Both the position numbers and the translations under genes were made by a program. A DNA stretch of 34,959 bases from assembly GCA_903855945.1 (NCBI GenBank), contig CAIOAK010000154.1:1-34959 (forward strand), in the 5' to 3' direction. Below, in pieces: positions 1-34,959 of the stretch (positions within the stretch are counted from its first letter, which is position 1; every line of letters starts with the position of its first letter). This DNA comes from an uncultured Anaeromyxobacter sp. (GTDB lineage Bacteria; Myxococcota; Myxococcia; Myxococcales; Anaeromyxobacteraceae). Under the pieces are notes generated by a model. That model was not told where the DNA came from, made no database searches, and worked only from the letters and a program-made list of their open reading frames with translations.

Positions 1-126
1 CGGGTTCGTCTTGAGCGGGACCAGCTTGCCGTCGATGCGGAGCTGCGGCGGCGTGCCGGTGGTGATGTGGAGGTCGCTCGCCCCCTTCTCGACCATCGCC
101 TTGAGCAGCTGGTGGAGGTTGGCCAC
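1..126 (-). CDS. pilT: Type IV pilus retraction ATPase PilT, N-terminal fragment
   Basis: Only the first 42 codons are present; the gene runs off the left edge. Read from a GTG start, the peptide begins MANLHQLLKAMVEKGASDLH and continues with an ITTGTPPQLRIDGKLVPL-like segment, the typical opening of PilT-family secretion ATPases. PilT is a cytoplasmic hexameric ATPase that depolymerises the pilus and powers twitching motility. The start is 10 bp after the pilB stop and is preceded by a purine-rich AGGGAGA ribosome-binding site, so the two genes are probably cotranscribed. The pilB-pilT order matches the pil clusters of Myxococcota and other bacteria. Walker motifs lie outside the window, so the assignment rests on the N-terminus and the context. 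Confidence 0.88.
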   Translation of the reverse strand, partial: MANLHQLLKAMVEKGASDLHITTGTPPQLRIDGKLVPLKTNP

Positions 127-136
127 GTGGGTCTCC

Positions 137-1840
<1,704 letters not shown>

Positions 1841-1847
1841 GGCCTGG

Positions 1848-1877
1848 ACCGTAGCACCGCGTTCAAGGGACGGTCAA
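1848..1877 (-). promoter_or_regulatory. Predicted sigma70-type promoter of pilB
   Basis: On the minus strand, TTGACC (1877-1872) is separated by 18 bp from TACGGT (1853-1848). The pilB ATG follows after only 7 bp. The -35 element overlaps the ribF stop codon. Transcription would start at about the first base of pilB, giving a leaderless mRNA, which agrees with the lack of a ribosome-binding site. This is prediction from sequence only. Confidence 0.5.
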
Positions 1878-2893
1878 GAAACGCGCGGTCGCAACCCCTC
1901 GGAATTCGGCGCGGTTTCGGCGTTGGCTCCGCTCGCCCGCGCGAGGAGTTCGCGGGCGGCGACCACGTCGGCGGCGATCTGGGTCCGCAGCGCCTCGAGC
2001 GAGGGGAAGCGCCGCTCGGCCCGGATGCGCCCCACGAACTCCACCCGGATCCGCTCCCCGTACAGGTCGCTCCCGTCGTGGTGGAAGAGGTGGGCCTCGA
2101 GCCCCACCGGGCCGGCCTCCTCCACCGTGGGCTTCACCCCCAGGTTGCAGACCGCGTCCGAGGTGCGGGCCCCCTCCCCGTGCGCCACCCCGTCGGGGCG
2201 CAGCCCCACCCCGAGCCGGACCCGCGCCGCGTAGACCCCCAGTGCCGGCAGGAGCCCCTCCGGGCGGAGGTTGGCGGTGGCGAAGCCGATGGCCCTGCCG
2301 CGCCCCGCGCCCCTCTCCACCACCGCCTCGACGTCGTGGGGGCGGCCGAGGAGCACCGCCGCTGCCTCCACGTTCCCCTCCAGCAGGAACTCCCGCACCT
2401 TGGTGGAGCTGACGGTGAGGCCGTCGGCCGAGACGGGCTGGATCACCGAGAGGCCGATCCCGCAGGCGAGCAGCATCTCCCGCAGCGCGTCCACGCGGGC
2501 GCGTTCGTGACCCGCGGTGAAATCCCAGCCCACCACCACGTCGGAGGCGCCCAGGCGCGCGCACAGGTCGCGCTTCACGAAGTCCACCGCCGAGGTGGCC
2601 GCGTAGGGCATGTCGAAGGGCAGGACCACCGCCACGTCGATCCCCGCCTCCTCGAGCAGCTCCAGCTTGCGGGGGAGCGGCGTGAGCGTGGGCGGCGCCA
2701 TGCGGGGGCGCAGGACGCGGGCCGGGTGGGGATCGAAGGTGAGCGCCACGGAGGGGGTGCGGTGGGTGGCGGCCCGGGCCCGGGCGGTCTCGAGCAGGCG
2801 CCGGTGCCCCAGGTGGACGCCGTCGAAGTTGCCGATGGCGACCGCGCAGCCGCGCAACGACGAGGTTCCCTCGAGCCCCCGCAGCACCCTCAT
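1874..2893 (-). CDS. ribF: Bifunctional riboflavin kinase / FAD synthetase RibF
   Basis: This 339-residue protein phosphorylates riboflavin to FMN and then adenylylates FMN to FAD in the cytoplasm. The N-terminal nucleotidyltransferase domain carries GNFDGVHLGH at residues 21-30, the signature of the FAD synthetase half. The C-terminal ~130 residues form the flavokinase domain, with GRAIGFATANL, VCNLGVKPT and a LYGERIRVEFVGRIR segment. Length is normal for the family. The ATG start (MRVLRGLEG) overlaps the cdd stop as ATGA, so it is translationally coupled to the nucleoside-salvage genes upstream. An open frame continues further upstream, but it only shadows cdd. RibF in such a cluster is unusual but the assignment itself is secure. 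Confidence 0.95.
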   Translation of the reverse strand: MRVLRGLEGTSSLRGCAVAIGNFDGVHLGHRRLLETARARAATHRTPSVALTFDPHPARVLRPRMAPPTLTPLPRKLELLEEAGIDVAVVLPFDMPYAATSAVDFVKRDLCARLGASDVVVGWDFTAGHERARVDALREMLLACGIGLSVIQPVSADGLTVSSTKVREFLLEGNVEAAAVLLGRPHDVEAVVERGAGRGRAIGFATANLRPEGLLPALGVYAARVRLGVGLRPDGVAHGEGARTSDAVCNLGVKPTVEEAGPVGLEAHLFHHDGSDLYGERIRVEFVGRIRAERRFPSLEALRTQIAADVVAARELLARASGANAETAPNSEGLRPRVS

Positions 2894-3306
2894 CCCCGCC
2901 TCCGCTCCGGCGGGAGGGACCGGAAGGCCCGCGGGAGGAGCTCCCCCAGCGTGGTCTCGACCCGGGAGCCCCGCCCTCCGGAGAGGGTGACGGGCAGCCC
3001 GGGCCCCGCGAACTCGGCGAGGGTCTGCAGGCAGGCGCCGCAGGGGGGCGTGGGGGGGACGGTGTCGCTCGCCACCGCCACGGCGCCGAGATCCCGCGCG
3101 CCGGCCAGCACGGCCGCCACCACCGCCGCCCGCTCCGCACAGATGGTGAGGCCGTAGCTCGCGTTCTCCACGTTGGCCCCGGTGAAGGTCCGGCGTCCGG
3201 CACGGACCGCCGCGCCGACCCGGAACCCCGAGTACGGAGCCCAGGCGCGCAGGCGCGCCGCGCGTGCCTTGCCGACCAGCACGCCGTCCCTCCGCGCGCC
3301 GCTCAC
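2890..3306 (-). CDS. cdd: Cytidine deaminase
   Basis: This 138-residue homotetramer-type cytidine deaminase hydrolyses cytidine and deoxycytidine to uridine and deoxyuridine in pyrimidine salvage. The zinc site is complete: Cys56-Ala-Glu58 (CAERAA, with the catalytic glutamate) and Cys89/Cys92 in PCGAC. The upstream PYSGFRVGAA and GANVENASYG motifs bind substrate. Length matches short Bacillus-type enzymes. The start codon is GTG, overlapping the stop of the PilZ-like gene as GTGA, and its own stop overlaps the ribF ATG. Deoxyuridine or uridine made here can be cleaved by the pyrimidine-nucleoside phosphorylase encoded two genes upstream. Confidence 0.95.
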   Translation of the reverse strand: MSGARRDGVLVGKARAARLRAWAPYSGFRVGAAVRAGRRTFTGANVENASYGLTICAERAAVVAAVLAGARDLGAVAVASDTVPPTPPCGACLQTLAEFAGPGLPVTLSGGRGSRVETTLGELLPRAFRSLPPERRRG

Positions 3307-3596
3307 GCACCCTCCAGGAAGCGGGCCACCGCCGCCCGCGCCGGGGCGTCCAGCCCGTCGAGCCGAGCGTGGGCCACGAAGGTGTCGGCCTCCCGGTCCA
3401 CCCGGATCACCTCGCCCTCGGCCCGGACCTCGGCCGGGGCTCCGGGGAGGAGGAAGCGCAGCTCCAGCCGGCGGGCCGGAGGGTGACTCATGGTGAAATG
3501 GATCCCCTCGGCGTCGAGCCGGCCCCGCCAGGGCTCGAAGGAGCCGCCGGCGGCGGGGTCGCGCACGTGCACGACGAGCCGGCGGCCGGGCGTCAC
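3303..3596 (-). CDS. Small PilZ-like domain protein
   Basis: This 97-residue protein resembles a single PilZ domain in its hydrophobic pattern: a RGRLDAEGIHF strand-turn, then LELRFLLPGAPAEVRAEGEVI, a basic strand IRVDREADTFVAHARLDGLDA, and a final helix ARAAVARFLEGA. PilZ domains bind c-di-GMP through RxxxR and D/NxSxxG. Here the second motif is degenerate (LDAEG, no serine) and the first is unclear, so nucleotide binding is doubtful. The GTG start overlaps the purine-nucleoside phosphorylase stop (GTGA), and its stop overlaps the cdd start. The position inside a nucleoside-salvage operon is odd for a PilZ protein, although pilB lies downstream on the same strand. Family call is moderate; function is unknown. 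Confidence 0.68.
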   Translation of the reverse strand: MTPGRRLVVHVRDPAAGGSFEPWRGRLDAEGIHFTMSHPPARRLELRFLLPGAPAEVRAEGEVIRVDREADTFVAHARLDGLDAPARAAVARFLEGA

Positions 3597-4426
3597 CGTG
3601 CCGCCTCCGCCAGCCAGGAGGAGAGGAGCCGCGCGATCTGCTCGTGGGCCGCGACGCCCGCCGCGAGCACGTCGTCGTGGAGCGTGGGGCCCGACCCGTT
3701 CCCGGCGGTCGCGTTGGTCACGAGCGCCAGCGCCGCCACGCGGAGCCCGGCGTGGCGCGCCGCGATCACCTCGAGCACGGTGGACATGCCGACCATGTCG
3801 GCCCCCAGGGTCCGCAGCATCCGGACCTCGGCCGGCGTCTCGTAGCTGGGGCCGGCCAGCCCCGCGTAGACGCCCTTCGCGATCGGGATCCCGAGCTCGG
3901 CCGCGCAGGCGTCGAGGGCGGCGCCCAGGCGCGCGTCGTAGGGCTCGCTCATGTCGGGGAACCGCTTCCCGATCCGCTCGTCGTTGGGGCCGATGAGCGG
4001 GTTCGTCCCCGTGAGGTTGAGGTGGTCGTGGATGCGGACGAGCTGCCCGGGAACGAGCTGCGGGTTCACGGCGCCGGCGGCGCAGGTGAGGAGCATGGAG
4101 TGCACCCCGAACCACCCGAGCAACCGGACGCCGAAGGTCACCTCCTCCGGGGAGGCTCCCTCGTAGAGGTGGACGCGCCCCTGCAGGACCGCCACCGGCA
4201 CCCCTCCCAGGTTCCCCACCACGAGCCGCCCCGCGTGGCCGGCGACCGTGGGGACGGGAAACTCGGGGATCTCCTGGAACGGGATGACGACGCGCTTCTC
4301 GACCTTGTCGGCCAGCGCGCCCATTCCCGACCCCAGGACGAGCCCCACGCTGGGGCGGTGCTCGGTCCGCCCCCGGACCCAGGCGCGGGCGTAGTCCAGG
4401 CGGGTGTGCAGGTCGGGCTTCTTCAT
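3593..4426 (-). CDS. punA: Purine-nucleoside phosphorylase (trimeric family)
   Basis: This 277-residue cytoplasmic enzyme cleaves inosine, guanosine or their deoxy forms with phosphate to give the base and (deoxy)ribose-1-phosphate. Family motifs are in place: VLGSGMG at residues 30-36, GHAGRLVVG at 63-71, LQGRVHLYEG at 81-90, then NLTGTNPLIG, SYETPAEVRMLRTLGADMVGMS and LVTNATAG. These mark the low-molecular-mass (PNP/MTAP) family rather than hexameric DeoD. The Asn in TNATAG suggests 6-oxopurine specificity. The ATG overlaps the upstream phosphorylase stop (ATGA) and has a GGAGG site. Xanthosine or methylthioadenosine activity cannot be excluded. Confidence 0.93.
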   Translation of the reverse strand: MKKPDLHTRLDYARAWVRGRTEHRPSVGLVLGSGMGALADKVEKRVVIPFQEIPEFPVPTVAGHAGRLVVGNLGGVPVAVLQGRVHLYEGASPEEVTFGVRLLGWFGVHSMLLTCAAGAVNPQLVPGQLVRIHDHLNLTGTNPLIGPNDERIGKRFPDMSEPYDARLGAALDACAAELGIPIAKGVYAGLAGPSYETPAEVRMLRTLGADMVGMSTVLEVIAARHAGLRVAALALVTNATAGNGSGPTLHDDVLAAGVAAHEQIARLLSSWLAEAAR

Positions 4427-5745
4427 GTCTCCACCTCCTCGATCCGTTGCAGGACGAGCGGCCCCGGCGACGCCGGGCCGGCTCCGATCCGCCAGGCCGC
4501 CCGCAGCCGCGCGGCCACCGCCTCCGGTGGCTCGAGCGGCCGCTCGCCCAGGTGCATGGAGGCGATCGACTCGCCCCGCTCGACCCGGTCTCCCACCTTC
4601 TTGCGCACCTCGAGCCCGGCGGCCGGATCCACCGCGTCCTCGATCCGGGACCGCCCCGCCCCGAGCGCCATGGCGGCGAGCCCCACCGCCTCGGCGTCGA
4701 TGGCCTCCACCACGCCGCCCGCCGTCGCGGCCACCTCGACCACCCGCGCCGCCCGGGGGAGCCGGTCGGGGTCGTGGAGCACCCGCGCGTCGCCTCCCTG
4801 GGCCTCGACGATCTCGACGAGCTTGCGGAACCCCCGCCCGTCCAGGATGGCCTGCTCGATCCGGGCCCGCGCCTCCGGCACCGTCGCCGCCACCCCGCCG
4901 AGCTGGAGCATCTCCGCGCCGAGCTGCACGGTGAGCTCGCGCAGGTCGGCCGGCCCCTGCCCCCGCAGGAGCTCCAGGATCTCTTTCACTTCCAGTGAAT
5001 TTCCCACCGCCCGGCCCAGCGGCTGGTCCATGTCGGTGACCAGCGCCGCCACGTCCTTCCCCATCCCGCGCCCCAGACGCACCAGCGTGCGCGCCAGCGC
5101 CAGCGCGTCGGGCAGCCGCTTCATGAAGGCGCCGCTGCCCACCTTCACGTCGAGGACCAGGCCGTCGATCCCCTCGGCCAGCTTCTTCGACAGGATGGAG
5201 CTGGCGATGAGCGGGATCGACTCGACGGTGGCGGTGAGATCGCGGAGCGCGTAGAGCTTGCGGTCCGCCGGGGCGATGCGGTCGGTCTGGCCGACGAGGC
5301 AGGCGCCCACCGAGGCCACGATCTCGCGGAAGCGCGCCACCGGGAGGCGCACGTCGAAGCCGGGGATCGACTCGAGCTTGTCGAGGGTTCCGCCGGTGTG
5401 GCCGAGCCCCCGGCCGCTCACCATGGGCACCTTGACCCCGCAGGCGGCCACGAGCGGCGCGAGGGCGAGGGAGGTCTTGTCCCCCACTCCGCCGGTGGAG
5501 TGCTTGTCGATCTTGGGGCCCGGGATGTCGGAGAGGTCGAGGACGTCGCCGGAGTGGAGCATGGCGGAGGTGAGCGCCTGCAGCTCCGGCTCGCTCATTC
5601 CCCGGAAGAAGACCGCCATGCAGAAGGCGGCCATCTGGTAGTCGGGGACCTCCCCTTGCGCGTAGCGGGTCACCAGCTCGGCGATGGCCTCGGGCGGGAT
5701 GGGGCGCCCGTCTCGCTTCCGGTGGATGATCTCGTACGGGCGCAC
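4423..5745 (-). CDS. deoA: Pyrimidine-nucleoside (thymidine) phosphorylase
   Basis: This 440-residue enzyme of the thymidine/pyrimidine-nucleoside phosphorylase family splits pyrimidine nucleosides with phosphate. It shows the conserved KHSTGGVGDK loop at residues 81-90 (phosphate site), VPMVSGRGLGHTGGTLDKLESI, and a C-terminal domain with VGDRVERGESIASMHLGE. The GTG start gives MRPYEIIHRKRDG, the usual N-terminus, and length is standard. It is the first gene of the coupled salvage cluster, followed by punA, the PilZ-like gene, cdd and ribF. It contains one exact copy of the TTCAC-N5-GTGAA palindrome (4985-4999), where codons AAT, TCA, GAA and AAA break an otherwise G/C-ending pattern. Confidence 0.94.
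   Translation of the reverse strand: MRPYEIIHRKRDGRPIPPEAIAELVTRYAQGEVPDYQMAAFCMAVFFRGMSEPELQALTSAMLHSGDVLDLSDIPGPKIDKHSTGGVGDKTSLALAPLVAACGVKVPMVSGRGLGHTGGTLDKLESIPGFDVRLPVARFREIVASVGACLVGQTDRIAPADRKLYALRDLTATVESIPLIASSILSKKLAEGIDGLVLDVKVGSGAFMKRLPDALALARTLVRLGRGMGKDVAALVTDMDQPLGRAVGNSLEVKEILELLRGQGPADLRELTVQLGAEMLQLGGVAATVPEARARIEQAILDGRGFRKLVEIVEAQGGDARVLHDPDRLPRAARVVEVAATAGGVVEAIDAEAVGLAAMALGAGRSRIEDAVDPAAGLEVRKKVGDRVERGESIASMHLGERPLEPPEAVAARLRAAWRIGAGPASPGPLVLQRIEEVET
4985..4999. repeat. TTCAC-N5-GTGAA palindrome, copy 1 (exact)
   Basis: TTCACTTCCAGTGAA within deoA. The inverted arms TTCACT/AGTGAA are perfect with a 3-bp centre. On the coding strand the site is read as codons T|TCA|CTG|GAA|GTG|AA. 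Confidence 0.7.
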
Positions 5746-5795
5746 CCGTAACGGCTAGCACACGCTCCGGGGTGCGGCAAACGGAGCACGCGGCT

Positions 5796-7448
5796 TCAGT
5801 AGGGGCGCCGCGGGCAGGCGGCGGCCGGGGTGTTGCCGTTGCACGTGCCCGGCGTCCCGGGTGCGACGAGGGCGCAGGCGAAGCTGGCCGTGACGTCCTC
5901 CCCTCCCGGCTGGATCCGCTCCACCGACCGACCGGTGCAGCGCAGCGACGGGGCTGCCCATCCGAATCCCGCCACGACCGCTCCCGTGGCCGACTCGAGC
6001 GCCAGGGCCGGTGCCTGGTCGTCGGCGAGGCCGCCCAGGAGCGAGGTGCTGCCGCAGGTGAAGAGGGTCACGCCGGCCGGGAGCGTGTACCGGCCGTCCC
6101 AGCTGCCGCCGACGAGCAGGCCGTGCCCGCCCGCGGGCAGCAGGCCGTTCCTCGGCTCGATGGTGCAGCGGGTCACCGTTCCGCTGGTGGTCCGCTTGGC
6201 GAGACGGAAGCCGGTGAGGTCGGCGTCGCCCGAGCCCAGGTTGGCGAGCTCGGCGTACTCCCCGCCGGCCTGGGGCGAGACGGCGGCGGCGAGCACCTCG
6301 GTCAGGACGACCCGCGCCACCGGCGTCCCGGTGGTGGCGGTCACCCAGGTCGCGGGGGTGGAGGCGTTGCCCGCCAGGTCCTCGGCGAGGAGCCGGACCC
6401 GCACGCGCCGCCCTGGGCAGAGCCCGGTGGCCGTGGCCGTGACCGGGCACCGGGTGACGGCCCCGCACGGATCGCTGCCCGGGCAGGGGACGAAATCACC
6501 CCACCCGACGAGCGTCGCGGGCGGTTCGGGGACGGTCCCGCAGGCCTCGCCGGACTGTTCGGCGGCCACCTCGATGGCGACCCGGGAGAGCTCGGACGAC
6601 TCGGCCGTCACGGTGAGGGTCGTGTCGGTCGTGGCCACGCGGAACGAGGCGGGATCGATCACCGGGGCGCTCACGTCCCGGCAGGCGGAGACGGCGATGG
6701 CGGGAAGCTCCGGGGGGCGGTTGCCGCCCGCGTCGTGGACGGCGTCGAGCGCCGGCGCGAGCGGGCCGATGGGGAGCGTGCCCTCGAGCGCGAGGGCGAG
6801 GATGTCGGCGGCGACCGCGCGGGGGGTGCCCGCGACGCTGTTCACTTTTAGTGTACCCGTGACTGGCTCCGAGAATCCCACCCGGATCTCCTTCAGGTTC
6901 TGGGGCACCGGCCCGTGGGGCGGGGCGATCCAGCGGGCGGCGGGCGGGACCCGGTCGGGCATGGGGCCGGTGCGGAAGGTGGTGGCGAAGGCGCGCTTCC
7001 GCCCGGTGGGGTCGAGGACCGCCTTGCCGCTGACGCTCCGGATCCCGGTGCCCACCACGATGGCGTATCCGGCGAGGGGCAGGAGCGGTGTCTCGGGCGT
7101 GACCGCCGCCGCCAGCCCTCCGACGTCCAGGACCACCCGGGCGGGGACGATGGCCGCTCCGGGCGGGATGCCGGTGTCGGAGCCCGCCGCCGTGGCGACC
7201 GACTTCGCGTCGGCGTCGGTGGCGAGGGCCACGAAGCGCCCGTCCTCGACGCCGGAGGGGTCGATGGGCTCGCTGAAGCGAACCTGGATGCCCGGGAGGT
7301 CGGGGACCACCCCGTCCCCCTCGGGAACGACGGTGAGCACGCGGGGCGCGTCGTCCGGCTCGGACGGCGTGCAGGCGAGAATGGACAGGGCAGCCGGGAC
7401 GGCCAGCACGGCGAGCACGACCCGGGGGAACGAAGCGTCTCTCCTCAT
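5796..7448 (-). CDS. Secreted lipoprotein with Ig-like and lamin-tail-like domains
   Basis: This 550-residue protein has a signal peptide ending in a lipobox (LSILAC, lipidated Cys26), so it is probably anchored in the outer or inner membrane facing the periplasm or surface. Residues ~35-150 look like a bacterial Ig-like domain (VLTVVPEGDGVV...IQVRFSEPIDPS), and a second similar unit starts at WIAPPHGPVPQNLKEIRVGFSEPV. The C-terminal ~135 residues, starting VVLTEVLAAAVSPQAGGEYAEL and running through NLGSGDADLTGFRL, resemble a lamin-tail domain. Paired cysteines suggest disulfides. The ATG overlaps the upstream gene stop (ATGA), so the two are coupled. A one-mismatch palindrome copy lies at 6841-6855. 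The exact role is unknown. Confidence 0.82.
   Translation of the reverse strand: MRRDASFPRVVLAVLAVPAALSILACTPSEPDDAPRVLTVVPEGDGVVPDLPGIQVRFSEPIDPSGVEDGRFVALATDADAKSVATAAGSDTGIPPGAAIVPARVVLDVGGLAAAVTPETPLLPLAGYAIVVGTGIRSVSGKAVLDPTGRKRAFATTFRTGPMPDRVPPAARWIAPPHGPVPQNLKEIRVGFSEPVTGTLKVNSVAGTPRAVAADILALALEGTLPIGPLAPALDAVHDAGGNRPPELPAIAVSACRDVSAPVIDPASFRVATTDTTLTVTAESSELSRVAIEVAAEQSGEACGTVPEPPATLVGWGDFVPCPGSDPCGAVTRCPVTATATGLCPGRRVRVRLLAEDLAGNASTPATWVTATTGTPVARVVLTEVLAAAVSPQAGGEYAELANLGSGDADLTGFRLAKRTTSGTVTRCTIEPRNGLLPAGGHGLLVGGSWDGRYTLPAGVTLFTCGSTSLLGGLADDQAPALALESATGAVVAGFGWAAPSLRCTGRSVERIQPGGEDVTASFACALVAPGTPGTCNGNTPAAACPRRPY
6841..6855. repeat. TTCAC-N5-GTGAA palindrome, copy 2 (one mismatch)
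   Basis: TTCACTTTTAGTGTA within the lipoprotein gene. The right arm ends GTGTA instead of GTGAA. On the coding strand it supplies the rare codons ACA, CTA and AAA in the same reading phase as copies 1, 3, 5 and 6. Confidence 0.5.
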
Positions 7449-8104
7449 GACTTCCTCCTTCCGGAGAAGAGTCCTCCGGTGAGCTCGTCGAGCTCTGCGG
7501 TGATCTCCTCGACCTGGTTCTCCCGATCGACCCGGCCCACCGCCTCGCGCGGCGGCTCGAGCGCCAGCTGCGCGAGCAGCTTGCGCCGCTGGTAGTAGAG
7601 CTTGGTGGCCCGGTGAACCCGCGCCTCGCGCCGGTCGATGAGGCGGGAGGCGGTCCAGGCGGCCGCGGGCTCGTCCCGGGAGAAGACGAGCTGGTCGAGC
7701 TCCCAGCTGAGCCGCGCCCCGAACTGGGTGGTGGGGCTGAGGCGCAGGTAGTCCGACTCGACCGTGCCGGTCACCCCGATGACCCGGGTGTCGTGCTCGC
7801 TGCGGCTCCCCTCGATGGTGACCTTGGGAAGCCAGTGGGCGCTGCGGGGCCGGGCCACCCAGGCGCGGAGCCGGTCGGGGTCGATGCCGTCGTGGTCGGC
7901 GGCGGCGCGCTGCACCTCGGAGATGGGCGGATCCGCGGCGGCGAGCGCCGAGAGGATCCGGCGGCTCTCCGCGCGCGCCACGGCGACGGCGTCGAAGGCG
8001 GGCGGAGCCGGGTCCAGCGTGGCCACGGCGGGAGGCGAGGCGGGCGGCGCGCCCCTGGATGCGGCGGGCGGCGCGGCGAGGAGGAGGCAGAGGATCGGGA
8101 GCAC
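7445..8104 (-). CDS. Secreted protein of unknown function
   Basis: This 219-residue protein starts at GTG with a signal peptide (MLPILCLLLAAPPAASRG) followed by a proline/alanine-rich stretch. The mature part has a helical segment (VAVARAESRRILSALAAAD), a strand-rich centre (WLPKVTIEGSRSEHD...TGTVESDYLRLSPTTQFGARLSWELDQLVF) and a basic, glutamate-rich helical C-terminus (REARVHRATKLYYQRRKLLAQL). The centre and tail resemble the periplasmic part of an outer-membrane or TolC-type protein, but I do not recognise the family. It overlaps the lipoprotein gene by 4 bp, so the two proteins may act together. Upstream lies 176 bp of divergent, non-coding sequence shared with the DUF4337-like gene, with no clear promoter that I can name. 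Confidence 0.72.
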   Translation of the reverse strand: MLPILCLLLAAPPAASRGAPPASPPAVATLDPAPPAFDAVAVARAESRRILSALAAADPPISEVQRAAADHDGIDPDRLRAWVARPRSAHWLPKVTIEGSRSEHDTRVIGVTGTVESDYLRLSPTTQFGARLSWELDQLVFSRDEPAAAWTASRLIDRREARVHRATKLYYQRRKLLAQLALEPPREAVGRVDRENQVEEITAELDELTGGLFSGRRKS

Positions 8105-8280
8105 GCTCCGGGACGGAGCACGGCGCGGGCCAGGCCCAGGGCGCGATGGCGGCTCGGGTTCCTCCCTCCGGGGCGGGCGCGCCGCGTACCAGGGGACGCG
8201 CCCCGGACCCCCTCGAAACTCTTGATGGGGACCTTCCGTCGAGCGATCTTCCTCCTCTCAACCCTCTACGGGAGGCGGAC

Positions 8281-8805
8281 GTGGCGGAACAGAAGGAGAA
8301 GTGGATCCAGTGGGTGGCGCTCACGACGACCGTGCTCGCGGTCTGCGCGGCCATCAGCTCGCTGAAGGGCGGTGGATTCTCCACCCAGGTGCAGCTCAAG
8401 AACACGCAGGAGGCGAACCGCTGGGCCTTCTACCAGTCGAAGAGCCTGAAGCAGAACCTGGCCGAGCTGGAGCGGGAGGAGATGGCGGTCCTCGCCCTGG
8501 AGGCGCGCACGCCGGAGGGGAAGGCCCAGGCGGAGCGGTCGCTCGCGCGGGCCAGCGCCGAGGCGCAGCGCTACGAGAGGGAGAAGTCGGAGATCAAGGT
8601 GGAGGCGGAGAAGCTGGGCGCGGAGCAGGCCGAGCTGAAGCGGCACGGCGGGTCATTTGGACTCGCGGTGATGCTCCTCCAGATCGCCATCATGATGTCG
8701 TCGGTGGGCGCGCTCATCCGCAAGCCGATGATGTGGTACGCCGGGCTGCTCTTCGGTCTGGTCGGCCTCGTCTACATGGCGGCCGGGTTCAGGGGGTTGA
8801 TGTAG
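8281..8805 (+). CDS. DUF4337-like membrane protein
   Basis: This 174-residue protein has a membrane segment near the N-terminus (WIQWVALTTTVLAVCAAISSL), a long charged helix predicted to be coiled coil (about residues 35-118, LAELEREEMAVLALEARTPEGKAQAERSL and beyond), and two further membrane segments at the C-terminus (FGLAVMLLQIAIMMSSVGALI and MWYAGLLFGLVGLVYMAAGF). This layout and the QEANRWAFYQSKSLKQN segment match DUF4337, a family of unknown function. The start is GTG, chosen because a GGGAGG site lies just upstream and the peptide MAEQKEKWIQW fits the family; an open frame upstream lacks such a site. It stands alone on the plus strand. Confidence 0.82.
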   Translation: MAEQKEKWIQWVALTTTVLAVCAAISSLKGGGFSTQVQLKNTQEANRWAFYQSKSLKQNLAELEREEMAVLALEARTPEGKAQAERSLARASAEAQRYEREKSEIKVEAEKLGAEQAELKRHGGSFGLAVMLLQIAIMMSSVGALIRKPMMWYAGLLFGLVGLVYMAAGFRGLM

Positions 8806-8835
8806 GGGCGCATCCCGCGCCCGGGGTGGCCCGGA

Positions 8836-8873
8836 ATTCGCATGACGCAGTGGTTTCATGAACGCATGCGAAT
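8836..8873. repeat. 9-bp inverted repeat around the HNH gene start
   Basis: ATTCGCATG (8836-8844) and CATGCGAAT (8865-8873) are perfect inverted copies separated by 20 bp. The HNH start codon (8858-8860) lies in the spacer. It could be an operator or an mRNA hairpin that hides the start. Confidence 0.5.
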
Positions 8874-9883
8874 GGTCCGCCCGCATCGCCGAGCTCGCCC
8901 GCCGCGAGCAGTCCGCCCTCGCCGATCTCCTCCTCGCCGTGGCGGAGTTCGACGGCCAGGCGTTGTACCGGCAGCTCGGCTTCTCCAGCCTCTTCGATTT
9001 CCTCCACCGGGAAGTCGGCCTGTCGCGGGGATCCGCGTACTACCGGCAGGTGGGCGCCCGGCTGGTCCGGCGCTTCCCCGAGGTGGAAGGGCCGATCAGG
9101 GACGGACGGTTGTGCATCACGACCGTCAGCGAGCTGGCCAAGGTGATGACGGAGGAGAACCGGGCCGAGGTGCTGCCCCTGTTCTTCGGCTGCTCCCGCC
9201 AGGAGGCGAAGCAGCTGGTGGCGGCGATCCGCCCGGTGGAGCAGGTGACGAGGAGGACGGTCGTCACGGAGGTGCCGGTCATCGTCCAAGTCGTCCAACC
9301 GGTTGGACGGGATCTGACCCACCCCGAACGGGTTCCGCTCATCCAGCCGGAGCGCGCGCAGGTCGAGCCGATGACCGCCACGGCGAGCCGCATCCACATC
9401 ACGGTGTCGCCGACGTTCCTGCCACTTCTGAAGAGGGCCAGGGCCGGCCAGTCTCACGTCCAGCCCAACGCCACCGACGAGCAGGTTCTCACGGCGGCGC
9501 TCGAGCTCCTGGTGGAGAAGCAGGAAAAGCGGAGGGCATCGGTAGCGGCCCGCGTGAAGCGGGAGGTGCGGGTCCGCGACGGCGGAAAATGCCAGTGGCC
9601 GCTGGCGTCCGGCGGGATTTGCGGCTCGGAGGTACGGGTGGAGATCGACCACATCCAACCCCGCGGAAAGGGCGGCCCCTCCACGGTCGCCAACTGCAGG
9701 ATCCTCTGCAAGCCGCACAACCTGGAGGCAGCGCGAAACACCTACGGCGACGAGGTGATGGACCGGTATTCCAGGGGCACTGGCGTACGGGAGGATTGCG
9801 CCGCCTACTCCGTAGCCGGCGCCGTGAGCGGCGACATCTCCCGCAACCGGGTCGCCTTCTCCACCACCAGCCGACCCACGTGA
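8858..9883 (+). CDS. HNH endonuclease domain protein
   Basis: This 341-residue protein combines a helical N-terminal domain (about 1-125, including [20 protein letters not shown] and a helix-turn-helix-like [15 protein letters not shown]) with a C-terminal HNH nuclease domain (about 235-300). The nuclease domain has [23 protein letters not shown] with His265, and [10 protein letters not shown], giving the Cys pairs and the H-N-H order expected for an active metal-dependent nuclease. Many high-G+C bacteria carry such genes in several copies, usually without known function. The last ~26 residues are encoded antisense to the end of iscS and look like non-native read-through. The gene holds an 18-bp perfect palindrome and an inverted repeat at its start, so a selfish or homing-like history is possible. 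Confidence 0.87.
9292..9309. repeat. 18-bp perfect palindrome inside the HNH gene
   Basis: CGTCCAACCGGTTGGACG is a perfect palindrome. It is preceded by a partial direct repeat of its left arm (CGTCCAA at 9283-9289). It lies in the linker between the N-terminal and HNH domains. Confidence 0.6.
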
Positions 9884-10980
9884 TCCACCTCCTCCTCCGT
9901 GTTGAACCGCCCGATGCCGAAGCGGATGGAGGAGTGGGCCAGCTCGTCGGACACGCCCATGGCGCGGAGCACGTAGGAGGGCTCGAGCGACGCCGACGTG
10001 CAGGCCGACCCGCTCGACACCGCCACGCCCCGCATGGCGATGAGGAGCGCCTCCCCCTCCACGTGGGCGAAGCTCAGGTTCAGGTTGCCGGGGAGCCGGT
10101 GCGTCAGGCTGCCGTTCACCGTCACGCGGTCCATGCCCGACTGGATGGCCCGTCGCAGCCGCTCCCGCAGCGCGAGGAGGCGCGGGGCCTCCGTCGCCAT
10201 CTCCGCCTGCGAAAGCTCCGCCGCCCTGCCGAACCCGACGATCCCCGGGACGTTGAGCGTGCCCGAGCGATAGCCCCGCTCGTGCCCTCCCCCGTCGATC
10301 TGCGCGACCAGCCTGGCGCGCGGCCGACGCCGCACGTAGAGCGCCCCCACCCCCTTCGGCCCGTACATCTTGTGGGCAGAGAGGGAGACCAGGTCGGCGT
10401 TCAGCGCCTCCACGTCGAAGGGGATGCGCCCGAGCGACTGCACCGCGTCGGTGTGGAGGAGCACCCCCTTCTCCCGGGTGATCCGCCCGATCTCCTCGAG
10501 GGGCTGGATGGTGCCCACCTCGTTGTTGGCGTGCATCACCGAGACGAGCACGGTGTCGGGCCGGATGGCGCGCCGCACCACCTCGGGGTCCACGATGCCC
10601 TCGCCGTCCACCGGCACGATGGTGACCTCGAACCCCTCCCGCGCGAGCGCCGCGAGCGAGTCGAGCACCGCCTTGTGCTCGATGGCGGTGGTGACGAGGT
10701 GGCGCCCCTTCGCGCCGTGGAAGCGGGCCGCGCCCTTCACGGCCAGGTTGTCCGACTCGGTGGCGCCGCTCGTCCAGACGATCTCCCGGGCGGTGGCGCC
10801 GATGAGCCGGGCCACCCGCTCCCGCGCCTCCTCCACCGCCTCCTCGGCCTTCCAGCCGAAGGAGTGGCTCTTCGAGGCGGCGTTCCCGAACGTCTCGGTG
10901 AAGAAGGGGAGCATGGCCTCGAGGACGCGCGGGTCCACCGGCGTCGTCGAGTGGCAGTCCATGTAGATCGGCATCTTCAA
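9805..10980 (-). CDS. iscS: Cysteine desulfurase IscS
   Basis: This 391-residue PLP enzyme takes sulfur from cysteine as an enzyme-bound persulfide for Fe-S cluster assembly and tRNA thiolation. It follows E. coli IscS closely: PLP-binding Lys204 in [10 protein letters not shown], active Cys327 in [17 protein letters not shown], and TSGATESDN and HVEGEAL-type motifs. The TTG start (MKMPIYMD) is chosen because IscS proteins begin MKxPIY; an ATG two codons later is the alternative. The C-terminus stops at [13 protein letters not shown], about 13 residues short of E. coli IscS, losing the tail that contacts IscU. No iscU or iscA lies nearby. It overlaps the HNH gene tail-to-tail by 79 bp. Confidence 0.96.
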
Positions 10981-11001
10981 GATTGCGTTCCCGCCCGGGG
11001 T

Positions 11002-11029
11002 TCTATAAGGGTGACGCGGGTGGGGTCAA
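11002..11029 (-). promoter_or_regulatory. Predicted sigma70-type promoter of iscS
   Basis: On the minus strand, TTGACC (11029-11024) lies 16 bp from TATAGA (11007-11002), about 21 bp before the TTG start of iscS. Both hexamers are close to consensus. No IscR-type operator is evident. Confidence 0.5.
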
Positions 11030-11047
11030 GGGCGACGCGTCCGCAAA

Positions 11048-11065
11048 CCCCCGACACGACGGGGG
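11048..11065. other. Stem-loop in the dsbD upstream region
   Basis: CCCCCG and CGGGGG form a 6-bp G/C stem with the loop ACACGA, followed on the plus strand by ATTTT. It sits between divergent genes, so it is not an ordinary terminator. It may be a leader structure for the downstream DsbD-like gene. Confidence 0.3.
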
Positions 11066-11104
11066 ATTTTCTGCGGCCTCCGGATGGTTATGCTGAAAGG
11101 AAGC

Positions 11105-12478
11105 ATGCGGATCCTCCTGAGAATCCTGGTGGCGGCGATCACGGTCGCGGGTGTGGCCTACCTGCCCGACCTGCTCTCGTCCGGCCCCACCGGCGCCACC
11201 ACCGACCTCGGCCTCGGCGCGCTGCTCGCCGAGGGCTCCGGGCTCGCCTACCTCGTGGCCTTCGGCGGCGGCGTCCTCACCAGCCTCACACCCTGCGTCT
11301 ACCCGCTCGTCCCCATCACGGTCTCCATCTTCGGCGCGAAGCAGGCCTCCTCCCGGCGCCACGCCATGGCGCTCTCCGGCCTCTACGTGTTCGGCATCGC
11401 CGTCATGTACTCCAGCCTCGGGGTGGGCGCGGCGCTCACCGGCCGGGCCTTCGGCAGCGTGATGCAGAACCCGCTCGTCATCGGGGCGGTGGCGCTGGTC
11501 TTCGCCACCATGGCCGCCTCCATGTTCGGCGCCTTCGAACTGCAGCTCCCCTCCACCTGGCAGGCGAAGCTGCACGGCGTGGGCGGCGCGGGCTTCTGGG
11601 GCGCCTTCGTCATGGGGCTCGTCTCCGGCGTCATCGCCGCCCCCTGCACCGGTCCGGTGCTGGCCGCCACGCTGGCCTTCGTCGCCACGAAGGGATCCGT
11701 CGTCTTCGGCGTGGGGATCATGTTCGCCTACGCCATGGGGATGGGGGTCCTCTTCTTCCTCATCGGCGCCTTCTCGGTCTCGCTGCCGAAGAGCGGCCCG
11801 TGGATGGACACGGTGAAGAGCGTCTTCGGCGTGGCGCTGCTCGCCGCCGCCGGCGTCTTCCTGAAGGATGTCGTGCCGGCGTTGCAGCCCCTCTTCCTCG
11901 CCACCCGTTCCGCCGCGCTCACCGCCGCCGGGGTGGCCGGCCTGGGCGTGATGCTCGGCGCGTTCCACGGCAGCTTCCACGGCAGCCTGATCCACGGGCT
12001 CGCGAAGGGCGTCGGCGTCGCCCTCGTGGTCAGCGGCATCGTCTACGGCGCCGGGGCCGCCTCGGCGCGCACCCGGGCGCACGGCGAGGGCATCACCTGG
12101 GCCTTCCGTCAGGACGAGCTGGCAGCCATCGCCCAGGCCCGCGCGCAGGGGAAGCCCATCATCATCGACTTCTGGGCCGAGTGGTGCGTGGCCTGCAAGG
12201 AGCTCGACAAGACGGCCTGGACCGATCCGCGGGTGCAGGTGGCTGCGGCGCGCTTCGTGACCCTCAAGATGGACGGCACGCAGGACTCCGACGCCTTCCA
12301 GAAGGTCTTCGACAAGTACGGCGTGGTGGGGATGCCCACCGTGCTCTTCATCGACTCGACGGGGCGGGAGGTGCCGCAGCGGATCACCGGCGCCGTCGAG
12401 GCCGACGAGATGCTCAAGTACCTCGAGTCGGTGGACCGGACCTGCTCGGCGGCCATCGCCTGCGTGGCGCGGTGGTGA
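11105..12478 (+). CDS. dsbD: Thiol:disulfide interchange protein, short DsbD type
   Basis: This ~457-residue inner-membrane protein carries electrons from cytoplasmic thioredoxin to the periplasm. The transmembrane domain has about eight segments with the two redox cysteines, Cys64 in LTPCVYPLVP and Cys181 in AAPCTGPVLA. The C-terminal thioredoxin-like domain has Cys361 and Cys364 in EWCVACKELD. The N-terminal DsbD-alpha domain of E. coli DsbD is absent, so the output partner must be a separate protein. Two extra cysteines occur near the end (DRTCSAAIACVARW). I chose the ATG at 11105 because AAAGGA lies just before it; in-frame ATGs at 11084 and 11090 would add seven or five residues. It is divergent from iscS. 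Confidence 0.92.
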   Translation: MRILLRILVAAITVAGVAYLPDLLSSGPTGATTDLGLGALLAEGSGLAYLVAFGGGVLTSLTPCVYPLVPITVSIFGAKQASSRRHAMALSGLYVFGIAVMYSSLGVGAALTGRAFGSVMQNPLVIGAVALVFATMAASMFGAFELQLPSTWQAKLHGVGGAGFWGAFVMGLVSGVIAAPCTGPVLAATLAFVATKGSVVFGVGIMFAYAMGMGVLFFLIGAFSVSLPKSGPWMDTVKSVFGVALLAAAGVFLKDVVPALQPLFLATRSAALTAAGVAGLGVMLGAFHGSFHGSLIHGLAKGVGVALVVSGIVYGAGAASARTRAHGEGITWAFRQDELAAIAQARAQGKPIIIDFWAEWCVACKELDKTAWTDPRVQVAAARFVTLKMDGTQDSDAFQKVFDKYGVVGMPTVLFIDSTGREVPQRITGAVEADEMLKYLESVDRTCSAAIACVARW

Positions 12479-12485
12479 GGGGCGG

Positions 12486-12499
12486 CCCGTCGCGACGGG
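12486..12499. terminator. Hairpin after dsbD
   Basis: CCCGTCGCGACGGG is a perfect 14-bp palindrome 8 bp after the dsbD stop. Only TTC follows, not a full T-run, so it is a weak candidate terminator. Confidence 0.35.
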
Positions 12500-12500
12500 T

Positions 12501-12755
12501 TCACTTCAGGTAATTGACCGCGCCCCAGCGGAGCCGGAAGGGCAGGCCGGGCTGGATCCCCGGCGCGGGGACGCGGATTCCGCGGTATCCGTCCAGCACG
12601 CACCCTTCCCGTTCCGCGATCCCGACGTTCGACTCCAGGATGGATGCGTCCTCCACCACGAGCGCGACGTCCGCCGTCACGGCGTCCCGCACTCGTCCCA
12701 GGCGAGAATGGTCGCGACTCCGATCGCTCCCGGGATGGACACGAGCTTTCCCTTC
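12501..12755 (-). pseudogene. Possible small secreted protein, apparently frameshifted
   Basis: Within the 393-bp gap between dsbD and the outer-membrane protein gene I see only two short overlapping minus-strand frames. One starts at ATG 12755 with a signal-like peptide (MKGKLVSIPGAIGVATILA) and ends at 12677. The other runs on in a different frame from about GTG 12692 to 12501 (DAVTADVALVVEDASILESNVGIAERE, ending FRLRWGAVNYLK). Joined, they would give a secreted protein of about 85 residues, so this may be one gene with a frameshift, or chance frames in a G+C-rich gap. No family is recognised. The rest of the gap holds nothing I can support. Confidence 0.25.
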
Positions 12756-12871
12756 ATGAACTTCCTCGTGAAATTCGGGTGTGCAGCACTGGCAGGCGCC
12801 TCGACCGGCGGCACGGGGGGCGTGCGCCCCTGGTTACAGGCGACCGACCCCGCAGAATGTGACACTGCGCC

Positions 12872-13543
12872 TCAGAAAATCCTCCACGTGATCATCGCCG
12901 TGAACGCCCCGAGCAGCCGGTCGTCCATGCCCGGGACGTGGGCGCTCCCCCACCCCCAGCGCGCCGCCACGCCCGCCCGAGCACCCACCGTGAGCTCCTT
13001 CCCCACCGGCGCCTCGTAGGAGAGGCCGAGGCGCGGCTGCACCGCGAAGCCCTGACCGCGCTGCATGGCCCACTCCATCCCCAGGTCGAGCCCCACGCTG
13101 AGCAGCCCGCGGGCCACCGACGCCGTCCAGGCCACGCCCGGGGCGAGAAGGAGCCCCAGGTTGGGCTGGTTCCCCGGGTAGTCCCAGGTCGCGCCGAAGT
13201 TGAACGAGGGGCCCACCACGAGCCGGAACCCGGCCCGGCTCCCCGCGTCGCCCGCCAGCTCGCGCCGCCACAGGAACGCGAGCAGGATCTCCCCCGTGGT
13301 CCAGTCCGCGCCCGCGACCATGCCCAGGTCGTCCCAGGGACCGACCGACTGCGCGTAGGTGACCTGGAGGTAGGGGAAGCCCACCTCCCCCATCACCGCG
13401 GCCCCGCCCGGACCGAGCGCCCCTGCGCCGAGCAGCGTGATCGGCGGCGGCACGGCGGGGGCAGCGGTGGCCGGGGCGGCGGTGGCGGCGTCCGGCGGAG
13501 CGGCGAGAAGGGAGGCGACGAGCAGCGTGGTGGCGAGCGTCAT
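12872..13543 (-). CDS. Outer-membrane beta-barrel protein
   Basis: This 223-residue protein has a signal peptide (MTLATTLLVASLLAAPPDAATA) and a mature part made of alternating amphipathic strands with aromatic residues (FPYLQVTYAQSVGPWDDLGM, GEILLAFLWRRELAG, LGLSYEAPVGKELTVGARAGVAARWGWG). It ends in Phe (ITWRIF), the usual C-terminal signal for outer-membrane insertion by the BAM machinery. About eight strands would fit this size. No specific family is recognised. A TAGGAT element (13558-13553) ends 9 bp before the ATG and there is no good ribosome-binding site, so the transcript may be nearly leaderless. Its promoter region lies back-to-back with that of tRNA-Leu. Confidence 0.8.
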   Translation of the reverse strand: MTLATTLLVASLLAAPPDAATAAPATAAPAVPPPITLLGAGALGPGGAAVMGEVGFPYLQVTYAQSVGPWDDLGMVAGADWTTGEILLAFLWRRELAGDAGSRAGFRLVVGPSFNFGATWDYPGNQPNLGLLLAPGVAWTASVARGLLSVGLDLGMEWAMQRGQGFAVQPRLGLSYEAPVGKELTVGARAGVAARWGWGSAHVPGMDDRLLGAFTAMITWRIF

Positions 13544-13574
13544 GTGCCGTGAATCCTAACGTCCCCGAATGGCG

Positions 13575-13604
13575 TTGACACGGGGCAGCCCTGCCCGCTA
13601 ATGA
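13575..13604 (+). promoter_or_regulatory. Promoter of tRNA-Leu
   Basis: A consensus TTGACA (13575-13580) is followed after 18 bp by TAATGA (13599-13604), and the tRNA begins 14 bp later. This is a typical strong housekeeping promoter arrangement for a stable RNA gene. Confidence 0.65.
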
Positions 13605-13617
13605 GGGGCCCACCTCT

Positions 13618-13704
13618 GCCCAGGTGGCGAAATTGGTAGACGCACTAGATTCAGGGTCTAGCGGCTGAAAGGCCATGGAGGTTCGAGTCCTCTCCTGGGC
13701 ACCA
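13618..13704 (+). tRNA. tRNA-Leu (anticodon CAG)
   Basis: An 87-nt class II tRNA with encoded CCA. The acceptor stem GCCCAGG (13618-13624) pairs with CCTGGGC (13694-13700). The anticodon stem CTAGA/TCTAG encloses the loop TTCAGGG, so the anticodon is CAG, reading CUG. The long variable arm and the GTTCGAGTC T-loop segment are present. CUG is expected to be the main leucine codon in this genome. Confidence 0.95.
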
Positions 13705-13711
13705 TCATCCG

Positions 13712-13748
13712 GGGCGGCGGGTCGAGAGATCCGCCGCCCTCTTCTTTT
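13712..13748 (+). terminator. Rho-independent terminator after tRNA-Leu
   Basis: GGGCGGCGG (13712-13720) pairs with CCGCCGCCC (13731-13739) around a 10-nt loop, followed by the T-rich TCTTCTTTT. It lies 8 bp after the tRNA and separates it from the arg operon. Confidence 0.8.
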
Positions 13749-13772
13749 CCGCCGCGCCCGCTCCACCCCGGG

Positions 13773-13806
13773 TTGACCGCACGGGCCGAGTTGCATATTC
13801 ATGCAA
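13773..13806 (+). promoter_or_regulatory. arg operon promoter with ArgR-operator-like palindrome
   Basis: TTGACC (13773-13778) is followed by a -10-like CATATT/TATTCA region. This overlaps a perfect inverted repeat, TTGCAT-ATTC-ATGCAA (13791-13806), which contains ATATTCATGCA, similar to half of a classical ARG box. ArgR is the last gene of the operon, so repression by arginine-bound ArgR at this site is likely. The start of argC is only 5 bp beyond the palindrome and has no ribosome-binding site. Confidence 0.5.
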
Positions 13807-13810
13807 GCGC

Positions 13811-14845
13811 ATGCATACGCACTCCGTCGCCGTGGTCGGCGCCTCCGGGTACTCGGGGGTCGAGCTCACGCGCATCGTGGCCCGCCACCCCCGCCTCTCC
13901 CTCGCCGCCCTCTACTCCGACCGCTGGGCCGACGAGCCGGCCGGCTCCCGCGCACCGCTCTCCGGCCCGGCCGCGGCGATCCGCTACCTGCCCCAGGCGC
14001 AGGCCGCCGCCCTCTCCGCCGACGTGGCCTTCCTGGCCACACCGGCCGAGGTGTCGCTGGCCCTCGCCCCGGGGCTGCACGCCCGCGGCGTCGCGGTGGT
14101 GGACCTGTCGGGCGCCTTCCGGCTCCACGACCCGGCCGCCTACCCGCGCTGGTACGGCTTCGACCACACCGCCGTCCCGCTCCTCGCCCAGGCCCGCTAC
14201 GGCCTGCCCGAGCTCGATCGCGCCGCCCTGCGCGGCGCCGCCTTCGTCACCAACCCGGGCTGCTACGCCACCGCCATCGCGCTGGCGCTCTCTCCCCTCG
14301 TCCGCTCCGGCCTCGCCTCCCGCGACGGCATCGCCGTCTCGGCGATGAGCGGCGTCTCCGGCGCCGGCCGCAAGGCGAGCGAGGACTACTCCTTCTGCGA
14401 GGTGGACGAGGACCTGCGCGCCTACCGGATCGGCCGCCACCAGCACGTGCCGGAGATCGAGCAGACGGTGGCCCGCTTCGCCGGCGGCGTCGGCCCCATC
14501 TCCTTCACCCCCCACCTCGTCCCGATCCGGCGCGGCATCCTGGCCACCTGCGCGCTGCGGGCCATGCCGGGCGCCACCGAACCGGCGCTGCGGGAGGCGC
14601 TCGACGCCGCCTACGGCCGGGAGCCCTTCGTGCGGGTGATGAAGCCCGACCAGGTGGCGGTGAAGGACGTGGCCCGCACGAACCGCTGCCACGTGGGCGC
14701 GGCCCTCGACGCCCGAACCGGGCTCGTGATCGCCGTCTCCGCCATCGACAACCTCGTGAAGGGGGCCGCCGGCCAGGCGGTGCAGGCCTACAACGCAACG
14801 CAGGGCTGGGACGAGACCCTCGGTCTCGACCTGCTGGGGGGCTAG
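13811..14845 (+). CDS. argC: N-acetyl-gamma-glutamyl-phosphate reductase
   Basis: This 344-residue enzyme reduces N-acetylglutamyl phosphate to the semialdehyde with NADPH, the third step of arginine synthesis. The N-terminal Rossmann motif is VAVVGASGYSGVELTRIVARH, the catalytic cysteine is Cys151 in TNPGCYATA, and SGVSGAGRKASE and FTPHLVPIRRGI are typical substrate-site motifs. Length is normal. The ATG start gives MHTHSVAVVGASGYSG; there is no Shine-Dalgarno sequence, and the probable promoter ends a few bases upstream, suggesting leaderless translation. It heads an operon with argJB (2-bp gap) and argR. Confidence 0.97.
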   Translation: MHTHSVAVVGASGYSGVELTRIVARHPRLSLAALYSDRWADEPAGSRAPLSGPAAAIRYLPQAQAAALSADVAFLATPAEVSLALAPGLHARGVAVVDLSGAFRLHDPAAYPRWYGFDHTAVPLLAQARYGLPELDRAALRGAAFVTNPGCYATAIALALSPLVRSGLASRDGIAVSAMSGVSGAGRKASEDYSFCEVDEDLRAYRIGRHQHVPEIEQTVARFAGGVGPISFTPHLVPIRRGILATCALRAMPGATEPALREALDAAYGREPFVRVMKPDQVAVKDVARTNRCHVGAALDARTGLVIAVSAIDNLVKGAAGQAVQAYNATQGWDETLGLDLLGG

Positions 14846-14847
14846 GC

Positions 14848-16944
14848 GTGAAGATCCCGAAGGGCTTCCGCTTCGGCGGCGTCGCGGTGGGCATCAAGCC
14901 CCAGCGGCGCGACGTGGCGCTCATCGTCTCCGACGTCCCGGCCGCGGGCGCCGGCCTCTTCACGGTGAACAAGGCCGCCGCCGCGCCGGTCATCGACGCC
15001 CGCGAACGGGTCCCCGCCGAGGGCATGCGCGCGGTGCTCGTGAACAGCGGCAACGCCAACGCCCTCACCGGCCCGCGCGGGCTGGAGGACGTGGCCAACC
15101 TGCGCGCCGCGGTGGCCGACGCCCTGGGCGTCCAGAAGCGCGCGGTGATCACCGCCTCCACCGGGGTCATCGGGGTCCGCCTTCCGGCCCAGAAGATCCT
15201 GGAGGCCCTGCCCTCCCTGGTGGAGCAGCTCGGCGCGCGCGCCGAGTGGGCCGCCGAGGCCATCATGACCACCGACACCCGCACCAAGATGGCGTCGCGC
15301 GAGGTGGTGGTGGGGGGCAAGGCGGCCACCATCTCGGCCATCGCCAAGGGCTCGGGCATGCTGGCGCCCCAGCTCGCCACCATGATCTGCGTGCTCGTGA
15401 CCGACGTGGCGGTCACCCCCAAGGTGCTCCAGGAGATCCTGGGACGCGCCGTGAAGCGCACCTTCGAGATGCTCACCGTGGACGGCGACATGTCCACCAA
15501 CGACTCGCTCATCGCGCTGGCCAACGGCCTGGCCGGCAACCCGCGCATCGCCGAGGACGGGCCCGACCAGGAGATCCTGGAGACCGCGGTCACCGACCTC
15601 TTCCGCGAGCTGACCCGGGCCATGGCCGCCGACGGCGAGGGGGCCACCCGGCTGCTCGAGGTGGTGGTGACCGGCGCCCCGTCCGACGCCGCCGCCCGGG
15701 ACGTGGCCCGCTCCATCGCTAATTCACCGCTAGTGAAGGCGGCCCTCTTCGGCGCCGACCCGAACTGGGGGCGCGTGCTCTCCACGGTGGGCGCGCGGGC
15801 CGGAACCCGCGGCTGGCTCATCGATCCCTACAAGGCCAAGGTCTCGCTGCAGGGCGTGGCGGTCTTCGCCGGCGGCGCACCGACCGAGTTCGACCGGGAG
15901 GCGCTCAAGGCCCGGATGCGCGAGCCCTCGGTGGATCTCAAGGTGGAGCTGGTGGACGGGGACGCGGCGGCAACGGCGTGGGGGTGCGACCTCTCCTACG
16001 ACTACGTGAAGATCAACGCCGACTACTCCTCCCAGATCGTGCAGAAGGCGGACGGCGGCGTGGCCCGCGAGGACCACGTGGCCAACTACTCGCCGGCCTT
16101 CAAGCGCGCGCTCCTCGCCGAGGCGCTCAAGTACATCGCGGCCTTCTCCGGACAGGTGGCGGTCATCAAGTACGGCGGCGCCGCCATGGTGAAGCAGTCG
16201 CTCAAGGAGGCCTTCGCCGAGGACGTGGCGCTGCTCAAGCAGGTGGGGCTGAAGCCGGTGGTGGTGCACGGCGGCGCGCAGGAGGTGACCCGGACCATGG
16301 AGCGGCTCGGGGAGCGCTCCGAGTTCGTGGACGGCATGCGAATCACCGACGCCGCCTCGCTCCCGGTGGTGGAGATGGTGCTCACCGGCAAGGTCAACCA
16401 GGAGCTGGTGGCGCTCTTGAACGCCCGCAACGCCTCGGCGGTGGGTCTCTCCGGCAAGGACGGGCAGCTGCTCCGCGCGCGCAAGATCGTGCACGAGAGC
16501 GGGCGCGACCTGGGTCACGTCGGCGAGGTGGTCGAGGTGAACAAGGACTTCCTCAAGATGCTGCTCAAGTCGGGGTACGTGCCGGTCATCTCCCCCATCG
16601 GGAGCGCCGAGGACGGAGGCGGACTCTCGGTGAATGCCGACGACGTGGCCGCCGCGGTGGCGGTGGCGCTGGGGGCGAAGAAGCTCATCTACCTCACCGA
16701 CGTCCCCGGCATCCTGGAGTCGGCGCCCGACGGCGGCATGGTTCGCCAGATCCCGGTTCCCGACCTCGAGAAGCGCATCGAGGCCGGCGCCATCACCGGC
16801 GGCATGAAGCACAAGGCACGCGCCATCCTGCGGGCGCTGGCCGGGGGCGTGGAGCGGGTCCACGTCCTCGACGGCCGCGTCCCCCACACCGTCATCGCCG
16901 AGCTCTTCACCGACCGCGGCGTGGGAACGCTCGTCTACCGATGA
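14848..16944 (+). CDS. argJB: Fused ornithine acetyltransferase (ArgJ) and acetylglutamate kinase (ArgB)
   Basis: One uninterrupted 698-residue frame encodes two enzymes. Residues 1-~394 are ArgJ, which moves acetyl groups from acetylornithine to glutamate. It has the self-cleavage motif LAPQLATM with nucleophile Thr178, VDGDMSTNDS, and the family C-terminus YDYVKINADYSS. A linker of about 17 residues leads to ArgB (about 412-698), which phosphorylates N-acetylglutamate. ArgB has KYGGAAM with Lys441, SVNADDVAAAVAVALGA, LTDVPGIL and GGMKHKARA. Self-cleavage at Thr178 would leave ArgB attached to the ArgJ beta chain. The usual GGGPQI of ArgB reads GGAQEV here. The GTG start is 2 bp after argC. 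A GTG at the linker could allow separate ArgB synthesis. One palindrome copy lies at 15723-15737. Confidence 0.93.
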   Translation: MKIPKGFRFGGVAVGIKPQRRDVALIVSDVPAAGAGLFTVNKAAAAPVIDARERVPAEGMRAVLVNSGNANALTGPRGLEDVANLRAAVADALGVQKRAVITASTGVIGVRLPAQKILEALPSLVEQLGARAEWAAEAIMTTDTRTKMASREVVVGGKAATISAIAKGSGMLAPQLATMICVLVTDVAVTPKVLQEILGRAVKRTFEMLTVDGDMSTNDSLIALANGLAGNPRIAEDGPDQEILETAVTDLFRELTRAMAADGEGATRLLEVVVTGAPSDAAARDVARSIANSPLVKAALFGADPNWGRVLSTVGARAGTRGWLIDPYKAKVSLQGVAVFAGGAPTEFDREALKARMREPSVDLKVELVDGDAAATAWGCDLSYDYVKINADYSSQIVQKADGGVAREDHVANYSPAFKRALLAEALKYIAAFSGQVAVIKYGGAAMVKQSLKEAFAEDVALLKQVGLKPVVVHGGAQEVTRTMERLGERSEFVDGMRITDAASLPVVEMVLTGKVNQELVALLNARNASAVGLSGKDGQLLRARKIVHESGRDLGHVGEVVEVNKDFLKMLLKSGYVPVISPIGSAEDGGGLSVNADDVAAAVAVALGAKKLIYLTDVPGILESAPDGGMVRQIPVPDLEKRIEAGAITGGMKHKARAILRALAGGVERVHVLDGRVPHTVIAELFTDRGVGTLVYR
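15723..15737. repeat. TTCAC-N5-GTGAA palindrome, copy 3 (exact arms)
   Basis: TTCACCGCTAGTGAA within the ArgJ part of argJB. It is read as T|TCA|CCG|CTA|GTG|AA and brings the rare codons AAT, TCA and CTA into a strongly G/C-ending gene. Confidence 0.7.
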
Positions 16945-17411
16945 CCACCCCGGCGGCACGGCGGCGGCGCGAGGCGGTGGCCCGGGTCCTGCGGGCCGGC
17001 CCGGTCTCCACCCAGGAGGAGCTCATGGAGGCCTTGCGGCGGGACGGTTTCCGCACCACGCAGGCCACCCTCTCCCGCGACCTGGCCCGGCTCTCGGCGC
17101 GGCGCGTGTCGCGCCCCGACGGCTCCTACTACGAGATCGCCGACGCCCCACCGGCCAGCGTGGCGGCCGCCGTCTCCGGGCTGGTCTCGGCGGTGTCCAC
17201 GAACGGCTCGCTCGTCGTCATCCGCACGCTCCCGGGCAGTGCGCCGGCGGTGGCCCGGGCCATCGACCTGGCCCGGCTTCCGGGCGTCCTCGGCACCATC
17301 GCCGGCGACGACACCGTCTTCGTGGCCCCGGCCCGCGGACGGGGCGCGGCGGGTCTCTCCGGGCGGCTGGCCGGCCTGTTCGAGGCGGGCGCTGTCAAGG
17401 CGGGCAGGTGA
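16941..17411 (+). CDS. argR: Arginine repressor ArgR
   Basis: This 156-residue regulator has the ArgR winged-helix DNA-binding domain (TQEELMEALRRDGFRTTQATLSRDL, recognition helix near residues 39-48) and the C-terminal hexamerisation and arginine-binding domain, with LVVIRTLPGSA and GTIAGDDTVFV (118-128; the two Asp residues bind arginine). The ATG overlaps the argJB stop (ATGA), so it is the last coupled gene of the operon. It most likely represses argC-argJB-argR through the palindrome upstream of argC. The 3' end overlaps the end of the convergent phospholipase-D-like gene by 17 bp. Confidence 0.95.
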   Translation: MTTPAARRRREAVARVLRAGPVSTQEELMEALRRDGFRTTQATLSRDLARLSARRVSRPDGSYYEIADAPPASVAAAVSGLVSAVSTNGSLVVIRTLPGSAPAVARAIDLARLPGVLGTIAGDDTVFVAPARGRGAAGLSGRLAGLFEAGAVKAGR

Positions 17412-18612
17412 TGGTCACGCACTGGCTCCCCGTGGTGCAGGCCTGGGCCGGGAGGGAGTTTCCGGGTGTCGCGAAGTCGCTGGTGAACGTCGCCTGGAGC
17501 CTGTCGATCATGCCCGGGTCGTCGAAGAACGTCCCCAGTTCCCGGTTCTGGAGGAGCGAGGTGTTGGTCAGGTTCTCGGACCCCACGAAGGCGCGGACGC
17601 CGTCGGCGATCACCTGCTTGCCGTGCATGTAGAGGGGGGTCTGGAACGACGGGTCGCTCGTGGGCGGCGGGACGCCCGGCATGACGCGGATGGAGAGGTT
17701 GGTCAGGCCGAGCCCGAGCAGCGTCTTCACCGCGGCGGCGTTCGAGCCCGTGTCGCCCGACAGCAGGATGCGCACCGATGGCCGCGCCGCCGACCGGGCC
17801 ACGGCCCCGATGGCGCAGATCATGTCGTCGTCCCCCAGCTCCTCGGTGGTCAGCAGGAGCGAGCGCCGGGCGCTGCCGATGATCTCGAGGAGCCTCGGCT
17901 TGGAGTTGACCGGGCTGAAGAGGAGGCTCGCCTGCCCCAGCGGCGGCGTGTCGGACGCGGACGGCGGCGGAACCGTCGTGGCCGGCGTGTACGTGTAGGC
18001 ACACCCGGGGTTCGGCGCGGGAAGCGTGAAATCCGAGTCGAAGACCCGGCTCACCTCCTGCACGACCCCCGGGTCGTCGGTGATCACCGCGTAGTCGCGC
18101 GTGCCTCCGAAGTAGCCGGGCATCAGGTTGAGCGACAGGATGAGGGCCTTGCCGGCCGCCCCGGAGAAGCCGCTCGCCGGGCCGTCGATGACGAAGGTCT
18201 TCTGGTGGGTCACGCAGAAGGCGGTGCTGCTGAGCTGGACGGAGATCCCCGCGTTGCGCATGGCGCCGACCGTCTGCTGGATCTGCTGCGCGTTGTTGCC
18301 GGTGCCGTATTGCGCCTGGTCGACGATCACCCGGATGCCCACCCCGCGGTGGGCCGCATCGATGAGCGCCTGCACCACGCCGTTCGCCGGCGCCGCGGGA
18401 GTCTGCTGCACGGTCGCCAGATCCGTGATCTCGTATATCGTGAGCCGGATGTTGTTCGTCGCGGCGGCGATGGCCTCGAGGATGAACGTGCGCCCGTCAT
18501 CGGGCTCTATCGCGAGCCGGGGACCGGACGGGGCCGGGGCCGCGCCCTTGCAGGCGGAGAGGAGCAGCGACAGGACGATCGCCGCCAGTACCGCAGGGAC
18601 GGGTGGGCGCAT
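17395..18612 (-). CDS. Phospholipase-D-like lipoprotein with two HKD motifs
   Basis: This 405-residue protein has a lipobox signal (LLSAC, Cys21), so it is an anchored envelope protein. Two phospholipase D superfamily repeats carry complete HxKx4D motifs: His135/Lys137/Asp142 (HQKTFVID) and His329/Lys331/Asp336 (HGKQVIAD), the second followed by FVGSENLTN. Such enzymes act on phosphodiester bonds of phospholipids or nucleic acids, and the two motifs form one active site. A linker with many Pro and Ser residues (about 205-225) joins the halves. The ATG has a GGAGG site and lies 13 bp after the flavoprotein gene, so they form an operon. Substrate cannot be told from sequence. Confidence 0.88.
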   Translation of the reverse strand: MRPPVPAVLAAIVLSLLLSACKGAAPAPSGPRLAIEPDDGRTFILEAIAAATNNIRLTIYEITDLATVQQTPAAPANGVVQALIDAAHRGVGIRVIVDQAQYGTGNNAQQIQQTVGAMRNAGISVQLSSTAFCVTHQKTFVIDGPASGFSGAAGKALILSLNLMPGYFGGTRDYAVITDDPGVVQEVSRVFDSDFTLPAPNPGCAYTYTPATTVPPPSASDTPPLGQASLLFSPVNSKPRLLEIIGSARRSLLLTTEELGDDDMICAIGAVARSAARPSVRILLSGDTGSNAAAVKTLLGLGLTNLSIRVMPGVPPPTSDPSFQTPLYMHGKQVIADGVRAFVGSENLTNTSLLQNRELGTFFDDPGMIDRLQATFTSDFATPGNSLPAQACTTGSQCVTITCPP

Positions 18613-18625
18613 CGGGGGTTCCCTC

Positions 18626-19843
18626 CTAGCTCTGCGCCGCGATCCGGGCCCATTCGCCCCGGGACCGCTGCACGCAGTCCTCGATGGCGAGCCCCTCGAA
18701 GTAGTTGCCGGTGAGCGCCAGCCGCTCGCCGTCCAGCATCCGGTCGATCTCCACGAGCGTGCGGTCGTGGCCGAGGACCGGGGACGGGAGCAGCGTCATG
18801 CGACGGTCCACCTGCTCGAAGTCGGACTGCGCCACGCCGAGCACCTCGGCGATGCGGGCACGCCGCTTCTCGTCGGTGAGGCCGGTGCGGAAGTGGAAGG
18901 CGAAGGCGCGCCGCGACGGATCGGGAAGCGGGTCTCGCGTCACCGCCGACCAGAAGAGGTCGTCGGCCGGGACCAGGAAGGCCATCTCGGGCAGCTTCAC
19001 CTTCTCGCGCCGGACCACCACCCCCACCGACTCGGTGGCCGCCATGCCGATGCGCGCCAGCTCGCCGGCCAGATCGGGGAAGTCGGAGCGGAGGAGCGCC
19101 GCCGCCATGGACGGCGGCACGGCCAGCGCCACCACCGGCGCCTCGATCTCGCTGCCGTCGGCGAGCCGCACCCGGTAGGCCGGGCCGATGCGCCGCACCT
19201 CCTTCACCGGGGCGGAGGTCCGGGTCTCGATCCCGGGCGTGGCGGCGACGGCGGCCGTCACCGTGGCGAGCCCTCCGTCGAGCGTGAAGCTCTTCACCAC
19301 GTCCTTCCGTCGGGGCCGCTTCTTGAAGAGCGAGCCGGGGCCGGTGGCGGGGAAACCGTCCACGTTCTGGGAGGGCACGGCGGAGAGGAAGGGGGCGAGC
19401 ACGCGGGAGTAGTTCCGCTTGCCCACCACGCCGGAGTACCAGCCGCAGGTGGTGGCCCCCTGCTTGGATGCGCGCAGCCCGCGCAGCACGTTGCGGAGCA
19501 GCTCGCGCCTGTCGAAGCGGAGGAGGACCGAGATCGGCCCGAGCATGTCGAGCGCGCCGTCGCGCAGGAAGGCGAAGCGCTTTCGCGCGTCCCCGCGCGC
19601 CACGATCCGGTCCCGGAGGCCAACGCCCTCGACGACCTCCAGGAAGGCGGAGTAGGAGTTGTAACAGGTGTGCGCGCCCAGCTCGTACCAGTAGCCGTCG
19701 GCGGCGCGGCGGGAGTCGAGACATCCTCCGACGCGGTCGGCCCCCTCGAGCACGAGCGGCTTCCGCCCCGAACGGGCCGCGTGCCAGGCGAAGGAGAGGC
19801 CGCTCACGCCCCCTCCGACGACGACGACATCCCTCGATTCCAT
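18626..19843 (-). CDS. Protoporphyrinogen-oxidase-like FAD flavoprotein
   Basis: This 405-residue flavin amine-oxidase family protein starts with the dinucleotide-binding motif VVVVGGGVSGLSFAWHAARSG, followed by LVLEGADRVGGCLDSRR. SFTLDGGLATVTAAVAATPG and the C-terminal LTGNYFEGLAIEDCV match protoporphyrinogen/coproporphyrinogen oxidases (HemG/HemY type), which aromatise porphyrinogens in haem synthesis. It is shorter than typical members (about 450-480). No other haem genes are nearby, so another amine-oxidase-type reaction remains possible. A GGAGG lies about 14 bp before the ATG. It is the first gene of a pair with the phospholipase-D-like lipoprotein and is divergent from the dehydrogenase at 19989. 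Confidence 0.78.
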   Translation of the reverse strand: MESRDVVVVGGGVSGLSFAWHAARSGRKPLVLEGADRVGGCLDSRRAADGYWYELGAHTCYNSYSAFLEVVEGVGLRDRIVARGDARKRFAFLRDGALDMLGPISVLLRFDRRELLRNVLRGLRASKQGATTCGWYSGVVGKRNYSRVLAPFLSAVPSQNVDGFPATGPGSLFKKRPRRKDVVKSFTLDGGLATVTAAVAATPGIETRTSAPVKEVRRIGPAYRVRLADGSEIEAPVVALAVPPSMAAALLRSDFPDLAGELARIGMAATESVGVVVRREKVKLPEMAFLVPADDLFWSAVTRDPLPDPSRRAFAFHFRTGLTDEKRRARIAEVLGVAQSDFEQVDRRMTLLPSPVLGHDRTLVEIDRMLDGERLALTGNYFEGLAIEDCVQRSRGEWARIAAQS

Positions 19844-19988
19844 CTGGGCTTTTCGACCTCCGTGCCGGATGCGCGACGGCCGGGCAGCGTCGCATGGCGC
19901 GCCGCAGTGCGCCAGCGCTATTCGCCCGTTCCGCGCCCGTCGGATCGCGCTTTCACCTCCCGTCTCCTTGGGCTACAAGGTTTGATCC

Positions 19989-20867
19989 ATGAAGATCGGC
20001 TTTCTCGGCACCGGGACCATGGGCGCTCCCATGGCCAACAATCTCCGCAAGTCTGGCCACACCGTCACCGTCTGGAACCGCACCGCCTCCAAGGCGGAGC
20101 CGCTCGTGAAAAAGGGGGCGAAGACCGCCCCCTCCCCACGCGAGGCGGCCGCGGGCCAGGATCTGGTCTTCCTCTGCCTCTCCGACGAGAAGGCGGTCGA
20201 GTCGGTCCTCGAAGGGCCGGACGGGGCGCTCTCGGGCCTCGGCAAGGGTACGGTGCTCGTGGACGTCTCCACCGCCGGCGTGCGCAGCGCGCGGGCCGTG
20301 GAGGAACGGGTTCGCGCCCGGGGCGCCTCCTTCGTGGCCGCTCCGCTGCTCGGCTCCAGGACCGCGGCCGAGAAGGCACAGCTCATCATCGTGGCCGGCG
20401 GCCCGGCGGAGGCCCGCGAGAAGGCCCGTCCGGCGCTCCGCGCGCTCTCGGCGCGGGTCATCGAGCTCGACAGCGCGCCGCAGGCGGCCCTCATGAAACT
20501 GGTGGTGAACTCCGTCGGCGGCGCCATGATGGTGGCCTACGCCGAGGGGCTCGCGCTGGGGGCCTCGGGCGGCCTCGACGTCGCCAAGGTGGTGGAGACG
20601 CTGCAGGCCTCCCCCTTCCACTCGCCGCTCTTCCTCATGAAGGGGGAGCAGATCCTGGCCCGCGACTGGGCGGCGCGGTTCGCGGTGTCGCTCGCCGAGA
20701 AGGACCAGCGGCTCGCCCAGGAGGCGGCCGCCGATCAGGGCGCGCGGATGCCGGTGAACGCCGCGGTGCGGGCGCTCTTCGCCGACGCCATCGGGGCGGG
20801 GCACGGCGCCAACGACATGGCGGCGGTGGCCGACGTCTACTTCGGCTGGGCGGGCGTGAAGAAGTAG
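19989..20867 (+). CDS. Beta-hydroxyacid dehydrogenase (3-hydroxyisobutyrate / GHB dehydrogenase family)
   Basis: This 292-residue NAD(P)-dependent reductase has the Rossmann motif KIGFLGTGTMGAPMANNLRKSG at the N-terminus, with VWNRT following (the Asn-Arg-Thr suggests NADP preference). It also has a DVSTAGVRSARAVEE substrate loop and the catalytic lysine in ALMKLVVNSVGGAMM. It belongs with 3-hydroxyisobutyrate, tartronate semialdehyde and succinic semialdehyde (glyoxylate) reductases; the exact substrate is not clear, although the motif set resembles succinic-semialdehyde/glyoxylate reductases. The ATG is preceded by AAGG with 8-bp spacing. It is transcribed alone and faces the convergent WYL gene pair across a 19-bp gap. 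Confidence 0.88.
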   Translation: MKIGFLGTGTMGAPMANNLRKSGHTVTVWNRTASKAEPLVKKGAKTAPSPREAAAGQDLVFLCLSDEKAVESVLEGPDGALSGLGKGTVLVDVSTAGVRSARAVEERVRARGASFVAAPLLGSRTAAEKAQLIIVAGGPAEAREKARPALRALSARVIELDSAPQAALMKLVVNSVGGAMMVAYAEGLALGASGGLDVAKVVETLQASPFHSPLFLMKGEQILARDWAARFAVSLAEKDQRLAQEAAADQGARMPVNAAVRALFADAIGAGHGANDMAAVADVYFGWAGVKK

Positions 20868-20886
20868 CCCGGTTCCCGGCCGGCCC

Positions 20887-21861
20887 TCAGCTTCGCCGAC
20901 CGTAGCGGGCCAGCGCCTTCCGGACCGCCTCGCCGAAGTGGCGTCGCGCCGGGGGAGGCCCGAGCACCTCCGCGTCGCCCCCGAAGGACAGGGCGAAGCG
21001 GGTGGCCCACTCGTCGCTCACGCCGGGGACCTCCACCACGGCCCCCCCCTTCCGGTCGCGGCTCACCACCCGCCACTGGCCCGGCCGGGCCAGCGCCCAG
21101 GCCGCCGAGAGCGCCCCGAGCCGCAGGCGCACCGGAGGGCCGCTCGCCTCGGAGAAGAGGTGCGCCCGGGCCAGCTCCGCCTCGCCGGGCGGCTCGAAGC
21201 GCCGGTCGTCCACGGCACACTCCCGGATGCGGTCGAGCCGGAAGGGCAGCGCCCGGCCGCGCGACTCGTCGTGCCCCCACAGGTACCAGTGGCCGAGCCG
21301 CTGGGCGAGCGTGTAGGGGTGCACCACCCGCTCGTTCTCCTCGCCCCGGGTGGCGGTGAAGTAGCGGATGCGGAGCGCGCGCCGCCCCGCGATGGCCTGC
21401 TCGATGCGCCCGAGGAGCGAGTCCTTGGCCGGGGGGGAGCCGGCGAAGATGCAGGAGAGCAGCTCCTCGAAGAGGGCGCGGCGGTCCCGCGGCACCGACT
21501 CCCGGAGCGCCTTCACCACCCGCTCGCGCCCCTCGCCTCCCAGGGCCAGCGCAGCCGCCGCCAGCGCGGCTGCTTCACTCTCAGTGAACCGCGGCGGGCG
21601 GGAGAAGCTCTGGTGCAGGGCCACGTGGACGCGGTCCCCCTCCACGTAGAGGTCGAGGAAGTCGTCCGGGGCGAAGGGCGGGCAGCCCACGCCGAGGAGG
21701 AAGTCGAGATCCTCCAGGATCTGCTTCTCGGTCACCCCGCAGCGCCGCGCCAGGTCGCGCACCGGGACGCCGGGGTGGCGCACCGCGTAGGGCACGAGGA
21801 AGAGCACGCGCCGGAGCCGCTCCCGCGCGTCCGGCTTGGGGACGGCGACCTTGCGGGTCAC
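20887..21861 (-). CDS. WYL-domain transcriptional regulator (second of a pair)
   Basis: This 324-residue protein has an N-terminal winged-helix region (RRVLFLVPYAVRHPGVPVRDLARRCGV, then TEKQILEDLDFLLGVG), a central WYL domain (RIEQAIAGRRALRIRYF, HPYTLAQRLGHWYLWGHDESRGRALPFRLDRI) and a C-terminal WCX-like extension. WYL proteins sense ligands such as single-stranded DNA or nucleotides and control stress or defence genes. The GTG start overlaps the stop of its paralogous partner (GTGA). The pair resembles PafB-PafC, which activate DNA-damage genes in actinobacteria, but no proteasome genes are present. An exact palindrome copy lies at 21574-21588. Confidence 0.88.
   Translation of the reverse strand: MTRKVAVPKPDARERLRRVLFLVPYAVRHPGVPVRDLARRCGVTEKQILEDLDFLLGVGCPPFAPDDFLDLYVEGDRVHVALHQSFSRPPRFTESEAAALAAAALALGGEGRERVVKALRESVPRDRRALFEELLSCIFAGSPPAKDSLLGRIEQAIAGRRALRIRYFTATRGEENERVVHPYTLAQRLGHWYLWGHDESRGRALPFRLDRIRECAVDDRRFEPPGEAELARAHLFSEASGPPVRLRLGALSAAWALARPGQWRVVSRDRKGGAVVEVPGVSDEWATRFALSFGGDAEVLGPPPARRHFGEAVRKALARYGRRS
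21574..21588. repeat. TTCAC-N5-GTGAA palindrome, copy 4 (exact)
   Basis: TTCACTCTCAGTGAA within the second WYL gene. The arms TTCACT/AGTGAA are perfect. On the coding strand it is read TTC|ACT|GAG|AGT|GAA, a different phase from most copies. Confidence 0.7.
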
Positions 21862-22871
21862 GCCACCCTCCGGGCCAGCGCCGCCAGGACCTTGCGGGCC
21901 TTCTCGCGCAGCGGGCGCGGGGCCAGGATCTCGGCCCGGTCGCCGAGGGCCAGCACGTGCCGGAGCAGGGCCTCCTGGTTCGTGGCCTCCACCTCGACCA
22001 CCGTGCCGCCGGTCGTCTCCTTCCAGGCCGCCCGGGGCCCGAACGAGTCCCGCTCCTCGGGGCTGGCCGGTCCGTCGAGCCGGACCCGGCAGCGCACCGG
22101 GGCGTGCACCCCGAACTCCCAGGGCTCGCGGGTGGCCAGCGCGGCCAGCGAGAAGCCCTTCCTCACCTCGAAGTCGGGGGTGCGGGGCGCCGCCTGATTC
22201 ACTTGCAGTGAAATGATGCGCGCGAGGTGGAAGCTGCGGATCTCCTGGCGCAGCCGGCAGAAGCCGGCCACGAACCAGGCGCCGCCGCGCTGGTAGAGCC
22301 CGTAGGGATCCACGTCCCGCTCGGTGCGGGCGCGCCGCTCGGCCCCGGCGTAGACGAGGTGGACCCGCTTCTTCCCGGCCACGGCCTGGGAGAGGGCCTC
22401 CAGCCGGGCCGACGACTCCGCCCGCGCCTCCTCCCCGGCATCGTCGGCGGAGAGCTGCAAGGCCGCCACCGCGGCCACCTCCGACGCACCCGGCGCGCGG
22501 GCCGCGAAGGAGAGCTTGTTCATCGCGTGGGCGAGGTCGCGCGCGTACGGAAAGGCCCGCTGGGCCAGCGCCGCCGATCCCGCCAGGTAGAGGAGCGCCA
22601 GGTCCTCCGGGGCGAGCTTCAGATCCGGGAGGTAGAAGTCCTCCTTGTCCACGAGGTAGCCGGCCGACAGGTCCTCGTCGCCACCCACCCATCGGACCGG
22701 GACGCCGAGCTCCAGCAGCTCCGCCTTGTCCCGCTCGAACTTCCGGATGGCGGCCTCGCCGCTTCCGCCGTAGTCGTCGGGGAACTGCTCCTGGATCTCG
22801 CGCCAGGAGACCGGCTCCGGGGCACGGAGCAGGAGTGCCGCCAGGTCGAGGAGCCGCTCCGCCTTCTGCAT
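21858..22871 (-). CDS. WYL-domain transcriptional regulator (first of a pair)
   Basis: This 337-residue protein has an N-terminal helix-turn-helix region (KAERLLDLAALLLRAPEPVSWREIQEQFPDDY, followed by AAIRKFERDKAELLELGVPV), a WYL domain (LSQAVAGKKRVHLVYAGAERRART, DVDPYGLYQRGGAWFVAGFCRLRQEIRSFHLARI) and a C-terminal WCX-type domain. The ATG is preceded by GGAGGAGG about 9 bp upstream. It is the first gene of the two-gene WYL operon and is coupled to the second by a GTGA overlap; the two may form a heterodimer as PafB and PafC do. An exact palindrome copy lies at 22198-22212. Target genes are unknown. Confidence 0.88.
   Translation of the reverse strand: MQKAERLLDLAALLLRAPEPVSWREIQEQFPDDYGGSGEAAIRKFERDKAELLELGVPVRWVGGDEDLSAGYLVDKEDFYLPDLKLAPEDLALLYLAGSAALAQRAFPYARDLAHAMNKLSFAARAPGASEVAAVAALQLSADDAGEEARAESSARLEALSQAVAGKKRVHLVYAGAERRARTERDVDPYGLYQRGGAWFVAGFCRLRQEIRSFHLARIISLQVNQAAPRTPDFEVRKGFSLAALATREPWEFGVHAPVRCRVRLDGPASPEERDSFGPRAAWKETTGGTVVEVEATNQEALLRHVLALGDRAEILAPRPLREKARKVLAALARRVA
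22198..22212. repeat. TTCAC-N5-GTGAA palindrome, copy 5 (exact)
   Basis: TTCACTTGCAGTGAA within the first WYL gene, 624 bp from copy 4. It is read T|TCA|CTG|CAA|GTG|AA, with rare ATT, TCA, CAA and AAT codons at and beside it. Confidence 0.7.
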
Positions 22872-22895
22872 GGGGCGCCTCCTCCGGCCCTTCCG

Positions 22896-23741
22896 CTACT
22901 CGCCCGACGGGGTGCCGGGGGACGGCGGCGAGGCCGCGGCGGCCGCCGCCTGCGCCCGGCGCTCCTCGCGCGCCGCCTGACGGACGGCGTCGATGAGCTC
23001 CTCGTGCTCCTTGCGGAGGGCGTCGTGGCGGCGCTTCAGCTCGTTGTAGCGGTCCTTCGCGATGTCGAGCTCCCCCTTCTGGACCATGTAGACCCGCTTG
23101 TCGGTCTCGAGACGCCCCTTGGCCGCCTTGAGATCACGGTCCATCTCGGCGGCCTTCTTGCGGGCCTCGGCGAGCTTCACCTCTGCCTTGTCGGCCCGCT
23201 CCGTCTCGGCCTGGAGCTTCGACTCGTCCGGGGCGAGGGGCGGCGGCGGAGCCAGCGGCTCGGCAGCGGCCTTGGCGGCCTCGAGGGCCTGGGCGCGGGC
23301 CTTCGCCACGGCGTCGGCGGCCTCGGTCCGGGCGCGCTCCACGTCCCGGCTGGCGCTCGCGGCCTGCCCTTCGAGCGATCGGGCCCGCTCGGCGGCGGCG
23401 GTGGCCTCCGCCCTGGCCTCGGTGAGCCGGGTGGTGAGCTTCTCGATCTCCTCGCGCAGCGCCGGGGCGCCGGCGGTCCTCTTCACCACCTCGGCCTGCT
23501 CGAAGGCCTTCTTCTTGGCCTCCCGGAGCTGGTCGCGGAGCTGTGACACCTCGTCCCGGCGCTCCTTCGCCTCGCCGCGGGACGTGGACGCCTCCCGGGA
23601 GGCCGTATCGGCCTTCTCCTGGGCCTGGCGGAGCGCTTCCTCCTTGCCGGCGAGCTGGCCCTGGGCGGTTCGGTGGGAGGCGAAGAAGTAGACGGCCGCG
23701 AGGACCGCGACGAGAGCGATGAAGAGGAGGAGACCGGTCAT
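22896..23741 (-). CDS. Membrane-anchored coiled-coil protein
   Basis: This 281-residue protein has one N-terminal membrane segment (MTGLLLFIALVAVLAAVYFFA) followed by about 240 residues of almost continuous charged helix with heptad-like patterns (KEEALRQAQEKADTASREAS, LREAKKKAFEQAEVVKRT, VKLAEARKKAAEMDRDLKAA). A short proline-rich break (PLAPPPPLAP) splits two coiled-coil regions, and the C-terminus is Ala/Pro-rich. No family is recognised; a scaffold or envelope-spanning role would be a guess. It is transcribed divergently from the sensor kinase, with a likely promoter TTGCCA-18-TAGCTT ending 9 bp before the ATG and no ribosome-binding site. The first WYL gene follows 24 bp downstream on the same strand. 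Confidence 0.82.
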   Translation of the reverse strand: MTGLLLFIALVAVLAAVYFFASHRTAQGQLAGKEEALRQAQEKADTASREASTSRGEAKERRDEVSQLRDQLREAKKKAFEQAEVVKRTAGAPALREEIEKLTTRLTEARAEATAAAERARSLEGQAASASRDVERARTEAADAVAKARAQALEAAKAAAEPLAPPPPLAPDESKLQAETERADKAEVKLAEARKKAAEMDRDLKAAKGRLETDKRVYMVQKGELDIAKDRYNELKRRHDALRKEHEELIDAVRQAAREERRAQAAAAAASPPSPGTPSGE

Positions 23742-23750
23742 GGGGGGACG

Positions 23751-23804
23751 AAGCTAACGCCCGTCCCGACCTCTTGGCAAGGCAGTACGCTCGCGGGTTA
23801 CATT
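23751..23804. promoter_or_regulatory. Divergent promoters with overlapping -35 elements
   Basis: The heptamer TTGGCAA (23774-23780) provides TTGGCA for rightward transcription (to a -10 TACATT at 23799-23804, spacing 19, or TTACAT one base earlier). On the other strand it provides TTGCCA for leftward transcription (18 bp to TAGCTT, 23756-23751). Both start codons lie 6-9 bp after the -10 elements, so both mRNAs would be nearly leaderless. Confidence 0.45.
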
Positions 23805-23810
23805 CCCGCC

Positions 23811-25328
23811 TTGCGCAGCGTCGCCACCAAGATCTTCCTCGCCTTCGGCGTGTCGCTCGCCGCCTTCGCGCTGGTCTCCTCCTTCGGGATCGCGCGCCTC
23901 CACGACCTCGGCCTGCGGCTGCGCCTCCTCTCCGACGCCTACCTGCCCCTCACCCGCATCGCCGCCCAGATCGACGTGAAGGACTGGGTGGCGCCGCGCC
24001 TGCTCGAGGTGGGGGCGCTCGACCCGGCCTCCCGGCGCGCGCTCGTGGCCCTCGCCCGGGCCCGCTTCCCGTCCCTCGTCCGCGAGAAGATCGCCGAGGG
24101 GCGTGACGTGGCCGGCCGCGCCATGGCGGTCTCCTCGGCGGAGGAGGCGGCCTTCCTGCGGGAGGTGGTCGTCCGGCTGGACGCGCTCGACACGGCGTGG
24201 TCCCGCTACGACACCGCCGCGCGGGAGCTCCTCGACGCCGCCGGGGCGGGTGGGATCACGTCCGAGGCGGGGCTCCAGGCCACGCGGACGATGGAGCGGG
24301 CGCTCGCCCTCGACGTGAAGCTCCTGCAGGCCGCGCTGGAGAGCCACACGAGCGAGCTCGTGCTCGCCGCCGGGCGGGAGGAGTCGCGGACGGTGGCCTC
24401 CATCGTCATCTACACGATGCTCGCCCTCGTCGTGGGGGCCGGCGCGGCGCTCGTCTCGCAGCGGCTGCTGGCGCCCATCCGGAGCCTCACCGAGGGGGTG
24501 AAGGCGGTGGCCTCGGGCGACCTGGGGCGCAAGGTCGAGGTCCGCGGAAGCGACGAGCTGGCGGTCCTGGCGCGCGAGTTCAACGCCATGGCCGAGTCGC
24601 TCGACAGGCAGCGGCAGGAGCTGCTCCGCGCCGAGCGGCTCGCGGCGGTGGGGCGGATCTCCGCCCACATCACCCACGAGATCCGCAACCCCCTCAACTC
24701 GCTGGGCTTGAACGCCGAGCTGCTCGCCGACGAGCTCCCCCCCGACGCCTCCGCCGAGGCCCGCGCGCTCCTCGCCGCCATCGCCCGCGAGGTGGACCGG
24801 CTGAACGCCATCACGGAGGAGTACCTCCGCTTCGCCCGGCTCCCCCGCCCGGTCCGGGCGCGCGAGGAGCTGAACGAGATCCTGGGAGGGCTCGTGGACT
24901 TCGTCGCCCCCGAGATGGCGGCCGCCGGGGTGACGATCCGGCGCGAGCTCGCCCCCGACCTCCCGCCGGTCTGGGTGGACGAGGGGCAGCTGCGGGCCGC
25001 ATTCCTGAACCTCCTGCGGAACAGCCGCGAGGCGATGGCCGCCGGCGGGACCGTGGAGGTGCGGACCGTCCGCGCGACGGACGGTCAGGTTCTGGTCACC
25101 GTGTCGGACACCGGATCCGGTATCCCCCCGGAACAATTGAAGAGAATTTTCGATCCGTTCTTTTCCACGAAGTCGGGAGGAACCGGACTAGGACTGGCGT
25201 TCACCTTGCAAGTGATCACCGAGCACGGCGGGACCATCCGATGCGAGAGCGAGGTCGGCCGGGGAACCACGTTCTCGGTCGGCATCCCCCCGGCGTCGGT
25301 GGGTGGCGAGGAGGCGGTGAACGCGTGA
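23811..25328 (+). CDS. HAMP-domain sensor histidine kinase
   Basis: This ~505-residue membrane sensor kinase starts at TTG (MRSVATKIFLAF). The first membrane helix spans about residues 6-25, followed by a ~175-residue helical extracytoplasmic domain, a second membrane helix (VASIVIYTMLALVVGAGAALV), a HAMP linker (LLAPIRSLTEGVKAVASGDL), a dimerisation and phosphoacceptor region with His289 in THEIRNPLNSL, and an ATPase domain with Asn404 (LLRNSREAM), DTGSGIPPEQ and FDPFFSTKSGGTGLGL. All catalytic motifs are intact. No response regulator is encoded nearby. The TTG start has no ribosome-binding site but a promoter-like element 6 bp before it. Codon usage turns A/T-rich around 25130-25215. It overlaps the peptidase gene by 4 bp. 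Confidence 0.92.
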   Translation: MRSVATKIFLAFGVSLAAFALVSSFGIARLHDLGLRLRLLSDAYLPLTRIAAQIDVKDWVAPRLLEVGALDPASRRALVALARARFPSLVREKIAEGRDVAGRAMAVSSAEEAAFLREVVVRLDALDTAWSRYDTAARELLDAAGAGGITSEAGLQATRTMERALALDVKLLQAALESHTSELVLAAGREESRTVASIVIYTMLALVVGAGAALVSQRLLAPIRSLTEGVKAVASGDLGRKVEVRGSDELAVLAREFNAMAESLDRQRQELLRAERLAAVGRISAHITHEIRNPLNSLGLNAELLADELPPDASAEARALLAAIAREVDRLNAITEEYLRFARLPRPVRAREELNEILGGLVDFVAPEMAAAGVTIRRELAPDLPPVWVDEGQLRAAFLNLLRNSREAMAAGGTVEVRTVRATDGQVLVTVSDTGSGIPPEQLKRIFDPFFSTKSGGTGLGLAFTLQVITEHGGTIRCESEVGRGTTFSVGIPPASVGGEEAVNA

Positions 25329-26686
25329 AGGCGAAGCGAAAGATGGCGAGGCGGTTCCGGGACCCGCTGGGCCGACGGTCGCCCATGGCGGAGGGGCCAT
25401 TCCTGGTGGGGCAGCGGGCCTGGCTCCCGAACGGCGCCCGGGTGGTGGTGGCGCGCACGCCGGGGCTCCACTCGGCCATGCTGGGGCTCTACGTCGGCGT
25501 GGGTTCCCGCCACGAGCGCCCCGAGGGGAACGGCGCGTCCCACTTCGTCGAGCACCTCCTCTTCCGGGGAAGCCGCGGCTACCCGGACAGCCGGGCCATG
25601 AACGCGGCGGTCGAGGCGGCGGGCGGCAGCATGAACGCGATGACCACCCGGGACCACACCTGCTTCTACACGTCGCTCCACCCGGCCGAGCTCGAGACGG
25701 GCATCGACGTCCTCACCGACATCGTCCGCCACCCGCTCCTGCGCGACGTCGAGGTGGAGCGCCGGGTGATCCTCGACGAGATCCTGGACGAGGTGGACGC
25801 CCGCGGCCGGGACATCGACTCCGACAACCTGGTGAAGCGCATCGCCTTCCAGGAGCACGGGCTCGGGCAGAAGATCGCCGGCACCCGGCGCAGCGTGCGC
25901 GAGCTCGGCGAGGACGAGCTGCGGGCCCACCACGCCCGCCACTACACCGGCGCGAGCGTGGTGCTCGTGGCGGCGGGGCCGGTCTCCTTCGACGAGGTGG
26001 TCGAGCTCGCCCGCCCGCGGCTGGGAGCGCTCCCCCGGGGGCGGGCGCCCTCGTCCGCACCACCGCCCGCCTGGCCCGTGGGACCGGTGATCCGCACGGT
26101 CGAGCACGACGACGCCCAGGTCGAGTTCACCCTCGCCTTCCCGGCCCCCCCGGAGCAGCACCCCGACCACCCGGCGGCGCTCGTCATCCGCCGCCTCCTC
26201 GACGACGGCCTCTCCTCCCGCCTGCCCTTCGAGGTGGTGGAGCGGCAGGGGCTCGCCTACGCCATCCACGCCGGCATGGAGACCTTCGAGGACGCCGGCC
26301 TCTTCTGCTTCGAGGGGGCGTGCACGCGCGCCCGTCTCGAGCGGCTGGTGGGCGTGCTCCTGTCGGTGGTGGCCGAGCTCTGGAAAGGGGAGATCCCCGC
26401 CGACGAGCTGGCGCGGGTGAAGGAGCGGCACCGCATGTCCCTCACCTTCGCCCTCGACAACCCGTCGGAGCTCGTGGGCTGGTTCGGCACCGGCGAGCTG
26501 GCCGGCAGCGAGGAGACCCTGGAGCAGCGCTGCCTCCGGGTGGAGCGGGTCACGGTGGCCGACGTCCAGCGTGTGGCCCGCGCCATGTTCCAGCGGCGGC
26601 AGCTCGTGGCGGTGGCCGTGGGCCCCGACGCACGCGCTCAAAGACGGCGCCTCGGCCGGGCCATCGCGGCCTCCGATCTCTGCTAG
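25325..26686 (+). CDS. M16 family zinc peptidase
   Basis: This 453-residue protein has the inverted zinc-binding motif HFVEH (His73, Glu76, His77) followed by the downstream ERRVILDEILDEV segment that supplies the third ligand, as in mitochondrial processing peptidase and PqqL-type enzymes. A second M16 half follows (VEFTLAFPAPPEQHPDHPAALVIRRLLDDGLSSRLPFEVVE), typical of a 45-50-kDa two-domain subunit. No signal peptide is visible, so it may be cytoplasmic. The GTG start overlaps the sensor kinase stop (GTGA), implying coupled expression. ATG codons at 25343 and 25385 are alternative starts; the conserved fold begins near the second. Substrate is unknown. Confidence 0.93.
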   Translation: MKAKRKMARRFRDPLGRRSPMAEGPFLVGQRAWLPNGARVVVARTPGLHSAMLGLYVGVGSRHERPEGNGASHFVEHLLFRGSRGYPDSRAMNAAVEAAGGSMNAMTTRDHTCFYTSLHPAELETGIDVLTDIVRHPLLRDVEVERRVILDEILDEVDARGRDIDSDNLVKRIAFQEHGLGQKIAGTRRSVRELGEDELRAHHARHYTGASVVLVAAGPVSFDEVVELARPRLGALPRGRAPSSAPPPAWPVGPVIRTVEHDDAQVEFTLAFPAPPEQHPDHPAALVIRRLLDDGLSSRLPFEVVERQGLAYAIHAGMETFEDAGLFCFEGACTRARLERLVGVLLSVVAELWKGEIPADELARVKERHRMSLTFALDNPSELVGWFGTGELAGSEETLEQRCLRVERVTVADVQRVARAMFQRRQLVAVAVGPDARAQRRRLGRAIAASDLC

Positions 26687-26696
26687 CTTTCGCCCC

Positions 26697-27002
26697 ATGC
26701 CAGGCTTCGTCGAGCGGGCGGTGCGCCGGATGCGGGAGGACCGCGGCTTCAGCCGCAACCGCCACTTCGTCGCCCTCTCCTCGCCCGAGGGGCGGCGGGC
26801 GGTTCGCATCGCGCGCCACCTCCGGTCGCTCGAGCGGGACCTCGCGGCGGGGCTGCCGGCACGGGTTCAGACGCGGGACGGGCGCGTGCTCGTGACCATC
26901 GCGTACCGGGGAGGGACGCGGGAGGCGTGGCTCAGCCCGTCCGAGTACCGGATGCTGCTCGACAGCCCGGCCGCGCAGGGCGCGCTGCCCGAAGAAGGCT
27001 GA
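26697..27002 (+). CDS. Small basic protein of unknown function
   Basis: This 101-residue, arginine-rich protein has a basic helical N-terminus (MPGFVERAVRRMREDRGFSRNRHF), a second helix (RAVRIARHLRSLERDL) and a strand region (ARVQTRDGRVLVTIAYRGGTREAWLSPSEYRMLL). I do not recognise the family. Codon use is normal and the frame fills the gap between the peptidase stop (10 bp before) and dapF (convergent, 4 bp between stops), so it is probably real. TAGCTT, overlapping the peptidase stop, lies 7 bp before the ATG, but no clear -35 is present. Nucleic-acid binding would fit the charge but is not shown. Confidence 0.72.
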   Translation: MPGFVERAVRRMREDRGFSRNRHFVALSSPEGRRAVRIARHLRSLERDLAAGLPARVQTRDGRVLVTIAYRGGTREAWLSPSEYRMLLDSPAAQGALPEEG

Positions 27003-27006
27003 GGCC

Positions 27007-27789
27007 TCACAGGTTCGTCGTCCCCTCGAATACCCGCTCGGCCGGCCCCTTCATCTTCACGGAGAGGTCGTCCGCCACGGTGATCTCGAGGGTCCCGCCG
27101 GGAAGCTTCACCGCGATGGGAACGCCCCGGTCGAGCCGCCCCTCGTGCAGGGCGGCCACCGCGGCCGCGCAGGCGCCGGTGCCGCAGGCCTCGGTGAGCC
27201 CGGCGCCCCGCTCCCAGACGACGAGGTCCACCCGGGAGCCGGAGGCGCTTCCGAAGCCCACGTTCACCCCGCCCGGGACCAGGGCCTGGATGGCCGGTCC
27301 GACGGTGGCGGCCCGGGCCGCATCGGCTCCGTCGAGGATCACCGCGTGGGGGTTGCCCATCGACACCCGCACGGCGCGCACGCATTCCGCGCCGAGGACG
27401 AACTCCTGCGTCCCCTCGACCCGGGCGCGCCCCATGTCCACGGTGACGGCGTCCACGCCCGCGGCGCCCCGGTGGACCCGGCAGGCCCGCGGTCCCGCGT
27501 CGGTCTCGACCACGATCTCCCCGTCGAGCCCGCGGGTCTCGGCCAGGTGGCGGGCCACGCAGCGCACCCCGTTGCCGCACATGGCGGCCACCGAGCCGTC
27601 GGGGTTGTAGATGTGCATGTAGGCCGCGCCGTCCGCGCGGGCGGGCAGGATGGTGAGCACCCCGTCCGCGCCGATGCCGCGCCGCCGATCGCAGAGCGCG
27701 ACGGCGCGCTCGGCGGTCATGAGCGGCTCCCCCTCCACGACCACGAAGTCGTTTCCCAGGCCCTGGTACTTCCAGAAGTGGAGCGGCAC
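27007..27789 (-). CDS. dapF: Diaminopimelate epimerase
   Basis: This 260-residue cytoplasmic enzyme interconverts LL- and meso-diaminopimelate for lysine and peptidoglycan synthesis. It has the N-terminal KYQGLGNDFVVV, the first catalytic cysteine Cys71 in MCGNGVRC and the second Cys202 in EACGTGACA, plus SMGNPHAV. Length is slightly short but normal. The GTG start gives MPLHFWKYQGLGND. A TAGGAT element ends 6 bp before it and no Shine-Dalgarno is seen. It follows argE by 22 bp on the same strand, so it may be read from the argE transcript, from its own start, or both. Confidence 0.96.
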   Translation of the reverse strand: MPLHFWKYQGLGNDFVVVEGEPLMTAERAVALCDRRRGIGADGVLTILPARADGAAYMHIYNPDGSVAAMCGNGVRCVARHLAETRGLDGEIVVETDAGPRACRVHRGAAGVDAVTVDMGRARVEGTQEFVLGAECVRAVRVSMGNPHAVILDGADAARAATVGPAIQALVPGGVNVGFGSASGSRVDLVVWERGAGLTEACGTGACAAAVAALHEGRLDRGVPIAVKLPGGTLEITVADDLSVKMKGPAERVFEGTTNL

Positions 27790-27811
27790 GGCGCGATCCT
27801 AGTCGATCCGC

Positions 27812-28930
27812 TCAGGCGCAGAAACGGGTGATGGCGCGCCCGTAGGCGTCGGCGGCACGATGGACCTCGTCGAGCGGCACGAACTCGCCGGTGCGGTGGG
27901 CCACGCGGATGTCGCCCGGCCCGAAGACGCAGGCCTCCGCACCCAGGTGGATGAGCTCGGGCAGCTCGGTGCCGAACGGGATGGCCACCGAGCCGTTTCC
28001 GCTCTCCGTCTCGAGGAATCGGACCACCTCGGCGTCGGCGGGGGTCACGCCGGCCGGATCGACCCGCATCGGCGTGCGGGAGACGGTGATCTTGCCGCCC
28101 GAGGCCTGCTCGAGCGCGCGCGAGGCGGCGTCCACCCGGTCGAGCCCCAGGACCGGTTCCTGGCCGGGGATGGGGCGCCACTCCAGCGTGAAGAAGCAGT
28201 CGCCGGCGAGCACGTTGCGCGCCTTGCCCCCGTGGATGATGCCCACGTTGAAGGTGGTGTGAGGCGGGGAGAAGGTGGCATCGGAGTGCACGGCGGCGAG
28301 CCGCGCCTGGATGCGCTCGATCTCGGTGATGAGCCGCGCGGCAGCGTGGATGGCCGACGCCCCCACGTCGGGGAAGGCGCTGTGCCCCTCGATGCCGGTG
28401 ACGGTGACGTCCACGGCGCAGTAGCCCTTGTGGGCGCGCACCGGCACGAGCCGGGTGGGCTCGCCGATGATGGCGCGGGCGGGGCGGATCCGCCCCTCGT
28501 GGGCGAGCGCCTTCGCCCCCTGGCAACCCACCTCCTCGTCGGCGGTGAAGAGGAGCCAGAGCGGCCCGCGGGCCGGGCGCACGCGCGAGGCGGCGAGCAG
28601 CATGGCGGCGATGGAGCCCTTCGTGTCGGCCGAGCCGCGCCCGAAGAGGTTGCCGTCCCGCACCGTGCCGGAGAGGGCCTCGCCCCAGTCGGGATCGAAG
28701 GGCACGCAGTCGGTGTGACCCACGAGCGCCAGCCCGCCCGGCTCGTCGGGACCCATCCGGGCGATGAGGTTCCCCTTCTCCACGCCGACGGCGTCGGGCC
28801 AGGTCATGCGACGGGTCTCGAAGCCCAGGCGGCGGACGCGCGGCTCGAGCCAGTCGAGCACCGGCAGGTTGCTCCGCGAGGAGGTCGAGTCGATGGCGAC
28901 GAGCGCCTGGAGCGTTTCGACGATGTCCAT
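27812..28930 (-). CDS. argE: Acetylornithine deacetylase (M20 family)
   Basis: This 372-residue M20 metallohydrolase has the di-zinc site motifs in order: GHTDCVPFD, GRGSADTKGSIAA, TADEEVGCQGA (general-base and ligand Glu), GEPT, and a C-terminal His in VAHRTGEFVPLDE. The overall pattern, including MLEPR-like ends and HKGYCAVDVTVTGIEGHSAFP, fits ArgE rather than DapE or carboxypeptidase G2. ArgE hydrolyses N-acetylornithine to ornithine. Since ArgJ is also encoded here, the cell may have both the cyclic and linear routes, or this enzyme may act on other N-acyl amino acids. The ATG is one base after the hutF stop, so the two are coupled. Confidence 0.85.
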   Translation of the reverse strand: MDIVETLQALVAIDSTSSRSNLPVLDWLEPRVRRLGFETRRMTWPDAVGVEKGNLIARMGPDEPGGLALVGHTDCVPFDPDWGEALSGTVRDGNLFGRGSADTKGSIAAMLLAASRVRPARGPLWLLFTADEEVGCQGAKALAHEGRIRPARAIIGEPTRLVPVRAHKGYCAVDVTVTGIEGHSAFPDVGASAIHAAARLITEIERIQARLAAVHSDATFSPPHTTFNVGIIHGGKARNVLAGDCFFTLEWRPIPGQEPVLGLDRVDAASRALEQASGGKITVSRTPMRVDPAGVTPADAEVVRFLETESGNGSVAIPFGTELPELIHLGAEACVFGPGDIRVAHRTGEFVPLDEVHRAADAYGRAITRFCA

Positions 28931-28931
28931 C

Positions 28932-30335
28932 TCATCCTCCCCGGAGCTTCCGCATCACGCGGCCGAAGTCGGCCACCACCTCGGCGGCTGCGGGGCGTCC
29001 CCGCGGCGGAGCCCCATCCTGCAGCACCGGCTCCCCGGCCACCACCACATCTCGCACCGCCGTCCGCGCCGCCGAGAAGATCACGGTGGCCCGGAGGTCG
29101 TGGGCCGACGCCCCGGCGATCGACGGATCGGCGAGGTCGAACGACGCGAAATCGGCGGGATCCCCCACCTCCAGCGCTCCGCCCGGGAGGCCGAGCGAGG
29201 CCATCCCCCCCTGGGTGGCGAAGCCGAGCAGCCGGGCCGCGAGCGCGTCGGTGCCCGCCTCGCCGGCCGGCGAGAGCACCCCGCGCTCCCGTCGCAGGAG
29301 GCGCAGGTTGCCCTCGAGCGCGCGCGCCTCCTCCAGGAGGTCCACCTGCACCATCGAGTCGGATCCGAGCGCGAGTCCGGCCCCGGCCCGGAGCAGCTCG
29401 TCGGCGGGGACGACGCCGTCGCCCAGGTCTCGCTCGGTGGTGGGGCAGGCGCAGACGGTGGTTCGGCTTCGCCCCAGGGCCTCGACGTCGCTGCGCTCGA
29501 GGTGGATGGCGTGGACCGCGGTGGTGCCGGGCCCCAGCGCGCCCGTCCGCGCGAGCAGCTCCACCGGGGTGACGCCGTGCTCGGCGCGGCAGTGCGCCAC
29601 CTCGGCCGGTTGCTCGGCGACGTGGACGTGCAGGGGCCAGCGGCGGTGGCGCGCCTCGGCGGCGAGCTCCTCGATCCACCCGGCCGGGCAGGCCCGCACG
29701 CTGTGGGGGGCGAGGCCCACGGTGACGGCCGGATCCGCAGCGGTGATCCGGGAGAGGCGCAGCGCGCTCGCCACCACCTCCCCGGCCGAGCCGTCCACGA
29801 AGCGGAGCTGCTCCGGCGAGGGCGGGACCCCGGCGCCTCCGCGGGCGTAGGCGGCGCGGAGCAGCACGATGCGCAGCCCCACCTCCCGCGCGGCCCGGAT
29901 CACCTCGCGGGCCAGCCGGTCGGGGTCGTCGTAGGGATGCCCGGCCGGATCGCCGACGAGGTAGTGGAACTCGCCCACCGTGGTGATCCCGGCGCAGGCG
30001 GCCTCGTGGAAGGCCATGCGGGCGACCGCGAAGACGTCGTCGGGCTCGAGGCGCGCGGCGGCTCGGTACATCGCCTCTCGCCAGGACCAGAAGTCGCTCC
30101 GGCCGGGGTGGCGGAGCTGCGTGCGCCCCCGGATGGCCCGCTGGAAGGAGTGGCCGTGGGCCGAGACCAGCCCCGGGAGGATGGCCTTTCCGGCGAGGCG
30201 CACCCGCTCCGCCCCCGGCGCGGGCTCCCCCACCGCCACCACCTCGCCCCCCAGGACCGACAGGGCCGCCCCCTCGTGCACCGCTCCCCCGGCGACGAGG
30301 AGATCGGGCAGGTAGGCGCGGATCGGGGCGGGCAT
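28932..30335 (-). CDS. hutF: Formimidoylglutamate deiminase
   Basis: This 467-residue amidohydrolase-superfamily enzyme converts N-formimidoyl-L-glutamate to N-formyl-L-glutamate and ammonia in histidine breakdown. The metal-site motifs are LPGLVSAHGHSFQRAIRG (HxH), HVHVAEQPAEV with its flanking His, and LGSDSMVQVDLLEE with the catalytic Asp. GEFHYLVGDPAG and WSWREAMYR are typical of HutF. No other hut genes (hutH, U, I, G) lie in the window. The ATG (MPAPIRAYLPDLLV) has no obvious ribosome-binding site; it is 10 bp after the rapA stop, so it may be translated from the rapA transcript. It is followed without a gap by argE. Confidence 0.92.
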   Translation of the reverse strand: MPAPIRAYLPDLLVAGGAVHEGAALSVLGGEVVAVGEPAPGAERVRLAGKAILPGLVSAHGHSFQRAIRGRTQLRHPGRSDFWSWREAMYRAAARLEPDDVFAVARMAFHEAACAGITTVGEFHYLVGDPAGHPYDDPDRLAREVIRAAREVGLRIVLLRAAYARGGAGVPPSPEQLRFVDGSAGEVVASALRLSRITAADPAVTVGLAPHSVRACPAGWIEELAAEARHRRWPLHVHVAEQPAEVAHCRAEHGVTPVELLARTGALGPGTTAVHAIHLERSDVEALGRSRTTVCACPTTERDLGDGVVPADELLRAGAGLALGSDSMVQVDLLEEARALEGNLRLLRRERGVLSPAGEAGTDALAARLLGFATQGGMASLGLPGGALEVGDPADFASFDLADPSIAGASAHDLRATVIFSAARTAVRDVVVAGEPVLQDGAPPRGRPAAAEVVADFGRVMRKLRGG

Positions 30336-30345
30336 GGCGGGAGGG

Positions 30346-33036
30346 CTAGGAGGGGAGGACCACCGCGGCGGCGTCGAGCTCCAGATCGACCTTGCGGAGC
30401 GCCTCCTCGACCAGCTCCCGGTGCAGGAGCACGCCGATGAGGGCCGTCTCGATCGCCTCGCGGGGCGCGCCACCGACCCGCGCGGAGGCGAGCAGACGCT
30501 GCTCCTCGGCGGCGGCGTGGGCGGCGAGCTTTTTCACTGCGCGTGAAACACGCCGGGCCAGCTCGGCGCGGGCCTCCTTCTCGGCGGCGGCGGCGGCCGG
30601 GTCCACCACCGTGGCCGGCGGCGGAGCCCCGCGGGCGTCGCGGGCCCGGTCGATCGCATCCTCGAGCCGGGTGGCGCCCCCCTCCACCACCACGTGGGAG
30701 GCTCCCAGGTCCACGAGCACCGGGATGGGCGACTCGTCGAGGTAACGGGAGGCCTGGCGGGACGGGACGCGGGCGCCCGGCGCCAGGTCGGCGGGGGTGG
30801 GCCAGCGCAGCTTCCATCGCATGTAGAGGCCGCCGCTCCTGGGCGCGGCGCGGGACTGGAGGAAGGCGGTTCGGCCGCCCTCGCCGTCGCGCGCCAGTTC
30901 CAGCAGCGCCTCGGCGAGCCGGTGGCCGGTGGCGAACCACTCCAGCTCCTCGCGGACCACCGCCGTCTCGCGCCAGAAGCTGCCCAGGATGGTGCGCTCC
31001 TCGTCCGGGATCTCCATCCCGGGCAGGGCCTCGATGCGCATGCCCGAACCGAAGGTGAAGGCCACCTCGAAGGGGTGGACGTTCTCGTCGGTGTCCACGT
31101 CCATGCCCACGCGCCGCCCGGCATCGACGACCAGGTCCTCGAGCTCCTCCTCCAGCCAGCGGGAGAGCGTGGAGAGCGAGGCCCCGACCTCCTCCCCCTC
31201 CTCCGGCGGATCCTCGCCCATCCGCGCGAAGGCGGCGGAGACCAGCGCGTGGAGCTCGGGAAGCGAGGCCGAACGGACGTCGAGGAGCGGGTCGTACCCC
31301 TCGTGCTGGGCGCGGCGCCCCTCGGCGACCCGGGCGGCGATGGCCCGCCGGAAGGCCTGCCGCGCCTTCTCGGTGCGCTTCCCGCGAAGCTCGGCCAGCT
31401 CGTCGGGGACGGTGGCGAGCACCGTGTCGAGCCCGCCCACCGGCTCGTCGAAGATCCCGATCTCCTTCTCGTAGAGGTCGGCCAGGAAGGCCTCCTCGCC
31501 GGGCTCGGGCAGGACGTGGATCTCGACGGGGCGCGCCTGCCCCAGCCGGTCGAGCCGGCCGATGCGCTGCTCCAGCGTGAGGGGCGAATCGGGGAGGTCG
31601 AGGCAGACGAGGTGGGAGGCGAACTGGAAGTTGCGCCCCTCGCCGCCCGACTCGCCGGAGAGGAGCAGCATGGGCCCCTCCCGGTCGCGGAAGCGGGCCA
31701 CCAGCCGGTCGCGCGCCTCCAGGCTGGCCGCGTCGTCGTAGAGGAGGGCCTCGAGCCGCTCGGTGGCGGCGATGCGCCCCTGCAGCTCGCGGAGCCGATC
31801 GACGTCGTGCCCGAGGACGAGCACCTTCTCGCCGGCCCGGGCCAGGCGGCCGCACAGGGCCGCGGCGGCCTCGATCTTCCCGCCCTCCGGGACGTCCTCG
31901 CGGCGCAGTACACGGCGAGTGAACGCCCCCACCTTGACGCGCCGGTTGCGCACCAGGCGCGCCGAGAGGCCGTGGCGGTCGGCCAGGTACTCGAGGAGCG
32001 CAGCGCGGGAGGGGGCCTTCCGCTTGCCGGAGGGCGCGAAGGCGTCGTCGTCCGGGGCGAGCTCGTGGAGGCGGGTGAGCGCCTCGTCCACCTTGCCGCC
32101 GGCGAGCAGGTCGCGGGCCACGGCGGCGTAGGCCTCGTGCGCCTCGAGCCGCGCCAGGAAGGCCGGGAGCGTGCGGGTGGGCACGGTCTCCACGAGGGAG
32201 AGGAGGCGGAAGTACTCCTTGGGGTCGAGCCGCACCGGCGTGGCGGTGAGGAGGAGCAGGCCGAAGGAGGCGCGGGCCACCGGCGCCACCGCCTCGAAGA
32301 GGAGGTCGTCGTCGAGGTGGTGGGCCTCGTCCACGATGACGAGGTCGAAGGACTGGGCCGCGGCGGCGGCCGCGACGGCCGGATCCCCGGCGAGCTGCTC
32401 GTGGGAGAGGATGGCGAGCCGGGCCTGCCCGAGCGCCGCCTCGGGCCCGCCCAGGGAGGCGATGCGGTCGGGGCCGAGCAGCGTGAAGAGGGCGTTGAAC
32501 TTGTGGAAGAGCTCGGCCATCCACTGGAAGGCGAGGTGCTCCGGGACGACGACCAGCACCCGCTCGGCGAGCCCGAGCTGGCGGAGGCCGGCGAAGACGA
32601 GCCCCGCCTCGATGGTCTTCCCGAGCCCCACCTCGTCGGCCAGGACGAATCGCGGGCTGCGGTCGGCGAGGATGCGCCCGGCGGCGCCCACCTGGTGCGG
32701 GAGGACGTGGACGCGGGAGGAGAGGAGCGCGCCCAGGCCGTCGGCGCGACGGAGCGCCTCCAGCCGGACCACGCGGGTGCGAAGCGCGAAGGCGCTGGCC
32801 GGTCCGGCGTCGCCGGAGGCGAGCCGATCGAGGAGGCCGCCCGCCGGGAGATCGAGCGGGGTGTCGTCCGGAACGGCGACGAGGGCCCGGTCGCGGCCGG
32901 AGACGATGGTCACGCCCGGCCGGCCGGCGAAGCGGACCGCCAGGCGGATTCCGCCCTCGCCCACCTCGAGCACGACCCCTACTCCCCATGCCGGCTGGGC
33001 CCGGTGGACGAGCTTCTGCCCTTTTCGGAAGCTCAT
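30346..33036 (-). CDS. rapA: RapA-like SNF2-family ATPase
   Basis: This 896-residue protein resembles RapA, an RNA-polymerase-associated Swi2/Snf2 ATPase that recycles stalled polymerase. A short N-terminal Tudor-like region (GQKLVHRAQPAWGVGVVLEV) precedes the helicase core: ADEVGLGKTIEAG (Walker A Lys140), VVVPEHLAFQW, VDEAHH, LLTATP, then the second lobe with GGEGRNFQFA and QRIGRLDRLGQ. The ~400-residue C-terminal part is typical of RapA proteins. Length is close to E. coli RapA (968). Two palindrome copies (30533-30547 exact, 31909-31923 degenerate) lie in the gene. Upstream, an A/T-rich ATTATATAG stretch near 33084-33076 may be part of its promoter. hutF follows. Confidence 0.92.
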   Translation of the reverse strand: MSFRKGQKLVHRAQPAWGVGVVLEVGEGGIRLAVRFAGRPGVTIVSGRDRALVAVPDDTPLDLPAGGLLDRLASGDAGPASAFALRTRVVRLEALRRADGLGALLSSRVHVLPHQVGAAGRILADRSPRFVLADEVGLGKTIEAGLVFAGLRQLGLAERVLVVVPEHLAFQWMAELFHKFNALFTLLGPDRIASLGGPEAALGQARLAILSHEQLAGDPAVAAAAAAQSFDLVIVDEAHHLDDDLLFEAVAPVARASFGLLLLTATPVRLDPKEYFRLLSLVETVPTRTLPAFLARLEAHEAYAAVARDLLAGGKVDEALTRLHELAPDDDAFAPSGKRKAPSRAALLEYLADRHGLSARLVRNRRVKVGAFTRRVLRREDVPEGGKIEAAAALCGRLARAGEKVLVLGHDVDRLRELQGRIAATERLEALLYDDAASLEARDRLVARFRDREGPMLLLSGESGGEGRNFQFASHLVCLDLPDSPLTLEQRIGRLDRLGQARPVEIHVLPEPGEEAFLADLYEKEIGIFDEPVGGLDTVLATVPDELAELRGKRTEKARQAFRRAIAARVAEGRRAQHEGYDPLLDVRSASLPELHALVSAAFARMGEDPPEEGEEVGASLSTLSRWLEEELEDLVVDAGRRVGMDVDTDENVHPFEVAFTFGSGMRIEALPGMEIPDEERTILGSFWRETAVVREELEWFATGHRLAEALLELARDGEGGRTAFLQSRAAPRSGGLYMRWKLRWPTPADLAPGARVPSRQASRYLDESPIPVLVDLGASHVVVEGGATRLEDAIDRARDARGAPPPATVVDPAAAAAEKEARAELARRVSRAVKKLAAHAAAEEQRLLASARVGGAPREAIETALIGVLLHRELVEEALRKVDLELDAAAVVLPS
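30533..30547. repeat. TTCAC-N5-GTGAA palindrome, copy 6 (exact arms)
   Basis: TTCACTGCGCGTGAA near the 3' end of rapA, flanked by T and A runs. It is read T|TCA|CGC|GCA|GTG|AA on the coding strand. Confidence 0.7.
31909..31923. repeat. TTCAC-N5-GTGAA palindrome, copy 7 (one mismatch)
   Basis: TACACGGCGAGTGAA within rapA; reverse complement TTCACTCGCCGTGTA. It shares the GTGTA variant arm with copy 2. It is the weakest member, since its codons are less unusual. Confidence 0.4.
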
Positions 33037-33122
33037 TCCGTCCGTCCTCTACCCCTTCATCGGGTGCGAAACCACCTATATAATCCCGAGGGTGCGCGGT
33101 CGCTTGGGGCGTCCGAGGATCG

Positions 33123-33151
33123 TTGACACGGACACCCCGCCAAGCTAGAAC
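33123..33151 (+). promoter_or_regulatory. Promoter of the tRNA-Val/tRNA-Asp pair
   Basis: A consensus TTGACA (33123-33128) is followed after 17 bp by TAGAAC (33146-33151), 20 bp before tRNA-Val. Both tRNAs are probably cotranscribed from it. Confidence 0.65.
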
Positions 33152-33171
33152 CCGACCGCTCGACCATCCGG

Positions 33172-33243
33172 GGGCGGATAGCTCAGGGGTAGAGCGTCGC
33201 CCTTACAAGGCGAGGGTCGCAGGTTCGAAACCTGCTCCGCCCA
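33172..33243 (+). tRNA. tRNA-Val (anticodon TAC)
   Basis: A 72-nt tRNA without encoded CCA. The acceptor GGGCGGA (33172-33178) pairs with TCCGCCC (33236-33242), discriminator A. The D-arm is GCTC/GAGC, the anticodon stem TCGCC/GGCGA encloses CTTACAA (anticodon TAC at 33204-33206), and the T-arm is GCAGG-TTCGAAA-CCTGC. Confidence 0.95.
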
Positions 33244-33255
33244 AGCTCTTTGATT

Positions 33256-34641
<1,386 letters not shown>

Positions 34642-34676
34642 TCCCGAACCTCCGCGTGCTCCGTCCGTCCTCGATT

Positions 34677-34898
34677 CTACCGACCGGACCGACGTGCGCC
34701 GCACGACTCGACCCAGGCGCGGAGTTCACCCGGTATAAACCGGATGCCCCAGCCTCCGAGCCGCCGGACCGGGAGCGTCCCGTCCTCGGCCTTGTGGTAG
34801 ACCCAGCTCACGCTGCGCTTCAGGTAGCGGGCCGCGGCGCGGACATCCCAGAGCTCGTCGTCGGGTGGCAGCGAAGTAGGCCCTGGCGCTTCGCCCAC
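34677..34898 (-). CDS. Excisionase-like helix-turn-helix protein
   Basis: This 73-residue protein contains a MerR/excisionase-type helix-turn-helix (LWDVRAAARYLKRSVSWVYHKAEDGTLPVRRLGG, then GIRFIPGELRAWVES), like AlpA or HTH_17 proteins. Small proteins of this kind control the direction of recombination or regulate the integrase. The GTG start gives MGEAPGPTSLPPDDELWDV. The stop is 35 bp before the integrase start on the same strand, so the two are probably cotranscribed. The 61 bp beyond it to the window edge contain no gene I can support. Confidence 0.82.
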   Translation of the reverse strand: MGEAPGPTSLPPDDELWDVRAAARYLKRSVSWVYHKAEDGTLPVRRLGGWGIRFIPGELRAWVESCGARRSGR

Positions 34899-34959
34899 GG
34901 GCTGGGACGCCGCCGGGCCTGGGCTGCCATCTCGAACGTCATGCAGATCGAGGGCGCCC

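Follow-up and report, generated by a model that had tools for sequence, protein, structure and literature searches.

An ArgJ joined to an N-acetylglutamate-kinase-like domain in Myxococcota: a candidate arginine-controlled producer of N-acetylglutamate

The fused frame, its chains and its distribution

ArgJ and ArgB are encoded in one frame at this locus, which raises the question of what holds the two in a single chain. The frame lies in the window, the whole stretch of 34,959 nucleotides analysed here from an uncultured Anaeromyxobacter sp. whose source genome is 4.07 Mb. The initial annotation proposed a natural ArgJ-ArgB fusion of enzymes of consecutive steps, placed in an argC-argJB-argR operon, and suggested that the fusion could channel the intermediate. 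The fusion itself was confirmed, because window 14848-16944 (+) is one stop-free frame of 698 residues with both families above cut-off, and argC, argJB and argR follow in that order, each matched by profile. The features used below are as follows.

13811..14845 (+): argC, N-acetyl-gamma-glutamyl-phosphate reductase, first gene of the operon (TIGR01850 369 bits, cut-off 233.6)
14848..16944 (+): argJB, ArgJ plus an N-acetylglutamate-kinase (AAK) domain in a single 698-residue frame (profile matches)
14848..15378 (+): predicted ArgJ alpha chain, residues 1-177 (the solved alpha chains 1vra_A and 3it4_A end at query residue 177; putative cleavage)
15379..16032 (+): ArgJ beta chain part, T178-S395 (aligned to 1vra_B and 3it4_B)
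16033..16092 (+): linker, residues 396-415, with the putative arginine-sensing N-helix directly after it (segment 391-430 is length-invariant in 79 fused proteins)
16093..16941 (+): AAK (ArgB-like) domain, residues 416-698, with the N-helix at 416-433 (TIGR00761 249.6 bits; AlphaFold; Foldseek)
16276..16278 (+): A477, equivalent of G45 of E. coli NAGK (Ala in 28 of 28 window-family rows)
16627..16629 (+): S594, equivalent of the NAG-binding N158 of E. coli NAGK (Ser in 28 of 28 window-family rows)
16681..16683 (+): K612, arginine-site lysine, equivalent of T. maritima K196 (alignment)
16900..16929 (+): arginine-site motif E685-L-F-T-D-R-G-V-G-T694 (motif defined in PMC4490483 and PMC3236213)
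16941..17411 (+): argR, arginine repressor (PF01316 and PF02863 above cut-off)
27812..28930 (-): argE-like acetylornithine deacetylase, beside dapF (TIGR01892 365.4 bits, cut-off 297.7; M20 domains)

argC ends 2 bases upstream of argJB, and argJB overlaps argR by 4 bases (ATGA). The TIGR01529 score of argR, 115.8 bits, is slightly below its cut-off of 130.45. The ArgJ part covers residues 2-395 of the fused protein (NF003802 458.6 bits, cut-off 351; PF01960 459 bits; TIGR00120 411.5 bits, cut-off 298). The ArgB part covers residues 438-673 (TIGR00761 249.6 bits, cut-off 151.3; PF00696 155 bits).

In the ArgJ part of the window protein T105, K167, A177-T178, E264 and N390 are present, that is, the KGSGM...AT self-cleavage site and the substrate-site residues. 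The putative self-cleavage Thr is residue 178, as annotated at first, and with this intact motif, cleavage would leave the kinase on the beta chain of ArgJ. Beta chain and kinase are predicted to form one piece, but the computed mass is 54.9 kDa rather than the approximately 50 kDa first given; that of the alpha chain is 18.0 kDa. The linker is likewise present but spans about 20 residues, from S395 to the N-helix at about 416, and not 17. The active-site equivalents in the beta chain are T178 (nucleophile), E264, N390 and S395. The C-terminal residue of ArgJ, here S395, presumably lines the substrate site, judging from ArgJ structures and annotation, and in the alignment S395 falls on the final residue of the beta chain in the M. 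tuberculosis ArgJ structure (3it4_B). When 87 fused ORFs were aligned, T105, G106, K167, E264 and N390 were kept in all covering rows, and the nucleophile was Thr or Ser. Ser replaces Thr in L147, L148, L156, L173-L178, L181, L182, L184, L050 and L051.

Besides the window protein, 78 distinct fused relatives were collected, all from Myxococcota and with the same frame, which bears out the view of a natural and conserved fusion. It was found in 23 of the 24 genomes of the window's family, which includes Anaeromyxobacter (the exception is a 74% complete genome), in many other genomes of the window's order and in three of four genomes of the more distant family f17. Anaeromyxobacter soli and Archangium violaceum are named carriers. 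One contig scan of 69 non-myxococcal loci gave no fusion; both genes, where present, were in separate frames, and a few of these loci showed ArgJ alone. A literature search of open-licence papers found no description of an ArgJ-ArgB fusion. In the trees, the fused ArgJ halves formed one clade (support 100/99) and the fused kinase halves also formed one (100/100). Since both halves are monophyletic, a single fusion event, in an ancestor within Myxococcota, is the simplest history.

Some loci depart from this pattern. The frame of the fused gene in L130 (G036:C4) is broken inside the kinase part, by an assembly error or a real fission. G103 carries two fusion copies (L165 and L166), and the kinase half of the second is more degenerate. 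In scans of G050, G054, G026 and comparable f4 genomes, neither an ArgJ match nor a fusion appeared; G050 encodes an unfused NAGK that has the arginine site (L133).

Catalytic and arginine-site residues of the kinase half

AlphaFold predicted two well-formed domains, of uncertain relative placement, both for the window protein (mean pLDDT 90.3, pTM 0.62) and for the degenerate relative L050 (mean pLDDT 88.6, pTM 0.64); for the window model the pTM of 0.62 is the reason. Foldseek matched the window model to the solved ornithine acetyltransferase 1vz8, and its best kinase matches were arginine-sensitive NAGKs; this and the following comparison are statements on fold and not on function. The best kinase match of the L050 kinase half was the arginine-sensitive NAGK 2bty (Z 34.0, rmsd 2.6 Å over 253 residues), and NAGS 2r8v gave Z 29.2.

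The catalytic residues were numbered by E. coli NAGK, with K8, K217, G11, G44, G45 and D162 and the NAG-binding G64, R66 and N158 among the positions used (PMC3236213, PMC3329491). G45 is one of the residues for ATP binding and catalysis (PMC3329491), and N158 binds NAG (PMC3236213). In the alignment all ten catalytic positions are intact in f7, f2, G028 and two f17 members. The window's family has the pattern KGGAGRSDGK, with G45A and N158S in 28 of 28 rows. The window kinase thus keeps the equivalents of K8, G11, G44, R66, D162 and K217, and has Ala and Ser in place of G45 and N158. The Archangium group shows RGGGGLDDSR or a similar pattern (K8R, R66L, N158D, K217R), and in other f4 genera R66 and the glycine motif are lost. 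At least six switches between the intact and the altered kinase state are required by the tree. We infer from these substitutions that kinase activity has been lost in the degenerate lineages, and many of these genes are probably mislabelled as 'acetylglutamate kinase'. Judged by its residues, the window protein is an intermediate, with the catalytic lysines, R66 and D162 equivalents kept and two substrate-site positions changed. Its AAK domain is a NAGK homologue by alignment, and an active NAGK is not claimed; from these residues, the odds of activity appear roughly even. Within the window's family, the mean pairwise identity is 79.5% for AAK against 74.8% for ArgJ.

The arginine site of this fold consists of the motif E-(L/I)-(F/M)-(T/S)-x-x-G-x-G-T, a central Lys and an N-terminal helix (PMC4490483). 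The window protein has the N-helix, ELFTDRGVGT, K612, Y429 and F433, which together make up a predicted arginine site. The Y, F, K, E, G, G and T/S of the site are kept in every covering fused AAK domain, with the broken frame of L130 as the sole exception. The predicted site is kept even in domains with K8R, R66L, N158D, K217R or deletions. Over 66 columns conserved in the intact fused domains and the separate NAGKs, the degenerate domains retained 100% of the arginine-site columns, 42% of the catalytic columns and 75% of the columns elsewhere; the permutation P values for this asymmetry, 0.0017 and 0.0005, ignore shared ancestry. Among 79 distinct proteins there is no length variation in the 40-residue segment 391-430, which runs from the ArgJ end to the N-helix. 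By contrast, kinase lengths differ by tens of residues, and one region of ArgJ is rich in indels. G403, P416 and K419 of the linker region are about 100% conserved in the 79 fused proteins. A linker of such fixed length is unlike a passive tether. In NAGS, a longer linker abolishes arginine inhibition (PMC4490483). The residue pattern points to arginine binding by the fused AAK domain.

A separate ArgB and the pathway context

The window genome has a second ArgB that adjoins a second ArgC at locus L124. The argC2-argB2 pair is at L124:7255-8073 (-) and about 9522-10562 (-) (G000:C15), and in the window's family a divergent M20-type peptidase gene stands beside it. Related pairs occur in f4, f6, f10 and f17. 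The separate ArgB2 proteins form their own clade in the kinase tree (support 100/100) and keep the ten catalytic positions, except that two of the proteins have another residue at one Gly. Larger differences at the catalytic positions occur in a divergent f4 protein, which matches ArgB1 better than ArgB2. ArgB2 has neither the N-helix nor the ELFT motif, the reverse of the degenerate fused kinases. A LysW-type kinase was also considered for ArgB2 and rejected, with the LysW models below their cut-offs and TIGR00761 passed; by its profiles the protein was treated as NAGK-like.

Of the verified degenerate genomes, 31 of 34 carry a separate ArgB, as do 21 of the 23 window-family genomes and 3 of the 14 intact-kinase genomes. 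The Fisher comparison of degenerate with intact genomes gave p = 5e-6, a value that ignores shared ancestry. With shared ancestry removed, the association of ArgB2 with decay was not significant, at three to five independent pairs. Three intact-kinase genomes carry ArgB2 too, and for three degenerate genomes no other ArgB was found; one of the latter, G086, is 98% complete. With a backup kinase that lacks feedback, the fused kinase may have been free to decay, and the fused domain would have remained as the arginine sensor.

Among the 18 genomes tested, no classical NAGS scored above cut-off, and an argE-like gene did so in the window and 11 others. In the window, the argE-like gene and dapF span 27007-28930 (-), so that ArgJ and ArgE coexist. 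Linear pathways tend toward control at step 1 (PMC3236213). If ArgJ is the acetyl-CoA-dependent first enzyme and ArgE frees ornithine, as these genes suggest, control would therefore be expected at ArgJ. L123:6627-7946 (+) (G000:C59) encodes a second ArgJ, with 439 aa and 36.5% identity to the fused ArgJ; its active-site residues are intact, and it is present throughout the window's family. A tyrosine recombinase of the phage integrase family is encoded at 33262-34704 (-), close to the end of the window.

Possible functions of the fused kinase domain

The reading that we prefer, with a probability of about 0.6, is that the fused protein is an arginine-controlled ArgJ. Its AAK would be a regulatory domain that some lineages keep as a kinase and others as a pseudokinase, as the retained and lost residues suggest. 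A single event in an ancestor among the Myxococcota would have appended an arginine-sensitive N-acetylglutamate kinase to the ArgJ C-terminus. The AAK would contribute its N-terminal helix and arginine site, and the fixed-length linker would tie both to the last ArgJ residue. At high levels, arginine would bind the AAK, and the N-helix would move as in arginine-sensitive NAGK and NAGS. Transmitted by the linker, this motion would reach the beta chain of ArgJ and slow N-acetylglutamate production; arginine would thus inhibit ArgJ through the AAK. Where the kinase is intact, as in f7, the fusion would probably perform step 2 as well. Where a separate, arginine-insensitive ArgB2 is present, catalysis by the fused kinase would have decayed repeatedly while the sensor remained. 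The fusion would then be, somewhat more probably than otherwise, a previously undescribed feedback-controlled producer of N-acetylglutamate, in which the AAK became a pseudokinase several times and the design of NAGS was reinvented with an unrelated catalytic domain.

Several points stand against an arginine-controlled ArgJ. The AAK of the window's family is strongly conserved, with the K8, R66, D162 and K217 equivalents, and could have retained kinase activity. The association with ArgB2 rests on few independent pairs, with exceptions on both sides, namely intact kinases with ArgB2 and degenerate ones without it. Because the arginine site shares residues with the N-helix interface, its conservation could be partly structural. 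The argE-like genes and the second ArgJ cloud the true flux route.

The strongest competitor, which we regard as distinctly less probable, is a bifunctional enzyme in which an active fused kinase takes N-acetylglutamate from ArgJ by proximity or channelling. In its favour, catalytic residues are fully intact in f7, f2, two f17 members and G028, and the majority of these have no other ArgB; the window kinase retains six catalytic equivalents (K8, G11, G44, R66, D162, K217) and 250 bits with TIGR00761. However, many members hold the fusion and the fixed linker despite a destroyed kinase site, and every one of the 28 window-family rows has both G45A and N158S, in a family that also has a separate canonical ArgB. 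Since the fusion, the arginine site and the linker length are kept where catalytic residues are gone, the fusion must there be maintained by something besides kinase catalysis. Channelling, the purpose initially suggested for the fusion, is therefore not supported as its conserved purpose; by their residues, it cannot account for the members with an apparently dead kinase. It may operate in the intact-kinase lineages and in the window's own family, and a bifunctional enzyme can be partly true alongside arginine control in the intact-kinase lineages.

It is unlikely that the main reason for keeping the AAK is to stabilise ArgJ as a scaffold for oligomerisation, with arginine binding a by-product. 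In arginine-sensitive NAGK and NAGS, hexamer assembly is indeed driven by the AAK N-helices (PMC4490483, PMC3329491), and the N-helix is conserved here. However, K612, E685 and the ELFTxxGxGT loop are fixed although the fold does not need them, and E. coli NAGK and ArgB2 fold without a full arginine site. A changed substrate of the window-family kinase, with G45A and N158S reshaping the acyl-amino-acid pocket, is less likely still. Only G45 and N158 are uniformly altered among the catalytic columns of a strongly conserved domain, but argC, argJB and argR are all arginine genes, and the neighbourhood suggests no other substrate. A sequencing or assembly artefact, a missed stop or a chance frame, conceivable at 73% GC with many long spurious frames in the window, is ruled out for practical purposes because the identical in-frame fusion with the same linker length is conserved in 78 other distinct proteins.

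An arginine-controlled ArgJ would resemble classical NAGS (ArgA), which also has a NAGK-fold AAK with an arginine site, a constrained linker to the step-1 acetyltransferase and a regulatory role of the AAK, as proposed here. Unlike in NAGS, the catalytic domain is ArgJ, unrelated to GNAT, the order is reversed (ArgJ, then AAK), and some kinase sites are intact. The protein contains only ArgJ and AAK domains and no GNAT, and its TIGR01890 score of 146.9 comes from the AAK part only and is below 202.85. By this analogy, it is not a NAGS but may work like one. The bifunctional NAGS/K of Xanthomonas and Maricaulis likewise combines step-1 acetylation and a NAGK domain with an arginine site in one chain; its AAK is N-terminal and its GNAT C-terminal, it has no ArgJ, and the kinases are active (PMC3236213). 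The hexameric arginine-sensitive NAGKs of T. maritima (2bty) and P. aeruginosa (2buf) share the fold, N-helix and arginine motif with the fused AAK, at about 41-48% identity (Foldseek rows), but are free-standing, active and not fused to ArgJ. Neighbouring argJ and argB of Bacillota and others are the same two genes in the same order, but in separate frames in every non-myxococcal locus examined that holds both. In yeast ARG5,6 and the fungal NAGS-NAGK metabolon, early arginine steps are physically coupled and under arginine control (PMC3329491), whereas ARG5,6 is a mitochondrial ArgB-ArgC precursor with a non-covalent NAGS partner. ArgH(A) of marine gammaproteobacteria is also a lineage-specific fusion of arginine genes, but of ArgH with a GNAT NAGS domain (PMC1382215).

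If the preferred reading is true, arginine feedback on ArgJ through a captured kinase would be convergent control logic in unrelated acetyltransferases. The natural series from active kinase to pseudokinase with a sensor would show an enzyme becoming a regulatory domain. The fusion would also be a concrete model for how NAGS may have arisen.
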